Below, in pieces: positions 1 through 64,000 of a stretch of 64,000 nucleotides of DNA. The stretch covers positions 1-64,000 of the forward strand of contig WGLW01000023.1 in the NCBI GenBank assembly GCA_016125405.1. Direction: 5' to 3'. The stretch is from Alphaproteobacteria bacterium. Lineage in GTDB: Bacteria > Pseudomonadota > Alphaproteobacteria > Caulobacterales > Hyphomonadaceae. Below the pieces are notes generated by a model. That model ran no database searches. It was not told the DNA's origin and worked only from the letters and a program-made list of their open reading frames with translations. Position numbers and translations under genes: made by a program. Within the stretch, counting starts at the first letter, position 1; each line of letters opens with the position of its first letter.

Positions 1-1544
1 GCATCGACACCGCGTTTGAGGTTTCCGGAACGATCGGCTTCTGGCGCTGGGATCCAGAGTCGCAGCTGCTGACTCTCAGCCCACAGGCCGCCGCCCTTCT
101 CGGCGCAATGCACTCCGGCGACATGACGCTGGATGAATTCGGGAGCCTTTTGGCCGAGGATGATCGCCGCCAGGTATTGGCGACTCTCTCGAATGCCAGC
201 CCCCTCGGGCGCATCACTGTTACCTTCCGCGGCGTTGGCGCGTGCTCCGTGGTTTATTTCGAACTGATCGGGGGATGTTCGGACGACATCTTCCACGGCG
301 CGATCCTAAATGTGACCGATCGCATAGCGGCGCAGCAGCGATCCAACCGAGCCGAAGCCGTCGCACGGGCCGCGCTCGCCGCCCACCCAGGTCCGTTTGC
401 GATTTGGGACAGTCGCAAGCGGTTGACCCACTGGAACGCCGCATTCCAAAGACTTTTCAACCTGGACAAGTCGATCGTCGCGTCCGGCGCGTCATACGAT
501 TACATCATGGCGGAAGTTTCCAAATTTGTTCGCGTCGAGCGCCCTCTCGGCGACGACGCCAACGCCCGTGAGATGCTCTTGCTGTCCGACCAGTGGGTCC
601 GGCTGGTTGACCGCCGCACGGCAAATGGCGGACTGATTACTGTCGGTCTCGATATTTCGGCGCTCAAGCGCCAGGAAAGCAGCCTTTCGCGCAACGAAAA
701 GCGTCTCCGCAGCATGGTGGTCGAACTCGAGCGCACGCGCGGGCAGGCGCAGGAACACGCGGCCCGCTTCGCCGAACAGAAGGCGCGCGCCGAACGAGCA
801 AGCCAGGCGAAAAGTGTCTTCCTGGCCAACATGAGTCACGAGCTTCGAACCCCGCTGAACGCCATCAACGGCTTCTCGGACATGCTGGTTCACGAAATTT
901 ACGGGCCGCTCGGCGACGAGCGATACAAGGGGTACGCAGAAGACATTCTGGCGTCGGGCCAGCATCTCCTCGACATGATCAATGACATCCTCGACATGGC
1001 GAAGATCGAGGCCGGCAAAATGCAGATTACGCCGCGCCCCATCGATGCCATTGATGCGGTTGACGCTGCGGTGCGGATGATCCGGCGTCGCGCGGCTGAT
1101 CGCCATGTATCGTTGACATTCGACCCGGACGACGACCTGCCGGAAATCAATGGCGACCACCTCGCCATCAAGCAAATGACGCTCAATCTGATTTCGAACG
1201 CCATCAAGTTCACCGATGAGGGGGGAGAAATTTCCGTAGCGGTCCTTCATGAGGACAACTGGCTGGTGATACGCGTCGCGGACAATGGTTGCGGCATTCC
1301 GGAAGCCGACCTGCCGCGTCTTGGTCAACCGTTTGAACAGGCCCAGGCTCCGGAGGGCAGGAACTCGCAGGGGACTGGGCTAGGCCTCGCCCTGACGAAG
1401 TCATTTGCCGAAATGCATGGAGGATACCTGTCCATCGAAAGCTCGGTCGGCGTTGGCACAACCGTTTCGATCTACCTGCCCATTCCAGCTGAGGCGCCAG
1501 AGTTGTCTGTGGACACGCTATCGGACCACGACGCGCAAAGCTGA
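1..1544 (+). CDS. PAS-domain sensor histidine kinase, PleC/DivJ-like (5' end outside window)
   Basis: The frame is open from base 3 through an ATG at 108, and the upstream codons read like a PAS core (FEVSGTIGFWRWDPESQL), so the true start lies before the window. About 513 residues are visible: a PAS segment, a second PAS-like segment (FAIWDSRKRLTHWNAAF), a short coiled coil, then the dimerisation domain with phospho-acceptor His in FLANMSHELRTPLNAINGF near base 837, then a HATPase_c domain with N box NLISNAIKF, G1 DNGCGIP and G2 GTGLGLAL. No membrane segment is seen in the visible part. The H-box wording is typical of PleC/DivJ/PdhS cell-cycle kinases of alphaproteobacteria, which is suggestive only. 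It converges on the next gene, 40 bases away. Confidence 0.9.
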   Translation, partial: IDTAFEVSGTIGFWRWDPESQLLTLSPQAAALLGAMHSGDMTLDEFGSLLAEDDRRQVLATLSNASPLGRITVTFRGVGACSVVYFELIGGCSDDIFHGAILNVTDRIAAQQRSNRAEAVARAALAAHPGPFAIWDSRKRLTHWNAAFQRLFNLDKSIVASGASYDYIMAEVSKFVRVERPLGDDANAREMLLLSDQWVRLVDRRTANGGLITVGLDISALKRQESSLSRNEKRLRSMVVELERTRGQAQEHAARFAEQKARAERASQAKSVFLANMSHELRTPLNAINGFSDMLVHEIYGPLGDERYKGYAEDILASGQHLLDMINDILDMAKIEAGKMQITPRPIDAIDAVDAAVRMIRRRAADRHVSLTFDPDDDLPEINGDHLAIKQMTLNLISNAIKFTDEGGEISVAVLHEDNWLVIRVADNGCGIPEADLPRLGQPFEQAQAPEGRNSQGTGLGLALTKSFAEMHGGYLSIESSVGVGTTVSIYLPIPAEAPELSVDTLSDHDAQS

Positions 1545-1583
1545 AGCGTCACACGCCGCCTACCCTAGCTTGAGGACGTTTCG

Positions 1584-2147
1584 TCAGCGATCCGGTGATG
1601 TCGGGCCATCCGCAGCCGGCGCTTTCATCGGCGGCTGGACATCTTGAGAGTCCGGCCTTTGCCTGTCGCGCCCATCGCCGTGCGGGTGATCCGACCTCTG
1701 GATTCGGGCGCTGAAGGGCGTCAGCAATCCCACCGCCGCCGTCGCGCGAGCGTCCGCAGGCATTTTGCCAAGGTGGCTGATCAGGATGTCTTCAGCGCGA
1801 TGCTGCATCATTTGCTGTCGCTGCTGGAAGACGATCATGGCGCCCCGGAGGCGCGTCTCGTCGAACGGCTCCTCCATGGCGGCGTCATGCACCGCCTTGC
1901 TGGCTTCCTGCAGCTTCTGACGGTCCGGCTTCATGTCAATCCAGGCAGAATGCAGCTCCTTTCGCAGATCAACCCGCTCTGCGTCGGGCAATTGCGCCCA
2001 GGCAGCCTGAACCACATCATTGGAAGGCCGATTTGACAGCGTCCGCGTGGGGCGGTCGTCATTCAGCAACCGGCCGCCAACCACGCCGAGCAAAGCAGCG
2101 TTGGCCGCCAGCGACGCAATAAGAAAATAGGAAAGCTTCGAGGGCAT
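1584..2147 (-). CDS. Periplasmic Spy/CpxP-like (heavy-metal sensor type) protein
   Basis: This 187-residue protein has one N-terminal membrane or signal segment (about residues 7-24, LIASLAANAALLGVVGG) and a helical, charged body with repeated Q/R-rich helices (QQRQQMMQHRAEDI), as in the metal-resistance/Spy-like periplasmic chaperone family. The C-terminal 50 residues are rich in H, D, R and P (SDHPHGDGRDRQRPD) and probably disordered. It is the third gene after an ECF sigma factor and a membrane protein, with gaps of about 10 bases, so it is probably part of an envelope-stress or metal-stress operon. The metal role is inferred from family and context. Confidence 0.7.
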   Translation of the reverse strand: MPSKLSYFLIASLAANAALLGVVGGRLLNDDRPTRTLSNRPSNDVVQAAWAQLPDAERVDLRKELHSAWIDMKPDRQKLQEASKAVHDAAMEEPFDETRLRGAMIVFQQRQQMMQHRAEDILISHLGKMPADARATAAVGLLTPFSARIQRSDHPHGDGRDRQRPDSQDVQPPMKAPAADGPTSPDR

Positions 2148-2156
2148 GGACCTGGA

Positions 2157-2606
2157 TCAGTTCCCTGGTTCATTGACGGCTGTCAGGAACATGTTCCCCG
2201 CACCTGCCCCGCCTAGCGACAACATCTGCGCATAATCGCCTACGCTCGCCGCCGCCGGTTCGGCGGCGTAACCAGCCGCAAAACCCAACGCAAGAGAGGC
2301 GGCTATCGCTCCCCCCGTCGCCCATTGAGGCGGCGTCCACCTTCCAAACAGCCTTGACGATCTGCGTCCAGGCCGCGGCGTCGGCGAAGCGGTCAGAATG
2401 CGGTTCTCCAGCGCTATTGGCGCCGGAACATCCTTTTCGAGCGTCAACAGGCGATCGAATACCCGCTCGCTTTCCCAGATGTCCTTCAGACGGTGCGGTG
2501 CGACGGCCAGCAGGGCTTCAGCCGCGCCGCGCTCCTCCGCTGGCCACCGCGCCAGTTCGGCTCCGTAAGCCGCCAGCAGCTCCATGAAACGTGCTTCGGT
2601 CATCAT
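2157..2606 (-). CDS. Single-pass membrane protein, probable anti-sigma factor
   Basis: 149 residues with a soluble N-terminal part, a single hydrophobic segment at about residues 96-115 (GGAIAASLALGFAAGYAA) and a short C-terminal tail. It starts 10 bases after the stop of an ECF sigma gene and ends 9 bases before the Spy-like gene. That position and topology (cytoplasmic N-terminus plus one membrane helix) fit an anti-sigma factor. No clear zinc-binding ZAS motif (HxxxCxxC) is present, so the role rests on context. ATG at 2606 or 2603 could serve as start. Confidence 0.6.
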   Translation of the reverse strand: MMTEARFMELLAAYGAELARWPAEERGAAEALLAVAPHRLKDIWESERVFDRLLTLEKDVPAPIALENRILTASPTPRPGRRSSRLFGRWTPPQWATGGAIAASLALGFAAGYAAEPAAASVGDYAQMLSLGGAGAGNMFLTAVNEPGN

Positions 2607-2616
2607 CGTAGCCCCT

Positions 2617-3183
2617 TCAGCCTGCTTCCAGGCCGCTCATCAATTCGGCCCGTTCCGCCGACAGTTCGGTCTTCAAAGTTCTGCGAGCGCGCGACAACAA
2701 GCTTTCCAACGCATCGACGCTCACATTCAGGATCTCCGCCGCCTCTATGTTCGTCCTCTCCTGATAGTAGCAAAGGACGAGCGCGGCCCTTTGCCGTTCC
2801 GGCAACATCTGAAGCGCGTCGCGCACGCGCTTGCGTCTCTGCCTGTCGTCCAGCGCTCGCGTCGCCGAGGCCTGGTGGTCGGGCGTTTCGGGCGAAACTT
2901 CGCCTGCGTTTCTGACGCCGCGCCGCAACCTGTCGAGGCAAAGGTTCATGGCGACCCTGTGCATCCACGTTTCGAACTTGGCCTGGCCGGGCTTCCAGGA
3001 AGCCGCGTGCTTCCAGACCCGCAGGAAAACTTCCTGTGCGACGTCCTCGGCTTCCGCCGCATCTCCGAGCATGCGTCGGCCGAGTCCGACCATTTTGGGG
3101 AGGTGACGGCGCACCAGTTCGCTTGCAGCGCGCTTGTCGCCCGCGCCGATGCGACGAACCAGTTCCTCGTCCGGATCCCGCAT
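2617..3183 (-). CDS. RNA polymerase ECF-type sigma factor
   Basis: A sigma-70 region 2 segment (AAEAEDVAQEVFLRVWKHA, then FETWMHRVAMNLCLDRLRR) is followed by a linker and region 4 (LPERQRAALVLCYYQERTNIEAAEILNVS split over the helix-turn-helix), the layout of ECF/SigE proteins of about 190 residues. The frame is open to 3264, but the ATG at 3183 (MRDPDEELVRRIG) gives the usual family N-terminus, so I use it. It is first of three closely spaced genes, with a membrane protein and a periplasmic Spy-like protein following. The usual reading is that the membrane protein holds the sigma factor until an envelope signal releases it. Confidence 0.88.
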   Translation of the reverse strand: MRDPDEELVRRIGAGDKRAASELVRRHLPKMVGLGRRMLGDAAEAEDVAQEVFLRVWKHAASWKPGQAKFETWMHRVAMNLCLDRLRRGVRNAGEVSPETPDHQASATRALDDRQRRKRVRDALQMLPERQRAALVLCYYQERTNIEAAEILNVSVDALESLLSRARRTLKTELSAERAELMSGLEAG

Positions 3184-3355
3184 GGGCCTGAAGCGCTCTC
3201 CGACTGAGCCGACGGGCCGAAGCGCCCGACAATGTATGGTGTCCAGCTCTCCACCTTTATGCATCCTGCAGCGTCAGTTGCCGAGCGCTTCCGACATGTC
3301 CCGATCAGATTTCAGCGCCACCGGGCCGCTTTGTTCCACCTGCGTATTCAACGGA

Positions 3356-6187
3356 TCAGTGGGCGTCATCCGTCGTCAAAGGCCCAAGTTTCAGGCGCCT
3401 CAGGGCCGCAACCTCTGATTGACGCCGCGTCAGCCTGGCCTCCAGGGCAGGGAAATCCGCCATTCCAACATGACGGGCCAACCAGCGCTTCAGCCCCGCT
3501 GACGCCGTGTCCGGGTTGAACCCATCACCTGCCGCAATCCGCAGGGCCTGTTGGAGATCAAGTTGAAGCGACAAACCCTCCCGAAGAATTGACGCCTCGC
3601 TGGCCTCGAACCGGCCAATCGCCTCCAGCGCATCCAGAGCCTTCATCGACGTCGGCAAAACCACTTCCGGGTGATCGCCGGCCGCCTTCAGGATTTCGTG
3701 CTGGATGACAAACTCGATATCAACCAGTCCGCCTGCCGCAAGCTTCAGGTCCCAGTTCGATTTGGCTGGCCGTTCGCGCGCCATCCTCCGCCGCATGTCG
3801 CCAATGTCGCTCGTGATGACCGGATCCGCACTTTTGTGCCGGAGGGCCTCTCGCGCAGATTGGACAATCCGTCGGGCGAGATCGGGATCGCCCGCGATCG
3901 GCCGCAGCCGGGTGAGAGCCATGAACTCCCACGTCCACGCCTCCCCCCGATAGTAGCTCTGGAACGACGAAAACTGGACAGCGATGGGACCAGACCGGCC
4001 GGAGGGTCGAAGCTGCATGTCGACTTCATAGAGCGCTCCCTCCTCTGTCGGGGCTGACAGGGCGGCGACAAGACGCTGCACAAATCTCGTCGCCAGATTC
4101 CCATCCGTCGCACCTTCGTCCCGCTCGTAGACCAGCATGAGATCGAGGTCAGATGATGCGCTGAGTTCCCGCCCGCCGAACTTCCCCAGCGCGCAAATCG
4201 ACCAGCGCCCCACGGCGCCTTCGAACTTCTCGCTCACTTCAATTTCAGCCGCGTCAGCCAGCGCACTGACGCACGCATCCGCGAGGTCGGCAAAAGCCGC
4301 GCCTGCGTCATCGGCGCCGATTGTTCCTCTCAGGAGCTGATAACTGATGCGGAAGGATTCCTCCCGGTGGAACCGGCGCGCGATGTTTAGCGTGTCCTCG
4401 AATTCCGATGAGCGACGAAGCAGACGCCGCAACCTCGATTCGCGCGCGCCCTGCTCGTCGCCGGAGACAGGGGCGCGAAAATGCGAGTCCAGCATTGCGT
4501 CCAGCAACACGGGACGCCTGGCGAGATCAGCGGCGAGGCGCGGCGCGAACGCCATGGTCTCGAGCAGGTCGCGCGTCAGCGCCGGTTCCGCCAGCATGAG
4601 GGAAAGCGTCTGCACGCCAGCGGAAAGCGAACTGAAAAAATCTCGAAACCTTTCGAATGCGGCATCCGCTTCGCCCGTCTCGCTCATCATCTTGAGCAAC
4701 CGCGGGCCAAGCGATGTCAGCAATTGCCGCCCACGGGGAGATCGCGTCGCGGCGACGCCGCCCCTGTGCCACGCCTGGAACGTGGCGATGACGCGGGAAG
4801 GATCACTGAAGCCAAGCCCCTTTAGCGTCGCCACAGTGCCGGGGTCATCATCGACGCCAGTGAAGACCAGGTTGCCCGCCTCGCCGGAGAGCCGCTCTTC
4901 CGTCGCGAACAGGTCGGAATAAGCGCCGTGAACTTCGCCACGCACATTTGACAGGTCCGCCTCGAATTGCGCCTGGACCTGGTACCCGGCGAGCGATGCG
5001 ATCTGCGTGCGTTTGTCTGGGATATCCGGCAACCGGTGCGTCTGCTCATCATTGACCATTTGCACGCGATGCTCGATCGAGCGGAGGAAATCGTACGCAA
5101 CCGTCAGGTTGTCTCCGACGTCGCGATCGATCACACCGTCCCTGGCCATCTGGGCCAGAGCCGCCTTGGTGCCAGACGCGCGCAAGGCCGGATGACGCCC
5201 GCCAAGGATCAACTGCTGAACCTGGGTGAAGAACTCGATCTCGCGCACCCCGCCCCGCCCGAGCTTGATGTCGAAGTCCGGGTCGCCAAGCGCGGCATGT
5301 CCCCCGTGCGTATGGATTTGCCGCTTGATCGAATGAATGTCTCCGATCGCCCAGTAATCGAGGTGGCGGCGCCAGACATAGGGCTCGAGGGACTTGAGAT
5401 AGGCGGCCCCAGCTTCACGATCGCCGGCGCAAACGCGCGCCTTTATGTGCGCCATGCGCTCCCAGTTCTGGCCCACGCTTTCGTAGTACGATGTTGCGAA
5501 TTGGGTTGAAACGGCGACCGCCGTCGAGCCCGGGTCGGGCCGCAATCGCAGGTCGGTCCTGAAGACGTATCCGTCCACAGTCCGTTCATCGAGGAGACGC
5601 ACCAGGTCCTTTGTCAGGCGGACCATGGCCTCCTTCACCCGTGCGCCCTCGACAGGAGTTGTGTCGAGGTCGAACAGGACAATCAGATCGATATCGCTCG
5701 AATAATTGAGTTCGCCCGCGCCCATCTTGCCCATCGCAAGAACGAAAAGTCCCGGCAGATCGTCGCGGTCGGCTTTGACGCCAAAGCGTCCCGTCGCCCA
5801 GGCGGAGCGGATCGCCAGCCGAAGGGCGGATTCGACGGCGGTGTCTGCGAGGGTTGAAAGGGCGCCAACAACATCGTCGAGCATCCATACCCGGGAAAGA
5901 TCTGCGGCCGCGACCGCGAGATGAGAAGCGGCCTTGGCGTTCCGCATCACCCGCATTGCTTCGTCATACGCTCCGGTCAGATCGCCAGCAGCCCGAATGG
6001 TTTCGAGTGCGTGCACATGACTGGCTTCGGGTCCATCGGACTGCAACCTACTGACAACGTCCGGGAACCTCTGAGCGAGTTGGGAGAGGTAGGGCGCATA
6101 TGGACCCGCCGTGCGGATCGCGCCAGCGGGATCGCCCTTTCCTCCACGGATCGCGCCAAACCCCAAGTCCTTGAGCCGGTCACTCAT
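3356..6187 (-). CDS. glnE: Bifunctional glutamine synthetase adenylyltransferase/deadenylyltransferase
   Basis: GlnE adds AMP to glutamine synthetase, or removes it, in response to PII, and so controls ammonia assimilation. The protein is 943 residues, the family's usual size, with two nucleotidyltransferase halves. The N-terminal half carries GKMGAGELNYSSDIDLIVLF and the C-terminal half GKFGGRELSASSDLDLMLVY, each with the G-x-x-E-L and S-D-x-D metal-binding signature. The frame extends to a TTG at 6196; the ATG at 6187 (MSDRLKDLGFG) is the better start. It follows the sensor kinase gene by 42 bases and may be co-transcribed with it. Next to a FeuQ-like kinase is the position this gene has in rhizobia. 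Confidence 0.96.
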   Translation of the reverse strand: MSDRLKDLGFGAIRGGKGDPAGAIRTAGPYAPYLSQLAQRFPDVVSRLQSDGPEASHVHALETIRAAGDLTGAYDEAMRVMRNAKAASHLAVAAADLSRVWMLDDVVGALSTLADTAVESALRLAIRSAWATGRFGVKADRDDLPGLFVLAMGKMGAGELNYSSDIDLIVLFDLDTTPVEGARVKEAMVRLTKDLVRLLDERTVDGYVFRTDLRLRPDPGSTAVAVSTQFATSYYESVGQNWERMAHIKARVCAGDREAGAAYLKSLEPYVWRRHLDYWAIGDIHSIKRQIHTHGGHAALGDPDFDIKLGRGGVREIEFFTQVQQLILGGRHPALRASGTKAALAQMARDGVIDRDVGDNLTVAYDFLRSIEHRVQMVNDEQTHRLPDIPDKRTQIASLAGYQVQAQFEADLSNVRGEVHGAYSDLFATEERLSGEAGNLVFTGVDDDPGTVATLKGLGFSDPSRVIATFQAWHRGGVAATRSPRGRQLLTSLGPRLLKMMSETGEADAAFERFRDFFSSLSAGVQTLSLMLAEPALTRDLLETMAFAPRLAADLARRPVLLDAMLDSHFRAPVSGDEQGARESRLRRLLRRSSEFEDTLNIARRFHREESFRISYQLLRGTIGADDAGAAFADLADACVSALADAAEIEVSEKFEGAVGRWSICALGKFGGRELSASSDLDLMLVYERDEGATDGNLATRFVQRLVAALSAPTEEGALYEVDMQLRPSGRSGPIAVQFSSFQSYYRGEAWTWEFMALTRLRPIAGDPDLARRIVQSAREALRHKSADPVITSDIGDMRRRMARERPAKSNWDLKLAAGGLVDIEFVIQHEILKAAGDHPEVVLPTSMKALDALEAIGRFEASEASILREGLSLQLDLQQALRIAAGDGFNPDTASAGLKRWLARHVGMADFPALEARLTRRQSEVAALRRLKLGPLTTDDAH

Positions 6188-6229
6188 GGCGCGCAACCTA
6201 TATCAGCCACTGAGCAGGTCCACTCGCCA

Positions 6230-7627
6230 TCAGGCGGCCGGCAGCACCAGCGAAGCGGCAAGGCCAGGCCGGTCGGGCGGTCCCTCGCCGTCGGCAAGAA
6301 CCAGATGCCCGCGATGCGCCTCCGCAACCGCGTCCGCAAGTGAAAGGCCCAGCCCGCTTCCTGGTTCGGTGCGTGATTGTTCGAGGCGCACGAACCGCTC
6401 GATCACCCGGCTCCGCTCCGCCGGAGGAATTCCAACGCCGGAATCAATGACCGAAAGCTCCACAGCTCCGGCCGCATTGCGGCGGGCGACAAGCTTTATC
6501 GCGCCGCCCGGCTTTGTGTACTTGACGGCGTTGTCCATCAGGTTCGCCATGGCCTGCGCGACAAGGTCGCGATCCGCCTGGACAAACAGGTCAGGCTCGT
6601 AGCTGTAGGCGAACTTCAGCCCCTTCTCCTCGCAGACCGGCTGGTAGAGTTCAGCGAGCTGATCGGTGATTCCCGACGCATTGAGGCGGCGGAACGAACC
6701 CGACGCGCCAGCCTGCACCCTGGAAAGACGCAGAATTGCGTTGAACGTGGTGAGCACGCCGTCCACGTCATCGATCGAACTTGATAGCGCCTCTCTTTGC
6801 GCGTCCGGGTTTGTCTCCGTAAGTCCGCCTTCCAGCCGGTTTCTGAGGCGCGTCAACGGGGACCGCAGGTCGTGCGCAATCGCGTCGCCCGCAGTCCTGG
6901 AAGAGGCAACCAGGCGCTCCAGCTTTCCAAGCATTGCATTCAGCTGCACGGACAGCCGGTCGAATTCGTCGCCCGACCCCGCAACCGGGGCCCTGCGCGT
7001 CAGGTCTCCGCTCATGACGCCTTCGGTCGTCCGCGCAAGCTGCTCCGCGCGCCGCGCCACGGAACGCGAAATGACGACGCCGCCAATGAAAGAAAGGACC
7101 AGGCCCACGGCGGCCGATCGCCAGACGACGTTACTGATCCTGTCATTGAGAGCGCCCAGATCGCCTACGTCGTAGGCGACCATCAGCACACCGCCCCCGC
7201 TGAGACGCGAGATGCGTCCCTCCGCGGATCGTCGTGTCGGTTGGCCGCTTGCCGTCCGGGCGTCGTACCCGAACTTGACGTCGACCACCTGGCCGGCGGG
7301 CGGAGGCGGCGCCGGGAGCACGTCGAAGTCGCCGGAAATCTTGGTCCCGTCCGGACTCTGGAGCAGGTAGAAGAACTTCCCCCGTGCGGAAGATCTCTCG
7401 ATCACCGACTGGTTCAGCCGGTCCAGACCGCCGCCACGGTACGCGGCCGAGAGTTCCTGGAATTCCGCATTGAGGTCGCTGCCCGCCTGCCGGTCGAGCC
7501 GCCCCGCCGTTTCATAATAGAGGTATGCAAGAAGCGAAGCGGCGAACAGGATGAAGATCGAAGCGTGAAGCAGTGCAAGTCGGAACGTGGTCGTTCGAAC
7601 AAGCGCCGGCAGCCGGCCGATCTTCAT
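6230..7627 (-). CDS. HAMP-domain sensor histidine kinase (FeuQ-like position)
   Basis: 465 residues: an N-terminal membrane helix (about 15-37), a periplasmic sensor region, a second helix (about 168-188, SAAVGLVLSFIGGVVISRSV), HAMP (about 190-245), a dimerisation domain with acceptor His in GDAIAHDLRSPLTRLRNRL, and HATPase_c (NLMDNAVKYT, DSGVGIPP, GSGLGLSLA). Its ATG overlaps the stop of the response-regulator gene by four bases (ATGA), so the pair is translationally coupled. By synteny with rhizobial degP-feuP-feuQ-glnE it may be a FeuQ homologue, but the ligand cannot be read from sequence. Confidence 0.93.
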   Translation of the reverse strand: MKIGRLPALVRTTTFRLALLHASIFILFAASLLAYLYYETAGRLDRQAGSDLNAEFQELSAAYRGGGLDRLNQSVIERSSARGKFFYLLQSPDGTKISGDFDVLPAPPPPAGQVVDVKFGYDARTASGQPTRRSAEGRISRLSGGGVLMVAYDVGDLGALNDRISNVVWRSAAVGLVLSFIGGVVISRSVARRAEQLARTTEGVMSGDLTRRAPVAGSGDEFDRLSVQLNAMLGKLERLVASSRTAGDAIAHDLRSPLTRLRNRLEGGLTETNPDAQREALSSSIDDVDGVLTTFNAILRLSRVQAGASGSFRRLNASGITDQLAELYQPVCEEKGLKFAYSYEPDLFVQADRDLVAQAMANLMDNAVKYTKPGGAIKLVARRNAAGAVELSVIDSGVGIPPAERSRVIERFVRLEQSRTEPGSGLGLSLADAVAEAHRGHLVLADGEGPPDRPGLAASLVLPAA

Positions 7628-8295
7628 GCTTCCAGCCGATATCCTGCACCGCGCACAGTATGCAGCAGGGGTCGTTCAAAATCCTTGTCGATCTTGCCCC
7701 TCAATCTGGAGATGTGCACGTCGATCACGTTGGTCTGGGGATCGAAATGATAATCCCACACCTTCTCCAGAAGCATGGTGCGCGTAACCACTTGCCCGGC
7801 ATGGCGCATCAGGAATTCCAGCAACCGGAACTCCCTCGGCTGCAGGTCGATCTTCGAACCATCACGGGAGACAGTCCGGGCCAGCAAGTCCATCTCCAGA
7901 CCGCCCACGGACAGGCGCGTCGTCGGCACATCCGTGGAAGCCCGACGTCCCAGGGCTTCAACCCGCGCAACCAGTTCGCTTGGCGCGTATGGCTTCACAA
8001 GATAATCGTCCCCGCCGGCCTGCAGGCCTTCAACGCGATGGTCCACTTCCCCGAGAGCGGACAGAAACAGCGCGGGGGCTCGCCCACCGCCGTCCCGGTA
8101 GCTCCGCAGCAGCTTCACCCCATCCATTCCGGGCAGCATGCGGTCAACGACAAGCGCGTCGTACTCTCCGCCACGCGCGGAATTGAGACCCGCTTCGCCG
8201 TCGCCACGCACATCTACAGAATGCCCGGCGTCTGAAAGCACCCGCTTCACGAACGCGGCCGCGTCCGCATCGTCTTCAATGACCAGAACCCGCAT
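7624..8295 (-). CDS. OmpR/PhoB-family response regulator (FeuP-like position)
   Basis: 223 residues: a receiver domain starting MRVLVIEDDADAAAFVKR, with phospho-acceptor Asp in ALVVDRMLPGMDG and the conserved Lys in LVKPYAPSEL, then a winged-helix DNA-binding domain (LQPREFRLLEFLMRHAG, VIDVHISRLRGKID). The frame runs upstream to 8349, but the ATG at 8295 gives the canonical receiver start and leaves 5 bases from the protease stop. It is the cognate regulator of the overlapping kinase and sits in a protease-regulator-kinase operon. Confidence 0.95.
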   Translation of the reverse strand: MRVLVIEDDADAAAFVKRVLSDAGHSVDVRGDGEAGLNSARGGEYDALVVDRMLPGMDGVKLLRSYRDGGGRAPALFLSALGEVDHRVEGLQAGGDDYLVKPYAPSELVARVEALGRRASTDVPTTRLSVGGLEMDLLARTVSRDGSKIDLQPREFRLLEFLMRHAGQVVTRTMLLEKVWDYHFDPQTNVIDVHISRLRGKIDKDFERPLLHTVRGAGYRLEA

Positions 8296-8300
8296 GTCCC

Positions 8301-9926
8301 CTATTCCGGCTTGATCGTGATGGTCCGGAGAGATGTCTGATCCCCACACCGTTCCTGGTCGCCGCAGCCGACCGAGATAACAATGTTTTCCTTGCCCGCA
8401 CTGCGAGCGGCCGCGGCTGCGTCATCCAGATCCTTTGGCGTCTTGAGCGGCTTCACCGACTTGCCGTCATTGATCGCCAGAAGCGCATCGCCAGGCAGGA
8501 TGAAGGCCTTGCCCAGGGGACCCTTCGCATCCGCCGTCACGACCATCAGGCCGCTTGACGGCGCCACAACTTCAAAGTGCGACGCCTCGGTCGCCGAAAG
8601 CGGGCGGGTGGTGGCGCTGCCGTTCAACACCTTCACGTCGTTCGGCCCCGGCTTCGGCTTGGGCATGTTCGCCCGCGTCGGATCGAGGTCGACCTTCTGC
8701 AGCGCGGCGTCGTCACGCGCCCGAACCGTGACGTTGATCTTCTGTTCCTTGCCCTGGCGGATGATGGTGAAGGTATTTTTCGAGCCGGCAAGCAATCCAC
8801 CGACCCGCTTGGTGAGTTCACGGCTGTCCTTCACCTCTTCGTCGTTGACGGCGGTGATGATGTCGTCCCGCTTGATGCCGGAGCTTTCGGCAGGACCGCC
8901 CTTCGTCACGTTGGCGACAATGGCGCCGTTCGGGCTCTTGAGGCTCCAGGCGTCCGCGAATTGCTGGTTCATGCTCTGGATTTCGACGCCCAGCCAACCC
9001 CGTACGACCTTGCCGTCCTTGATCAGGGTCTCGGAAATCTTCTGGGCAGTCTTGGCCTCAATCGCAAAGCCGATGCCCACGCTTCCGCCGCCGGTGTCGG
9101 AGAAGATGGCGGTGTTCACGCCGATGACCTGACCCTGCAGGTTGAAGGTCGGACCGCCGGAGTTGCCCTTGTTGATCGGCGCGTCGACCTGGATGTAATC
9201 GGAATAGTTTTCTCCGGTCAGAACGCGCCCATCCGCCGAAACGATACCGGCGGTCGCCGTCCCTCCGAGGCCGAACGGGTTGCCAACCGCAATCACCCAG
9301 TCGCCTACACGCGGCCGCGACTTGGTGGCGAATTCGACATACGGGTAAGTGCCCTGCTTCTTCACTTTGAGCACGGCAAGATCGGTCTGCTTGTCAGTGC
9401 CGACGATATCGGCTTCCAGCTCCTGGCCGTCCTTCAGCGAGACCACGACCTCACGAGCGTTTTCAACGACGTGATTGTTCGTGACGATGTAGCCCGCCGG
9501 TGAAATGAAGAAGCCCGAACCGAGCGAACGCCCCTCTTCGTTCGTTTCCGGGCTGCCGCTGTCGTCGTCGGCGCCGTCGCCATTGTCGTCGCCCTTCTTG
9601 CCGAACCTGTCGGCATAGTCGTCAAAACCGGGCAGACCACGGAACGGGTTGAACTGCTTTTCGAGTTTCGAAGCCTTGATCTCGGTAAACACTTCAACGC
9701 TGACGACAGCCGGGCTGACGCGGTCGATCAGGTCCGCAAAGCTCATCGGGGCCCCGGCTGGAGGCGTAACCGCAATCGGCTTGGAAGCCGCCTGGGCGGC
9801 CGTGAGCTGCTTTGTCTGCTGCTGCTGAGCAAGAGCGTTGGGCGCCAGCGTGGCGGCGCCCACCAGCGCCAGCACTCCCGCTGCGAGGCCCAGCCGGCCA
9901 GCGAAAACGGTCTTAACCTTCTTCAT
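8301..9926 (-). CDS. degP: Periplasmic serine endoprotease, DegP/HtrA family
   Basis: About 541 residues with a signal peptide (MKKVKTVFAGRLGLAAG, cleavage probably near ALAQQQQ), a trypsin-like domain with catalytic His in IVTNNHVVENA, Asp in TDKQTDLAVLKV and Ser in NKGNSGGPTFN, then two PDZ domains (the first around WLGVEIQSMNQ, the second around ITIRQGKEQ to the C-terminus). It degrades or refolds damaged periplasmic proteins. An acidic insert after the first strand (KKGDDNGDGADDDSGSP) is typical of alphaproteobacterial DegP. The ATG at 9926 is preferred over 9941. The upstream 227 bases separate it from ccmH and probably hold its own promoter. Confidence 0.94.
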   Translation of the reverse strand: MKKVKTVFAGRLGLAAGVLALVGAATLAPNALAQQQQTKQLTAAQAASKPIAVTPPAGAPMSFADLIDRVSPAVVSVEVFTEIKASKLEKQFNPFRGLPGFDDYADRFGKKGDDNGDGADDDSGSPETNEEGRSLGSGFFISPAGYIVTNNHVVENAREVVVSLKDGQELEADIVGTDKQTDLAVLKVKKQGTYPYVEFATKSRPRVGDWVIAVGNPFGLGGTATAGIVSADGRVLTGENYSDYIQVDAPINKGNSGGPTFNLQGQVIGVNTAIFSDTGGGSVGIGFAIEAKTAQKISETLIKDGKVVRGWLGVEIQSMNQQFADAWSLKSPNGAIVANVTKGGPAESSGIKRDDIITAVNDEEVKDSRELTKRVGGLLAGSKNTFTIIRQGKEQKINVTVRARDDAALQKVDLDPTRANMPKPKPGPNDVKVLNGSATTRPLSATEASHFEVVAPSSGLMVVTADAKGPLGKAFILPGDALLAINDGKSVKPLKTPKDLDDAAAAARSAGKENIVISVGCGDQERCGDQTSLRTITIKPE

Positions 9927-10103
9927 CTCGACTTCTCTCACTGCATCTGCTCGGGGCCGAGCTGTACGTCAGAATCTTGACCACACACTAGAATTGTACC
10001 CGACCGCCGGAAATTGGAAGGCCGCGGGTCCCATTCCGGGGCATTTTGGCCTCGACATCGCCGCCGGCCACGCCCTCAGCCTGCCAGCCTCTTTTCCCGG
10101 CAG

Positions 10104-10139
10104 TTTAAGGCAATCGTGGGGCGGCGCCAGCGCCTTAAA
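10104..10139. promoter_or_regulatory. 8-bp inverted repeat between ccmH and degP
   Basis: TTTAAGGC at 10104-10111 is mirrored exactly by GCCTTAAA at 10132-10139 with 20 bases between. It lies in the 227-base gap between the end of ccmH and the start of degP. It could be an operator for degP or a hairpin after ccmH. There is no T run to support a terminator. Confidence 0.3.
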
Positions 10140-10153
10140 TGGCCTTCCACGGG

Positions 10154-10564
10154 TCAACGGGCGCTATCGTCCACTTGATCGTCAGCAAGCGGGGCCAGGT
10201 GCTTTTTTCGGGTCCTCGACAACCGCGCGGCAATGGCCCCGCCGGCGCCAAGCAGCAGAAGAAAGGGAAAAACCCACAGAAGCAGGCCCAATCCCGTCAC
10301 AGGCGGCCGAAACAGGACAAACTGTCCGTATCGGTCAGAAAAGTACTTTCGCACCTCGTCGTTGGTGTCCCCTTCCATCACCTGCTGGCGAATGACCCGC
10401 CGCATATCGACCGCGATATCGGCGGTCGACTGGGATACCGGCTCGTTCTCGCAAACCACGCAGCGGATTTCCCTCATCAGGGACTGCGCGCGAGCTTCCT
10501 TCTCCGGGTCCGCCAGCGGCAGATCGCCACTGACCGCAATCGCCATGACAAGCGCCGCGATCAC
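10154..10564 (-). CDS. ccmH: Cytochrome c maturation protein CcmH/CycL
   Basis: 136 residues with an N-terminal signal-like segment, the redox motif RCVVCENEPVSQS near residue 34 (family form RCxxCQNQxxxxS), and one C-terminal membrane anchor (about residues 90-112, LGLLLWVFPFLLLLGAGGA). CcmH reduces or holds the apocytochrome CXXCH thiols for heme attachment in the periplasm. It overlaps the end of ccmF by four bases (ATGA). This is the short form without the TPR part; that function is in the separate ccmI upstream. Confidence 0.94.
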   Translation of the reverse strand: MIAALVMAIAVSGDLPLADPEKEARAQSLMREIRCVVCENEPVSQSTADIAVDMRRVIRQQVMEGDTNDEVRKYFSDRYGQFVLFRPPVTGLGLLLWVFPFLLLLGAGGAIAARLSRTRKKHLAPLADDQVDDSAR

Positions 10565-12528
10565 GCCGTCGCCCCCGCCGGCTCCCCGCCATCTCCCGTT
10601 GCGACCGCCGGCGGCGTCTCGGCTGCAGCCTCCGTCACCCGCTCGCGGCGCCGGATTCGCGACGCCAGGGACATGAACCCGCCAAGCGCAATCAGGAGAG
10701 CGCCACCCCAGACCCAGTCGATCAGCGGATGCTTCGCGATCCGGATTCGCCAGACACCGGGCTCGTCTCTCAAGGTGTCGCCGAGCGCCACGTAGACGTC
10801 GCCCTCGAGCGTTTTGCGAATGGACACTTCCGTCGTCGATGTGCTGGCGACTGAGTAGAAGCGCTTCTCAGGATGGATGATCGTTGTCTTCCCATCGTGC
10901 GTGATCGAGATATTGGCCCGGGTGGCGTAGTAGTTCGGGCCGTCACCGTCGCTCACGCCGTCAAACCGGAAGTCCCAGTTGAACATGTGCGCGGACTGGC
11001 CCGGCCCAAGAGCAAAGGTCCGTTCCTGCCGGGCAACCGTCTCGGTGGTCGCGCCAATGACGAACAGCCCAATGCCGATGTGCGCGAGCGTCATCCCCCA
11101 TACGGAGAGCGGAAGCCGGAAAACGCGGCCAAGGCCGCCCGGGCCCACGCGTTTGGCGAAGTCTGTTCCCACGCCCAGCACGACCCAAAGGCCGACCAGG
11201 ACACCAGGGACGATCCAGATCGACTTCCCGACGACAAAGTAGGCCGCAACGCTCGCAACCAGCGCGATCAGTGCTGCGGGCCAAAGTCGCCGAACAAGCG
11301 GACTTATTTCTGCGCGTCGCCACGTCGCCTGTTGAGCAAGCGGCAGGAACAGCAGAAGCACGGCCATCATTGGCGCAAAGGTGAGCTGGAAGTAGGGCTC
11401 GCCGATCGAAATCGAGATGTTGAGCGCCTGCGCGAACATGGGCGTAACGGTGCCGATCAGCACCAGCGCCGCGCCAACCGAAAGAAACAGGTTGTTGAGA
11501 ACAAGCGCGCCCTCGCGGCTGACCGGATCAAATTCCGGGCCGGCCATCAGCTTGGGCGCACGCCACGCATAGAGCGCCAGCGCCGAAGCCCCGGCGATGG
11601 TCAGGCCCGCCAACAGGATGAGGCCGCGTTTCGGGTCGACCGCAAAAGCGTGCACCGAGGTCATCACGCCAGAGCGCACCAGGAACGTGCCAAGCATCGA
11701 GAGGCAGAAGGCGAGTACGGCGAGAAACACCGTCCAGGCGGCCATGCCGCCGCGCTTCTCGGTGACAATAAGGGAGTGGATCAACGCCGCGCCGACCAGC
11801 CATGGCATGAACGAGGCGTTCTCAACCGGGTCCCAGAACCACCAGCCGCCCCAACCGAGTTCGTAGTAGGCCCAGATGGCGCCCAGTGCGATGCCGATGG
11901 TCAGGGCGCTCCATGCGACCAGAACCCACGGCCGCGTCCGCTTCGCCCATTCACGATCGATCTTGCCGTTTATCAGACCGGCCGCGGCAATCGAGAAGAC
12001 GAACGACATGCCGACGTAGCCCAGATACAGCATCGGCGGATGCAGCGCGACAGTCGGATCCTGCAACAACGGGTTCAGGCCGCCGCCATCCAGCGGCGCC
12101 GGAAACAGTCGTGCAAACGGGCTGGACGCAAAAAGCAGATAGACCAGCGAAGCAGTTGTCAGCAGACCCTGAACGCCGAGGGCCCTGTCGCGCAGGACGT
12201 CGGCTCGCATGAAGATCGCCGCCGCCGCGCCATAACCCGACATGATAAGGCACCACAGAAGCATCGAGCCTTCGTGGTTTCCCCATGCCGCCGCGACCCG
12301 ATAGATGATGGGCTGCAGCGAGCTGGCGTAATGGGCGACGGCCCAGACGGAAAAATCCAGCGTAACGAACGCGTAGATCAGGCATAGAAACGCCGCGAAC
12401 GTCAGCACGCCCGTCGCGATCGACAGGCGGCGCAACGCGACGCCGCCGGTTGTAAATCCGAGCAGGCTTTGAGACGCCGCCGATGCGAGCGCCAGAAACG
12501 CCAGAAGATGTCCAAGTTCAGCGATCAA
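10561..12528 (-). CDS. ccmF: Heme lyase subunit CcmF/CycK
   Basis: 655 residues with about 14-15 hydrophobic segments and the tryptophan-rich heme-handling motif WGGWWFWDPVENASFMPW near residue 230. CcmF forms the heme ligation complex with CcmH and CcmI and transfers heme from CcmE to apocytochromes. It starts inside the ccmE stop (ATGA) and ends inside the ccmH start, so ccmE-F-H is one tightly coupled unit. The length is normal for the family. Confidence 0.97.
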   Translation of the reverse strand: MIAELGHLLAFLALASAASQSLLGFTTGGVALRRLSIATGVLTFAAFLCLIYAFVTLDFSVWAVAHYASSLQPIIYRVAAAWGNHEGSMLLWCLIMSGYGAAAAIFMRADVLRDRALGVQGLLTTASLVYLLFASSPFARLFPAPLDGGGLNPLLQDPTVALHPPMLYLGYVGMSFVFSIAAAGLINGKIDREWAKRTRPWVLVAWSALTIGIALGAIWAYYELGWGGWWFWDPVENASFMPWLVGAALIHSLIVTEKRGGMAAWTVFLAVLAFCLSMLGTFLVRSGVMTSVHAFAVDPKRGLILLAGLTIAGASALALYAWRAPKLMAGPEFDPVSREGALVLNNLFLSVGAALVLIGTVTPMFAQALNISISIGEPYFQLTFAPMMAVLLLFLPLAQQATWRRAEISPLVRRLWPAALIALVASVAAYFVVGKSIWIVPGVLVGLWVVLGVGTDFAKRVGPGGLGRVFRLPLSVWGMTLAHIGIGLFVIGATTETVARQERTFALGPGQSAHMFNWDFRFDGVSDGDGPNYYATRANISITHDGKTTIIHPEKRFYSVASTSTTEVSIRKTLEGDVYVALGDTLRDEPGVWRIRIAKHPLIDWVWGGALLIALGGFMSLASRIRRRERVTEAAAETPPAVATGDGGEPAGATA

Positions 12529-12986
12529 GTTCCGGGCGCCTTCTTGGCAGCCGCGGCTTCCATCTCGGCCTTCTTGCGGAAGGCTTCATAGACTTCCTTC
12601 GGCATGTAGGTTTCGTCGTGGCGGGCCAGCACACGCTTGGCGACCAGTTCCCCGTCCGCGTTGAACTTGCCCTCGGCAACCACGCCCTGGTCTTCCTTGA
12701 AGAGGTCGGGCAGCAGTCCGCTGAACGTCACGGGCACCGCGTTGGTGCCGTCCGTCACGCGAAACAGAACCGACCCGTCGGCGCCATGGCGAATGCTTTT
12801 CTTCTCCACCAGACCGCCGATTCGCACGCTCTGGCCCGGCTTGATCTCGTTCTTTTCCACCAGTTCTGAAGGCGCATAGAAATAGGCGACGGTATCTTTC
12901 AGCCCCGACGCGGCCAAGGCTATCGCAGCCACGCCCAGCAGGCCTGCGGCGCCGATCAGCCAAAGTCTCTGGGAACGCTTGCGCAT
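12525..12986 (-). CDS. ccmE: Heme chaperone CcmE/CycJ
   Basis: 153 residues: an N-terminal membrane anchor (about 10-30, LWLIGAAGLLGVAAIALAA), then an OB-fold domain with the family pattern (VRIGGLVEKKSI, VTFSGLLPDLF) and the heme-binding His in LARHDETYMPKE. It carries heme covalently to CcmF in the periplasm. It is the first gene of the overlapping ccmE-F-H unit. The 110-base gap from ccmI upstream leaves room for a promoter. Confidence 0.96.
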   Translation of the reverse strand: MRKRSQRLWLIGAAGLLGVAAIALAASGLKDTVAYFYAPSELVEKNEIKPGQSVRIGGLVEKKSIRHGADGSVLFRVTDGTNAVPVTFSGLLPDLFKEDQGVVAEGKFNADGELVAKRVLARHDETYMPKEVYEAFRKKAEMEAAAAKKAPGT

Positions 12987-13096
12987 GCGTATGGCGTCTC
13001 CTTGCGAAGCAGTCTGCGCCGCCCTTGGGGCACTATATTGTCACGACTTTCCACACGCCAGCGACACAATGGCGCGAGTGACAGCTCAAATCTCGC

Positions 13097-14212
13097 CTAA
13101 CCCGGCGGCATTTCCGGCCCGCCGGGGGCTGTGGACGGCACATTTATCGTTACGGGAACGTCCTTTCGGAAGGTTTCCTTCAACGCCTCGAACATCTTCT
13201 GGCGGGGATCGCCCTCGGGCGTTCGCGCCTCGATCGACGCCCACAGCGCGTCCGCCTCGGCCTTTTTCCCGGCCTGCCACTCGCCCACGCCCAGCAGATA
13301 GCCGACGCGAAGGTCATCAGGGTTTTTTGCCCAGGCCATTCGGTAGAGCTCCGTGGTCCACGGATCGACGCGGCCGGACACCTTGAAAAGATCGTCGGCC
13401 ACCGTTTTCAGGGTCTGGTCGCCCTTGGGCGCTTTCTCCGCCAGCGCCTTCCATCGCGCCATGGCGTCGGCTTCATGGCCGGCCTGCCATTCGCCAACGC
13501 CGAGCATGTAGCCCAGCCGGGCGTCAGAAGGGTCGTGCTTGTATGCCAGGGAGTAGAGCGTCTGATTGTAGGGCGTCATCTCGCCGGACATGCTGAAGAG
13601 CCCATCGGCCAGGTCTCTCAGCGTAGTGTCGCCAGGAGGAGCTTTCTGTTCCAGCGATGCCCACAGGGCTTCCGCCTCATCTCTCTTGCCGGCCTGCCAT
13701 TCCCCGATCCCGACCATATAGCCGAGGCGCAGATCACCGGGCTGCATCTGCCGGGCCTGCTCGTAGAGCTTCAGAACATCGCCATCGACCTTGCCTGAGC
13801 TCTCGAACAGCAGATCCGCAAGCGCGACCATCGCCGGCTCGTTTTTCGGATCGCGCCGCAAGGCGGACTCGAACGCCAGAATGGCTTCGCGGGCCTTGCC
13901 GGTGTTCTGCAATACGATGCCCATGATGTAGTGCGGCATCGGATCCTTGGGCTTCAGCTTCGAACGCTGCTCGGCAATCGCCATGATCTGGCTCGCCGTA
14001 AGCGTATCCGGAGCCTTCGTGGCGCGCGCTTCCAGTTCGCTTACCCTCCCCGACAAGGGTTCATCGGGTTTCGAGGGATGGCCCAGCCAGAGATAGGCGC
14101 CAGCCGCCAGGGACGCCGCGACGAACACGATGAGGCGCGTGCGCATCGACTTCGCGACGAACCACGATCCGCCGATCACGATCACAGCTGCGACGAGAGC
14201 GATCCAGATCAA
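13097..14212 (-). CDS. ccmI: Cytochrome c maturation TPR protein CcmI/CycH with 70-residue repeats
   Basis: 371 residues: two membrane helices at about 2-20 and 27-44, a TPR-like stretch (about 75-125), then three repeats of 70 residues. Their cores are LGYMVGIGEWQAG at 163, LGYMLGVGEWQAG at 233 and VGYLLGVGEWQAG at 303. The end is Pro-rich. CcmI presents apocytochrome c to the CcmF/H heme lyase. The ATG overlaps the stop of the upstream kinase gene by four bases, so it is coupled to the regulatory genes. The regular, near-identical repeats are stronger than the loose TPRs usual in this family. Confidence 0.9.
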   Translation of the reverse strand: MIWIALVAAVIVIGGSWFVAKSMRTRLIVFVAASLAAGAYLWLGHPSKPDEPLSGRVSELEARATKAPDTLTASQIMAIAEQRSKLKPKDPMPHYIMGIVLQNTGKAREAILAFESALRRDPKNEPAMVALADLLFESSGKVDGDVLKLYEQARQMQPGDLRLGYMVGIGEWQAGKRDEAEALWASLEQKAPPGDTTLRDLADGLFSMSGEMTPYNQTLYSLAYKHDPSDARLGYMLGVGEWQAGHEADAMARWKALAEKAPKGDQTLKTVADDLFKVSGRVDPWTTELYRMAWAKNPDDLRVGYLLGVGEWQAGKKAEADALWASIEARTPEGDPRQKMFEALKETFRKDVPVTINVPSTAPGGPEMPPG

Positions 14213-15630
14213 AGCAGCGCCGCCGGCAGGACAAGACGCGCACGCAGACCGCCAAGGGGACTGTCTTCGAGATGAAGACGCCCACCGTAAATGTCCGCAA
14301 GTTCGGTCACGATCGACAACCCCAGTCCAGTACCCGGCGCGGTTTCGTCCAGGCGCTTGCCGCGCTCAAGCGCCTTTTCCCTGTGTTCCGGCGCCAGGCC
14401 AGGCCCGTCATCATCGACAGTTACCTGTACCCCGTCCTCCAGACGCGACACCTTCACATTGATGCGGGACTTGCACCATTTGGCGGCGTTCTCCAACAGG
14501 TTCCCGACAAGTTCATCCAGGTCGCCCTTTTCGCCACGGAAAACCGCCCTGTCGTCAACATCGACATAGATGGCGAGGTTCTTGTCGCGATGCAGCCGCT
14601 CCAGCATCCGCGCAATGCCCTCCACGGGCTCTTTCATGTCCGTCCGCGCGCCAAGAACCTCGGCCTGCGCCGCCGCCTGCGCCCGCTTCAGATAGTGCTG
14701 AACGTTGCTGGACATCGCCTCGGCCTGACGTCGAACCAGATCCGACATCTTGTCGGTCCCGCCCCGGGATTCGTTCATCAGCACCGCAAGTGGCGTTTTC
14801 AGGGCATGCGCCAGGTTGCCGACATGCGTGCGCGCCCGGTCGACGACCTTCCGGTTGTGCGAGATCAGCGTGTTAATCTCCTTGACCAGCGGGGAGAGTT
14901 CGGCGGGATATTCTCCATCCAGCAGGTCGCGCCGGCCCGAGCGGACATCTGTCAGCTTGTCCTGGATTTCGTGCAGCGGCCGCAGTCCGTAGCGGATCAG
15001 CACCAGAACGCCAATCACCAGTCCCAGCGCCAGCACGCCAAGTTCGATCGCCAGCCGTATCGCAAACTTGCCCACGGCCCGGTTGGCGGTTGTGCGATCG
15101 AAAGCGACGTAGATCAGAATCGGGTTCTTTCTTTGCGGAAGAGTCACGGCCCGAACGCCGATCCGCAGCGGCGCGTCCAGCGGGCCAACCGTGTCGCCAT
15201 GGGCGGGCGCGCGGGGAGGCTCGATGGCCGCCGCAATGAGCTTGGACGGGATGTTTGGCCGCGTGTTGAAAAGGCTCTGCGATTCCTGCAGCGGCGCGAA
15301 CGTCTTCGTCTCGAGGTCGAGATCGATATAGGCCCAGTACCAGCCCGAATAGGTGCGGTTGAACCGTTCGTCATTGGGCAACGGCGAGTTGTTGTAGGTC
15401 ACCCGGCCCGAGGGATCTGTGTCGACCGCGCTGGTAAGGGCGATGATCGTCTGGTCGAGTTCGTCGTCCAGCCTCTGTTCCGTCTCGCCCTGATAGAGCG
15501 CGGCCAACGACCAGCCGGCGGCCGCCAGGACCGCGACGCTCCAGACGGCGGCCGCCACGAGCATCCGCCGGGCGATCGAGCCGCGCGTCCGCGTCGCTTC
15601 GCTCTCGGCCCCCGCCGTTCCGGACGTCAT
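14209..15630 (-). CDS. PhoQ-like sensor histidine kinase
   Basis: About 473 residues: a membrane helix near the N-terminus (residues about 20-42), a periplasmic sensor domain, a second helix (about 180-203, LGVLALGLVIGVLVLIRYGL), HAMP, a dimerisation domain with acceptor His in VGNLAHALKTPLAVLMNES, and HATPase_c (NLLENAAKWC, DDDGPGL, GTGLGLSIV). The LAHALKTP form is the one seen in PhoQ-type kinases. The frame opens at 15663, but the ATG at 15630 lies one base after the regulator stop and avoids a 32-base overlap, so I prefer it. It is coupled to ccmI downstream. Confidence 0.92.
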   Translation of the reverse strand: MTSGTAGAESEATRTRGSIARRMLVAAAVWSVAVLAAAGWSLAALYQGETEQRLDDELDQTIIALTSAVDTDPSGRVTYNNSPLPNDERFNRTYSGWYWAYIDLDLETKTFAPLQESQSLFNTRPNIPSKLIAAAIEPPRAPAHGDTVGPLDAPLRIGVRAVTLPQRKNPILIYVAFDRTTANRAVGKFAIRLAIELGVLALGLVIGVLVLIRYGLRPLHEIQDKLTDVRSGRRDLLDGEYPAELSPLVKEINTLISHNRKVVDRARTHVGNLAHALKTPLAVLMNESRGGTDKMSDLVRRQAEAMSSNVQHYLKRAQAAAQAEVLGARTDMKEPVEGIARMLERLHRDKNLAIYVDVDDRAVFRGEKGDLDELVGNLLENAAKWCKSRINVKVSRLEDGVQVTVDDDGPGLAPEHREKALERGKRLDETAPGTGLGLSIVTELADIYGGRLHLEDSPLGGLRARLVLPAALL

Positions 15631-15631
15631 G

Positions 15632-16312
15632 TCACTCGGTGATCTTCTCGGCCTTCGGATCAATCAGCCGGTATCCCAGCCCGCGTTCGGTCAGGATGCG
15701 GTTGGAGCCGATCTTGCGCCTCAACCGGCCGATGAAAACCTCGATGGTGTTCGAATCGCGGTCGAAGTCCTGATCGTAGATATGCTCCACCAGCTCCGTG
15801 CGCGGCACCACGCGGCCCTGATGGTGCATCAGGTAATTGAGCACGCGGTATTCGTGCGCCGTCAGCTTGATCGGTTCGCCGTTGACCGAGGCCCGCGCCG
15901 CGTGCGTATCGACACGAAGGTCGCCGCATTCCAGCGCCGCGTTGGCGTGACCGGCCGTCCGCCGCAACAGGGCTCTCAGTCGCGCCAAAAGTTCTTCGGT
16001 GACAAACGGCTTGGTCAGGTAATCATCAGCGCCCGCATCAAAGCCGGCGACCTTTTCGCTCCACCGGTCGCGCGCTGTCAGGATGAGCACCGGCAGGTCC
16101 TTGCCGGCCGCGCGCCATTTCTCGAGCACCCGCACGCCGTCGAGCTTTGGCAGGCCAAGGTCCAGAACAGCCGCATCGTAGGGTTCGGTCTCGCCGAGGA
16201 AGAGCCCCTCCTCGCCATCGGGCGCCAGATCGACGGCATATCCCGCCTGCTCCAGCGCCTCGGTAAGTTGCCGGCCAAGGTCGGGATCGTCTTCGACTAC
16301 CAGGATGCGCAT
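15632..16312 (-). CDS. OmpR/PhoP-family response regulator
   Basis: 226 residues: a receiver domain (MRILVVEDDPDLGRQL, acceptor Asp in AAVLDLGLPKLDG, Lys in YLTKPFVTEELLARL) and a winged-helix output domain (LTAHEYRVLNYLMHHQG, EVFIGRLRRKIG). It begins 6 bases after the stop of a small PepSY protein and precedes its kinase with no gap. A CTGAAC direct repeat with 11-base spacing upstream of the PepSY gene is a likely binding site for a regulator of this family, possibly this one. Confidence 0.95.
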   Translation of the reverse strand: MRILVVEDDPDLGRQLTEALEQAGYAVDLAPDGEEGLFLGETEPYDAAVLDLGLPKLDGVRVLEKWRAAGKDLPVLILTARDRWSEKVAGFDAGADDYLTKPFVTEELLARLRALLRRTAGHANAALECGDLRVDTHAARASVNGEPIKLTAHEYRVLNYLMHHQGRVVPRTELVEHIYDQDFDRDSNTIEVFIGRLRRKIGSNRILTERGLGYRLIDPKAEKITE

Positions 16313-16318
16313 GTGTAC

Positions 16319-16672
16319 CTAACCACGTACAGAGATTGTGCGGCCGGTCGCTGCGTCAACCTCGATGACGAGGCGACGGCCTTCGCCGGTTATCCACGAA
16401 ATGACATAGCGGTCGCCCTCACGGCGGGCGTCAAGATGCTGACCGCCATACTGCGACTGAAGCCGGCGAAGGATTTCCGACAATGAAACTTCCCGCTGCT
16501 GGGCGCGTTGCTGGTCGCCCTGCCCGCGGTCGCCACGGTCCCGGCGATCCCGGTCATGGCCGCGCGACTCCTGCGGATTCCAGTTCTGCTGCGCCTGGAA
16601 ATGACGCTGCGCGAACGCAGGACCCGTGAGAATCAGGGCTGCCAGGCCGGATATGAGCGCACGTCTCATCAT
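16319..16672 (-). CDS. Secreted PepSY-domain small protein
   Basis: 117 residues with a signal peptide (MMRRALISGLAALILTGPAFA), a charged linker made of RD and RG dipeptides (RGHDRDRRDRGDRGQGDQQ), then a PepSY-like domain (VSLSEILRRLQSQYGGQHL, then VISWITGEGRRLVIEVDAATG). Small PepSY proteins are often coded with PhoPQ-type two-component genes and may modulate the sensor in the periplasm. It is the first gene of the PepSY-regulator-kinase-ccmI unit. Confidence 0.82.
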   Translation of the reverse strand: MMRRALISGLAALILTGPAFAQRHFQAQQNWNPQESRGHDRDRRDRGDRGQGDQQRAQQREVSLSEILRRLQSQYGGQHLDARREGDRYVISWITGEGRRLVIEVDAATGRTISVRG

Positions 16673-16696
16673 GGTCAGCTTGATAGGCCTGTCACA

Positions 16697-16713
16697 CTGA
16701 ACGCGGTCTGAAC
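16697..16713 (-). promoter_or_regulatory. 11-bp-spaced direct repeat, likely OmpR-family binding site
   Basis: CTGAAC occurs at 16697-16702 and again at 16708-16713 (GTTCAG-N5-GTTCAG read in the gene's direction). An 11-base period of hexamers is the usual binding pattern for OmpR/PhoB-family dimers. It lies 25-41 bases upstream of the PepSY start, over the likely core promoter, and the operon encodes such a regulator, so autoregulation is likely. Confidence 0.55.
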
Positions 16714-16751
16714 ACTCACAACCACGAGTGACAAACTGCAGTTAATCAGTC

Positions 16752-17636
16752 CTACCGCTGCACATCCTGGGCCCGCTTGCCCCATTTCTTCACAAAGGCC
16801 TTCAATTCCTGATCGTCCTTGTCCGGCAGAACGATCAGCAGCCTGACCAGCAGATCCCCGGGATTTGGCCGTGTCTGTACGCCCTTGCCGCGCAGCTTCA
16901 AGACCTCTCCCGAGTTCGAGCCGGCGGGAATGGTCAGGGAGACAGGGCCTGACGGGGTCGTCACCGGGACTTTCCCACCCTCGACCGCCTCGGCGAGGGA
17001 AATGCGCAGGTCCATGCGGATGTCGTCGTCCTCGCGCCGAAAGACCGGATGCGCGCCGATGCTCACCTCGACAAGCGCATCGCCGGCCGGTCCGCCGCCC
17101 ACGCCGGGCAAGCCCTGTCCCTTGAGCCGCAGCGTCTGGCCGGAATTGATGCCCGCGGGAATCGCCAGATCGAGCGAGCGACCGTCCGACATGGTGACCC
17201 GCCGGCGGCCGCCATTCACCGCGTCGAGGAAATCGATGTCCATCCGGTAGCGGACATCTTCGCCCCGCTGGGCCGCGAACCCACGTGTCCCGCCACGGCT
17301 GAACAGCCCGTCGAACAGGTCCTCGAACACATCGCCGCGCTGACCGCGAGTCGCTCGCGCGCCGGCAAAGCCGCCGCCAAATCCCGCGCCCGGCTGAAAT
17401 GTCGGCCGCTCGTTGCCATCAGCGTCGATCTCGCCGCGGTCAAACCGGGCGCGCTGGGTCGTATCGGTCAGCAGGTTGAACGCCGCGGTCACCCGCTTGA
17501 AGCGGTCCTCGGACGCCTTGTCGTTCGGACGCACGTCCGGGTGCAGCTCCTTGGCGAGCTTGCGGTAGGCCTTCTTGATGTCTTCGGCGCTTGCCGATTT
17601 CGGCACGCCAAGCATCGCATAGGGGTCCCAGCTCAA
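16752..17636 (-). CDS. DnaJ-family co-chaperone (CbpA-type)
   Basis: About 294 residues: an N-terminal J domain with the HPD motif (AKELHPDVRPND), a Gly/Phe-rich linker (GAGFGGGFAGARATRGQRG), and a DnaJ C-terminal substrate-binding domain (IPAGINSGQTLRLKGQGLP, LTIPAGSNSGEVLKLRGKG). There is no zinc-finger (CxxCxGxG) region, so this is CbpA/DjlA-like and not DnaJ itself. No ATG fits the conserved WDPYAMLGVPKSA start. The TTG at 17636 with a GAGGGACGGCGAG stretch before it is the best start. Confidence 0.88.
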   Translation of the reverse strand: MSWDPYAMLGVPKSASAEDIKKAYRKLAKELHPDVRPNDKASEDRFKRVTAAFNLLTDTTQRARFDRGEIDADGNERPTFQPGAGFGGGFAGARATRGQRGDVFEDLFDGLFSRGGTRGFAAQRGEDVRYRMDIDFLDAVNGGRRRVTMSDGRSLDLAIPAGINSGQTLRLKGQGLPGVGGGPAGDALVEVSIGAHPVFRREDDDIRMDLRISLAEAVEGGKVPVTTPSGPVSLTIPAGSNSGEVLKLRGKGVQTRPNPGDLLVRLLIVLPDKDDQELKAFVKKWGKRAQDVQR

Positions 17637-17750
17637 CTCGCCGTCCCTCGCATTGTAACGAAGCCCTCTACGGTGACCTTGCCGCCCCCTACAACACAAG
17701 AAAAAACATGGGAATGGGGCGCAAAATCGCCAACCCGCCGCAACAGCGCT

Positions 17751-18966
17751 TCATGGCGAAATTGTCACGCTGGCGCTGGCCCAGGCGCCGGGTTCGCGAT
17801 CGGCGCCCAACTGGGCCGCCTCGATCAACGCAACGCCGCCATCGGGAAAGTCGGACGAGGTGGCGTCCGTGGGGTAACTCGCACCCGTCGAATCGATCTC
17901 CCATTGGCGCATGGCCTCGCCGCCATTGCTCACACGTATCCGGTAGCCTTCCGCGACCTCCATCGGCGGCTCGCCCGCAATCCATGCGTCCCCGCCTTTC
18001 CGGGCGCGCCGGATCCAGGACAAAGACAGGCCGCCGTCCGCCCGGTCCGCGCGCAGGTGGGCTGGCGACCACATCCGTGCAGCAGCGCCGAGACAGATGA
18101 TTTCCGAGCTCCAGGCGTCGCTTTCCTCGGGAGTCCGGCGCCAGGTGCGCCACTGCAACGCGAGGCCGCTTTCCCAGTCCGCGACGTCGAGCCGCCGTTC
18201 AGCCCCGGTCAGAAACGCAACTCGCGCGTCCACGCTGGCGCCGAGCGCCATTTCGGGCTCGCTTCCCTGCTGTCCGCGCAGCAGACGCGTCAGCTTGTAC
18301 GTTTCGACATCGACCAGTTCGGCTTCGGCGAACTGTATCATCTCCCATCCCGCTGTTGTCTCGACCATCATCGCGTTGGCGCCGTTGAGCACCGCGCCGT
18401 CATCGCGCGACGAAGGACCTTCGCCAGGCACGGACACCCGGACCGAGGCCTCCTGCCAGCGTCCCGAAACGTGTGGATAAGGAGCGCTTGTCAGCCGCCC
18501 GATCGTGCACGGCCTGTCGATCCTCGCTCGAAGGCTCTGTTGGATCGCGTCCGCGCCTGCAGACATGTTCACCGGCGCCGTCCAGGGATCCGACCAGGCG
18601 AAAGCCAGCGGTCGAAGATCGTCTTCCTCGCCAGGAATGGGCGGACCATCGAGCACAACGATGTCAGGCTCGACAGGTGATGACGCGGGCCGGGGCATAA
18701 CCGGCGCCGCGGGGATCAACTCTGTCAGGCGATTTGTGGCGCGACAGGCTTCGAACTGCACGACAGCCGCGTCCGATACGCTAACGATTCGATAGTCGGC
18801 ATCCGCAAGAGAAAGAATGTCTCCTGCTTCGTACATCAGGCCATCCGCCGCCATGGCAAATCCGATGCGATCTCTCTGCAGGGTCAGCACTTCCGCCAGA
18901 AGGCACGCTCGCGCCCCCGTCCATCTGTTCCATCCTGTCACTCCATGAGTTTGCAAAACGGCAGGC
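17751..18966 (-). pseudogene. GTA gp15 (tail/host-specificity protein) C-terminal remnant
   Basis: The frame encodes about 400 residues matching only the C-terminal third of the roughly 1,300-residue GTA gp15. It has the PGD-like segment (MYEAGDILSLADADYRIVSV), the LLRGQQGSEPEMALG segment and SWIRRARKGGDAWI. The large N-terminal TIM-barrel part is missing. The frame runs back into the gp9 gene (to 19031) but has no ATG after the gp9 stop; TTG at 18956 or GTG at 18941 are the only options and neither has a clear ribosome site. The junction looks like a deletion of gp10 through most of gp15. Family assignment is by recall of GTA gp15 sequence patterns. Confidence 0.72.
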
Positions 18967-19383
18967 TCAATCGGCCTCGAAGCCAACGAGTCCGGCCGAA
19001 GGAAGTCTGATCGCGAACGCTTCCTCGCCATCGTGGTCGCCGGAATAGGCCAGCGCCGAAATGACGAATGGCCCCGTAAGCGTCCCGAAATCCGGAAGCA
19101 CGAGCTGCAGTTTGACTGGCTCGCCTGCGAAGAAAGCCGTTCTCATACGGGTATCGGACGCGGCGTCCTTGAAGAGGCCTGATCCCGCGATCTCGACGGA
19201 CTTGACGCCGGCGCAGGCCATCAGCTCTCGCCAGGCGCCAGGGCTCTGCGTCGTCGTAGCATCCAGCACGCGCGCCCCCAGCGTGATCGATTGCGTGCGA
19301 AGTCCGGCGACGACGACAAACGTTTCCGGCGATCCGCCATCCCCAACCTTAACCAGCATGTCGCGGCCTCTTTGCCCGGCCAT
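18967..19383 (-). CDS. GTA/phage major tail protein (gp9-like)
   Basis: 138 residues in the pattern of GTA gp9 tail tube proteins: MAGQRGRDMLVKVGDGGSPE, then VVAGLRTQSITLGARVLDAT, then GAWRELMACAGVKSVEIAGSG. The frame is open to 19449; the ATG at 19383 gives the family N-terminus. In intact GTAs this protein forms the tail tube. Here it is separated from gp8 by a 2.4 kb block of plus-strand host genes and runs directly into the gp15 remnant. The reading frame is intact. Confidence 0.85.
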   Translation of the reverse strand: MAGQRGRDMLVKVGDGGSPETFVVVAGLRTQSITLGARVLDATTTQSPGAWRELMACAGVKSVEIAGSGLFKDAASDTRMRTAFFAGEPVKLQLVLPDFGTLTGPFVISALAYSGDHDGEEAFAIRLPSAGLVGFEAD

Positions 19384-19412
19384 GGCGGCCTCCTCTCTTC
19401 GATAATCGTGTG

Positions 19413-19442
19413 TTGACACGCAACCATTTGGTTGCATATTAA
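19413..19442 (+). promoter_or_regulatory. Promoter with ArsR-type operator, apparently leaderless
   Basis: A -35 box TTGACA (19413-19418) and a -10 box TATTAA (19437-19442) are 18 bases apart. Between them lies the inverted repeat GCAACC-ATTT-GGTTGC (19420-19435). The ArsR gene's ATG is at 19448, six bases after the -10 box, so transcription would begin at or next to the start codon. The operator position between -35 and -10 fits steric autorepression by the ArsR protein. Confidence 0.75.
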
Positions 19443-19447
19443 TCCGC

Positions 19448-19756
19448 ATGGATCAGGTGTTTCGGGCTCTGGCGGACGAAAGCCGCCGCGACTTGCTCGA
19501 CAGTCTCCGCGCCGCCAACGGGCAGACGCTGGGCGAGCTCTGCGGCGGCCTCGACATGACGCGTCAGGCCGTTTCGAAACACCTCGCGATCCTGGAAGAC
19601 GCCAACCTCGTCGCCACCGTGAAACGGGGACGCGAGAAGCTGCACTACCTCAATCCGGTTCCGATCGCGGAGATCGCAGACCGGTGGATACGCAAGTTCG
19701 AACGCGTCCGGGTCGACGCCCTCATCGACCTCAAGAAAAGACTGGAGTCAGAATGA
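19448..19756 (+). CDS. ArsR-family transcriptional repressor
   Basis: 102 residues forming a winged helix (FRALADESRRDLLDSLRA, LCGGLDMTRQAVSKHLAIL, the wing TVKRGREKLHYLNPVPIAEI). It belongs to the ArsR subgroup coded next to SRPBCC/AHSA1 genes; no metal-binding cysteine motif is present. Its stop overlaps the next gene's ATG by four bases. It probably represses its own operon through the inverted repeat just upstream. The inducing ligand is unknown. Confidence 0.92.
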   Translation: MDQVFRALADESRRDLLDSLRAANGQTLGELCGGLDMTRQAVSKHLAILEDANLVATVKRGREKLHYLNPVPIAEIADRWIRKFERVRVDALIDLKKRLESE

Positions 19757-20238
19757 CCGTCCATCCCGACGACATGACGCTCAACAACATCAGCGTCATC
19801 TTCATCGCGGCCTCACCGGAACGCATCTGGGCGGCGCTGACCGACGGCGGGATCTCTCCCAATTATTTCATGGGAAGCCGGGTCGAGGTCGGCGATGTCG
19901 GCGAAGACTACGGCGTATTCAACGGCGAGCAGCGCACTGTGAGCGGCACGGTTCTGGTGCGTGATCCGCCACGGCGGCTGCGCGTCACATGGAACGTCCC
20001 TGCGCCGCCCGGCATGAAATTTCCGGCCTGCGAAGTCGAATTCGAAATCGAACGCGCCGAGGCGCCCAAAGGCGGCGACGTTTCCAAACTCACCGTTTGC
20101 GAATTCGTTGACGGCCCCGTGCCCCCGAAATTCCAGCGGGCCGGCCGCACGGGATGGGCGCTCATCACATCCAGCCTCAAGTCCTGGCTCGAAACCGGTG
20201 CGGCCATGCCCGCCGTCAAACTGAATCCACCCGAATAG
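19753..20238 (+). CDS. SRPBCC (AHSA1-type) domain protein 1
   Basis: 161 residues of START/SRPBCC fold: IFIAASPERIWAALTDGG at the start, a central VLVRDPPRRLRVTWNV strand pair and a C-terminal long helix (GWALITSSLKSWLETG). Proteins of this family bind hydrophobic ligands; many sit in operons with ArsR regulators, and their role is often unknown. It is translationally coupled to the ArsR gene (ATGA). The N-terminus begins after the ArsR stop region at MTVHPDDMTLNN. Confidence 0.88.
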   Translation: MTVHPDDMTLNNISVIFIAASPERIWAALTDGGISPNYFMGSRVEVGDVGEDYGVFNGEQRTVSGTVLVRDPPRRLRVTWNVPAPPGMKFPACEVEFEIERAEAPKGGDVSKLTVCEFVDGPVPPKFQRAGRTGWALITSSLKSWLETGAAMPAVKLNPPE

Positions 20239-20262
20239 CTTTTCTCAGAAGGAGATTGTCTG

Positions 20263-20745
20263 ATGCCCGCCCCGAAACTTCACGCCGAATGCGAACCCGA
20301 CTACGTATACGTGATCTATATCCGCGCCTCGCGTCAGGCCGTCTGGGCGGCCCTGACCGACAACAAGACCGAACGGTCGTGGTGGGTTGGAACCCGCATG
20401 GAGTCCACCTTCCAGCCCGGCGGCACGCTGGCTTTCATGAAGCAGGGCAAGGCGGACGTGCGCGGCGAAATCCTCGAACGCGAAGATCCGGCCCGCCTCA
20501 CTTACACCTTCCACGTCGAGGGGCCCGGCCCACAACACGATGAAGGCCCGACCATCGTCGAATACCAGCTTGAGCAATTCGAGGACACGACCAAGCTGAC
20601 CGTCATCCACTCCAACCTGAAGAAGGGCGGCCGGGTGGTTCAGGCGATATCCGGCGGATGGCCAATTGTACTTTCGGGCCTCAAGACGTTCCTCGAAGGC
20701 GGCGAACCCCTGCATTTCGCGCCGCGTACTAGCCAGAAGAACTAG
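20263..20745 (+). CDS. SRPBCC (AHSA1-type) domain protein 2
   Basis: 160 residues with the same fold as its neighbours: YVIYIRASRQAVWAALTDNK, then REDPARLTYTFHVEGPG, then WPIVLSGLKTFLEGGE. A strong AAGGAG ribosome site lies before the ATG. It follows SRPBCC 1 by 24 bases in the same operon. The three copies differ widely in sequence, so they are old paralogues and not a recent tandem duplication. Confidence 0.88.
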   Translation: MPAPKLHAECEPDYVYVIYIRASRQAVWAALTDNKTERSWWVGTRMESTFQPGGTLAFMKQGKADVRGEILEREDPARLTYTFHVEGPGPQHDEGPTIVEYQLEQFEDTTKLTVIHSNLKKGGRVVQAISGGWPIVLSGLKTFLEGGEPLHFAPRTSQKN

Positions 20746-20762
20746 CCGGATTGGAGGCTCAA

Positions 20763-21224
20763 GTGCCCGTCTCGCGTTTCGTTTACGTTGTCCACATTCG
20801 CACCACGCCGGAAAAACTCTGGGCGGCGCTCACGCAGCCGGAGTTCACCAAACGCTACTGGTGCGAAACCTGGCAGGAATCCGAATGGAAACCTGGCGCA
20901 TCCTGGCGCGCCATGATCCCGGACGGGCGCGTCGCTGACACCGGCGAAATCAAGGTCTACGATCCGCCGAAGAAACTGGTGCTGACCTGGGAGAACCAGT
21001 TCGTCCCGGAGATGAAGGCCGAAGGCCATTCCCTGCTGACATACGAGATCACGCCGACGGAGGGCGGCGTGAAACTCGTCCTCACGCACGAAATGGATCG
21101 TCCGGAGTCGAAACTGATCGACGCGGTCTCCAACGGCTGGCCGCCGCTGATCTCCAGCCTCAAGAGCCTTCTGGAGACAGGCGAGCCGCTGGCTGAAACG
21201 ACAAAATGGCCAGAGGGTCACTAG
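20763..21224 (+). CDS. SRPBCC (AHSA1-type) domain protein 3
   Basis: 153 residues: VPVSRFVYVVHIRTTPEKLW, then VYDPPKKLVLTWENQFVP, then GWPPLISSLKSLLETGE, again the AHSA1/SRPBCC pattern. The start is probably GTG at 20763, because GGAGG lies 8 bases upstream. The TTG at 20751 is inside that ribosome site's region and less likely. It is the last gene of the ArsR-SRPBCC operon. Confidence 0.86.
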   Translation: MPVSRFVYVVHIRTTPEKLWAALTQPEFTKRYWCETWQESEWKPGASWRAMIPDGRVADTGEIKVYDPPKKLVLTWENQFVPEMKAEGHSLLTYEITPTEGGVKLVLTHEMDRPESKLIDAVSNGWPPLISSLKSLLETGEPLAETTKWPEGH

Positions 21225-21337
21225 GCTATCCCGCCTTTCATTGATCCTCTGATCCCGCAGATAGACGAAATCCGACAGAGACGGCCAACCCGGCCTTAAT
21301 CGTACCGCTCCATATTGGCGCGGGCGTGGGAGGCCGG

Positions 21338-21826
21338 ATGCGATTTTCGAGACCGAAACCGAAAACGCGCCTCTATTTGTGCGGCGCGCTTCTGGTGACG
21401 CTGCTGGCGGTTCCGCTGGCGGCGGGCCTGTCGCGTCCGGAATCGATGCGCCACGGCCTGCCCGATCCAATCGCAATCTGCGTCGCCGGGCTGGCGGGAG
21501 TTGGCGACATGGGCGTTGCCGCAATGGCGCTGGCGCTTGTGTTCGCGCTCTGGCTCGTTCTGGGCGAACAGCGGATCGTCAACCTGCGCATGCTCAACCA
21601 GCGCGCCCGCGACCGACAAAACTTCATCAATGGCGGACGGCTGCTGCTCGTTGTCTTCGGCGCCGCGGGCATCATCGCCAGCGGCCTCATGACCATCCAC
21701 GCCGGACTTGTGGCGCTGAGACCGGACCTGGCCGCCTATGCTGCGCCACACTTTACCTTTCTGACTGCGGTGGTCTGCTTCCTTCTCGGCATCTCCGCCT
21801 ACACGCTGGGGCGCGCCGGGCGCTGA
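21338..21826 (+). CDS. Four-helix hypothetical membrane protein
   Basis: 162 residues with hydrophobic segments at about 14-32, 48-80, 98-118 and 135-155 and a basic N-terminus (MRFSRPKPKTRLYL). I do not recognise a family. GGGAGG six bases before the ATG supports the start at 21338. It stops three bases short of the convergent DUF3168 gene. It lies 113 bases after the SRPBCC operon in the same direction and may belong to the same inserted block. Confidence 0.65.
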   Translation: MRFSRPKPKTRLYLCGALLVTLLAVPLAAGLSRPESMRHGLPDPIAICVAGLAGVGDMGVAAMALALVFALWLVLGEQRIVNLRMLNQRARDRQNFINGGRLLLVVFGAAGIIASGLMTIHAGLVALRPDLAAYAAPHFTFLTAVVCFLLGISAYTLGRAGR

Positions 21827-21828
21827 AC

Positions 21829-22251
21829 TCACGCGACCTCCAGACCACAGCGAATCCGCAACACGATGCGTGGCGCGCCCGAGGGATCCGACGCAAGCTC
21901 AGCGACCAACGTCTGCATCTGGATGCAGCGCCAGCCCTCCATTGAAAGGCTCGCTCCCGACAGTGCAGAGCGCACCGCCGCGAGCGCCGCGCGCGCTTCC
22001 TTCCGGTTGCCCGCGCGCGAGGCGATGGAAAGATCAATGCGATGCTCGCTGGCCTCGACGCCTGCCGATCCCGCAGGCCTTGTCTCGTGCCGCAGGATTT
22101 CGAGATAGGGATAGGCGGGCGCCGCCTCCGCTATATCAAACACGCGCGGGGGATCGCCCAGCGTCGCTTTCACGTCATCATTGGCAGCGAGCGCCTGCAG
22201 GATCGCCAGTTCCAGCGCCTCCTCAGAGCCGGCTCCAACATCGCCGCTCAC
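21829..22251 (-). CDS. GTA/phage DUF3168 tail terminator-like protein (gp8-like)
   Basis: 140 residues of the DUF3168 family: EEALELAILQALAANDDVKA, then PYLEILRHETRPAGSAGVEAS, then RIDLSIASRAGNRKEARAAL. In GTAs this is gp8, probably the tail terminator at the head-tail joint. It begins with GTG overlapping the gp6 stop (GTGA). In intact clusters gp7 (head closure) stands between gp6 and gp8; it is absent here, with no leftover sequence. The frame is intact. Confidence 0.86.
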   Translation of the reverse strand: MSGDVGAGSEEALELAILQALAANDDVKATLGDPPRVFDIAEAAPAYPYLEILRHETRPAGSAGVEASEHRIDLSIASRAGNRKEARAALAAVRSALSGASLSMEGWRCIQMQTLVAELASDPSGAPRIVLRIRCGLEVA

Positions 22252-22820
22252 AGCCGCACCCTCCGCCAGGGAGACAGCAACCCCGCCACATCCTCCGGTA
22301 ATGGCCCCGACAGCGTTCCCGCATCGCGCGCGAGATAGGCGTGGGCGACCAGCCGCTTCACAGCCAGCCGCAGATCCTCCGCCACATCGTCCGCGTCTGC
22401 GCCAAAACCCGCGGTGAAGTCGATCTCGATTCCGGCGGCCCTTCGGCCGGGCCAGGGAAACACGCCGCTCGTCCAGACCAGCCGCGCGCTGCGGCCCGCA
22501 TCGAGGATGAACTGATCCGTCACCTCCGTAGCGACGTCGTTCACATCAAACACCCGTATGGCGACCAGCTCGGCGGCCGGCCTGACCGGCAGCCGCACTT
22601 CCCGCCGCTCCAGCGTCCCCTTGCTCCAACCATCGAGCGTCAGGCGCAAAGTCCGCGTAATCAAAGCAAGGCCCGCAGCCGTTTCGATACGCGACCGGGC
22701 GCCGGCGATCAGGCCGGCGACAAGCTCGTCCTCGCTGTCATAACCGATGCGCAGATACTCTTTCGCATCGGCCAGACCCACAGGTTCGACCGCCGGCGCA
22801 ACCAGCGTCGTTATCGTCAT
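22248..22820 (-). CDS. GTA/phage head-tail connector protein (gp6-like)
   Basis: 190 residues with the gp6-like pattern (PhiE125 gp8 family): VGLADAKEYLRIGYDSEDEL, LIAGARSRIETAAGLALITR, LDGWSKGT, and a C-terminal helix ending LLSPWRRVRL. It forms the connector below the portal in GTA and HK97-like phages. The frame is intact and complete. It now lies between a 4.3 kb host block (upstream) and gp8 (downstream). Confidence 0.85.
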   Translation of the reverse strand: MTITTLVAPAVEPVGLADAKEYLRIGYDSEDELVAGLIAGARSRIETAAGLALITRTLRLTLDGWSKGTLERREVRLPVRPAAELVAIRVFDVNDVATEVTDQFILDAGRSARLVWTSGVFPWPGRRAAGIEIDFTAGFGADADDVAEDLRLAVKRLVAHAYLARDAGTLSGPLPEDVAGLLSPWRRVRL

Positions 22821-22899
22821 GCTTTCACTTTCCTGAAATGCGCCGCTGCGTCGGGCGAAGCGGCTTCTAACGCGCGGCGTGGCGCCTTAAGATCGGCGG

Positions 22900-23271
22900 A
22901 TGGTTTCCGGCCTCAATCACGCGAACATCTCCACCACGAAACTGAAGGAGACCTGCGCCTTCTTCGTTGACGTGATCGGTCTGACAGTCGGCCCCAGGCC
23001 GGGCTTCGGCTTTCCGGGCGTCTGGCTCTATTGCGGAGACCAGGCCGTCGTTCACCTGGTCGAACGCGCAGACCCCCGCCCGCCCGACGGAGCGCTGGAC
23101 CATGTGTCCTTCACGGTCGCCAATCTCGCCGGGGAACTCCGGCGGCTCGACGCCATGGGCGTACCGTATCGCGCTGCCGACATTCCCGATGGCTTTGGCC
23201 GACAGGCGTTCCTTCGGGACCCCAACGGCGTGACGATAGAACTGACACAACCCGGCCGGATGCGCGGCTGA
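22900..23271 (+). CDS. VOC/glyoxalase-family protein
   Basis: 123 residues made of two beta-alpha-beta-beta-beta modules: MVSGLNHANISTTKLKETC and DHVSFTVANLAGELRRLDAM, ending FLRDPNGVTIELTQP. Candidate metal ligands are His in GLNHANI, His in LDHVSFT and Glu in IELTQP. The substrate cannot be told from sequence. It is divergent from gp6 and precedes the SDR gene by 86 bases, in the same direction. Confidence 0.85.
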   Translation: MVSGLNHANISTTKLKETCAFFVDVIGLTVGPRPGFGFPGVWLYCGDQAVVHLVERADPRPPDGALDHVSFTVANLAGELRRLDAMGVPYRAADIPDGFGRQAFLRDPNGVTIELTQPGRMRG

Positions 23272-23357
23272 CCCAACGGCACGACTAGGCCGCCGAAGCG
23301 ACAGGGACTAAAGGTGACGCAAACGTCACCCTTCCGTCTTTGCCAAGGATCAGCGCC

Positions 23358-24140
23358 ATGAAACTCGACAACTCCGTCTCCGCAATCGTAACCGGCGGCG
23401 CATCCGGCCTTGGCGGCGCGACGGTCCAGGCCCTGCGGGCGCTGGGCGTAAAGGTCGCCATCTTCGACTTCAACGAAAAGACCGGCGAGGCGGCGGCGAA
23501 GGAAACCGGCGCGCTCTTCTGCAAGGTCAACGTGACGGACGACGCAACCGTCGAGGCTGGCTTCGCCGCAGCCCGCAAGGCCAACGGACAGGAACGCATC
23601 CTCGTCAACTGCGCCGGCACCGGCAACGCCTTCAAGACCGCCGGCCGCAACAAGGAAACCGGAGAGATCAAGTCCTTCCCGATTTCTGAGTTCGACCGGA
23701 TCATCCAGATCAACCTCATCGGCACGTTCCGCTGCATCGCGAAATCCGCCGCCGGAATGCTGACCCTTCCGCCGACCGCCGAAGGCGATCGTGGGGTCAT
23801 CGTCAACACCGGCTCCGTCGCCGCACAGGACGGCCAGATGGGACAGGCCGCCTACGCCGCGTCCAAGGGCGGCATTGTCGGCATGACGCTGCCGATCGCC
23901 CGCGACCTTTCCGGCGAAGGCATCCGCGTCAACACGATCCTGCCCGGCATCTTCAACACGCCGCTGATGAACGGCGCGCCGCAGAACGTGAAGGATGCGC
24001 TCGCGGCCTCCGTCCCGTTCCCGAAACGCCTCGGCAATCCGGAAGAATACGCCAGCCTGGCCCTCGAAATGATGCGCAACGGCTATTTTAACGGCGAAAC
24101 CGTCCGCCTCGACGGCTCGATTCGCATGGCGCCGAGATGA
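23358..24140 (+). CDS. Short-chain dehydrogenase, type II 3-hydroxyacyl-CoA dehydrogenase-like
   Basis: 260 residues: the Rossmann NAD motif TGGASGLGGATV near residue 13, NCAGTG, catalytic Ser in NTGSVAAQDG, Tyr/Lys in AAYAASKGG, and a C-terminal region (LPGIFNTPLMNG) as in HSD17B10/type II 3-hydroxyacyl-CoA dehydrogenases. Such enzymes oxidise short hydroxyacyl-CoAs in beta-oxidation and branched-chain catabolism. ATG at 23358 is preceded by AAGGA. Its stop overlaps the start of the TrmO-like gene (ATGA). Confidence 0.9.
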   Translation: MKLDNSVSAIVTGGASGLGGATVQALRALGVKVAIFDFNEKTGEAAAKETGALFCKVNVTDDATVEAGFAAARKANGQERILVNCAGTGNAFKTAGRNKETGEIKSFPISEFDRIIQINLIGTFRCIAKSAAGMLTLPPTAEGDRGVIVNTGSVAAQDGQMGQAAYAASKGGIVGMTLPIARDLSGEGIRVNTILPGIFNTPLMNGAPQNVKDALAASVPFPKRLGNPEEYASLALEMMRNGYFNGETVRLDGSIRMAPR

Positions 24141-24601
24141 CCGGACTTACCCTCACGCCGATCGGCTTCGTTCGCACCACACGCACGGATCCGGTCGACG
24201 ACGCCTGGGACGCGGAGACGACAACCATCGAACTCGATGGGGCGCAGTTCACGCCGGATGCGCTGCTCAGTCTCGACCAGTTCAGCCATATCGAAGTGAT
24301 CTACTGGTTCCACCACGAAGAGGCGGCGAAAGCCAATCTTGGCGCTCGCCGCCCGCGCGGGCGGGCGGACTGGCCGATGGTCGGCATCTTCGCCCAGCGC
24401 GCCAAGAACCGCCCCAACCGCCTCGGCCTCACGGTCTGCAAACTGCTCAAGGTCGAGGGTCTGACGATCCGCGTCTCCGGCCTCGACGCCATCGACGGCA
24501 CGCCGGTGCTGGACATCAAGCCCTGGATGTCCGGCTTCGCGCCCCGCGGCGACGTTCGCGAGCCCGACTGGGCCCGCGAACTCATGGCCGGGTACTGGTA
24601 G
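24137..24601 (+). CDS. TrmO/TsaA-like SAM-dependent methyltransferase
   Basis: 154 residues of the TsaA/TrmO fold: LTPIGFVRTTRTDP at the start, FSHIEVIYWFHHEE, then GIFAQRAKNRPNRLGLTVCK and GLDAIDGTPVLDIKPWM. TrmO N6-methylates the t6A base at position 37 of some threonine tRNAs. This is a shorter single-domain member, so substrate is uncertain. It is translationally coupled to the SDR gene and converges on the TonB receptor. Confidence 0.88.
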   Translation: MTGLTLTPIGFVRTTRTDPVDDAWDAETTTIELDGAQFTPDALLSLDQFSHIEVIYWFHHEEAAKANLGARRPRGRADWPMVGIFAQRAKNRPNRLGLTVCKLLKVEGLTIRVSGLDAIDGTPVLDIKPWMSGFAPRGDVREPDWARELMAGYW

Positions 24602-24605
24602 TCGC

Positions 24606-26975
24606 CTAGAAGACGCCCGTGATCGACATCGAGAACGTCCGCGGGCTCTGCGGCCGGAAGAAACCGATCCCATCGGGCTGCGGGAAGATGAACGCCAGCG
24701 TGTCCTCGTCGAAGATGTTGTCGACGTTCACCCGCAGCTTCACGTTCTTGAGCGGCCCAACGCCCATCCCATCGCCGAAGTCGACATAGCCGCTGACGAT
24801 GGTGAAGCCCTTGACGCTCTCCGAGTTGGTGTAGGTGCTGTATCGCTTGCCGGTGTATTTCGCCGACAGATTTCCGACGATCCAGCTTGTCGGCTCAACC
24901 GTCACCCCGGCCTGCACCGCCCACTCCGGGCTATCCGGCAGAAGCTTGCCGGCGATCGGAAGGTTCGGCTGGTCGTCCTGGAACTCCGAGTGGTTGTAGG
25001 TCACCGCGCCGTTGAAATATGCGTAGTTGTGCAGGAAGTACGGCTTCCAGGCGCCGGTCAGTTCGACGCCATAAGCCTTCACGCCGCCGACGTTCTGGTA
25101 ATAGGTCTCTGTGGCGCCGGTCTGGCCAGGCAGCGCGGAGCTGTAGGGTTCGATACGGTTGTCGAACTGCGTGTAATAGACCGAGACAGCCCCGTCGAAA
25201 TTGCCGCGCAACGTGCGCGCGCCAACCTCGAAGTTCTTGGACTTCTCGCCTTCAGGCGCCGGCGTCGCGACAACATTATTCGGCGCAATCGAGAACACGT
25301 CGTCCGCGCCCCGAGGCAGCGCGAAGTTCTCCGCATAGGAGGTAAAGAGCTGCTCGGTCGGCGTGATCTGGTAGACGACGCCGACCATCGGCAGGAAGTG
25401 GTCCTTGAACTTTGTCCCGACCGTCTGCGGTCCCCACCCACCGGTCGGCACGGTCGCAACCGTTGCATAATAGTCGTTGTAGTCCCGGTACCCGGAGAGC
25501 TGGTAGTCGATGGAAAGGGACTTCACGCCCAGTTCGACCTTCAGCTTGTCCGCCAGGAGGCTGATCGTGTCCTTGAGGAAGATCTGCGTCGTATCCCGCG
25601 TGGATGTGTAGTCCCGGCGGAAATACGTGACTTCATCGTAGAGAACGGCGCCCGACTGAACACCGCCCTCGTGGTTCAGTCGCTTCTGTGTCCGGTGATA
25701 ATCATCGGTCTCAAGCCACACGCCGGCTTCCAGCTCGTTGTTCGCGATCTCGTAATCGCCCTTCAGCACCACGCCTTTGCGGAATCCGCCGACGCCAGAG
25801 AGGCCGTACTCCACGCCTCTCGGCGCGGTCACGGGCAGGCCAGCCGCCGCCTCCGCCTCATAGCGGGCCCGCACGCTGCTGTAGCCCTCGGGCGAAACCC
25901 CGTAGCCGTCCTTGTCTTCATAATAGGCCGTCGCCGTCACGTGAGCGGCTTCGCCGATGTTCGTGGTGAAGGCGCCGCCGTAGAGCGAGTCGTTGCGGAT
26001 GTTCACGCGGTCGAGATACCAGTTCGTCGCCGCAGCGTAGGTGTATCCCGGCACGTTGTAGTCCGCGACATTGCCGAGCGTGCCAGGCGGCAGGGTTGCA
26101 GAATACCCGCAATCGCGCCCGCCCATGCCGTTGCCGCATGGCGCGCCGGATTCGTATTGCGCCTTCGACATGGTTGGCGAGTCATAGTCGTGGAAATCGT
26201 TCGAAACGTACTTGAACGACACGTAGGTATCGCTGTCCCAGGCGAACTTCATCTTGCCTTCGATGTGCTCGCGATCGATCGAGCCGCCGCCGCGCCACAG
26301 GTCGCTGTTGGTCTTGGACCGGCTGGCATAGGCCGAAAAGCCGCGAATATTGCCGGTCTCCAGCTTGATGAAGCTGCGGTTGAGGTTGAAGTCGCCGAAG
26401 GCCTGAGAAACCACGCCGCCAAATTCGTCCGACGGATCGATCGACTTGTATTCGACCACCGGGCCCAGTGAGGCGTAGCTCGGCTGGCTCACATCGCCTG
26501 CGCCCGGCGATGCGATCACCGCCCCGAGATTTTCGTTGTCGACATAGCGAAAGATCGGGCTGCCGCCGAAAGCATCGCTGCGGCCCATCGGAATGCCGTC
26601 GAGGACGAAGCCGATCTGGGCGAGGTTGAACGCGCGCACTGTAACCGAGTTTCCGAACTCATAGAGCCCCAGCGCGCCATCGGTCTGGACGTTGAAGCCC
26701 GGCAGGCTTTCCAGCATCTTCAGGCCAGAGATGCCTGCAGGCGCGGAGAGCAGTGCGTCTCGCGTTACGGCGACGGTGGCGGACGCCTTGTCGACGCCGA
26801 TCGCCTCATCCGCCTGGCTCAATCGCCGGCCGGTAATCACCACAACGTCACTGTTGGCTCCGGCCTGCGGACCGGAAGCCTCCTGCGCCTCAGCCGGCAA
26901 CCATCCCGCAATCGCCAACGCCGACGTGAACGCCAGCAGCGCCATGGTTCCTGTTCGTCTTCTCATCCCCGTCAT
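24606..26975 (-). CDS. TonB-dependent outer-membrane receptor
   Basis: 789 residues: a signal peptide (cleavage near WLPAEAQEA), a plug domain (ALLSAPAGISGLKMLESLPG, VTVRAFNLAQIGFVLDGIPM), and a 22-strand barrel ending in an aromatic C-terminus (FSMSITGVF). It imports a ligand with energy from TonB; the ligand is unknown. It sits in the block of host genes between the capsid and gp6 genes of the GTA remnant and converges on the TrmO-like gene four bases away. Confidence 0.92.
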   Translation of the reverse strand: MTGMRRRTGTMALLAFTSALAIAGWLPAEAQEASGPQAGANSDVVVITGRRLSQADEAIGVDKASATVAVTRDALLSAPAGISGLKMLESLPGFNVQTDGALGLYEFGNSVTVRAFNLAQIGFVLDGIPMGRSDAFGGSPIFRYVDNENLGAVIASPGAGDVSQPSYASLGPVVEYKSIDPSDEFGGVVSQAFGDFNLNRSFIKLETGNIRGFSAYASRSKTNSDLWRGGGSIDREHIEGKMKFAWDSDTYVSFKYVSNDFHDYDSPTMSKAQYESGAPCGNGMGGRDCGYSATLPPGTLGNVADYNVPGYTYAAATNWYLDRVNIRNDSLYGGAFTTNIGEAAHVTATAYYEDKDGYGVSPEGYSSVRARYEAEAAAGLPVTAPRGVEYGLSGVGGFRKGVVLKGDYEIANNELEAGVWLETDDYHRTQKRLNHEGGVQSGAVLYDEVTYFRRDYTSTRDTTQIFLKDTISLLADKLKVELGVKSLSIDYQLSGYRDYNDYYATVATVPTGGWGPQTVGTKFKDHFLPMVGVVYQITPTEQLFTSYAENFALPRGADDVFSIAPNNVVATPAPEGEKSKNFEVGARTLRGNFDGAVSVYYTQFDNRIEPYSSALPGQTGATETYYQNVGGVKAYGVELTGAWKPYFLHNYAYFNGAVTYNHSEFQDDQPNLPIAGKLLPDSPEWAVQAGVTVEPTSWIVGNLSAKYTGKRYSTYTNSESVKGFTIVSGYVDFGDGMGVGPLKNVKLRVNVDNIFDEDTLAFIFPQPDGIGFFRPQSPRTFSMSITGVF

Positions 26976-27168
26976 TGCAGTCCCTCTCGTACTTTGCCGT
27001 CAGCCCTTCGTTACAATCGAAGGACGCCGACGTGCGGACTCAAGGAACGGGGCGGCTTTGCGCAGGTCTTTTGGAGGATTGCTTTGCCGCGACGCACAAA
27101 AGCGGCAAAACGCCTATCAATCCAGCGCGTGCGGCCCCGGCGCCAGTCACGCCGGTGGCCGCATATCC

Positions 27169-28257
27169 TCAGCTCGCCGCGAACTTCATCACCTTGATGG
27201 CGTCGAAGTTCTGCACGCCGCCGCCCACGCGCTTGATCGTGTGGAACAACACGTAGGGCTTGATCGAACAGGGATCGCGCAGCACGCGCGCGCCCTGCCG
27301 GTCGACGATCAGGTAGCCGCGCCGGAAATCGCCGAAGGCGATGGCGTAGGCGTCCGAGGCGATATCCGGCATGTCCTCGATCCCGGTCACGGGATACCCC
27401 ATGATCGACGCCGCATCGCCGCCGACGCCCGGCCGCCAGATATAGTTGCCGTCGCCGTCCTTCAGCTTCCGCACCGCCGAAACCGCCCTTCGATTCATCA
27501 CGAACCGCGCATTGGGCCGGAACTGCGATTTCAGCGCATAGACGAGGTCGATCAGCTTGTCTGCGGGATTGCTTGAGGCGAAGGCGCCGTCGGCGCCCGA
27601 CAGCACAAAGCCGATCTTGTCCCAGGCATGGCTCGCATCACCGATCATTGTGTAGCTCAGGAAGCCCTTTGGCTTGTTCGACCCATCGCCGGAAACGAAC
27701 GCGGCGGATTCCTGCGCAGCGAAGGAAGCGTCCACCTCTTCAGCCAGCCACTCGTCGACGTCGGCATAGGCGTCGTCGAGCAGGGTCTGCGTCGCGGCCG
27801 GCATCGCGTAGAGCTCCGCGGCCGGGAATTCCAGAAGATCGAGCGTTGGCGCCGTGGTTTCTGTGCGAGACCCGGTTTCAGCGGCCCAGGCGGACGCCGC
27901 CCCAAGGCTTACCGGCTTCCGGAAGACGGTGGATGACGTCTGCCGCACGGACGCGATCTGCCGCATCGGCGAGGAGGCCATCAACCGCGCCTCGATCAGT
28001 CGGTCGAGTTCCGGCGGGGCGACATAGCCGCCCTGGTTCTCGGTGCCCTGCGTCAGCGCCTTGAGGTCGAGGCGGGCAAGACCACTGTCGTCGCCCTTGC
28101 GCAGATAGGCCCCCCAGGCCGACTTGTGCTCGGGATCGCCCACGCGCGGATCGTTGGCGGCCTTCAGCGCCTCGAAGGCTGTCATCATTTCGCGCGTAAG
28201 CTCGCGCACGTCGCCGGTCACGCCGGCTGGCGCGCTCATCTTGGTCTCGATTGTCAT
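27169..28257 (-). CDS. HK97-type major capsid protein (GTA gp5-like)
   Basis: 362 residues with the HK97 fold pattern: a charged N-terminal helix (DVRELTREMMTAFEALKAAN), LTQGTENQGGYVAPPELDRL, AAETGSRTETTAPTLDLLEF, SGDGSNKPKGFLSY, NARFVMNRRAVSAVRKLKDG, IMGYPVTGIEDMPDIA and YVLFHTIKRVGGGV. This is the shell protein of the GTA head. The ATG at 28257 is chosen by family length; the frame runs to 28539 through another reading. The gene is intact. Downstream is an inserted TonB receptor. Confidence 0.92.
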   Translation of the reverse strand: MTIETKMSAPAGVTGDVRELTREMMTAFEALKAANDPRVGDPEHKSAWGAYLRKGDDSGLARLDLKALTQGTENQGGYVAPPELDRLIEARLMASSPMRQIASVRQTSSTVFRKPVSLGAASAWAAETGSRTETTAPTLDLLEFPAAELYAMPAATQTLLDDAYADVDEWLAEEVDASFAAQESAAFVSGDGSNKPKGFLSYTMIGDASHAWDKIGFVLSGADGAFASSNPADKLIDLVYALKSQFRPNARFVMNRRAVSAVRKLKDGDGNYIWRPGVGGDAASIMGYPVTGIEDMPDIASDAYAIAFGDFRRGYLIVDRQGARVLRDPCSIKPYVLFHTIKRVGGGVQNFDAIKVMKFAAS

Positions 28258-28334
28258 GGAGTGTCCTTTGGTTGGTTCGTGCGGGCCGCAGCCCTTCGCC
28301 CGGGCGCGCCTGCCGCGGGCGAAGGAGCCGCCGT

Positions 28335-28546
28335 CTAGAGGTTTGTGCTCACCGCATCGAGGAGGTCCTTGCCGAAGGGCACGGCGATGCTGCGCAGGGC
28401 GACATCTCCAGCGAGGTCTTGGACGATTTGGCGAACGTGGCGACCGCTGCGCCAAGCTGCTGGGCGAATGTCCGCTGCTCGTCACGGGTGAGGTTGGCGA
28501 CCTGTTCGAGAAGCGTCGCAACGAGGCCGGCGAAATCAATCTTCAT
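28335..28546 (-). pseudogene. Small helical protein gene with a probable frameshift
   Basis: An ATG at 28546 with a GGAGTCC stretch before it starts MKIDFAGLVATLLEQVANLT, a convincing amphipathic beginning. After about residue 36 the frame becomes Ser/Pro/Cys-rich (EMSPCAASPCPSARTS) and stops at 28349. The neighbouring frame over the same bases reads VRQIVQDLAGDVALRSIAVP and stops at 28335, which looks more like protein. A one-base slip near 28440 is the simplest reading. No family recognised; it lies between the prohead protease and the capsid gene. Confidence 0.45.
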
Positions 28547-28671
28547 GTTGGAGTCCTTTCGATGCTTCACGCATGACCCATCGATCCGGCGCCGCGAAGC
28601 GAAGCGCTGGTCGGAAACGTCAAATCAGGATCGTGGGGCAGGCGCCGGCCCGGCGCGCTCGCCCTAAAAGC

Positions 28672-28700
28672 AAAGGGCGCGCCTTACAGGCGCGCCCTTT
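28672..28700. terminator. Strong hairpin, likely terminator
   Basis: AAAGGGCGCGCC (28672-28683) pairs exactly with GGCGCGCCCTTT (28689-28700) around a five-base loop. The stem is flanked by A-rich sequence on one side and CTTT on the other, so it may work in the minus direction, 30 bases after the stop of the secreted-protein gene at 28731. Confidence 0.65.
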
Positions 28701-28730
28701 CAGAAAGTCAGCCGATTGGCCAGAAGCGGA

Positions 28731-29804
28731 TCAGCCGCCCTCGCCGCCGCCCTCGCCATCGCGCGGGATCACGACGCCGGCGCCGATACCCGGCCCCATG
28801 GTCGGCGTGATGCCCTTGGCCTCAAGCTCGCGTGCGCCAGCCAGAATGCCCTTCATGGCGTAGTTGCCTTCATGGCAGGCGTACTCGTAAAGCGGCTCGC
28901 CCTGGTTGAGCGCTTCTTCGCCCTTCCACGTCTGCGAATAGAGCGTCGGGTCGGTGACCTCGAACTGGTAGAGGACCTGCTTCTCGTTCCAGCGCGAGAA
29001 GCGCTCGATCAGCTTGCCCTTGTCGGTGATCAGCGCGCGCTGTTCCGGATTCGGGTTCACCGTCTCCACCACCAGCGTGTCGCCCTCATACCAGCCCACG
29101 GAATCGCCGGCCCATTTCGGGATCACGGCCGGGTTGTGCGCCTTGGCTGCTTCGGCGGGACCCGCCACGATCGGAATGATCCGCGCCTCGTGCGCCATCT
29201 CGACTTCGATCATCACGGCGTTCGGCGCCTGAACGATCTGGAAGGTGTTGTTGTACATGCCGTTCTGCATCACAGGTCCGGCCGAACCCGAGAAGCTCAT
29301 CAGGCAGCGTTCCGCGAGCGGACGCGTTTCCGGGCCGTCGAAGTTCGCAGCCGCGTAGCCGCCCTTGCGCGCCGCATCGCCCTTGTAGGGGATCCGTCCT
29401 GACGGCGGGTCGGTGATCCAGGACGAGCGGTATTCGCCGCGCACCATCGCCAGCGATTTGCCCGGATCGATCCAGTAGGCGTTGTAGCCGCGGTCGGCGT
29501 TTTTGTCCTCGAGCACCTTGGTGTTGTTCGGGTCCTCGCCATTCGTCGCCTGGTCCTGCTTGGAGAGCACGATCAGCACGTTGCGGTTCACGATCTTCTT
29601 GGCCTCGTCCTCCGTCACCACAAGCGACTTCACGCCGCCGGGCCGTTGCAGGCTGGTGATCGAGGTGTTGTTCCAGAAGCCCTGAAGGTCGGGACGGCCG
29701 TCCTTCATGTGCGGCACGGAATATCCCGGCGCAGACTGCGCAAAGGCGTCGCCGGCAAACGCGACGGCCGCAAGCGCTGCGCCCGCCATCAAGCTGAGTT
29801 TCAT
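28731..29804 (-). CDS. Secreted protein of unknown function (DGRPDLQGFW type)
   Basis: 357 residues with a signal peptide (MKLSLMAGAALAAVAFAGDA) followed by HMKDGRPDLQGFWNNTSI. This DG.PDL.G.WNN start is common in a family of secreted proteins of sphingomonads and Hyphomonadaceae that has no known function. Two Cys (ERCLMSF, EYACHEG) may form a disulfide. The C-terminus is Gly/Glu-rich. It lies between prohead protease and capsid genes and has its own downstream hairpin. Confidence 0.8.
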   Translation of the reverse strand: MKLSLMAGAALAAVAFAGDAFAQSAPGYSVPHMKDGRPDLQGFWNNTSITSLQRPGGVKSLVVTEDEAKKIVNRNVLIVLSKQDQATNGEDPNNTKVLEDKNADRGYNAYWIDPGKSLAMVRGEYRSSWITDPPSGRIPYKGDAARKGGYAAANFDGPETRPLAERCLMSFSGSAGPVMQNGMYNNTFQIVQAPNAVMIEVEMAHEARIIPIVAGPAEAAKAHNPAVIPKWAGDSVGWYEGDTLVVETVNPNPEQRALITDKGKLIERFSRWNEKQVLYQFEVTDPTLYSQTWKGEEALNQGEPLYEYACHEGNYAMKGILAGARELEAKGITPTMGPGIGAGVVIPRDGEGGGEGG

Positions 29805-29899
29805 GAGCGAAGCCTCCTCAAGGGCCCCATTCGCTGCCGTGGGGCGTCCCTGCTTCGAAGCTTACGCGAGCGTCAGGCCGACGCAAGCCTACCCCAGCG

Positions 29900-30337
29900 T
29901 CAGGCCGCCAGCACGATTTGGCGAGCCGGCCCGCTCGCCCGGAACCGGGCCGCAGGCGCCATCGGGGTCGAGACCAGCGACACCTCCCTCAGTTCGATCT
30001 CCCGCAACTCCCGTCCGCCGCCGATCCGTGGCCGCCAGTCCCGTGCGATGAACCCGATCGACAGGCCATCCAGACCCTGCTCCGCGATCATCTTCCGGGC
30101 GGCGCGTCCCGCCGCCGTCGTGGTCGTCACCAGCCCCCGCACAAAAAGGCCTCGCCCGTCCTCGCGGATCGTCGTCCACGAACCTGCGGCGCGTCCGGAA
30201 ACATGCTGGAACAGCATCGGCACCTCGCCGCCTTTCGCCAGCGACCGCGTGAAGGCGCCCGGCCGGACAACGTCGCCGGCCAGGTCGGCCGCGCCAAAGA
30301 TCGAAGCGTAGCCTTCGATCAGCACCGCCTCGTCCAT
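29900..30337 (-). CDS. Prohead maturation protease, HK97 family (GTA gp4-like)
   Basis: 145 residues of the HK97 prohead protease fold: VLIEGYASIFGAADLAGDVV, GAFTRSLAKG, PMLFQHVSGRAAGSW with the candidate catalytic His, GLVTTTTAAGRAARKMI, GLSIGFIARDWR with a candidate Ser, and EIELREVSLVSTPM. It cleaves the capsid protein during head assembly. The ATG at 30337 overlaps the stop of the small membrane protein (TGATG). The frame is intact. Confidence 0.9.
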   Translation of the reverse strand: MDEAVLIEGYASIFGAADLAGDVVRPGAFTRSLAKGGEVPMLFQHVSGRAAGSWTTIREDGRGLFVRGLVTTTTAAGRAARKMIAEQGLDGLSIGFIARDWRPRIGGGRELREIELREVSLVSTPMAPAARFRASGPARQIVLAA

Positions 30338-30561
30338 CAGCGCGCTCCGTCCAGCTTCTTCTCGATCCGGGACAATTGCGCCGAGGCCAGTTCGAGCCGC
30401 ACCTCCATCCGCGCCATCCGCTCGTCGAGCCCCGACTGCGCCGCCACCCGGCCTTCGACCTCGGAGAGACGCTGCGAGGCTTCGCCCGCCCAGACCAGCG
30501 CGCCCGCCGCTTCCATCGCCATCGCGAAGAGAACCGCGACCGTCACCTTCTTCTCCACCAT
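30337..30561 (-). CDS. Small membrane/coiled-coil protein in GTA gp3.5 position
   Basis: 74 residues: one membrane segment (VEKKVTVAVLFAMAMEAAGA, about residues 2-24) and a heptad-like helix (LSEVEGRVAAQSGLDERM and RLELASAQLSRIEKKLDG). GTA clusters carry a small gene of this kind between portal and protease. GGAGAGGAGC lies before the ATG at 30561. Its stop overlaps the protease start. Function unknown; a scaffold role is only a guess. Confidence 0.65.
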   Translation of the reverse strand: MVEKKVTVAVLFAMAMEAAGALVWAGEASQRLSEVEGRVAAQSGLDERMARMEVRLELASAQLSRIEKKLDGAR

Positions 30562-30661
30562 GATTTTTCCGCTCCTCTCCATTTTGAAACTGGCGCGGCC
30601 TTGCATGTGATGCTAAAGCCTCAGTCATCCCGGGCTGGTGGGCGTCGGTCGGGAGATCTCC

Positions 30662-31333
30662 ATGAAACAGGTCAAGCGAGCGAGCACCGTCACGGTGCGC
30701 AGCCTGCTGTCGGGCGGCCAGCGTTTCGCCGCGCCGCCGCTCAGCCGCGGATACGCCTGGGGCGCTCCTGAACTGGCGCATCTCCTGCTCGACCTCGAAG
30801 AACTCGCCAGGCAGGGCCCCGCCAAAGGCCGCGACTCAGGCCGCCTTTATCTGGGATCCGTCATGCTTGGCCGCAGCCACGACGGCGCGCGACCGGTGAT
30901 CGACGGCCAGCAACGCCTCGCCGCGCTTGTACTTATCCTTGCGACGATCCGCGACCGCCTGCCGGGCGGCGGCGAACGCCGGAAAATCCAGAACCTGCTT
31001 GTCCGCAAGCGCTGGGGCGGCGGCGGCTCGATGCGCCTGCGCCTTCGCGGCGGCGACAACGAATGGTTTGGCCGGCATGTGGTTTTTCCCGGCGCCACGC
31101 TGCGGCTGCCCGATGAGGCGCCGGAAGGCGGACCCGAACGTTTGCTGGCCTCCGCCCGTTTCCTGGGCCGCTCCTTCAGCGGCAAGCCGGTCGCCGAGCT
31201 TCGCACGCTGGCGTCGGCGCTGCTGGATGCAACCGCGGTAGTGCTTGTCCAGGCCATCGACGAGCGTGACGAGCATCGGCTCAACGACGTCCGCAAGTCG
31301 CGGGCCTTCGCCGCTCCGGTCCACGCCGAATAA
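30662..31333 (+). CDS. DUF262 (GmrS/ParB-like) domain protein, short form
   Basis: 223 residues matching only the N-terminal part of DUF262 proteins: SLLSGGQRFAAPPLSRGYAW, LAHLLLDLEEL, YLGSVMLGRS and the signature VIDGQQRLAALVLILATI (DGQQR). Full DUF262/DUF1524 proteins such as GmrSD or BrxU-type nucleases are 500-700 residues and have an HNH half; that half is absent. The protein ends shortly after a possible LND segment (HRLNDVRKSR), six bases before the convergent DUF389 gene. GGGAG precedes the ATG. It could be a truncated defence gene or a regulatory short form. Confidence 0.7.
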   Translation: MKQVKRASTVTVRSLLSGGQRFAAPPLSRGYAWGAPELAHLLLDLEELARQGPAKGRDSGRLYLGSVMLGRSHDGARPVIDGQQRLAALVLILATIRDRLPGGGERRKIQNLLVRKRWGGGGSMRLRLRGGDNEWFGRHVVFPGATLRLPDEAPEGGPERLLASARFLGRSFSGKPVAELRTLASALLDATAVVLVQAIDERDEHRLNDVRKSRAFAAPVHAE

Positions 31334-31339
31334 CCGTCG

Positions 31340-32356
31340 TCAGTTTCTGACCGGATTGTCCGGCATCACGTTGATCGGGGTCAGAAGAACGATCGCCAGC
31401 GCCGCCGCCAGGAACACGGCGAGCACGGCAAAGCTGATCAGCCGCGCGCGCGCCGCCGAGCGGTTTTCCAGCCACGTCCGCGGGCGCACGCGCTTCCAGA
31501 AGTAGACGCCTTGCGAGGCCAGCATGATGCAGATCACGTTGACGCCCAGCAGCAGCAGCGCTCGCCCGGAAAAGCCCCAGTGCTGCGCGCCGGCAAAAAG
31601 GCCGCTCGCCGCTGCCGGCGGCAACAGCGCCACCGCCACCATGACGCCGACCAGCGCCGTCGATCCGCCGCTCACCACCGAGAGCGCGGCCGCAACGCCC
31701 GCCGCCAGCGCCAGCGCGATGGAATCGACGCCAACCACCGTCCGCCGCATCAGCTCGGTGCTGTTGTAGTCGATATCCATGAACGTCCCCAGCAACGCAG
31801 ACGCCGCCAGCCCCACACCCAGTCCCGTGAGCGCCGCACGCCCCGCCGTGACAATCAGCTTCCGGTCGCCAAGCGTCGCGCCCAGCGTCACCGCCAGGAT
31901 CGGACCCAGAAGCGGCGCGATCACCATGGCGCCGATCACCACCGCCACGTTGTCGGAGTTCAGCCCGATCGCCGCCACGATGGTCGAGGCCAGCGTCAGG
32001 ACGAAGAAATTGACGCCCAGCTTCGCGCCGGCGGAAATGTCGCTGTAAATTTCCTCCCGCAGCGCGCTGTCGCGTCCTTCCTTCTGTTTTCGTTGTTCGT
32101 CCTTGTCCTCTTCCGGCTTGGGCGCCGTGGCCTCCACCGGCAGCACGATGATCCGCCAGGCGCCGTGCCGCTCGCAGATGTTCTGCAGCGCGTCCACGAG
32201 GTCCTGCGCCGTATTCGTCGCAAAGAAGACATGCGCCACCCGATTCCCGTCCGATGTCGGGTCCGCAATGCGGAAATGGGTCGGATCGGCGTTCATGATC
32301 GCCGCCCGGACTTCATCGGACCGCGAGGAGGGATAAGTCACTTCGATCAGTCGCAT
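31340..32356 (-). CDS. DUF389 membrane protein (TIGR00341 family)
   Basis: 338 residues: an N-terminal soluble domain (MRLIEVTYPSSRSDEVRAAI), a charged linker (EEDKDEQRKQKEGRD), then six or more membrane helices with the family core VVIGAMVIAPLLGPILAVTL. Function is not known; transport has been suggested for the family. Its ATG at 32356 lies inside the last codons of the disrupted portal frame, a ten-base overlap, so the insertion joint lies at the exact 3' end of the portal gene. Confidence 0.9.
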   Translation of the reverse strand: MRLIEVTYPSSRSDEVRAAIMNADPTHFRIADPTSDGNRVAHVFFATNTAQDLVDALQNICERHGAWRIIVLPVEATAPKPEEDKDEQRKQKEGRDSALREEIYSDISAGAKLGVNFFVLTLASTIVAAIGLNSDNVAVVIGAMVIAPLLGPILAVTLGATLGDRKLIVTAGRAALTGLGVGLAASALLGTFMDIDYNSTELMRRTVVGVDSIALALAAGVAAALSVVSGGSTALVGVMVAVALLPPAAASGLFAGAQHWGFSGRALLLLGVNVICIMLASQGVYFWKRVRPRTWLENRSAARARLISFAVLAVFLAAALAIVLLTPINVMPDNPVRN

Positions 32357-33489
32357 CGTGTGGAAGTGTTCCGTTGCAGCCGTCGGGCAAGCCATTGGCC
32401 CAACCCCGCCATCCTGCGCTTCTCTTCCACGGTGAGAAAGCTCGCCGCATCGATCCGCGCCCATTGGGCCGCCTGATCTTCCTGGAATGCGGGTATGCCG
32501 CTGAGGTCCGGCGTCAGCGACCCGCCCACGCGATCCTTCAGTCACCCCGTGATCGCCCGCGCCGCGCGGTTCACCAGCGGCAACACCGTCATCCGCCAGA
32601 AGGCCGTATTGGCCTCGCGGTAATTTGCGTAGGTCGCATCGCCGGGAATCCCCAGCAGCATTGGCGGAACGCCGAACACCAGCGCAATCTCGCGCGCCGC
32701 CTGATGGCGCGCCTCGATGAAATCCATGTCGGCGGGCGTAAGTCCCATCGGCTTCCAGTCGAGCCCGCCCTGCAGCACCACCGGCCGCCCGGCGTTGGCC
32801 GCGCCGGAAAACGACCGCTCCAGATCCTCGCGCAAATCCGTGAGCTGGTCCTCGGTCAGCTGGTCGGCGCCGGAATAGATCAGCGCGCCGGAGGGCCGGG
32901 CGGCGTTGTCGATCAGCGCCTTGGCCCACGCCCCGCCGGCGTTGTAGATGTCCACCGCCCGCGCGGCGGCCTCCAGCGGCGACTGGCCCTCATAGTCGTC
33001 GGCCGGATGAAACAGCCTGAGGTGCAGGACCGGCAGGAACCCGTCCGCCTCGCGCGCGATCCGCCGGATGTCGGCGCCCACGCGATGCTCCCAGGCCAGC
33101 GGCCATCCGCGTGGCCCTTTCGGCGGCCGCATGCGGTCGGGTCGCAGCCCGTGAAGCTCCCGCACCTCGCCATCCAGCGAGACGGCTTCAAGAAAGGCGT
33201 CGCCGCTGATCGCCAGGTGACCGTAGAAGCCCTCCATCAGGTCGGGGCCAGCCTGATCGCGGTTCGGATGGGCGATCAGGCGCGCCAGCCGCCCGTCCGC
33301 ATCGTCGGATCGAAAGGGCACCGACGCCGCCGCCTCGGCGATCAGGCGCACGCAGCGATAGCCCACCGCATTGCGCTCGAACCCCTCGCGAAGCCGGGCC
33401 CCTGCGCCCGACCACTGCGCCGCGCGCAGGTCCGAAAGCGCCACAAGCGGGGCGGTCGATTTGGCCTCCCGTTTCCTGAAGAGATTCAT
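32347..33489 (-). pseudogene. GTA portal protein (gp3-like) with in-frame stop
   Basis: The HK97-type portal frame begins MNLFRKREAKSTAPLVALSD at 33489 and keeps family segments FERNAVGYRCVRLIAEAAAS, GQSPLEAAARAVDIYN, GVPPMLLGIPGDATYANYRE and WRMTVLPLVNRAARAITG. It then meets TGA at 32542-32544. The same frame continues past it: LKDRVGGSLTPDLSGIPAFQ, then WARIDAASFLTVEEKRRMAG, to 32347. That tail is the normal portal C-terminus, and a Trp (TGG) is expected at the stop. One base change (T for C on the plus strand at 32542) explains it. Product would be 315 instead of about 380 residues. Confidence 0.85.
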
Positions 33490-33603
33490 GCCTGAAGTCC
33501 TGTGCAGGTGTTGTCTTGCTGTATCGCGCGCCCTTCGCCGCATTGACCGCGAAGCCAACTGCCCCCAGCTTGGCCGGTAGCACCGCAGCAGAGGACCTCG
33601 CCG

Positions 33604-33843
33604 ATGTCGCCCGAGCGCAAGCGCCGTGACCGCAACCGGACCGAACGCAAGCAGCCCGGCCGCAGGCAGGAAGTGGTCGTCGCCACGGTGTCCGTGGCCG
33701 GCCTCGCCGCTGTTGTCACATCGTTTGCGCTGACCGGAGCCACGGAGGCGGCGGCCTTCGCCGCTGGCCTGGGAACCGGCGGGGCCGGCGTCTATCTGGC
33801 GATGAAGAACCGCCTGGTCGCCCAGAAACGCCGGGGCCGATAA
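33604..33843 (+). CDS. Small basic membrane protein of unknown function
   Basis: 79 residues: a strongly basic start (MSPERKRRDRNRTERKQPGR) then one or two hydrophobic segments (VVVATVSVAGLAAVVTSFAL and AAAFAAGLGTGGAGVYLAM) and a basic tail. No family recognised. It begins the plus-strand part of the inserted block between portal and large terminase. Confidence 0.5.
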   Translation: MSPERKRRDRNRTERKQPGRRQEVVVATVSVAGLAAVVTSFALTGATEAAAFAAGLGTGGAGVYLAMKNRLVAQKRRGR

Positions 33844-34050
33844 GCCAACCGGAGTCGTCCTAACCGGAATTTCCGAGACTGGACTAATATGGGCCCGGCC
33901 ATGCCCGGTTGGACAAGTTTTTGGTCCAGGGCGCGTCTTGGTTAGCGCAAGACTGCGATCTCCCCTGAAATCACACGGAATAAATTTCGTGCGCCTTCAC
34001 GGCTGTCGGGCAGCCTTTGCGGGATAGCTCGTTTCGAGCGCAGCAAGGCC

Positions 34051-34296
34051 ATGACCATGCAGGTTGATGCCGCCGCAATTCGTGACGCCGCCGCCGCCCA
34101 GCGCGAAGTCGCCCGCGCCGAGGCCGCCACCTATGCCGCCCAGCAATCGGAACTCTCCCACGACCAACGCGTGGAGGAGGCCAAGAACGCCGCCGCCGCG
34201 CGCCCCGGACCGGCCGACCGCGCCGCGGAGCTCCCTCCCGAGCCCGAGCGCGTGCGCGCCGCCTCTGGAAGCCGGCTCCTCGACGTCCTGGCCTGA
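34051..34296 (+). CDS. Small Ala-rich hypothetical protein
   Basis: 81 residues, mostly one long Ala/Glu/Gln-rich helix (AAQREVARAEAATYAAQQSE) with a Pro-rich region after it. No membrane segment and no recognised domain. Base composition and codon pattern fit the region. A clear terminator follows 26 bases after its stop, which supports it as a real end of transcription. Confidence 0.5.
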   Translation: MTMQVDAAAIRDAAAAQREVARAEAATYAAQQSELSHDQRVEEAKNAAAARPGPADRAAELPPEPERVRAASGSRLLDVLA

Positions 34297-34321
34297 CACC
34301 GGGCTCGGGGCTGGGGCCCAA

Positions 34322-34394
34322 CCCTCCTGGTCTTGCCTGCCGCCGGATGGCCCGACCCATCCCCGGTCACGGAAGACCAGGAGGGCATTTTTTT
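34322..34394 (+). terminator. Rho-independent terminator, 13-bp stem
   Basis: CCCTCCTGGTCTT (34322-34334) pairs exactly with AAGACCAGGAGGG (34373-34385), followed by CA and seven T (34388-34394). The 38-base loop can itself fold in part. It follows the small gene ending at 34296. Confidence 0.75.
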
Positions 34395-34464
34395 GCCCGC
34401 TCGGTCGACGCCGGCGCCCGATTGAGGAAAGCTGCCGCAATCCCCTGATCGGTAAGGCGGCGCC

Positions 34465-34926
34465 ATGTCCGGTAAACTTGCTACGCTCGCAACGCTGTCG
34501 CTTGTGCTCGCAGCCTGTTCTGCGAAAGCGCCGTCCACTGCAACAGCGCCGCCTTCGCCCGGCTATTCCGACGCTTCGACCTCCGCGGACATTCACGCCG
34601 GCCTTCTGACGCCAGGCTCCGACACCCTCTATGCGGCGGAATCCGAACCGCCCGCGACGCCAGAGGCATGGGCAAAGGTCGAGGCTGGCGCGGAACAACT
34701 GATCGAGGGCGCCGCCCTGATGCAGACCGGCTCGCGCCCGGAAGGCCGCGCCGAATGGATCCGCATCTCCAAAGCCGTCGAGGACGCAGCGCGCCGATCG
34801 GCGTCAGCCGCGCACGCACATGACGCGGACGCGCTCGCCGCCGCCGATGGCGACTTCACCGCCCAGTGCGAGGATTGTCATAATGCCTTTCGCGACGCCG
34901 GCGGCGGCATGATGCGAAAGCCCTGA
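34465..34926 (+). CDS. Cytochrome c'-like lipoprotein
   Basis: 153 residues: a lipoprotein signal (MSGKLATLATLSLVLAAC, lipobox LAAC), a low-complexity linker, a helical region and one C-terminal heme c motif CEDCH in FTAQCEDCHNAFRDAGG. C-terminal CxxCH after helices is the cytochrome c'/c556 layout. It would receive heme from the Ccm system coded in this window. The partner is not evident. Confidence 0.78.
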   Translation: MSGKLATLATLSLVLAACSAKAPSTATAPPSPGYSDASTSADIHAGLLTPGSDTLYAAESEPPATPEAWAKVEAGAEQLIEGAALMQTGSRPEGRAEWIRISKAVEDAARRSASAAHAHDADALAAADGDFTAQCEDCHNAFRDAGGGMMRKP

Positions 34927-35072
34927 CGCCCGCGCGCCGAAAACCGGCCAATCCCTAACAGAAGAATGCCGCGAAGTAGCAATTCCGTTGCGAAACCGGA
35001 TGATTCGTGAGGAGGGCGTTAACAACCGATTCACTGCGGTGCGGCATAATGGGATCAAGTTTGGGATGTGTC

Positions 35073-35372
35073 ATGAGCGCCGGCTTATCAAGCGGCATTG
35101 GTCCGGTTTCGGCCCGCTACGCCGCTCAAATTCGGGAACTGCTCTACGCGCAGGCGATCCAGCGGATGGCGGCGGAACAGGAAGCTGCGCGCCAGGCTGA
35201 CCAGGACCGCCGGTCCGAAATCCTGCAGCCCTCGGACGCCAGCGCCACCACGAAACCGACAACGCCTGCCGAAGCCGCAAAGCCGGTCGAGACCAGCACC
35301 GCGTCCACGCCCGCTCCGTCAAGCGACGCCCAGAAACCGGCGCCCGCACAGTTCCTCGACATCCAGGCCTGA
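35073..35372 (+). CDS. Hypothetical protein with Pro/Ala-rich tail
   Basis: 99 residues: MSAGLSSGIGPVSARYAAQI, a helix RELLYAQAIQRMAAEQEAAR, and a Pro/Ala/Thr-rich C-terminus. The frame opens upstream at 35007; the ATG at 35073 is the more natural start but no strong ribosome site decides. No family recognised. Confidence 0.5.
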   Translation: MSAGLSSGIGPVSARYAAQIRELLYAQAIQRMAAEQEAARQADQDRRSEILQPSDASATTKPTTPAEAAKPVETSTASTPAPSSDAQKPAPAQFLDIQA

Positions 35373-35494
35373 TCTGACGGCCCGGGCGACCATTCGGCCG
35401 CCCCTCTCATCGCGAGCGCACGGCTCGCCTTGCCCAGCATCTGCTTCCCGTCCAATGTCCCGCTGCGGCTGACGCGCCGGGGGCGGAGGGACGA

Positions 35495-35851
35495 ATGATC
35501 GCCACACTACTCAAGGCGCTGGCCACGGCGGCGTTCATCGCTGTCCTGTCGGAGATCGCCAAGCGCTGGACGTGGCTTGCCGCGATCATGGTGGCCCTGC
35601 CGCTGGCGACCATCCTTACGGTCGGTTTCACGGCTTACTCGAAGGACGCCGACGCCGTCGCCAAGGCCAACCAGTTCGCCAACTCCACCTTCCTGATGGT
35701 CTGGCCGGGTATCGCCTTCTTCATCGTGCTGTTCGTCAGCCAGAAACTCGGCGCTCCGTTCTGGATCGGCTTCGCCCTTGCGGTGGTCGCAACGGGTCTT
35801 GCGACGTGGGGCTTTGCGCTGTTCTATCGCTCCATAGGTCTGAAGCTCTAG
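35495..35851 (+). CDS. DUF3147 family membrane protein
   Basis: 118 residues with four membrane helices: LLKALATAAFIAVLSEIAK, WLAAIMVALPLATILTVGF, TFLMVWPGIAFFIVLFVSQ and PFWIGFALAVVATGLATWGF. Length and pattern match DUF3147, a family of unknown function. It is followed by a 41-residue gene 56 bases on. Confidence 0.85.
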   Translation: MIATLLKALATAAFIAVLSEIAKRWTWLAAIMVALPLATILTVGFTAYSKDADAVAKANQFANSTFLMVWPGIAFFIVLFVSQKLGAPFWIGFALAVVATGLATWGFALFYRSIGLKL

Positions 35852-35907
35852 CGTGTTGCCCGTGGCCGGCGCGCCCGCCGGCCTCAATTCCGGAAAGGAC
35901 GTTTCCC

Positions 35908-36033
35908 ATGGCCAAGGGTCAGGTGCGCAGCAACAAGGAAACCCGCAAACCCAAGAAGGAAAAATCGAAGCCGCCGGCAAGCGTGAAGTATTCGCCGGTC
36001 AACGCGGCGCTCAACAAGAACCACAAGGGCTGA
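35908..36033 (+). CDS. 41-residue basic protein
   Basis: The frame reads MAKGQVRSNKETRKPKKEK and ends YSPVNAALNKNHKG. It is lysine-rich and soluble. AAGGA lies eleven bases upstream of the ATG and a terminator follows 25 bases after the stop. Short proteins beginning MAKGQxRSNKE are widespread in proteobacteria (recall, not checked). Function unknown. Confidence 0.75.
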   Translation: MAKGQVRSNKETRKPKKEKSKPPASVKYSPVNAALNKNHKG

Positions 36034-36056
36034 TCGCTCTTGCAATCCAACGAAGA

Positions 36057-36090
36057 CCGGCCCGCGTCCCATCGGATCGCGGGCCGTTTT
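36057..36090 (+). terminator. Rho-independent terminator
   Basis: CGGCCCGCG (36058-36066) pairs with CGCGGGCCG (36078-36086), followed by TTTT. It ends the plus-strand DUF3147/41-residue unit and lies 17 bases from the stop of the opposite small gene. Confidence 0.75.
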
Positions 36091-36106
36091 CATGTCCGGC
36101 TGGCTG

Positions 36107-36184
36107 CTAGAGAACGTGGAACAGGTAGAGCAGCAGGATGACTGGAAGCGGAATGCCGAGAAACCAGAGAAGTACGCCTTTCAT
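36107..36184 (-). CDS. 25-residue membrane microprotein
   Basis: The minus strand has a 25-codon frame: MKGVLLWFLGIPLPVILLLY then LFHVL and TAG. It is one hydrophobic helix broken by Pro. AGGAGG five bases before the ATG is the strongest ribosome site in this stretch. Very similar small proteins (MKG.LLW..GIP.P) occur in many proteobacteria, as far as I recall. It lies 10 bases after the next membrane-protein gene, so the two are probably co-transcribed. Confidence 0.75.
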   Translation of the reverse strand: MKGVLLWFLGIPLPVILLLYLFHVL

Positions 36185-36193
36185 GTCTGCCTC

Positions 36194-36841
36194 CTAGACC
36201 CTGTCCGCCAGCGTCACGGGGCGAACCCGGCGCTCTTCCCATTTCGGATGGGCGGAGCCGAGCTTGCCGCCCGCCACCGCGCCGACGCCGCCAAGCACCA
36301 CCGTCGCGAACGCCCACCACGCCGTCACCAGCGCCGCCTTCTTGGCTGCTTCAGCCTCGTCCGGAGACAGCGGATTGGGCGCGCCGGAAGTCTGGCCGGT
36401 CGCGGTCTGCGCCGTATCCGTCGCCGCCTGCGCCAGACCGTGCATGCTGGTCGATGCGTGTTCGAGGATCCCGCCGACGCCAAATCCGAGAACGCCGATC
36501 GCCACCACAAGCGAGAGCGCCCAGACCATGATGCCCTGAAGCGCGCCGTCGTGATGGTCCGGCCATCGCGCCGAGTGCGCCGCCGTGAAGGCGCCGAGCT
36601 GCACCGCCACCAGATTCGAGAAGGCGACCCACAGGCCGCCGCCGATCGTCCAGCCTGGCGCCTGCTCGCTCGCCGGAGCAAACGGGCTGATCGCCGTTGC
36701 GCCAATCGCAACGCCCAGCAGCATCAGCGTGAAGCCGGCCGCGACCGCAACCAGCGTGCCGCCAATAACCGAACTCCAGCAGATCAGGTGATGTTCGTAG
36801 ACGCGCAGGTCCGCGCGCGGCTCCGCAATGGCGTCCGCCAT
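36194..36841 (-). CDS. Conserved hypothetical membrane protein
   Basis: 215 residues with about five hydrophobic segments: VIGGTLVAVAAGFTLMLLGV, GGGLWVAFSNLVAVQLGAFT, GIMVWALSLVVAIGVLGFGV and WWAFATVVLGGVGAVAGGK. The N-terminal part (EHHLICWSSVIGGTLVA) resembles YrzE-like or TIGR04086-like proteins; function not known. It is followed by the 25-residue gene. Confidence 0.7.
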   Translation of the reverse strand: MADAIAEPRADLRVYEHHLICWSSVIGGTLVAVAAGFTLMLLGVAIGATAISPFAPASEQAPGWTIGGGLWVAFSNLVAVQLGAFTAAHSARWPDHHDGALQGIMVWALSLVVAIGVLGFGVGGILEHASTSMHGLAQAATDTAQTATGQTSGAPNPLSPDEAEAAKKAALVTAWWAFATVVLGGVGAVAGGKLGSAHPKWEERRVRPVTLADRV

Positions 36842-36933
36842 GATCCTCTCTCCCAGGACTCATTGTTGATTGCGAGAGGAACGCGGAGAGACTGACTAGG
36901 TTGCAGGGGCACACACCGCCGAAGCGGGACAGC

Positions 36934-37959
36934 CTACTCGACGTCGCGTCCGGCCCGGCGGATGCCAAGAGCGAGAATGCGGTTCAGCAGTTCGGGATAG
37001 GGCATCCCGTCGTGCGCGGCGGCGTAGGCGAACTCCTGGCTCTCGGCGATTTCGGGGTTCGGGTTCGCCTCGATGAAATAGGGCGTGCCGTCCGCCGCCA
37101 GCCGGAAGTCGATCCGCGCATAGCCGTCCAGCTCCAGCGTCTCGGCGATGGTCTGCACCATCTTGCGGATGCGCGTCACCAACGCCGGAGGCAGGTCCTT
37201 CGCCGGCCCGTGGATCACGCCGCGGCGTTCCTGGTAATCCGGATCGTGCTTGGCTTTCTCGGTGGCGGTGAAGTGCGAGTCCTTCGCCGGGTTCGAGAAC
37301 TCCAGCTCCCAAACCGGCAGCACCTGGCGGCGGTGATTGCCCAGCACGCCGACATAGATCTCCCGGCCCTCGATATACTGTTCGGCGATCGCCGGCGTGC
37401 GCACCCGCTCGTGGATGAAGGCCACGCGTTCGGCCAGCTTCTCGTCGGTCTCTACAACAGAGGCTTGCGAGATGCCGATCGAGGCGTCTTCGCTCAGGCT
37501 CTTCACGATCAGGGGGAACTCAAGTCCCTTCGGCCGCTTGATCTTCCGCCCCATCGGAAACACCGCAAAGGCCGGCACCGGTATGCGGTGATACTTCAGC
37601 AGCTTCTTCGAGAGGTCCTTGCCGCGCGCCAGCATGATGCCGCGCGGGCTGCATCCGGTGAACGGCACCTTCAGCAGCTCCAGCAGGCTCACCACGTTCT
37701 GCGCATACAGCGTCTCGCCGTGAAACTCTTCCAGCAGGTTGAAAACGATGTCCGGCTTCCACTCCTCGATCACGTCGCGGATCGGGGCGAGCTCCTGCTG
37801 AACGCCAAGCGCCCGCACTTCATGGCCGCTGCCACGCAGCGTGCTGATGACGTCGTATTCCGTTTTCCAGGCATAGGTCTCCTTCTCGCTCAGGCCCTCG
37901 ATGCTGTCGGGCGGGAGCAAGTCGGGGTGAGCCAGCGCGAGGACGCGAAGCTTCCTCAT
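36934..37959 (-). CDS. ATP-grasp ligase, D-Ala-D-Ala ligase-like
   Basis: 341 residues: a preATP-grasp start (MRKLRVLALAHPDLLPP), central FNLLEEFHGETLYAQNVVSL and GCSPRGIMLARGKDLSKKLL, and the ATP/Mg site with DGYARIDFRLAADGTPYFIE and EANPNPEI. These match D-Ala-D-Ala ligase-type ATP-grasp enzymes, which join an amine to a carboxylate via an acyl phosphate. The substrate is unknown. It overlaps the upstream metallopeptidase gene (ATGA). Peptide bond formation and cleavage coded together suggest a peptide-modifying pair, but this is inference. Confidence 0.86.
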   Translation of the reverse strand: MRKLRVLALAHPDLLPPDSIEGLSEKETYAWKTEYDVISTLRGSGHEVRALGVQQELAPIRDVIEEWKPDIVFNLLEEFHGETLYAQNVVSLLELLKVPFTGCSPRGIMLARGKDLSKKLLKYHRIPVPAFAVFPMGRKIKRPKGLEFPLIVKSLSEDASIGISQASVVETDEKLAERVAFIHERVRTPAIAEQYIEGREIYVGVLGNHRRQVLPVWELEFSNPAKDSHFTATEKAKHDPDYQERRGVIHGPAKDLPPALVTRIRKMVQTIAETLELDGYARIDFRLAADGTPYFIEANPNPEIAESQEFAYAAAHDGMPYPELLNRILALGIRRAGRDVE

Positions 37960-39026
37960 ACGGCGAAGCGCTGCCGTCGCGAGGAGGAATAGAAGGAATG
38001 CACCGCCCGCTTGGTCAGCATCGCGGTGAGGTTGAGGCGCAGCTTGCGCTCCGACCCCGGCGCCCGCAGCTTCAGGGCGCGGCAGCGGTCGCTGATGTCA
38101 TCCAGCACGGCGTCGAGCGTGAGCTGGTATTCGCCGGTCCACTTGGAAACCAGCTGGCGGATCTCGGCGCGGTTGCGGCGAATGAATGTGGTGGCCAGCG
38201 GCGCGTCGGAGGCCTGCGACTCGCGCGAGAAAATCTTCAGCAGGTCGCGATCGAATGTCGCGGAGGTTTCCGCCGCGGCGTAATGCTGCAGCTTGGCCTG
38301 ATAATGACTGTCCAGCGTTTCGTTCATCTTGCTGATCGGATCAACTTCTGCCCGGCGTGTGAGAATCGGTTTCTCGCCGGCAATTTCCGACATCAGCTCG
38401 TCGACATACAGCAATTTTTTTAGCGCCGGCCAGTCCGCATACCTCTTGCGCCAGTTCGATCTCGGTGTCAGCCAAACCGCGAAGGTTTCCGCAAAGTCCT
38501 CGTCGGGATGGCTTTGCGCATACCAGCGCCGCAGGTGCTGAACGTAATTCTGGCTCGATGGATTCGGACGATAGTAGTTCGGATAGGGCTTCGAGGATCG
38601 CCCGAACGCCATCTGCCATTTGCGGCGCCGGTGAAGCCCGTAGGCGTGCTGCACCACATGCCCGGCTTCATGCCGCAGGATCTGCATGCACTCGCGACGC
38701 GTGCCGCCTTCGACATCCAGCATCATGCGGCGCTCGAGACGGATCAGGCGCGGATGCGCAAGATAGAACGGAACGGCGATGCCCGGCGTCGTATCCGGGC
38801 TGAACCATTCGTTCGAAACCCATGAGTGCGCCTGCACCAGAAGCCCGCGCGAGCTCAGTTCGCGGTTGAGCTGGGCGAAGCGGTCTTCGAGCCAGGTGCC
38901 CTCGACTGACAGCTTGAGGTCCTTGAGCTTCACCGTCATCAGGTCGCGGTCGCGCATCGTCGTCCACGAGGGCTCGGTCCGTTTCCGGCTCTTCGACCTC
39001 GCAGGGGCGGACCTGGCGCGACGCAT
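37956..39026 (-). CDS. Putative zinc metallopeptidase (zinicin-like)
   Basis: 356 residues with a gluzincin/zinicin core: ILRHEAGHVVQHAYGL (HEAGH, third ligand or support Glu in HPDEDFAETFAVWL). A basic N-terminus (RRARSAPARSKSRKR) precedes the fold. It resembles the putative zinc-binding metallopeptidase family that is often paired with an ATP-grasp gene. Translationally coupled to the ATP-grasp gene. It is the first gene of the block between large terminase and portal. Confidence 0.82.
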   Translation of the reverse strand: MRRARSAPARSKSRKRTEPSWTTMRDRDLMTVKLKDLKLSVEGTWLEDRFAQLNRELSSRGLLVQAHSWVSNEWFSPDTTPGIAVPFYLAHPRLIRLERRMMLDVEGGTRRECMQILRHEAGHVVQHAYGLHRRRKWQMAFGRSSKPYPNYYRPNPSSQNYVQHLRRWYAQSHPDEDFAETFAVWLTPRSNWRKRYADWPALKKLLYVDELMSEIAGEKPILTRRAEVDPISKMNETLDSHYQAKLQHYAAAETSATFDRDLLKIFSRESQASDAPLATTFIRRNRAEIRQLVSKWTGEYQLTLDAVLDDISDRCRALKLRAPGSERKLRLNLTAMLTKRAVHSFYSSSRRQRFAV

Positions 39027-39231
39027 GAAACGAGTTCCCTAACCCCGACCTAGTGCAAGTTCTGAACCCCGGCGCGGACGAACAACCGGCGGGTGATAAA
39101 GCCTCGCCCAATGCCCGATGATCGCCCGGAGTTCGGCCTCGCCCGACCGCGTTCCGGCCACGCCGGTCCCAGCCATGCCCCGAAGGTGGATACGGTATGG
39201 TTAACGGATAGCAACTTCCGTGAATCCCTCT

Positions 39232-40536
39232 TCACCTGTGATCCCGCGCCCGGTCCCAGAGCGACAAAACGCCCGGCGGCGCGCAGGGTTTTTCGAGCAG
39301 CGCGATCACCGCCCGGACCAGCGCATCCACCCGGTCGGCGCGGCGCCCACCCGGCCGGTCTCCCTCTCCGCCCAGGGCGCACATCTCATCCTCCAGCTCC
39401 CGGAATATGCCGGCATGGCGCACGCGACCGCGTTCGTAGAGCACGGATACGGGCATCGCGCGGTCTGTCTTGGACTGGGTCGCGCGCGTCAGTCGCACCC
39501 GCAGCCCTGCCTCCGGCGTCGCGCCCGCCAGCTCCAGCATCTTGCGCACCATCTCGCCGCCCTGGTTGGCCTCGGCTGCGATCTCGCCCGCGCCCCAGGC
39601 CTTCGCCAGCGCCACCGCACGCTCGGCCCACGCCAGCGGCTTCAGCCCCTGCGCGCTGGCGTCGGACAGCACATAAACCGTCTCGCCGGCCCGGCCCGCC
39701 GCCACGATCCCGCAGGCATCGCTGCGCGGTCCCGCCATCGCCGGCGGATCGACGGCCACCACCACCCGGTCGAACGCCAGCTCCGCCGCCGCGTCCAGCC
39801 GCATCCGCCCGCGCTCGATCGCCTCGCGTGAAAAGATGGCGCCGGGCGGATCCTCCACCAGCTCGCCGTCCAGTTCCTGCCGCGCCAGCCGCGTGCCGGC
39901 ATAGGCGTCGGTTACGGCCTCGACAAAGCCAGGCGCGAGATTGTCCGCATTGGAACGTGTCGCCGCCCATGTGATCGCTGCACGCCCCGAAGCCGCCATC
40001 CGCACCAGCCGTTTCACCAGCGCCGTCGCGCGCGGCGTCGTCGTCGCCGCAACCCGTGGATCGTCGCCAAGGCGCAGCGTGAACATCAGGTTGTCCCACG
40101 TCGCCTCGCCATGCGCCCACGCGCCGATCTCGTCGCACCACGCCGCGTCGAACTGCGGCCCGCGCAGGCTGTCCGGGTCTTCCGCCGAGAACGCGAACGC
40201 CTCGGCGCCGCACCGCCATACCAGCCGCCGACGCGAGACTTCATAGGCCGGTCGCGCCCTTGGCATCCCGATGGAGCACAAGCCGCTCGGTCCCGCGATC
40301 ATCACCTCGCGCACATCGCCCAGCGTCGGCCCGACCAGAGCGATGCGCCGCGCGGCGCCTGTCTCCACCAGTCCGCGCACCCATTCGGCGCCGGCGCGCG
40401 TCTTGCCCGCGCCGCGCCCGCCCATGAACAGCCAGATGCGCCAGTCGCCCTCAGGCGCCCTCTGCGCTGGCAGCGCCCAGCGCGTCCAGTCCTGATCCGC
40501 CCACAGCGCCTGCGTCTCCGTCGACCGGTTCGCCAT
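39232..40536 (-). CDS. Phage/GTA terminase large subunit (gp2-like)
   Basis: About 434 residues: PEGDWRIWLFMGGRGAGKTR holds the Walker A motif (GGRGAGKT), FDAAWCDEIGAW the Walker B, and the C-terminal nuclease has VVVAVDPPAMAGPRSDACG and RRADRVDALVRA. It packages DNA into heads. The frame is open to 40821 through the terS region; ATG at 40536 gives GTA-like length. The gene is intact. Overlap with the end of terS is 86 bases. Confidence 0.92.
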   Translation of the reverse strand: MANRSTETQALWADQDWTRWALPAQRAPEGDWRIWLFMGGRGAGKTRAGAEWVRGLVETGAARRIALVGPTLGDVREVMIAGPSGLCSIGMPRARPAYEVSRRRLVWRCGAEAFAFSAEDPDSLRGPQFDAAWCDEIGAWAHGEATWDNLMFTLRLGDDPRVAATTTPRATALVKRLVRMAASGRAAITWAATRSNADNLAPGFVEAVTDAYAGTRLARQELDGELVEDPPGAIFSREAIERGRMRLDAAAELAFDRVVVAVDPPAMAGPRSDACGIVAAGRAGETVYVLSDASAQGLKPLAWAERAVALAKAWGAGEIAAEANQGGEMVRKMLELAGATPEAGLRVRLTRATQSKTDRAMPVSVLYERGRVRHAGIFRELEDEMCALGGEGDRPGGRRADRVDALVRAVIALLEKPCAPPGVLSLWDRARDHR

Positions 40537-41146
40537 CACAATCGCAAGCTGCCGCCTCACCCAACTCCGCAGCTCGTTGATCGAGCCGGGCGAGCAGGCG
40601 TCGCAACCTGGCAGCGACAGCGTCGCGATGGGTCCGGTCGGGGTTGTCGGGATCGTCGAGCGGGTCAAGGGCATCTGCGCCTCGTGTCTGGATTTCGGAT
40701 GCGTCGTCCGGCGATTGCGGCGACCACAATGGCGGCGGCGTCTTCGGCGCGCGCGGCGGCAGCGCGTCCCACGCCGACGCCCTGGCGAGAAAGTCCGGGT
40801 CTGGTTCGGCGCCGCCATCAAAGTTCCGGACGCAGGCGCCGAGTATCACCATCCGCGACAGCGCACGCCGCTCGCTCTCGCGCATCCGCTTCGTCCAGTG
40901 TTCCCGCTTGGACCGCGCCGAGATGGTCGAGGACGCAACCCCGAACAGCTCCGCCAGTTCGCTCAGTCGCATCCCGCGCCCGAACTGCAGCCGCACCGCC
41001 AGCACATCGATGTCCGTGTCGCGAAACCGCCGCCGCGGGTCACGCCACTTCACTTGCGCCTCGCGCCACTCTTCCGGCGACACCGGCGGATCGAGCAGCC
41101 GCGCCACGTTCGGACCGTAGTCGAGGTCCTTGTCCTCGCGCTCCAT
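40451..41146 (-). CDS. Terminase small subunit-like DNA-binding protein (GTA gp1 position)
   Basis: 231 residues: SPEEWREAQVKWRDPRRRFR near the N-terminus, then a helix-turn-helix-like RLSELAELFGVASSTISARS, then a Pro/Asp-rich linker and a helix (AARLRRLLARLDQRAAELGE). In GTAs gp1 is the small terminase and precedes gp2 with overlap, as here. Assignment rests on position and the HTH. It is divergent from the following histidine kinase. Confidence 0.7.
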   Translation of the reverse strand: MEREDKDLDYGPNVARLLDPPVSPEEWREAQVKWRDPRRRFRDTDIDVLAVRLQFGRGMRLSELAELFGVASSTISARSKREHWTKRMRESERRALSRMVILGACVRNFDGGAEPDPDFLARASAWDALPPRAPKTPPPLWSPQSPDDASEIQTRGADALDPLDDPDNPDRTHRDAVAARLRRLLARLDQRAAELGEAAACDCDGEPVDGDAGAVGGSGLDALGAASAEGA

Positions 41147-41332
41147 AGCGCGCCTCCCTCAGCAACCGGAGGCCCACGCCCCCCACGCTGACAGTCTGCG
41201 CCGCCCGCGCGCCCGGTCGGATTGCCGCGCACTTTTCCATTGCCGCCGCCGCGCGTCCCGGCCTCGCAAATCCCGCCACAATTACTAACAAAACTTCATC
41301 CAGAATTAATGGGTTTCGGCCACGCTGGCCGA

Positions 41333-43285
41333 ATGTCATCCGTGAAAGCCCGACTGGGCATCATTGTTCTCGCGCCGACGCTTGCCCTCTCGGGCTTCGC
41401 GGCCGCATTCGTGGGCGAGCGCTGGTCGCAATACCAGGGCGCCGCCGGCGCGGCGTCCGACATGGGCCTCGTGCTCGGCGCCAGCGAGGTGGTCCACCGG
41501 CTGCAGATCGAACGCGGGCTCACCGTGTGGGGCCTGACGGACGGCCGGGTGTCCTCGCCCAAACTCGACGCCGCGAGACAACGGGTCGACCAGGCGGTCA
41601 AAACCCTTCGCACGAAGATGGCCAAATCAGACCCCGCGCGCACCACGCCGGTGAAACGCCAGACCGCGAGGCTGCTCTCGTCCGCGTCCGCGCTCCCATC
41701 GCTTCGCCGCGACGCCGACGCCAGGGACATCGACGCCCCAATGGCGATGGATCGCTACACTGTCCTGGTCAGCGAGGGTCTGGCCGTCGTCGAAAGCATG
41801 AGCCGCAGCCCCGCCGCATCCTCGCAACAGATCGCGCGCTCGCTGGCGGTCTATTCCATGCTCGCATCGGGCAAGGAGATCGCCGGCCGCGAGCGCGCAA
41901 TCGGCGCCGCGGCCCTGGCGGCGCCGAAGGTCGCCCCCCGGGAGATCGCCCGCATCGTGGCCCTGTCGGGCGCCCAGCAGGCGCTCTTCCTCAGAATCCC
42001 CGCGGACGCCTCGCCCCGGATCGAACCCCGCTGGACCGCGTTCCTCGCTTCGCCCGAAAACCGAGCCGTGGAGACCATCCGCTCCAAATTCTACGCCTCC
42101 GCCCGGGCGGGACCGACGATCACGCCGGCCCAGTGGTTCTCGGCTCATACGGCGCGCATCGACGCGCTGCACGCGCTTGAAACGGTTGTTGCATCCGAGA
42201 CGACGCAGCTTCTCGGCGTCGAAATGACATCGGCGATGCACGCGCTGGTCGTGGCGCTGCTGATCTCGGTTCTGGCCGTCGCCGGCGCCTCGATCGTCGC
42301 CCTGCTTGCGGCGCGCTCGCTGGTGAGGCCGATCGAGGAACTCACCGCCGCCACCCGCCGGCTGGCCGATGGCGACCTCGAAACCGAGATCGCCAGCATC
42401 CGCGGCCTGAGAGAGGTCGCCACTCTGGTCAGGGCGCTGCAGAGTTTCCGCGACGGCCTGCGCGCCAATCGGGCGCTGACCCGCGAGCTGGCCGACGTCA
42501 ACCGGCTCACCTCCCTCGGCGCGCTCGTCGCCGGCATCTCGCATGAGATCAACACGCCCATCGGCAATGCGCTGATGGTCGCCTCGTCCTTTACCGAATC
42601 CACCGAGCGCTTCGCCAAGCAGGTAGCCGCCGGATCGCTCCGGCGCTCCTCGCTCGACCAGCATGTCGCGACATCCGAGGAGGCCGCCCGCCTGATCGAA
42701 ACCAACCTGCGCCGCGCCTCGGAGCAGATCCGCAGCTTCAAGCAGATGGCCGCCGACCAGACGAGCAATTTCCGCCGCAGCTTCTCGCTCAGGCGCCGGG
42801 TCAACGATGCGGTCAAGAGCTGCACGCCGCTGCTGCGCCAGGCGCATGTCCAGACCCAGATCGACATCCCGGACGACATCCGGCTGGAGGGCTATCCCGG
42901 CGCGCTGACGCAGGTGGTGGTCAACCTCGTCGAGAATGCGGTGAAGCACGGCCTCGCCGACCGCTCCGACGGCATGATCCGCATCGAGGGCGAACAGAAC
43001 GGCGCCCGCGTCCGGCTGGTCGTCGGCGACAATGGCGTCGGCATCCCCGAAGAGGTGAGCGACAAGGTCTTCTCCGCCTTCTTCACCACGCGCGCGGGCG
43101 CGGGCGGAACCGGCCTTGGCCTGCACATCGTGAAATCCATCATCGGCAACCAGCTTGGCGGCGAGATCGAACTCGGCCGCAGCCCGGACGGCGGCGCGCA
43201 ATTCGTGATCGACCTACCGATCGAGGCGCCGGCGGCCACACCCTCTTCAAACGCGGACGAACCGCAGGCGCGAGCCGCCGCCTAG
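41333..43285 (+). CDS. Membrane sensor histidine kinase with HAMP domain
   Basis: 650 residues: membrane helix 1 (about 5-25, LGIIVLAPTLALSGFAAAF), a helical periplasmic sensor of nitrate/NIT-like type (VVHRLQIERGLTVWGL), helix 2 (LVVALLISVLAVAGASIVAL, about 300-322), HAMP (LARSLVRPIEELTAATRR), HisKA-like LVAGISHEINTPIGNALMVA with acceptor His, and HATPase_c (NLVENAVKHG, DNGVGIPEE, GTGLGLHIV). ATG at 41333 is preferred over 41222. Probably forms an operon with the REC protein 18 bases downstream. Confidence 0.9.
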   Translation: MSSVKARLGIIVLAPTLALSGFAAAFVGERWSQYQGAAGAASDMGLVLGASEVVHRLQIERGLTVWGLTDGRVSSPKLDAARQRVDQAVKTLRTKMAKSDPARTTPVKRQTARLLSSASALPSLRRDADARDIDAPMAMDRYTVLVSEGLAVVESMSRSPAASSQQIARSLAVYSMLASGKEIAGRERAIGAAALAAPKVAPREIARIVALSGAQQALFLRIPADASPRIEPRWTAFLASPENRAVETIRSKFYASARAGPTITPAQWFSAHTARIDALHALETVVASETTQLLGVEMTSAMHALVVALLISVLAVAGASIVALLAARSLVRPIEELTAATRRLADGDLETEIASIRGLREVATLVRALQSFRDGLRANRALTRELADVNRLTSLGALVAGISHEINTPIGNALMVASSFTESTERFAKQVAAGSLRRSSLDQHVATSEEAARLIETNLRRASEQIRSFKQMAADQTSNFRRSFSLRRRVNDAVKSCTPLLRQAHVQTQIDIPDDIRLEGYPGALTQVVVNLVENAVKHGLADRSDGMIRIEGEQNGARVRLVVGDNGVGIPEEVSDKVFSAFFTTRAGAGGTGLGLHIVKSIIGNQLGGEIELGRSPDGGAQFVIDLPIEAPAATPSSNADEPQARAAA

Positions 43286-43303
43286 GCAACGGGAGATACC
43301 GGC

Positions 43304-44500
43304 ATGACGGCTTCGGACACGCTTGATGACGACGCCCTGTTCAGCATCATCGAGGATGACGATGCGCCCGGCCAGGCGGCCGCGCCCGCGGCCAAATGCT
43401 GGCGCGTCCTCATCGTCGACGACGATCCCGAGGTTCACGCCGCCACGCGCTTTGCGCTTGGCCAGTGCGACATCGTCGGCCGCACGCTGCAGCTTCTGTC
43501 CGCCTACTCCGCCGCCGAGGGCAAGGAGGTGCTGGATGAAAATCCCGACGTCGCCGTGGTCCTGCTCGACGTGGTGATGGAGGAGCACGACGCCGGCCTC
43601 AAATTCGTCGAGTGGATGCGCGGCCAGGGTTACGAGAAGCAGCGCATCATCCTGCGCACCGGCCAGCCGGGCTATGCGCCTGAGCTGGAGATCATCCGCA
43701 ACTACGACATCAACGACTACCGGACGAAAAGCGAGCTTACCCAGACGCGCCTCATCACCGCCATGACGGCGGCGATCCGCACGTTCGAACAGTTCTGGGT
43801 CATCGAGGCCCAGCGCAGCGAAATGGAAAACTTCGCCTACGCGCTGGCGCACGATTTCAAGCAGACGACCCGCCAGATCAAGGTTTACAGCGACATGCTG
43901 GCCCGCGACGCGGAGGAGGCTGGCGAAACGCCGGAAACCCAGGCGCTGGCCTTCCTGAACGGGGCGGCGCGCCGCCTCGGCAGCCTCGTCAACGTCATGT
44001 CGAACTACACGTTGATGAACCGGCCCACCCCGGTCGAGCATGTCGAGCTGGAAGCCGTGTTCGCCGATCTCCGCTCCGCCAGCGAACAGATCCTCAAGGA
44101 CACCGGCGGCGCGCTTTCGATCCAGGGATCGGGCGCCTGCCTGTGCAACCCCTCGCTGCTGACGCATGTGCTGCTGGTGCTGGTCGCCAACGGCCTTCAG
44201 CACAATGAAAGCGCATCACCCGGGGTCGACATCTCGGTCGCGCACGACAGCGGCTTCTGCACCATAACCGTCCGCGACAACGGCGTCGGCATCGAGCGGA
44301 AATACCTTGAGGAAATCTTCAAGCCGCGCATGCGCCTGCGCGCGTCGGAGGAGTTGCCGGGCACCGGCCTCGGCCTCACGCTCAGCCGCAGCGCGCTCGA
44401 AGCCCAGGGCGCATCGATCTGGTGCGAGTCCGAACCGGGCAAAGGCTCCGAATTCCGCGTCCGCCTCCCCACCAGCGCCGCAAGACCACTGGCGGCGTGA
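43304..44500 (+). CDS. Receiver-histidine kinase hybrid (REC first)
   Basis: 398 residues: an acidic N-terminus (DDDALFSIIEDDDAPG), a receiver domain (WRVLIVDDDPEVHAATRFAL, acceptor Asp in VVLLDVVMEEHDAGL, Lys in DYRTKSEL), then a kinase core with acceptor His in YALAHDFKQTTRQIKVYSDM and HATPase_c (DNGVGIERKYLE, GTGLGLTLSR). Receiver-first soluble kinases take phosphate from or give it to partners; the upstream membrane kinase is the obvious partner. It ends before a cluster of dispersed repeats. Confidence 0.9.
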   Translation: MTASDTLDDDALFSIIEDDDAPGQAAAPAAKCWRVLIVDDDPEVHAATRFALGQCDIVGRTLQLLSAYSAAEGKEVLDENPDVAVVLLDVVMEEHDAGLKFVEWMRGQGYEKQRIILRTGQPGYAPELEIIRNYDINDYRTKSELTQTRLITAMTAAIRTFEQFWVIEAQRSEMENFAYALAHDFKQTTRQIKVYSDMLARDAEEAGETPETQALAFLNGAARRLGSLVNVMSNYTLMNRPTPVEHVELEAVFADLRSASEQILKDTGGALSIQGSGACLCNPSLLTHVLLVLVANGLQHNESASPGVDISVAHDSGFCTITVRDNGVGIERKYLEEIFKPRMRLRASEELPGTGLGLTLSRSALEAQGASIWCESEPGKGSEFRVRLPTSAARPLAA

Positions 44501-44513
44501 GGCAACCACCGCT

Positions 44514-44566
44514 GTCATCCCGGCCGCAGCGCCGGGATCCATACCTCTCCCCACAATGGATCCCGG
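44514..44566. repeat. Dispersed palindromic repeat, copy A
   Basis: The 18 bases GTCATCCCGGCCGCAGCG (44514-44531) recur on the other strand at 50767-50784. They are followed by an 11-base inverted repeat CCGGGATCCAT (44532-44542) and ATGGATCCCGG (44556-44566). This GTCATCCCGG type is a common intergenic repeat in alphaproteobacteria. Confidence 0.75.
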
Positions 44567-44625
44567 ATAACGCTCCGCGTTTTCGGAATAACGCCTGAGG
44601 CGGATATCCGGAGCTGATGACAACA

Positions 44626-44664
44626 CTCATCCTTCGACAAGCTCAGCGACTGTCGAAGGATGAG
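44626..44664. repeat. Palindromic repeat CTCATCCTTCGACA
   Basis: CTCATCCTTCGACA (44626-44639) is mirrored exactly by TGTCGAAGGATGAG (44651-44664) around an 11-base loop. It is a second common intergenic repeat type; it can also act as a hairpin after the REC-kinase gene. Confidence 0.75.
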
Positions 44665-44688
44665 CCCGCCGCAGCCCGCCCCCAAAAC

Positions 44689-44718
44689 AAATCCCCCGCC
44701 GTTTCCAGCGAGGGGTTT
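44689..44718 (-). terminator. Probable terminator of the TonB receptor gene
   Basis: In the minus direction AAACCCCTCG pairs with CGGGGGATTT with one mismatch and one wobble, then TTGTTTTGG follows. It lies 22 bases after the receptor stop at 44741. Confidence 0.45.
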
Positions 44719-44740
44719 GCCGTTGTCGAAGGCCGGCTGA

Positions 44741-47224
44741 TCAGAACGAGAAGTTCAGCTTGCCGTAGATGAAGCGGCCCGAGTTGCCGTAGGGCGAGAA
44801 GCCCGAGAACGGCACGTTGCCTGTGCTGTTGAGCTGGTAGGGGAACGGATTGGTGTATTCGTCGAACACGTTGTCCGCGCCGATCGTCGCCGAGACCCAG
44901 TTGGTGAAGGTCCACTTCGCCGAGAGGTCGAGCAGCGTGTTGGGCTTCAGCACCGTGTCGGACGCCGCCGTGGTGCCGGGCGAGAGAACCTCGCCATAGC
45001 GCACCACCCGCGCCGTGCCGGTGAACGGACCCACTGTCCAGTCGCCCGACAGCGAGTACTTGTCCTTCGGCGTGCCCTTCTCGAACGTCAGCACGTTGAC
45101 CCGGCCAAACAGGGTCGGCGCCGGGCTCAGCGCCGAAATCACGGGGATTTCCGGAACCTTGTCCACCTTGGTGTCGTTGAAGTTGGCGCCGAAGGTCAGG
45201 TTGATCTTGCCCACGCCCATGTCCGGCACGCGGTAGTTGGCCACCACGTCCACGCCCTTGGTCGTCGTGTCGACGCCGTTGATGAAGAAGCGGCCGCCGC
45301 CCGAGCCGATGAAGCCCTGGTTCTGCAGGTAGGTGCGGACTTCCGCCGACGTCAGGTTTTCCGAAAGGACGATGCGGTCCTTCAGCTTGATCTGGTAGGC
45401 GTCGATCGTGACGCTGATGGCGTTGAAGCGGATCACCGCGCCGCCGGAATAGTTGGTCGATTTCTCGGCCTTCAGCGGCTTGGCGCCCAGCGAGACCGCG
45501 ATCGGATCGGTCACCGGGAACGTCGTCACGTCGAACGGAACGCCGTTGATGAAGTTCGTCGACGTCGTCGAGAAGTACTGCTGTTGCAGCGACGGCGCCC
45601 GGAAGCCGTTCTGGACGGACGCCCGCAACGCAAAGTTCGGCGTGAAGTCGTAACGCGCCGCAAGTTTGCCCGTCGCCGTCTCGCCGAAGTCCGAATACGA
45701 TTCGCCGCGCACGGCCCCGGACAGCAGGAACGCGTCGGTGATGTTCGCTTCGAGATCGACATACGCCGCAACCGACGTTCGCGTCTTGTCGACCTCATCA
45801 GCTGGACGGAAGCCCGGAAACACCTGTGCGCCCGATGCAAGCGGACCGCCGCCGGAGTCCGTCATTCCGCCGTTGCGGTAGCTGTCCGGTTCGCCCGCGC
45901 GAATTTGATAGTTCTCCGAACGCGCTTCCAGTCCCGCCGCAACGTTGAGCGGCGATGCGAGACCGACGTTGTATGTACGGTCCGCAGACAGGTTCGCGAC
46001 GACCTGGCCGTACTGGAATCCGCCGGAGTCGAATTCCGTTTTCGATGTCGGCCCGATCGAGGCGTTCAGCGTGTTCTTGATGGTGTAGTCCATCTTGTTG
46101 TTGCCGTAGACGAGCGACCCGTCCATGTTCCATTCGCCAAGTTTGAACTTGGATCCGAACGCCGCTGAATAGTCGACGACAACTGGATTGATCTTCGGCA
46201 GGAAGCCGTCGGGATAGATCGAAATGACGTTGCGCGAGTCCAGTGCACGTCGATAGAAGCCCGCCGACAACGCGTCGCGGTGTTGGTAACTTGCCCAACC
46301 ATAGAGATTGACGCCCGTTTGCGTGTCGTAGCCGCCGTTCGCGAAGAACGTGTATTGATCCATTTCCGGTTCGCCGGTCCACGCGTCCCAACGGTTGAAC
46401 GTCGCTTCGCGCGGATCGAAACCGCCGCCCGTCAGCAACGGATAGTTCTGCCGCGTGTCGTAACCGGACCGTTCGGTGTGGTTCTGCGACTTGTATTCGC
46501 CGGACAACGTCAGGAATCCGGAATCGCCGAGCGAAACGCCCTTCCAACCGGACACTGTTGCGACTTCGCCGTCTTCGACGTGGCGTTTCTTGGTTGCATC
46601 GACGGTGATTGGCAAACCGGCGACGGGCGGCGTTACAGGAACTTCGTACGTTGAATCACGCCAACCGTACGAAACGGTGGCGCCGCCGCCGCTGCTGGCT
46701 TCTTTCAAACGAACGTTGATAACGCCGGCGATGGCGTCCGAACCGTACTGCGCAGACGCACCGTCGCGCAGAACTTCGATCGACTGCACCGCTTCGGTGG
46801 GAATGGTGTTCAGGTCGACGGCCGAGGCGCCGCGGCCGATCGAACCGTTGATGTTGACGAGCGACGCCGAGTGACGGCGTTTCGAGTTCACCAACACCAG
46901 TGTCTGGTCGGGCGACAGTCCGCGCAACGTGGCCGGACGAACAGTGTCCGTTCCGTCCACCAGTGCAGGACGGGGGAAACTGAACGACGGAACAGCTTCG
47001 GCGAGCGCCTGGTTCACCTCGGCGATGCCGATGTTCTTCAGTTCACCGCCGCCGATGACGTCGACGGGCGCCGCGGTGTCCAGCGCCGACCGGTCGGCGA
47101 CACGCGTACCCGTGACGACGATGACGTCCGACGAATCACTTTCCTGCGCTTGTGCTTCCAGTGCGAACAACAGCGGCACCGCCGCAACGCCGGCGAGAAT
47201 CGCCATTTTCGACCAGACTCTCAT
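44741..47224 (-). CDS. TonB-dependent outer-membrane receptor
   Basis: 827 residues: signal peptide (MRVWSKMAILAGVAAVPLLF, cleavage near EAQAQES), plug domain (VDVIGGGELKNIGIAEVNQA, TLRGLSPDQTLVLVNSKRRH, GASAQYGSDAIAGVINVRLK) and a barrel ending FIYGKLNFSF. The ligand is unknown. It is divergent from the enoyl-CoA hydratase, with an inverted repeat between. The half toward the start (about 45.9-47.2 kb) uses GAA, CAA, GGT and TTG codons far more than the other half, which favours GAG, GGC and CTG, a hint of recombination. Confidence 0.92.
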   Translation of the reverse strand: MRVWSKMAILAGVAAVPLLFALEAQAQESDSSDVIVVTGTRVADRSALDTAAPVDVIGGGELKNIGIAEVNQALAEAVPSFSFPRPALVDGTDTVRPATLRGLSPDQTLVLVNSKRRHSASLVNINGSIGRGASAVDLNTIPTEAVQSIEVLRDGASAQYGSDAIAGVINVRLKEASSGGGATVSYGWRDSTYEVPVTPPVAGLPITVDATKKRHVEDGEVATVSGWKGVSLGDSGFLTLSGEYKSQNHTERSGYDTRQNYPLLTGGGFDPREATFNRWDAWTGEPEMDQYTFFANGGYDTQTGVNLYGWASYQHRDALSAGFYRRALDSRNVISIYPDGFLPKINPVVVDYSAAFGSKFKLGEWNMDGSLVYGNNKMDYTIKNTLNASIGPTSKTEFDSGGFQYGQVVANLSADRTYNVGLASPLNVAAGLEARSENYQIRAGEPDSYRNGGMTDSGGGPLASGAQVFPGFRPADEVDKTRTSVAAYVDLEANITDAFLLSGAVRGESYSDFGETATGKLAARYDFTPNFALRASVQNGFRAPSLQQQYFSTTSTNFINGVPFDVTTFPVTDPIAVSLGAKPLKAEKSTNYSGGAVIRFNAISVTIDAYQIKLKDRIVLSENLTSAEVRTYLQNQGFIGSGGGRFFINGVDTTTKGVDVVANYRVPDMGVGKINLTFGANFNDTKVDKVPEIPVISALSPAPTLFGRVNVLTFEKGTPKDKYSLSGDWTVGPFTGTARVVRYGEVLSPGTTAASDTVLKPNTLLDLSAKWTFTNWVSATIGADNVFDEYTNPFPYQLNSTGNVPFSGFSPYGNSGRFIYGKLNFSF

Positions 47225-47333
47225 TCGCTCACTCCGTGCAGGATTATATTTCTGTACACCGAACGTGTACCCCGTTCGGCGGCGCCGCAACTGCGTGCGT
47301 TCGATTTCACGTCAACAGACGACGGTTACAGTG

Positions 47334-47363
47334 GCGTCAGTGTCCTATGGGTAACACTGACGC
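47334..47363. promoter_or_regulatory. Perfect 10-bp inverted repeat, likely operator
   Basis: GCGTCAGTGT (47334-47343) and ACACTGACGC (47354-47363) are exact mirrors with ten bases between. It lies in the 226-base divergent gap, 110 bases from the TonB receptor start and 88 bases from the hydratase start. The arm length fits a TetR/GntR-type dimer site. Confidence 0.6.
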
Positions 47364-47450
47364 AACGTGAGGTCGTTCGGAACGACGCGACAATTCGCGC
47401 GGCGCGTGCGACGTTCGGCTGGGTGCAGACGAAATCCGGGACCGAACGTC

Positions 47451-48299
47451 ATGACGACATCGACGAACTTCACCGACATTCTCTACCGTGTCGAGGACGG
47501 CGTGGCGGTGGTCACGCTCAACCGGCCGGACAAGCTCAATGCCTGGCGCGGCGAAATGGACCGCGACGTGCGCGCGGCGATGCGGCTGGCGAGCGAGGAC
47601 AGCGACGTGCGCCTGATCGTGCTGACCGGCGCGGGCAAGGGCTTCTGCGCCGGCGCCGACATGGGCCTCCTGCAATCCATCCAGTCCGGGGCCGCGGGAG
47701 CGGCAAGCAGCGAGCGTCCCCGCGCCGCCGCCGGATACGAGCCGTGGGACCCCACAGCCCGCGCCGACTTCCAGAAGCAGTATTCCTGGTTCCCCGCCGT
47801 GCCCAAGCCGATCATCGCGGCGATCAACGGCGCCTGCGCGGGCCTCGGCCTCGTGCTCTCGCTTTACGCTGATATCCGATTCGCGTCCGATACGGCCAAG
47901 TTCACGACGGCCTTCTCCAAGCGCGGTCTCGTCGCCGAGCATGGCGTCTCGTGGCTGCTGCCCCGCCTGATCGGCTTCGCCGCCGCCGCCGACCTGCTCT
48001 ATTCCTCGCGCGTGATGACGGCGAGCGAGGCGCAGGCGCTGGGCCTCGTCTCACGCACGTCACCGGCCGAGACCTTCGAGCATGATGTGCTGGCCTACGC
48101 CAAGGCGCTGGCCCGCGATGTCTCGCCCCGCTCCCTGCGTGAGATGAAGCGTGAACTGTGGAACGCCCAGCTCCAGCCGCTGGGCGAGGCCATCGAAGCC
48201 GCCAACGCAGACATGCCCGCGAGTTTCCAGTCGGAAGACTTCAAGGAAGGCGTTGCGCATTTCGTCGAGAAGCGTGCGCCGCGTTTCACCGGACGCTAG
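47451..48299 (+). CDS. Enoyl-CoA hydratase/isomerase family protein
   Basis: 282 residues of the crotonase fold: VAVVTLNRPDKLNAWRGEM, the oxyanion-hole segments GAGKGFCAGADMGLLQSIQ and AAINGACAGLGLVLSLYADI, and AFSKRGLVAEHGVSWLLPRL. It hydrates or isomerises enoyl-CoA in fatty-acid breakdown; exact substrate unknown. ATG at 47451 (MTTSTNFTDILYRVEDG) gives family start; the frame opens earlier at 47367. Confidence 0.9.
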   Translation: MTTSTNFTDILYRVEDGVAVVTLNRPDKLNAWRGEMDRDVRAAMRLASEDSDVRLIVLTGAGKGFCAGADMGLLQSIQSGAAGAASSERPRAAAGYEPWDPTARADFQKQYSWFPAVPKPIIAAINGACAGLGLVLSLYADIRFASDTAKFTTAFSKRGLVAEHGVSWLLPRLIGFAAAADLLYSSRVMTASEAQALGLVSRTSPAETFEHDVLAYAKALARDVSPRSLREMKRELWNAQLQPLGEAIEAANADMPASFQSEDFKEGVAHFVEKRAPRFTGR

Positions 48300-48382
48300 C
48301 CGGCCACGACCAGAAAGTTGTTCCTGACCGGAACCTGCAGTATGCGCTGTCGACGGGGACGATGGCTGCGGAGGGGTCCGGC

Positions 48383-48811
48383 ATGCACGTTGTCGTCAAT
48401 CTTCTTCTCTGGCTTCACCTGGTTGGCGTCGCCATGGGCGTCGGCGGCGGCATCGCCCTGTCGCAGACCGGCCCGCGCCTGATCGCGGCGGCGCCTGAAA
48501 ACCGCGCCGATCTCTGGCCGCTTGAAAAGTTCTTCAGCCGGATCGGCGCGCTTGGCGTCGCCATTCTTCTCGTCACCGGGCCGCTGATGGTCTGGCTCAA
48601 GTTTGGCGGCGTGGCCGGGTTCAACATCTGGTTCTGGCTGAAGATGGGGCTGGTCGTTGTCGCCGTGATCGGCATCGGCATTCACGATATGGCGCGGGCG
48701 CGCTTCGAACGCGGCGAAAATGGCGCAATCCCCTTCATGTATCTCGGAGGCCGCCTCGCCGGCGCGAGCATGCTGCTGGTCATGGTGTGCGCGGTCTTCG
48801 CCTTCAACTGA
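48383..48811 (+). CDS. Four-helix hypothetical membrane protein
   Basis: 142 residues with four helices: VVNLLLWLHLVGVAMGVGGG, GALGVAILLVTGPLMVWLKF, WFWLKMGLVVVAVIGIGIHD and LAGASMLLVMVCAVFAF. It resembles DUF2269 or CopD-like small membrane proteins. GGAGGGG before the ATG at 48383 decides for that start over 48362. It converges on the S9 peptidase. Confidence 0.7.
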   Translation: MHVVVNLLLWLHLVGVAMGVGGGIALSQTGPRLIAAAPENRADLWPLEKFFSRIGALGVAILLVTGPLMVWLKFGGVAGFNIWFWLKMGLVVVAVIGIGIHDMARARFERGENGAIPFMYLGGRLAGASMLLVMVCAVFAFN

Positions 48812-48824
48812 TCCGCGGCGCCCG

Positions 48825-50669
48825 TCAGGGCAAGGTGATCTGCGTGCGGCAGGCGGCCGGGCGCTTCGCCTCGACGTCGCTGACCCAACGATCGACCGCC
48901 TTGCGCGCCGCGTCGGCCGACGCTTCCGGCCACGTGCCCAGCCCATGCCCGCCGCTTGCGGAAATGACCGTCGAGACGCACGCATCCTGATCGCGCGCCT
49001 GAGACAGCCAGTTCTGCGCGATATCGAGCTTCGTGTTGTGATCTTTCCCGCCGTTGAGCATGAGTATGGGAATAGGCGACGTTAAGGGCGCTCCGAGCAC
49101 ACCGGTCCCGTTGAGACGGCAGGTACCGTCGGGCAGCGTGGTCGCGCCAAACAGGATGTTGAAGTGCCATGCTGTCAGCTTGCAGTACGTTGAGCCCGTT
49201 TGTGGATTTATTTCGATCAGTCCGCTGTGTGAGACGATGAAGGAAAGCCCTGGGACTTCGCGCGATAAGGCGGCATAGCCCGCCAACCCTCCCCAGCTGG
49301 TCCCGAAGAAACCGATTTCGCTGTAAGTCGCGCCCGTCTGGCTTCGCGCCCATGACAGAACCGCATTGAGATCTGCGACCCCGATGGCGGCAAGCGGCTG
49401 TTTGAGCGAGTAGAAGTAGGTTTCACCGTGTCCGGTCGAGCCGCGATAATCGACATTGAGAATGTCGAACCGGTCGCCGAATGTGCGCGCAACCTGGTCC
49501 ACACTGTCGCGATCCTGCGCGATGTTGCTGGAGGGCCCGCCATGAAAGTCGATTAGCAGTCTCCTGGCTGCACCTGAATGGTTCCAGGAGTAGAGGAGTC
49601 CCTGAAGTTCGACGCCGTCGCCGGGTATCGCGACCGCCGAGACCGCCGGTTTCGCTTTGCCCTCGGCCCATGCGGCGCAATGGCTCCACGCTGGCGCAGC
49701 CGCGTCAGGAGTCAACACACTTATCTTCCAGCATCCTGGCCCGTCCTGAAATTGCGCCAGCGCAAGTCGCTTATCCGTGGCGATCTCAAGAGATGCGAGT
49801 TCGAGAGCGGGATCCGCTGCACGCATGCGGGCGAACGCAACTTTGACCCAACCGGCGCCGCCCTCCATGTGTTCGAGCGGATAGACGTCGAGCGGATCGA
49901 ATACCGCCGCCGGGCGGCCGCTTGAGGCATCCCACACCAGCTCTACCGGGCCGCGAACACCCTCCGGTATCGGAACCACCCGCACTCCGTCCGGCCGCAT
50001 GTCAGCGAGCAGGCCCCGCGCGCCAAGCTTGCTGACCCAGACAAAGATGTCCGGACCGGAGGGGAGCGCGCGATACTCGATGCTATGTTCGTAAAATTCG
50101 GTACCACCGCGCGGGTAGTCGAGACGATGCCCTGAATTGTCCGTGAAATACGCCGAACCGTTGCTTTCGGTCCAAAGCCCGCCCACCGGTTCGCCGCGCC
50201 CGTTATAAAGCCTGAGATCGAGATTCTCCGGGCGGCCGCGTTCGTCTGGTTTGGACACGGCCAAAAGCGCCGACTCGAATATCGTGCTTGCCGTTCCTTC
50301 GGATAAGGGAAGCTGCCTCCCCTGTTCCGGCTCTCCCTGCTGGCGTTCGATAGCGTAGAAATGGTCGGCAACCAGCGTGGCCAGAAGACTCTTGCTGTCG
50401 CTGGCCCATTTGATCCTGTTGGCGATAGTGGTTGCGGCGAGCGTGCGCCCACACGTGTCCAGCGCCTCGCGCCGGAGAATGCAGCCGGTGTCGAACAGTT
50501 CGATCGGACCTTTCGACGATGTCCCGCTCAGGACTGCAATCGTCGCACCGTCTGGAGAAAGGAATACCCTTGGCGGCGTGGCAGATGATGTTTGGGCCCA
50601 TGCCGCCGGCGCCAGCGCCGCCGAGAGGCCGGCCACGGCGGACAGCAGTGTTCGCGTTCCCCAACCCAA
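48825..50669 (-). CDS. Secreted S9-family (prolyl oligopeptidase-like) peptidase
   Basis: About 614 residues: signal peptide (TLLSAVAGLSAALAPAAWAQ), a beta-propeller-like N-terminal half and an alpha/beta-hydrolase half with Ser in IGFFGTSWGGLAGYAALS, Asp in MLNGGKDHNTKLDIA and His in SASGGHGLGTWPEAS. It cleaves small peptides in the periplasm or outside. The frame opens at 50696 (GTG); TTG at 50669 after GGGGGGAGC is the better start. Cysteines in pairs (TGCILRREALDTC) suggest disulfides. Confidence 0.85.
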   Translation of the reverse strand: MGWGTRTLLSAVAGLSAALAPAAWAQTSSATPPRVFLSPDGATIAVLSGTSSKGPIELFDTGCILRREALDTCGRTLAATTIANRIKWASDSKSLLATLVADHFYAIERQQGEPEQGRQLPLSEGTASTIFESALLAVSKPDERGRPENLDLRLYNGRGEPVGGLWTESNGSAYFTDNSGHRLDYPRGGTEFYEHSIEYRALPSGPDIFVWVSKLGARGLLADMRPDGVRVVPIPEGVRGPVELVWDASSGRPAAVFDPLDVYPLEHMEGGAGWVKVAFARMRAADPALELASLEIATDKRLALAQFQDGPGCWKISVLTPDAAAPAWSHCAAWAEGKAKPAVSAVAIPGDGVELQGLLYSWNHSGAARRLLIDFHGGPSSNIAQDRDSVDQVARTFGDRFDILNVDYRGSTGHGETYFYSLKQPLAAIGVADLNAVLSWARSQTGATYSEIGFFGTSWGGLAGYAALSREVPGLSFIVSHSGLIEINPQTGSTYCKLTAWHFNILFGATTLPDGTCRLNGTGVLGAPLTSPIPILMLNGGKDHNTKLDIAQNWLSQARDQDACVSTVISASGGHGLGTWPEASADAARKAVDRWVSDVEAKRPAACRTQITLP

Positions 50670-50750
50670 GGCGCTCCCCCCTCTGCATGATGCCACGTGA
50701 GGATATCCTCCGGTGAGCGCCAGACAAGGGCGCGCCGGGTCGCTCCTGGG

Positions 50751-50784
50751 TCCCGGCTCTTCACTTCGCTGCGGCCGGGATGAC
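50751..50784. repeat. Dispersed palindromic repeat, copy B
   Basis: The reverse complement of the 18-base core in copy A lies at 50767-50784. TCCCGGC (50751-50757) and GCCGGGA (50774-50780) form a hairpin. It lies in the gap between the S9 peptidase and the di-heme peroxidase. Confidence 0.72.
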
Positions 50785-50818
50785 CGTGGTGGGACGATGT
50801 GTCGAAGGGTATGTCAGT

Positions 50819-51826
50819 TCAGCAGCCGGGCCTGGGCAGGCTGAAGCGGGGGTCGCGGATGAAGGCGTCGTCGGTGAGTGACTGGAGGAAGGCGATCAGG
50901 TCGTCCGTTTCGGCGGTGTTGGGCGCGGTGGCGCCGAGGGCTGCATCGCGCCCCGGGGTGTTGCGATAGTGGGCGGCGATGGCGTCTTCCAGCGTCGCGG
51001 CGGAGCCGTCGTGGAGATAGGGCGCGGTGAGCGCGACATTGCGCAGGCTGGGCGTGCGGAAGCGGCCCGCGTCGGCCGTCCGGTGCGTCGTTTCGTAGAG
51101 CCCCGCGTCGGACAACGCCGCGCCGCTCTCGCCGATGTTGTGGAAGGCGCGGGACGGATCGGCGGACGCCTCGGTCGTATCCGTGAAGTCCGGGCCGGAA
51201 TGGCATGAGGCGCAGTTGAACGTCTTGCCGGCGAACAGCGCGGCGCCGCGCTGCGCGTTTGCCGGCAGCGCATCCGCCTCGCTCGCGCGCCAGCGGTCGT
51301 AGGGCGCACTGCGCGAGGTCAACGTCCGCTCGAACGCCGCGAGAGCTTCGGCGACATCGGGCACAGTGATTGCGCCATCGCCCGGAAAGGCGCGCGCGAA
51401 CATCGCGACGTAGCAGGGATCGCCGCCGAGGCGGCGCGCCAGTTCCGCCTCCTTGCCCTTCATGCCCATCTCGACCGGATGATCGCCCGCGAACGGAACA
51501 AGGACCTGCGCCTCCAGCGATCGCAGTCCCGGGTCCGCCCAGGTGAGCGAGGAAAAGCCCGCGACGTTGGCGAGGCCCGGCACGTTGCGGCGGCCCGGTT
51601 CGCCTGTGACGCCCGGATGCGTGCGGTTGGTTTCGGCGAAGGCGTGTTTCTGTTCGTGGCAGGTGGCGCACGACATCGTGCCGTCGATGGAGAGGTCGGC
51701 GTCGTAGAAGAGGCGCCGGCCGAGGTCTGCGCGGGCTGAGGCCTTGCCGGATGCGTCATCCGGCGGCGCGGCGGCGGCGAGCCCCGCCAGCACGCAGGCG
51801 GCGGCGACGGCTGGAAGCAGCTTCAC
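50819..51826 (-). CDS. Di-heme cytochrome c peroxidase (MauG/MbnH-like)
   Basis: 335 residues: signal peptide (VKLLPAVAAACVLAGLAAAA), first heme motif CATCH in GTMSCATCHEQKHAFAE, second CASCH in FNCASCHSGPDFTD, and SLRNVALTAPYLHDG near the end. The two-heme layout is that of bacterial cytochrome c peroxidases and their MauG/MbnH relatives that oxidise tryptophans. The start is GTG at 51826, overlapping the stop of the upstream small gene (GTGA). Its hemes depend on the Ccm system. Confidence 0.9.
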   Translation of the reverse strand: MKLLPAVAAACVLAGLAAAAPPDDASGKASARADLGRRLFYDADLSIDGTMSCATCHEQKHAFAETNRTHPGVTGEPGRRNVPGLANVAGFSSLTWADPGLRSLEAQVLVPFAGDHPVEMGMKGKEAELARRLGGDPCYVAMFARAFPGDGAITVPDVAEALAAFERTLTSRSAPYDRWRASEADALPANAQRGAALFAGKTFNCASCHSGPDFTDTTEASADPSRAFHNIGESGAALSDAGLYETTHRTADAGRFRTPSLRNVALTAPYLHDGSAATLEDAIAAHYRNTPGRDAALGATAPNTAETDDLIAFLQSLTDDAFIRDPRFSLPRPGC

Positions 51827-52395
51827 GGCGCCCTGGTGATCAGCACGCCGACTCGATCGCCCGCGTTGGCGGAAATCTGCAGCACATAGGCGCCGGGCTG
51901 GAGCGCAAACGACACCACCTTGCGGATCGAGGAGCAGGCCGGCCCGTGGCCATGATCGCTGGAGTCGATCGCCTCGCCGTTCTTCAGCACGTCGATCCAC
52001 GCGCCGGAACCGAGCGCGACGCGGTAGGTTCCCGCTTCGCTGATGGTGAAGCCCAGCAGTCCGCCGTGCGCAACCGAGCCGCCGGGCTTTTCCGGCTGGG
52101 CGGCATAGGCCACCTGTCGCGTGGGATGAAGCGCGGCGTTAACAGCGACGCCCGGCTGCACCGCGGCGGCGGAGAGGCCCTTCGCGTCGGCGGCGGAGGC
52201 GATGTCTGTCTTGTGCGTCCAGGCCGCAAGGTCGGCCGGAAGCGCTGTATCCGTCGTGGCGCAGGCCGGGGCCGCGCCTTCTCCGTCGGCCGGCGGCGTC
52301 TGCGCTAGGCCTGCGAGCGGCGCACAGGCAAAGGCGGCAGCGGCGAGCGCAAATCGCAATGTCATGGGGACGGGCATAGGCATGGGCATTGGCAT
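51823..52395 (-). CDS. Small secreted protein partnered with the di-heme peroxidase
   Basis: 190 residues from the outermost ATG, or 180 from the ATG at 52365, which gives a clean signal peptide (MTLRFALAAAAFACAPLAGL). The body has GKSVAHG-like and HGGLLGFTISEAGTYRVALG, GSGAWIDVLKNGE and HGHGPACSSIRKVV. Such proteins in sphingomonads are sometimes labelled homogentisate dioxygenase without reason (recall). Its His-rich HGHGPAC segment could bind a metal. Coupled to the peroxidase; a copy of the 24-bp palindrome lies just upstream. Confidence 0.7.
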   Translation of the reverse strand: MPMPMPMPVPMTLRFALAAAAFACAPLAGLAQTPPADGEGAAPACATTDTALPADLAAWTHKTDIASAADAKGLSAAAVQPGVAVNAALHPTRQVAYAAQPEKPGGSVAHGGLLGFTISEAGTYRVALGSGAWIDVLKNGEAIDSSDHGHGPACSSIRKVVSFALQPGAYVLQISANAGDRVGVLITRAP

Positions 52396-52402
52396 AAGCC
52401 TT

Positions 52403-52426
52403 CGCTATCTTTCACGACGTATAGCG
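52403..52426. promoter_or_regulatory. 24-bp palindrome, copy 1
   Basis: CGCTAT (52403-52408), 12 bases, ATAGCG (52421-52426). It lies 38 bases upstream of the preferred ATG (52365) of the small secreted-protein gene. Same architecture as two copies upstream of the TonB receptor at 52467-54611. Confidence 0.72.
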
Positions 52427-52466
52427 ATATACACCGGACGAATGGCGCCGTCATCCACCCTGCCGC

Positions 52467-54611
52467 TCAGTTGCGGAGCCTCAGCGACAGATAGACGTTC
52501 CGCCCCTCTTCCGGGAAACCATCGACAAGCTGGTAGTTGGCGTCGCCAATGTTGCGGACGCCCGCCAGCAGCGAGACATTCGGCGAGAGCGTCCAGTCGG
52601 CTGCGAGGTTGAGCAGCGTGTAGTCGCCCGTCTTGTAGAATTGCGGCGGGGTGATCGCGGAACTGGACGTGACCGTCCAGCGGTTCGACGCCGCCTCGAT
52701 GCTGGGCGTTATGGTCAGCGACTGCAGGACGCGCCAGTCGGCATAGAGGAAGAGCTTGTAATCCGGCACGCCCTGCGGACGGAAGGCCGGGTTGGTGGGG
52801 TCGGTGAAGTCGCGGTGGATCCACGTGGCGTTGCCGCCGATGCGCAGCGCGGGCGCGAGATCGGCCGTCGCTTCCAGTTCGGCGCCGTAATAGCTGGCGT
52901 CGCCCGCATTCTTCGTCTGGTTCACCGTGCCGAAGGGCGGGCCGAGCGCGACGGGGATCTGGATCAACGCATCCTGGAGGTCGCTGTAGAAGACCGCGCC
53001 TTCGAAGTGGAGCGCCGCGGCCGGATCGAGCGTTGCGCCGACCTCGTAGTTGGTGGCGCGCTCGGGGCCGACATCCGGGTTGGGCACGGCGGTCCCGAAG
53101 CGCGAGGAGAAGCGCTCGAAGATGGTGGGGAAGCGCGTGCGCGAGGAGACGCTGACGTGCATCCGCGCGCGCGGATCGATGCGCCAGACAAGCGCCGCCT
53201 GCCCGTTCAGCGCATGCATGTCCTTCAGCGGATAATCCACCGGGGTGAAGACGATGGTGGAGTTGGCGATCGTTGTGCCCGTCGCCGACACGCTGATGTC
53301 GTTGGCGGTTTTCAGGTCGGTCCAGTCGTAGGAGAGGCCGGTCACAAGATCGACGTTGGGGCCGAGCTTCTGCACGTCTTCGGCGGCGATGGAGTAAGTG
53401 TCTTCCTTGTCCTGCTGCCACGGCTCGGCATAGGGCGCGAAGGCGAATGGCGCGCCGGAGGGCGGCGTGCGCGTGTAGCCGAGCTGGCGTTCGCGATGCT
53501 CGTCGTTGCGGAAATGGACAGCGCTGGTGAGCGTGTTGGACGGGGCGATGGTCCACGCCAGCGTCGCTTCGGCGCCCCAGGCGGTGTCGTCGTAATACGA
53601 GTTGAACGCCTTGGGCAGCGATTGTGTGGTCTGGCTGGCGTCGTCATAGGCCGAGAGCAGGTTCTGGAAGCCGTTGCGGTAGATGCGCGTCTTCAGGTTG
53701 AGGTTCGGCGCAAGTTGCGTGCGCGAGAGAAAATAGACGCTGTCGATGTCCCAGTAGGGCCAGCTCCAGTACCGGCCGCTTGTGGTGTCGGACACGTGAT
53801 AGGGCGCGTTCTTGGCGCCGGACTGGCGGATGTAGCTGATGGCGTATTCATCGGTGTCGTTGGGCGTCCACCCGGCCTTGAGATTGACGCGCCAGTCGTT
53901 GCTGGAGGAATGCTCGCGCGAGCCGCCATCCTCGAGCGCGGGAACGACAGGCGTGAAATCGTTCGAGAGCGTGAAGTTTCCGCGCCGCGAAATGTCGCCG
54001 GATGCCTGGGCGTAGAACTTGTCCTGCTTCGTGCCGAGAAGCGCGGAATAGGTGTTGCCCGTCCAGTCGAGGTCGCGGTCGCCGGTGAGCGTGGCGTCGA
54101 ATTCGGCCTCGAAGGGTTTTGACGGCTTGCGGGTGACGAGGTTGATCGCGCCGCCCAGGCCGCCGGGGCCGTCGAGAACGGACGTGTAGCCCTTGCCGAC
54201 CTGCACCTCGGCGATGTCGGCGGTGAGGAAGCGGCCGAAATCGATGCGGTTGTCGGCGGGAAGGAAGACGCGCACGCCGTCGATCGAGAGCGTGGTCTGG
54301 AAGCGGTCGAAGCCGCGGACGTATATCAGCCGTTCGTTGCGCGAGCCGCCGGTGTTGGAGGCGACGGCGCCGGGGACGAGGTCGATCGCCTGGTCGACAG
54401 TCTGCGCATCGAGCTTGCGCATGTCCGCCGCGCCAATGTCCGAACCGCCAATGTGCTGGCCTTCGCTGTCGCTCGGCGCTGCGGAAATGCGGCCGAGGAC
54501 AAACACAGTGTCTGACGCATCCTGGTCGGGCGCCGTCTGCGCCAAAGCGGGGACCGGCGCCGCCAGCATACCCGCCACCAGCGCTGCGCGCCCTGCTCCG
54601 CCCAGCCTCAT
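52467..54611 (-). CDS. TonB-dependent outer-membrane receptor (operator-linked)
   Basis: 714 residues: signal peptide (AALVAGMLAAPVPALAQ), plug (DIGAADMRKLDAQTVDQAID, ERLIYVRGFDRFQTTLSIDG, GGLGGAINLVTRKPSKP) and a barrel ending GRNVYLSLRLRN. Shares its upstream palindrome with the secreted protein/di-heme unit 3' of it, so the three genes are probably expressed together. Metal or metal-chelate uptake (perhaps copper) is a guess from the di-heme partner. No His/Cys-rich loop stands out. Confidence 0.92.
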   Translation of the reverse strand: MRLGGAGRAALVAGMLAAPVPALAQTAPDQDASDTVFVLGRISAAPSDSEGQHIGGSDIGAADMRKLDAQTVDQAIDLVPGAVASNTGGSRNERLIYVRGFDRFQTTLSIDGVRVFLPADNRIDFGRFLTADIAEVQVGKGYTSVLDGPGGLGGAINLVTRKPSKPFEAEFDATLTGDRDLDWTGNTYSALLGTKQDKFYAQASGDISRRGNFTLSNDFTPVVPALEDGGSREHSSSNDWRVNLKAGWTPNDTDEYAISYIRQSGAKNAPYHVSDTTSGRYWSWPYWDIDSVYFLSRTQLAPNLNLKTRIYRNGFQNLLSAYDDASQTTQSLPKAFNSYYDDTAWGAEATLAWTIAPSNTLTSAVHFRNDEHRERQLGYTRTPPSGAPFAFAPYAEPWQQDKEDTYSIAAEDVQKLGPNVDLVTGLSYDWTDLKTANDISVSATGTTIANSTIVFTPVDYPLKDMHALNGQAALVWRIDPRARMHVSVSSRTRFPTIFERFSSRFGTAVPNPDVGPERATNYEVGATLDPAAALHFEGAVFYSDLQDALIQIPVALGPPFGTVNQTKNAGDASYYGAELEATADLAPALRIGGNATWIHRDFTDPTNPAFRPQGVPDYKLFLYADWRVLQSLTITPSIEAASNRWTVTSSSAITPPQFYKTGDYTLLNLAADWTLSPNVSLLAGVRNIGDANYQLVDGFPEEGRNVYLSLRLRN

Positions 54612-54626
54612 CCCGCTCTCCCGACT

Positions 54627-54684
54627 CGCTATCTTTGTTCGCGTATAGCGCTAGGCCATGCGCTATCGTTTGGCAACTATAGCG
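54627..54684. promoter_or_regulatory. 24-bp palindrome, copies 2 and 3
   Basis: Copy 2: CGCTAT (54627-54632), N12, ATAGCG (54645-54650). Copy 3: CGCTAT (54661-54666), N12, ATAGCG (54679-54684). They start 34 bases apart, upstream of the TonB receptor start at 54611. Copies 1 and 2 share the first ten bases exactly (CGCTATCTTT); copy 3 reads CGCTATCGTT. Confidence 0.72.
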
Positions 54685-54723
54685 AAGGGCGTGTGCAGAC
54701 GGCTGCGGATGCGGCGGGAAGTC

Positions 54724-55628
54724 TCAGCGGAAGCGGCGTGCGTCGGGAAAGCCCGCGATGTCGACGGCGGGGAGCGAGATCGCCAGCACCTGGCCGTGAT
54801 GCCGGTCGACCGTGTAGATCGTGCGGTCGCCGGCCTTCGACCAGGAGAACGCCTGGCCCTCCGCCTGAAGGCTGATGGTGGCGACGTGGATGAGCACGGG
54901 TCCCATGTCCGGCCTGGCGAGAACGTACATTTCCTGGCGGTCGTGACCCAGCACGTAGAGCAGACCGTCCGGCCCGATGACGCCGCCGGAGGCTGCGTGC
55001 GGCGCCATGCGTTCGAGGATGTCGGCCGGGAACAGCCAGCCGCCAGTACGGCGCCAGTCCGCGTCGAATGTGACCACGCTGGAGAACCTGTGGTCCTTGA
55101 ACGTCAGGCCGCCGGTCTCGTCATAGTGCGCGAAGCCGGCAATCCAGCCGCCATCAAGACGGCCGAACCAGACGAGCGAGCCTTCATCCGTCATGCCGAG
55201 ACTGTGGCTGTCGATATGGGTCATGCGGCGTGCGTCGAAGACTTCGATCGAGGAGCCCATGGGCGTCAGAGAATAGTTCGAGTTGGCGCACCACAGCTTG
55301 CCGGCTTCGGCGAAGCAGCTGTTCATGTGGCGGATCAGGCCATGCGCAGGTCCGGCCCAGCCTGCCTGCAATTCGCCGGTGGCGATATCGTATTTGGCGA
55401 TCATGCTGTTGTCGATCGCATAGAAGCTGTGCGCATCGACCGCCACGCCCTGATCGGCTTCGGGAGCAACATAGGTGCGCACCGTCGTGGCGCTGAGCTG
55501 GAGCGGAGTTGGCGGCTGATAGTCGGCCAGTTCATGCGGGTGCTGGGGCGGCGCGGCTGGCGCCGCCGCCGAGGCGCACCCGGCCAGAAGCGCGCCCGCA
55601 AGAATGGCCGAAACCTGGAAACGTCGCA
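54724..55628 (-). CDS. Lipoprotein with beta-propeller-like body
   Basis: 301 residues: lipoprotein signal MRRFQVSAILAGALLAGCAS (lipobox LAGC), then repeated strands of propeller type (VDAHSFYAIDNSMIAKYDIA, GKLWCANSNYSLTPM, GSLVWFGRLDGGWIAGFAHY, GPDGLLYVLGHDRQEMYVLA). Ligand unknown. The frame opens upstream at 55836, within the receptor end. It follows a TonB receptor by 87 bases and probably works with it. Confidence 0.75.
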
Positions 55629-55651
55629 TGGGCTGGACCTCGAAAAGGAAA

Positions 55652-55691
55652 AGACGGGCGGCGAGCGAACGGGGATCGGTGCGCCGCCCGT
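55652..55691 (-). terminator. Probable terminator of the TonB receptor gene
   Basis: GACGGGCGGC (55652-55661) and GCCGCCCGTC (55682-55691) form a ten-base stem. In the minus direction it is followed by CTTTTCCTTTTCG. It lies 24 bases after the receptor stop and before the lipoprotein start. Confidence 0.6.
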
Positions 55692-55714
55692 CAGGAACGT
55701 CAACCGGGGGCGGG

Positions 55715-58357
55715 CTAGAAGCCCCAGCTGGCGCCGAGATAGACCGAGCGTCCGACATATTCGTACTCGGTATTCCGCCTCTCGACGCCGCCCTGGAATT
55801 CCGTCGTGGGCTCGTCGTTGAGGTTGACCCCCTCAAGGAAGATCTTGAGGTGGTTGTTCAGCGAATAGCTGACCTTCGCATCCAGCCGGCCGAATTCGCC
55901 CTGGTCGAGGCGCTGCGTCGGATCAGAGTTGTTATCGGTCAGATAGCTGGCGTTGTAGGAATAGCTGATCGAGGCGTCGATCGGCCCTTTCTGGTAAAAG
56001 CCGGTCAGCGAATAGGTGCGCTTGGGCTGCCCGGTGAGCGGCTCGGTTCCGCCGCCGATGAGTTTCGACTCGCCATCGACGAAGGTTGCGGCCGCGGAGA
56101 CGCCAAGACCGTCGAACGGCGCCGGCAGGAAGCTGAACTGCGTCTGCGCCGTCAGTTCGAGACCCTTCAGCGTCGCCGACGTGGCGTTCACCGTGGTCGA
56201 CACGTTCAGCACGGTAAGCGCCGATGTGTCGATGCCGGTGAGACCCAGCTGGGCGAGCCGCGCCTGCATGTCGGTCTGGGTGGTGTAGGAGTCGGCCTGC
56301 CCCACAAGCTGGTCGCTGATGTCCTTGTAGAACACGGCGGCGGACAGAACTGTCAGCTGGTTGGGATAGAACTCCACCGAGGCGTCGTAATTCCATGACT
56401 TCCGCGCCACGAGATCGGGGTTGCCGATCGACACGGAGCCTGTCGCGCCGTTTTCCGAATAGGTCGAGCGCGGCGCGATCTGGTCATAGTCCGGCCGGCC
56501 GAGCGCACGGGTGACGGCGCCGCGGATCGCCCAGGCCTGCGTCGGGCGGTAGTTCACCAGCAGCGCAGGCAGGACTTCCGTGTAATCGCCGCCTGCGTTG
56601 ATGCGCGGCGGCGCGGAGGAGCCGTCGAGCAGATAGCCCGAGCTGTCTACCTTGGTGGATTCAACCCGTACGCCGCCGATCACCTGCACCGGACCGAACT
56701 GGCCGACACCCATGCCGTAGCCGGCGTAGATCGTTTCGGTCAGGTCATAGTCGGAGGCATATTCGGAGGTCAGCGTCGAGGCGGCGTTGATCTGGAAATG
56801 CGCGGCATTGGCTGGGTCACGGAGATAGGCGTCCATCGCCCGGTAGTTCATCCAGATGTTCGGCGCTGCTCCGCCCTTGTGGCCGGTCTCGTTGGCGAAC
56901 CCGCCCGACGTGAAGGAGGGATCGGTCGCCAGCGTGATCGGCGTTCCGAGCGGATCGTATTCCACTTCGGAAATGTTCTTGGAGCGGTCTGTCTTCGATC
57001 CCTTCAGGCCGGCCTTGAAGTAGATCATGTCGTTCATGTCCCAGCGCAGGTTGACCTGGCCAATGATCGCATCCTCGTCCATGGTTTCCTTATGGAAGCG
57101 CGCGCGGCGCAGCGGAAACAGGGACGGATCCGTGCGATCCGGCGTGCCGGCGTCGGGCGTGATGGTGACGACGCCGTCGCCATCGACCACAAAGGTGCTT
57201 GGCCCGACCGCGCTCGTGCTTGAGCGCCATTCCCAGTTGTCGTTCGGCGTATCGACATCGTTGTGGTTCGCCTGAACCAGGTAGTCGACCTTGATGTTTC
57301 CGAAGGTGTTGTCGCCGCCGGCGGCGATCGATCCGATGGTCTTGTCGTTGTTCTGGTGCCGGATGTTGGCCAGCACGCGGTCGGTTCCCTGCGTTCCTGT
57401 GGTCGGCGAGGTCAGCGTCACCTTGCCGGGGGTGGTGACGGTCAGGTTCTGCTCATACCGGTTGCGGTGCTGGAACTCGTCCCACGAGCCGTAGAAACCG
57501 CGCACGAAATAGTTCGCGCCCTCGCTCGGCTTCCACTGAAGCGCGCCGTTCACGTTCAGGCGCTTGCGACCGATCGTGTAGTAGTTGTTTTTGACGTCGA
57601 CCGGCAGGAATGTGCCGTCCGGCGCGCCGTCGACCTGGGACCAGGTGTCCTGGTAGACGCCGCGCGCCACGTATTCGCGGGCCGAATAGGAGGCGCCCAG
57701 CAGCCAGCCAAAGGTGTCGCCCACCTTGCCCGAGATGGTGCCGTCAAGCGCGTATGGGTCGAACCCTCCATAGGCGTTCGAATCCGGGCGGATGGCCTCA
57801 TAGCCGTAGCGGCCGCTGGCGTAGCCGTAGAAGCTGTCGGGCCGGTCAAACGGCATCTTGGTTTCAATGTTCACCGTTCCGCCGATGCCCTGCGCGTCCA
57901 TGTCCGGGGTCGGCGTCTTGATCACCTGCACCGCGCCGAGCACGCCGCCGGAAATGATGTCCAGCGGCGCCTGGCGGCCGCCGTCCTGCGTTTCGGGCGA
58001 GCCCATCTGGACGCCGTTGATGGTGACGTTGTTGAGGTCGGACGAGACGCCGCGGATCTGGACGAAGCGGCCCTCGCCTTTCTCGACCAGCATCGACACG
58101 CCGGGAAGCCGGTCGAGGCTTTCGCCGACGTTCTTGTCCGGAAGCTGTCCGAGTTCGTCGCTGCCCAGCGCCTCGATGACGCGGGTGTCGTCCTTCTTCT
58201 GCTCGATCGCTTCCCTGCGGATCAGCGCCGAGCCGGTGACAACCACGACGTCGCCGGCCGGGTCCGGCGCGGCGGCCGGATCAGCGGCCTGGGCGAACGC
58301 CGGCGCGGATGCAAGAATGGCCCCGGCGGAGCCAAACAGAAAATCCCTGAAACGCAT
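55715..58357 (-). CDS. TonB-dependent receptor, Xanthomonas/Caulobacter type (TIGR01782-like)
   Basis: 880 residues: signal peptide (FGSAGAILASAPAFAQA), plug with the family hallmark IRGVSSDLNNVTINGVQMGS and GVLGAVQVIKTPTPDMDAQG, and a barrel ending YVGRSVYLGASWGF. Receptors of this class often take up carbohydrates or oligomers; the ligand here is unknown. The lipoprotein downstream may be its partner. A terminator lies between them, so read-through or separate promoters are both possible. Confidence 0.93.
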   Translation of the reverse strand: MRFRDFLFGSAGAILASAPAFAQAADPAAAPDPAGDVVVVTGSALIRREAIEQKKDDTRVIEALGSDELGQLPDKNVGESLDRLPGVSMLVEKGEGRFVQIRGVSSDLNNVTINGVQMGSPETQDGGRQAPLDIISGGVLGAVQVIKTPTPDMDAQGIGGTVNIETKMPFDRPDSFYGYASGRYGYEAIRPDSNAYGGFDPYALDGTISGKVGDTFGWLLGASYSAREYVARGVYQDTWSQVDGAPDGTFLPVDVKNNYYTIGRKRLNVNGALQWKPSEGANYFVRGFYGSWDEFQHRNRYEQNLTVTTPGKVTLTSPTTGTQGTDRVLANIRHQNNDKTIGSIAAGGDNTFGNIKVDYLVQANHNDVDTPNDNWEWRSSTSAVGPSTFVVDGDGVVTITPDAGTPDRTDPSLFPLRRARFHKETMDEDAIIGQVNLRWDMNDMIYFKAGLKGSKTDRSKNISEVEYDPLGTPITLATDPSFTSGGFANETGHKGGAAPNIWMNYRAMDAYLRDPANAAHFQINAASTLTSEYASDYDLTETIYAGYGMGVGQFGPVQVIGGVRVESTKVDSSGYLLDGSSAPPRINAGGDYTEVLPALLVNYRPTQAWAIRGAVTRALGRPDYDQIAPRSTYSENGATGSVSIGNPDLVARKSWNYDASVEFYPNQLTVLSAAVFYKDISDQLVGQADSYTTQTDMQARLAQLGLTGIDTSALTVLNVSTTVNATSATLKGLELTAQTQFSFLPAPFDGLGVSAAATFVDGESKLIGGGTEPLTGQPKRTYSLTGFYQKGPIDASISYSYNASYLTDNNSDPTQRLDQGEFGRLDAKVSYSLNNHLKIFLEGVNLNDEPTTEFQGGVERRNTEYEYVGRSVYLGASWGF

Positions 58358-58508
58358 TGTCGAATCCCTCCGAGACCCAAACCCGGAGCGGCGACTAGCC
58401 CGTCATCGTAACGGTTCATCGACGGTTGAATGACGTACGCATGAAGGATGTGCGTCGGATGGATGACATGCCCGCGAATGCAGGGCTTGCGTCTGTTGCA
58501 AGAAAAAG

Positions 58509-58534
58509 CCGCCCCGGAGAATTCTCCGGAGCGG
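58509..58534 (-). terminator. Terminator of the RcnB-like gene
   Basis: CCGCCCCGGAGAA and TTCTCCGGAGCGG are 13-base arms with one mismatch and no loop gap, a near-perfect palindrome. In the minus direction it is followed by CTTTTTC. It lies 38 bases after the RcnB-like stop. Confidence 0.75.
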
Positions 58535-58571
58535 TTGTTTTCCAGGCGCCGGGCGCCCACTCCTGCAGGTG

Positions 58572-59102
58572 CTAGTTTATCGCGTTGATGATCACCGAGG
58601 CGATCAGGCCGCCGGCGATGGCCGCCAGGATGAAGTCGCCGCGGTCGTCCTGCACCCAGTGATAGCCGCGCGGCGGAGGCTTCAGGTGGTGGGCGCGATA
58701 ATCGACCACAACATAGCGGTTGGAGTAGTAGCCGAGATGGTCACCGCGCTTCCATGGCTTGTAGCCCAGCGCGAAGCCGCGCTTGTGGTAGGCCGAAGCG
58801 GGCGGCGGGCCGCGATGCCACACGCGGCCGATGTAGTAGCCGTTGTGCTCCCGGGCGTCGTAGCGCGCGTCGTGGCGGTCGTCCCGCCAGTCGTGGCGGG
58901 AATCGTGGCGCGATTCGTAATGCGAGGCGCCGCGATTGTCGTAACGGTCGTCATGACCATTGTCATGGCCCTGGGGCGGGCCGCGGTCGTGATCGCCCTG
59001 GCCGTTGTGCTGACCGTAATTGCCTTGCTGGGCGAGCGCCGGCGCCGTGACCGATCCGGCGAGGAACAGCACAGTGGCGGAGGCAAGAAGCAGACGTTTC
59101 AT
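58572..59102 (-). CDS. RcnB-family secreted protein
   Basis: 176 residues: signal peptide (MKRLLLASATVLFLAGSVTA), a long His/Asp/Arg/Gly-rich region (HDRGPPQGHDNGHDDRYDNR), then GYYIGRVWHRGPPPASAYHK, GDHLGYYSNRYVVVDYRAHH and LKPPPRGYHWVQDDRGDFIL, ending in a hydrophobic helix (AAIAGGLIASVIINAI). The C-terminal part is the RcnB domain, linked in E. coli to nickel/cobalt balance. The metal role here is inferred from family. Confidence 0.85.
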   Translation of the reverse strand: MKRLLLASATVLFLAGSVTAPALAQQGNYGQHNGQGDHDRGPPQGHDNGHDDRYDNRGASHYESRHDSRHDWRDDRHDARYDAREHNGYYIGRVWHRGPPPASAYHKRGFALGYKPWKRGDHLGYYSNRYVVVDYRAHHLKPPPRGYHWVQDDRGDFILAAIAGGLIASVIINAIN

Positions 59103-59244
59103 AACGACGTTCCTTTCGTGTCCATTGCGCTGGCAGCCCCCGGCTTGCACGCGCTGACCCGAATAAACGCCCGAACGGCTGAACGGTGTCCAGACGGCGC
59201 GTTTCAGCGCCGTTCATCTTCGAAAATCGCAGGCGGGACGGGCC

Positions 59245-61329
59245 TTATTTCGACAATCGCAGGAGCGAAATCGACTTGGCGATGGACTTGAACGCCGCCT
59301 TCAGGTCGTCGCCGGTGACCGCCAGATAGGCGTGGCTGTCGTCCGTCGCGCAGGCCTTGAGGAAGGCGCCGCCGCCATTGGAGAGATCACCGCCGAAGCC
59401 CACCGTGTAGATGGTGATGCCGGCGTTCTTGATGCTTGTGCAGAGGCTGGCCGCCTGGTCAAACGGGCTGCCGTTGGTGGCGTTGCAGTTGATCCGGTAG
59501 GAACTGGAATCGACGCCGTAGTTCTTGGCGATGACGCCGTCGCAATAAGCGGTGTTGAAGTCGCCGTCGGTCATCAGCACCAGAACCTTGGCCAGGTGCT
59601 GCTCGCCATAGGGATGCGGGCGGTTGGTGTCGTCCGGCCAGAGATAGCCCCAGTTGGGCGAGATCATGTACCAGCCCCAGGCAAGGCCGATGTGGCCCGC
59701 TGTCGAGTCGTTGGTGTCGAGGTCCGTGATCGCCGTTTCCAGCGTATCCTTGTTCGCCGTCAGCGGCTTGAGAGCCGCATACGACCGGCAGCCGCCATAC
59801 GAGCCGCCGCCGGGATAGACCGGCGACACGAGCGCCGTGTCCGGTCCAACATCGTCATAGGCGTGGGCGCCCGTGCGCTCGGAGACGCAGTCGCTGATCT
59901 GCTTGACCCGCGTGCTGCCCGAGGCGTTGGTGAAGCGATAGTATTCGCAGCCTTCCTTGAGGCACCACGCCTTGCCGCTGTTCGAATAGTTCGAATAGCG
60001 GGGGCCCTGCGAGCCATCGAGAATGAAGGTGCTGCCGGTGACGTCGGAAATCTGCCAGGAGTTGTTGCCGCTGGTGTTGATGTCCGTCATGCCGCTGACG
60101 CCGGTGATATAGACGTAGTCGTTGTTCGACAGGCCGTGCGAGGCCGAGGTCACCCGGACTTCGCAGGACGCGGTGAAACACTCGGTCGCTGTGCCGCTGT
60201 AGGAATAATCCGAGTAATTCGGACCGTTGCTTCCAGACAGAATGAACGTGTCCGACGCAACGTTCGTCACCGTCCATGACTGGTTGTAGTTGTTGTTGAT
60301 GTCGGTCATGCCGTGCACGCTGTCGATGTGCACGAAATCGCCGTTCGAGAAGCCATGCCCGCTCGACGTGACCTGCACCTCGCAGTCCTTGTCGAAACAC
60401 TTCTGGATGGTCCCGTTATAGGAATAGCTGCTGTAGTAGCTGCTGTTGATGTAGTTGCCGCTCGAGGGGCTCTTCAGCTTGAACGTGTTCGAGGTGACGT
60501 CCGAAACAAGGTATTCCTTGTTGTTGAGCTGCGTCATGCCGTGGACGCCGGCGATGTAGATATAGTCGCCGTTCGACAGGCCGTGGCTGTTCGACGTCAC
60601 GACGGCGGCGCTGGCGCGCGTCACGTTCGAGATGCTTTTCTGCGAGCCGTTTTTCCACGTGGCGCCGGAAATGTTTCGCGAGGCGCTCTTCTTCCAGGTG
60701 GCGTCGGAGATATTCGTGCCGTCGACGGCAGCGCCGCGAACGCTGTCAGCGTAGTCGCCGAGATTGACGTTGTCGCCATACGAGATCAGCGACAGCTTGG
60801 AGTACCACGGCGTCTGCTTGTCGCTGACGACGATGTCGACGAGATCCTTGGCGGCCGCCTTGAGGTCGGTCATGCGCTGGCCGGCCATCGAACCGGTGGT
60901 GTCGAGCACCAGGGCGACCTCGATGTTGGACCCGCCGCGCCGCACTTCGCTTTCAGCCGAGACGTCGATGTGGCCGATGCCCATGATCGGCATGAAGAAG
61001 GTGTCGACCTGCACCGTGCCCTTCAGGGTCACGACATCCGCGCTCGGGTCGAGATCCAGCTGCACCGATCCGGGCGGGGCCTGGTGGAAGTTGGTGTCGA
61101 CAAATTTGCGGGCGACCGCGTTGAGCTGGTCTGTGTCGGTGGTCGACGTCGAACCAACCGCCAGGGCCGCCGCATCAAGGGCCGAGCCGAGTTCGAAACG
61201 GGCGAGGAAGGCCCTGCCCCCGTCGATCGCAAGGCCGGTGCAGGCCATGAGCGGCACGACCATCAGCGCGAACTGCATCGCGAAGGCGCCCGTCCGGTCT
61301 TTCAGAAAACGCCGCAGCAGACGCTTCAT
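59245..61329 (-). CDS. TadG-like pilus-associated protein with vWA and three FCCH-like repeats
   Basis: 694 residues: a TadE/G-type N-terminus (MKRLLRRFLKDRTGAFAMQF and a membrane helix to about 35), a von Willebrand A domain with MIDAS DTTGSMAG, interrupted after about residue 215 by three repeats of about 75 residues (cores HGLSNGDYIYIAGVHGMT, HGFSNGDFVHIDSVHGMT, HGLSNNDYVYITGVSGMT), each ending Cys-x4-Cys, then the rest of vWA (VLVLMTDGDFNTAYCDG, YTVGFGGDLSNGG). The repeats resemble the E1 FCCH-type domain also seen in phage fibres. TadG proteins sit with Flp pili; no other tad genes are in the window. Confidence 0.88.
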   Translation of the reverse strand: MKRLLRRFLKDRTGAFAMQFALMVVPLMACTGLAIDGGRAFLARFELGSALDAAALAVGSTSTTDTDQLNAVARKFVDTNFHQAPPGSVQLDLDPSADVVTLKGTVQVDTFFMPIMGIGHIDVSAESEVRRGGSNIEVALVLDTTGSMAGQRMTDLKAAAKDLVDIVVSDKQTPWYSKLSLISYGDNVNLGDYADSVRGAAVDGTNISDATWKKSASRNISGATWKNGSQKSISNVTRASAAVVTSNSHGLSNGDYIYIAGVHGMTQLNNKEYLVSDVTSNTFKLKSPSSGNYINSSYYSSYSYNGTIQKCFDKDCEVQVTSSGHGFSNGDFVHIDSVHGMTDINNNYNQSWTVTNVASDTFILSGSNGPNYSDYSYSGTATECFTASCEVRVTSASHGLSNNDYVYITGVSGMTDINTSGNNSWQISDVTGSTFILDGSQGPRYSNYSNSGKAWCLKEGCEYYRFTNASGSTRVKQISDCVSERTGAHAYDDVGPDTALVSPVYPGGGSYGGCRSYAALKPLTANKDTLETAITDLDTNDSTAGHIGLAWGWYMISPNWGYLWPDDTNRPHPYGEQHLAKVLVLMTDGDFNTAYCDGVIAKNYGVDSSSYRINCNATNGSPFDQAASLCTSIKNAGITIYTVGFGGDLSNGGGAFLKACATDDSHAYLAVTGDDLKAAFKSIAKSISLLRLSK

Positions 61330-61572
61330 TGCTCGTGTCCCCGTCTGCACGACCGGGGCCTCAGGCGAGCCTGAAACGATCCGATCAACCCGGCGACCTT
61401 GGTTCGGCCGCACCTGCTCCCGCGTTTGATGGGAGCGATTGAACGCGATCAGGATTAATTATCCGCTGATCCGGACGGGTGAATTCGTGGTCTGCCGGCA
61501 ACCACGGGCGGTCCAGCCGTTCCATTTCCGTTCATATTGCTGTTGCTATGACCTTCGACGGGAGGACTGCTC

Positions 61573-62910
61573 ATGCGCCGATTGCGCCCATACCGACTTC
61601 GACTGGCCATGCTGGCCGCGGCATCCATCCTGGCGCTGGGCGCCTGCGAGACCGTGCCGACGCCCGAGCAGATGGAGGCCAGCGACTGGCGCTCCGCCGC
61701 CCTCGCCGACACCGCGCCCGCCTACCAGACCTATCTGAGGGCCTGGCCGAACGGGCCCAACGCCGCCTTCGCCCGTCAACGGATCGAGCAGCGCAACGCC
61801 GCCGAAGCCTCCGCCTGGGCCGAGGCGCAGCGCGTCGACACGGAAGACGCCTATGCCGGCTTCGTGCAGGCCTTCGGCTGGGGTCCCCATGCCGTGGAGG
61901 CGGCACGGCTGCGCGACGTGCGCGCGGCGCCGCGGCTGGCGGCGGAGGAAGCCGACCAGTGGAAGGACGCCCGCCGGCGCGACTTCATCGACAGCTATGA
62001 GGCCTTCATCGACGCCTGGCCCAAGGGCCCGCACGTCGCCGAGGCCAACGCCCGGCTCGATGTGCTGTGGAAGACGGACCAGGGCGCCTTCGTGCGTGCG
62101 CAGCGTTCGGGCTCGCCCTTCGAGCTGCAGGACTTCATCCGCACCTATCCGCGCTCGGTGTACATCGCCGATGCGCGCGCCGCTCTGCGCGATCTTCAGG
62201 CCCGCGACGATGACAGCTGGCGCGAGGCGATCCGCATCAACACGATCGACAGCTACGACGCCTACCTGCAGGACATGCCCTGGGGCGATCATCGCCAGCA
62301 GGCCGAAGACGCGATCGCCGACCTGCACCGCCGCGACCAGGCGGCGTGGGCCTTCGCTCTCAGCGTCAATACCTGGGACGCGTTCGACTATTACCGGCTG
62401 AACTATCCGTGGGGGGTCTATTACAACGACGCCTGGACGCGGATGAACCGTTTTCCGGGTCATGGCGGATATGATCGCGACCATGACGACCGCGACCACC
62501 ATGATGATCGCGCCCACGACAGGGATCATGACAGGGACCACGACAGGGACCACGATCGCGATCATGGCGGCGGCTCGCAGCCAAGCCCGGTTGTGGACAC
62601 CCAGCCCCGCCCTGGCGACCATAATGGGCGGCCCGACCGCTTCAACCAGCGGCCCCCGACCGGCGCCCCGCCGGCAACGCGTCCAGACCGGCCGCCACGG
62701 CCGCCAAACACCCATGCAGGCGCCGCCCCGGGAGAATCGGGAGGCGTTCCGCTGACGTCGGTCTCGCAACCGAACCCGCCGAGCCCGCCTCCGCCTCTCC
62801 CGCCGCCACCTCCACCGCCTGTGGCCAGCCCGCCGCCTCCTCCTCCTCCGGCGCCGCCGCCCAGGTCAGGACCGCCGCGGGCGCCCGTGTACCGGTCCAT
62901 CCCCAACTAG
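61573..62910 (+). CDS. Repeat-rich lipoprotein with His/Asp and Pro tails
   Basis: 445 residues: lipoprotein signal (MRRLRPYRLRLAMLAAASIL, lipobox LGAC), about six repeats of 40-45 residues with the pattern W...A..-aY..Y...WP.GP.. (APAYQTYLRAWPNGPNAAFA, SYEAFIDAWPKGPHVAEANA, SYDAYLQDMPWGDHRQQAED), then an HD/RD stretch (DRDHDRDHDRDHDRDH, about 290-326) and a long Pro run before the end. GGAGGA precedes the ATG. No family recognised; HD repeats could bind metal. Divergent from the TadG-like gene. Confidence 0.8.
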   Translation: MRRLRPYRLRLAMLAAASILALGACETVPTPEQMEASDWRSAALADTAPAYQTYLRAWPNGPNAAFARQRIEQRNAAEASAWAEAQRVDTEDAYAGFVQAFGWGPHAVEAARLRDVRAAPRLAAEEADQWKDARRRDFIDSYEAFIDAWPKGPHVAEANARLDVLWKTDQGAFVRAQRSGSPFELQDFIRTYPRSVYIADARAALRDLQARDDDSWREAIRINTIDSYDAYLQDMPWGDHRQQAEDAIADLHRRDQAAWAFALSVNTWDAFDYYRLNYPWGVYYNDAWTRMNRFPGHGGYDRDHDDRDHHDDRAHDRDHDRDHDRDHDRDHGGGSQPSPVVDTQPRPGDHNGRPDRFNQRPPTGAPPATRPDRPPRPPNTHAGAAPGESGGVPLTSVSQPNPPSPPPPLPPPPPPPVASPPPPPPPAPPPRSGPPRAPVYRSIPN

Positions 62911-63060
62911 CGGGTCTCCGCTCTGGACAGATTGCCACGGCGCCATATCTGACGCATGGACGCTGTTCGGGGTATGGGCTTCTTGCTGCAAATTCATGCG
63001 GCTGCGCCCGCACGGCAGACTAGTGTTCCCTGAAGACCGCCTGCGCGATGGAATGACTGG

Positions 63061-64000
63061 ATGAGCAAACGACCGTCGCCGCGCCCGGCCGCCGGCAGGG
63101 AACCGGATCCGGACGTGAGCCCGATCGCCACATGGGACTACTGGTGGCCGATCTTCCTGCGTACAGGCGTCACGGGCGTGCTGGTCGGCGTCGTTACGCT
63201 CGGCTTGCTGTGGAACACGCTGTTCGCCCAGATGCCGGTGCTGCCCTCCAAGGACGCGCTCTGGGAGATGAACCGCGAGCCTGCCGTCCAGTTCGTCGAT
63301 GCGAAGGGCGACACCATCGCGGTTCGCGGCCCGCATTACGGTCACGCGGTGAAGCTCGCCGACCTGCCGCCTCATGTGGTCAATGCGTTCATCGCCGCCG
63401 AGGACAAGCGCTTTCTGACCCATGAGGGCGTCGACGCCGTCGCCGTGGTGCGCGCGACCCTTTCCAACGTCCGCGCCGGCCACACCGTGCAGGGCGCCTC
63501 GACGATCACGCAGCAGCTGGTGAAGAACCTCTTCCTGACGCCGGACCAGACGCTGAAGCGCAAGGCGCAGGAAGCCCGTCTCGCCTACGAGCTGGAGCAC
63601 ATGCTGACGAAGGACGAGATCCTCGACCTCTATCTCAACCGCATCTATCTCGGCGCCGGCGCCTATGGGCTCGACGCGGCGGCGCACACCTATTTTGACA
63701 CCTCGCCGCAAGACCTGACCATCGCTGAGTCCGCGATGCTGGCGGCCTTCCCGAAAGCGCCCACGCGCTTTGCCTCCACCGCCGACACCCCGGCGGCGAA
63801 ACAGCGCCAGATCTACGTGCTGGACCAGATGGTCGACGCCCATTTCATCACGCCGGAACAGGGCGCCTCCGCCAAGCGCCAGACGCTGCATTTCGCGAGC
63901 GACAAGCCGGACGTCTTTGCCGGGCACGCGCTGGACTACGCCTTTGACCAGGTTCACTCGCTGATGTCCTCGCCGCCGGCGGACCTTGTGGTGCAGCTCT
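63061..64000 (+). CDS. Penicillin-binding protein, class A (PBP1a-type), 3' end outside window
   Basis: About 313 residues are visible: a cytoplasmic tail, one membrane helix (IFLRTGVTGVLVGVVTLGLL, about 29-49), and the GT51 transglycosylase domain with EDKRFLTHEGVD (motif 1), GASTITQQLVKNLFL (motif 2), KAQEARLAYELE (motif 3) and DLYLNRIYLGAGAYGLDAAA (motif 4). It polymerises peptidoglycan glycan strands; the transpeptidase half is past the edge. ATG at 63061. Confidence 0.93.
   Translation, partial: MSKRPSPRPAAGREPDPDVSPIATWDYWWPIFLRTGVTGVLVGVVTLGLLWNTLFAQMPVLPSKDALWEMNREPAVQFVDAKGDTIAVRGPHYGHAVKLADLPPHVVNAFIAAEDKRFLTHEGVDAVAVVRATLSNVRAGHTVQGASTITQQLVKNLFLTPDQTLKRKAQEARLAYELEHMLTKDEILDLYLNRIYLGAGAYGLDAAAHTYFDTSPQDLTIAESAMLAAFPKAPTRFASTADTPAAKQRQIYVLDQMVDAHFITPEQGASAKRQTLHFASDKPDVFAGHALDYAFDQVHSLMSSPPADLVVQL

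Follow-up and report, generated by a model that had tools for sequence, protein, structure and literature searches.

Three exact copies of the palindrome CGCTAT-N12-ATAGCG, standing before the genes of a TonB-dependent receptor, a small secreted protein named here Sec190 and a di-heme enzyme, are most likely boxes for the regulator ModE, as predicted from their letters. The proposal that they are ModE operators, used by ModE to repress the TonB-dependent import of molybdate, tungstate or a chelate, is held with considerable confidence. The genes lie in a window of 64,000 nucleotides (contig WGLW01000023.1, positions 1 to 64,000) from an alphaproteobacterium of the Hyphomonadaceae. Going by the boxes, ModE very probably regulates both units; the metal is very probably molybdenum (or tungsten), so that receptor, Sec190 and enzyme would form a molybdenum acquisition system.

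Position and number of the palindromes

Read along the minus strand, two boxes come first, then the receptor gene (52467-54611), a further box, the Sec190 gene (51823-52395) and the di-heme enzyme gene (50819-51826). The palindromes had been reported in the initial annotation at 54661-54684 (box 1, distal on the receptor side), 54627-54650 (box 2, proximal) and 52403-52426 (box 3, in the gap between receptor and Sec190). All are exact, and the window holds no further copy. No strand is assigned to them, and they carry 11, 12 and 12, respectively, of the 16 informative letters of the published ModE consensus. In 100 dinucleotide shuffles of the window the pattern was matched 0 times; the three palindromes are not due to chance. 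The receptor ATG (54611) is preceded by the proximal box at a distance of 15 bp and by the distal box at 49 bp, and box 3 lies between the receptor stop (52467) and the start of Sec190 (52395, or 52365). These coordinates confirm the earlier placement of two boxes before the receptor and one before the unit of secreted protein and di-heme enzyme. The di-heme gene is assigned to the Sec190 unit because its GTG start (51826) overlaps the Sec190 stop. A search for E. coli-type sigma-70 promoters at 50600-54800, which is uninformative for this bacterial group, found none.

Six exact places of the pattern exist in the whole genome (3.86 Mb, 56 contigs), three of them in the window. The remaining copies are located upstream of a molybdenum hydroxylase subunit, 254 bp from its likely start (L002/L015), inside an open reading frame of a phage-like region (L003), and at the overlap of two gene ends (L001). 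Many random copies outside promoters had been named in the initial annotation as speaking against a shared regulator; on the sequence side, two of the six exact genomic copies lie in or across genes. When up to two mismatches were allowed, 112 places were obtained as compared to 159 for the reversed control pattern, and because this is no enrichment only near-exact copies are informative.

The ModE frame in the source genome and its relatives

The E. coli ModE consensus is given as ATCGNTATATA-N6-TATATANCGAT in one account (PMC545781) and as the variant ATCGCTATATA-N6-TATATAACGAT in another (PMC2700814). The frame CGNTAT-N12-ATANCG is common to both forms and to the window palindromes, and for this reason the latter are read as ModE boxes. 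When compared with the palindrome CGNTATATA-N6-TATATANCG, all three window boxes have the outer CGNTAT and ATANCG exact; with 11 to 12 of 16 informative letters matched overall, conservation of the inner TATA steps is incomplete.

The relaxed pattern CGYTAT-N12-ATARCG has seven exact places in the genome. Besides the three in the window these are a site 9 bp before the start of modA (contig C35; CGTTATAGCTTGCTGCATATAACG), the hydroxylase site mentioned above, which lies 254 bp before the likely start of the small subunit of a Fer2/MoCoBD molybdenum hydroxylase (C47), and two sites in or across genes (C43 and C51). Allowing at most one mismatch yielded 19 places (12 beyond the exact ones) versus 11 for the reversed control, a small excess at best. 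Among these 12, modB has a site 38 bp ahead of its start, and a second hydroxylase subunit, of the Fer2_2 type, has one at a distance of 139 bp; from the other 10, nine were inspected (all but C42:52504), of which eight fall within other genes and one at a gene edge. The starts assigned to modA, modB and the hydroxylase subunit come from homology, and the longest mechanical open reading frames span their boxes. The motif is found before molybdate transport genes of the same genome (modA and modB), and modA and modC of this genome match their families over the curated cut-offs.

The initial annotation had placed the regulator outside the window, and this is borne out by the sole ModE match of the genome (E up to 0.001), which is on contig C43. 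The C43 protein matches TIGR00637 with E 1e-22 and 81.7 bits, below the cut-off of 98.5, and as second NCBIfam model PRK10676, a molybdenum-dependent regulator, also below cut-off; in Pfam it matches HTH_1 only. Tandem Mop/TOBE molybdate-binding domains were not found in its 136-aa open reading frame, which ends after the HTH region.

Sec190 was detected in nine of 299 genomes of the order, the source genome included, and ModE (E up to 1e-8) in 66 of 299, among them all nine Sec190-bearing genomes. The hypergeometric probability of this co-occurrence is 8e-7, uncorrected for relatedness, with five of the nine genomes belonging to one genus and both tallies treated as covering the same 299 genomes. 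All eight other Sec190 genomes of the order have a ModE-type palindrome upstream of the receptor or of Sec190, two of them degenerate. The form is CGTTAT-N13-ATAACG in L025-L029, L032 has a double array of the CGCTAT type, and the copies of L030 and L031 are weaker. The spacer is N13 in most, and for that reason only one of the eight passes a strict N12 test. Among 100 genomes of the order neither CGCTATAT-N8-ATATAGCG nor CGYTATNNAN6TNNATARCG was found, both being too strict and missing the source genome's own boxes; CGTTATGTA-N7-TACATAACG was found in one of 100, at the receptor of G066, the locus from which this pattern was derived.

A scan of named genomes with one peptide pattern around HGHGPxC, which misses relatives lacking that motif, gave 78 Sec190 loci, several from one genus and chiefly from Novosphingobium, Sphingomonas, Caulobacter, Phenylobacterium and Sphingobium. 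All hosts are Alphaproteobacteria except for one recorded merely as Proteobacteria. The eight relatives recur among the 78 loci, so that the two counts are not independent. A receptor (over 100 bits) is a neighbour in 45 loci and a full enzyme in 39. At least 12 of the 16 consensus letters are matched by a site in 32 of the 45 receptor loci and at least 11 in 40, leaving 13 and 5, respectively, below these marks, and a site of at least 12 letters occurs in 8 of the 33 loci devoid of a receptor. Dinucleotide shuffles gave p<0.01 in 25 and p<0.05 in 32 of the 45 receptor loci, and in 7 and 8, respectively, of the 33 others. Of 125 other intergenic gaps in the receptor loci (120-700 bp, delimited by a rough gene picker with some false open reading frames and over-long starts) a single one reaches 12 letters, and this is directly before modA in L057. 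The best scores in relatives are 16 of 16 (L115) and 15 (L047, L049, L062, L069); the exact copy inside the unrelated gene of L003 has 12, as high as the window boxes. With a lenient null of windows from elsewhere in the locus, mostly coding and with a p floor of 0.003, p<0.01 was obtained for 21 of 32 divergent, 11 of 12 receptor-first, 2 of 2 far-divergent and 8 of 32 Sec190-only loci. As 22 of 25 Sec190 genes with no receptor, modE, modA or enzyme nearby have no box, the box follows the linked system and not Sec190 alone.

Another finding was the linkage to mod genes. As called by tblastn (E up to 1e-4; one, L077, confirmed by family search), modE is near Sec190 in 22 of 78 loci and in 18 of the 45 receptor loci; modA (over 70 bits) is present in 7 and modB (over 80 bits) in 8 of the 78, and at least one of modE, modA and modB in 23. 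Three Phenylobacterium loci (L077, L079, L082) have one box in the gap that separates modAB from the divergent receptor gene, and beyond the receptor come a full-length modE and Sec190. The Mop/TOBE domains of these ModE proteins were recognized by family search in L077 and by visual inspection of the sequence in L079 and L082; L077 and L082 also have the complete di-heme enzyme. A row of modE, modA, modB and modC converges tail to tail with Sec190 in L107 and L108, where the receptor flanks Sec190 on its other side. L123 has a box in the gap between modA and Sec190, which are divergent there. The boxes, their match to the consensus, their placement as in a regulon and the recurrent neighbourhood of mod genes can be read directly from the DNA, and by the same comparison various relatives of Caulobacter and Sphingomonas carry the ModE-type system. 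The single regulator assumed for both units in the initial annotation gains support from the ModE-type boxes before each of them.

Receptor, di-heme enzyme and Sec190

The receptor (52467-54611, minus strand, 714 aa) matches the plug and beta-barrel models PF07715 and PF00593 above cut-off, and is a TonB-dependent receptor by these domains. It also matches 21 NCBIfam models below the cut-off of each; with the copper-receptor model TIGR01778 it scores 53.2 bits at a cut-off of 472.45, which places it outside that family.

The di-heme c-type enzyme (50819-51826, minus strand, 335 aa) belongs to Pfam CCP_MauG and has two CXXCH motifs, at positions 53 and 205; exactly two are found in 39 of 40 enzymes. 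Its best NCBIfam match is TIGR04039, the MbnH family, and since the 312.1 bits are under the cut-off of 362.85, although this is the best-scoring family, the enzyme is termed MbnH-like only. The MauG model TIGR03791 gave 163.4 bits at a cut-off of 443.85, likewise outside membership. The best sequence match in the PDB is the di-heme enzyme 6e1c_A (E 5.6e-55), which we take to be MbnH of Methylosinus. No full copy of the enzyme was present in 9 of the 45 receptor loci, four of these nine stretches (8.8-10.9 kb) ending at a contig end. The enzyme is therefore not essential to the system and, by its distribution, looks like an accessory part. The suggestion of the initial annotation, an outer-membrane system for uptake of a metal compound combined with a heme enzyme in the periplasm, fits these data, and the trio of receptor, Sec190 and enzyme is, from the conservation of its genes, an accessory system with a presumed function in uptake.

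Sec190 (51823-52395, minus strand) has 190 aa, or 180 aa if it starts at 52365. Pfam and NCBIfam gave no match at E 0.001, with insignificant matches only at relaxed limits, and no significant sequence relative was found in the PDB. The AlphaFold model is a confident beta-sandwich (mean pLDDT 89.3) with a poor N-terminus. A VIA fold match is a collagen-binding PPC-type domain (Z 10.1, 104 residues, 2.6 A, 14% identity). The predicted fold is thus a common beta-sandwich of the PPC type, and a fold shared in this way does not show a function. Sec190 was also considered as an MbnP protein and this was rejected, as the MbnP model TIGR04052 matched nothing across the genome (E up to 1) and none of nine Sec190 members (E up to 5). 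Proteins of the CorA/MopE type are absent among the 50 VIA matches listed, which carries no weight either way.

An alignment of 53 Sec190 members, the window protein and 52 hand-chosen ones from the 78 loci (L116 has no usable Sec190 frame), has Trp123, Gly139, Gly141, Pro142, Cys144, Lys149, Val151 and Gly158 invariant and, among others, Cys35, Trp49, His138 and His140 nearly so. His138 and His140 belong to a stretch HGHGPxC and are present in most members, His140 being replaced by Arg in several Caulobacter proteins; the conservation of this stretch is partly a result of selection because the scan pattern was built around it. The residues K93, P94, G95, G96, A166 and N167 are kept in 97-100% of 40 Sec190 proteins adjacent to an enzyme (window included) and in 10-67% of those with a receptor only (n=9) or with neither (n=29). 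This pattern could be a trace of an interface with the enzyme as partner, common descent being another possible cause. Trp49 and Trp123 are kept at 93-100% in all three groups, so that they do not separate by enzyme neighbour, and their conservation pattern does not favour the tryptophans as targets of the enzyme.

Proposed mechanism, alternatives and known systems

When molybdate is sufficient, ModE would sit on the palindromes and repress two units, the receptor with its two boxes and Sec190 plus di-heme enzyme with one. Molybdenum shortage would release both together with modA and modBC, and the molybdenum hydroxylase genes are predicted to bear boxes likewise. Molybdate, tungstate or a chelate of molybdenum may then cross the outer membrane through the receptor and be taken up by ModABC. 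Sec190 would act as a partner in the periplasm or at the surface and is probably modified oxidatively by the MbnH/MauG-like enzyme, perhaps at the invariant Trp123, as is suspected for related copper pairs. We infer ModE binding and, from the known role of ModE, repression under molybdenum sufficiency; the receptor family and the mod neighbours suggest import across the outer membrane and, tentatively, the species carried, and putative roles of Sec190 and enzyme, including the modification, are drawn from the CorA/MopE pairs as far as these are described. In such pairs a tryptophan is reported to become kynurenine in the copper site, the neighbouring di-heme protein being the suspected catalyst (PMC3912023, PMC3621798). 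A tentative and rather doubtful extension is a new kind of outer-membrane molybdenum or tungsten acquisition, in which a ModE-repressed TonB receptor works with a PPC-like Sec190 whose invariant tryptophan is (probably) made into kynurenine by the MauG/MbnH-type enzyme, yielding a protein-made ligand for an oxyanion metal and not for copper.

Copper had been offered as a possible metal in the initial annotation. Copper acquisition along the lines of MbnP/MbnH, CorA/CorB or MopE/SACCP, governed by a copper sensor, would account for the MbnH/MauG-like enzyme, since such enzymes are described as adjoining secreted partners, in methanobactin loci often together with a TonB-dependent receptor, and copper is reported to repress corA, mopE and their di-heme genes (PMC3621798, PMC3912023). 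Invariant Trp123 and HGHGPxC of Sec190 also recall the two histidines and the kynurenine of CorA, which appears as a weak match (4bz4_A, E 0.034) in the Foldseek list for Sec190. The box frame is, however, that of a ModE operator, modE, modA, modB or modC adjoin the system in some relatives, no protein of the genome or of the nine Sec190 members fits the MbnP model, and the receptor stays far below the TIGR01778 cut-off. Copper control was rejected on account of the operator frame and the mod-gene partners, copper is not supported as the controlling metal, and such a copper system as a whole is very improbable; a role of Sec190 in copper chemistry is still conceivable.

Control by ModE could also be combined with a cargo other than molybdenum, such as a substrate or cofactor of a molybdoenzyme, or copper by way of copper/molybdate antagonism. 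A predicted ModE regulon can exceed molybdate transport, as outlined in PMC2700814, the source genome has boxes before molybdenum hydroxylase genes, and the pair of Sec190 and enzyme resembles the copper pairs. Yet the adjoining mod genes stand for molybdate transport and its regulator (modE, modA or modB in 23 of 78 loci), and in Phenylobacterium one box serves modAB and the receptor, which leaves another cargo improbable. That the palindrome is the site of a different regulator with a chance likeness to the ModE box would agree with the partly kept inner TA steps of the window boxes and with the equal score of the exact copy in the unrelated gene. The inner letters are kept in some relatives, up to all 16 in L115, modE is often adjacent and modA of the source genome has a box of the same kind, and this reading can hardly be upheld.

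The common assumption is that molybdate gets to ModABC simply by diffusing through porins. If the preferred reading of a ModE-repressed molybdenum importer is true, molybdenum is actively taken up at the outer membrane by a receptor that many Caulobacterales and Sphingomonadales possess, and this is easily testable; MbnH-like heme enzymes, so far linked to copper, would be tied to a second metal, and the role of these enzymes and their partners would become directly testable. Among the open-access papers listed in full-text searches, none mentions a ModE-controlled or molybdate-specific TonB receptor in its title or the opening of its abstract. For the rhizobial outer membrane, a review states that very little is known on the passage of metals (PMC4965479).

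With the ModE regulon the system shares the operator frame, a ModE-type protein and boxes at modA, modB and molybdenum hydroxylase genes; unlike this regulon as outlined in PMC545781 and PMC2700814, the source genome adds a TonB-dependent receptor, an unnamed secreted family and a di-heme enzyme. The MbnT/MbnP/MbnH, CorA/CorB and MopE/SACCP copper loci of methanotrophs resemble it in having a MauG-like di-heme enzyme beside a secreted partner; as far as these loci are described, the frequent receptor of methanobactin loci and the conserved tryptophan of Sec190 add to the likeness. The system differs from them in that ModE-type boxes take the place of copper control and that Sec190 lies outside the MbnP model and has a predicted PPC-like fold. 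In Pseudomonas aeruginosa, ModA secreted by a T6SS is reported to deliver molybdate through the outer-membrane protein IcmP (PMC11734730). This is likewise a dedicated outer-membrane step for molybdate, achieved, according to that account, by secreted ModA and a secretion system, whereas a ModE-controlled TonB receptor is proposed here.

Settings of the Sec190 family in relatives

Another setting exists for the family of the small secreted protein Sec190, as in the stand-alone relatives of Sphingomonas (loci L089, L096-L101, L103 and L105), where neither receptor, enzyme, modE nor box was found and for which the gene neighbours of L089, L096 and L098 were inspected. At two further loci, L051 and L056, modE lies directly behind Sec190 on the opposite strand; no receptor match, no enzyme match and no clear box were detected there. 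In three other relatives, Sec190 is followed by brief fragments of the gene for the di-heme enzyme (L075:7441-7554, L079:7512-7607 and L088:7451-7618), which suggests that this gene has been lost repeatedly.

Sec190 start and neighbouring genes

At the beginning of the Sec190 reading frame, methionine codons alternate with proline codons (MPMPMPMPVPM, window 52365-52395), which offers many possible start codons directly past box 3. Two further TonB-dependent receptors are encoded near the first one, at 44741-47290 and 55715-58357, and an exact-pattern search of the whole window yielded no palindrome upstream of either. A secreted protein encoded on the minus strand at 59245-61413 has stretches which, judged by eye, are vWA-like, and a repeat of the form HG[LF]SN-D---I--V-GMT--N is inserted in it three times, at residues 277, 353 and 426.

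ModE proteins and a palindrome in a phage-like region

The ModE of the genome itself (contig C43, L013:5087-5497) has no Mop domains, and neither, judged by protein length, do 19 of the 22 ModE proteins encoded near Sec190. An exact copy of the palindrome was also found elsewhere in this genome, within an open reading frame of a phage-like region (L003, C51:7219-7242). It is located about 9 kb away from modC and matches the published E. coli ModE consensus in 12 of the 16 informative letters.
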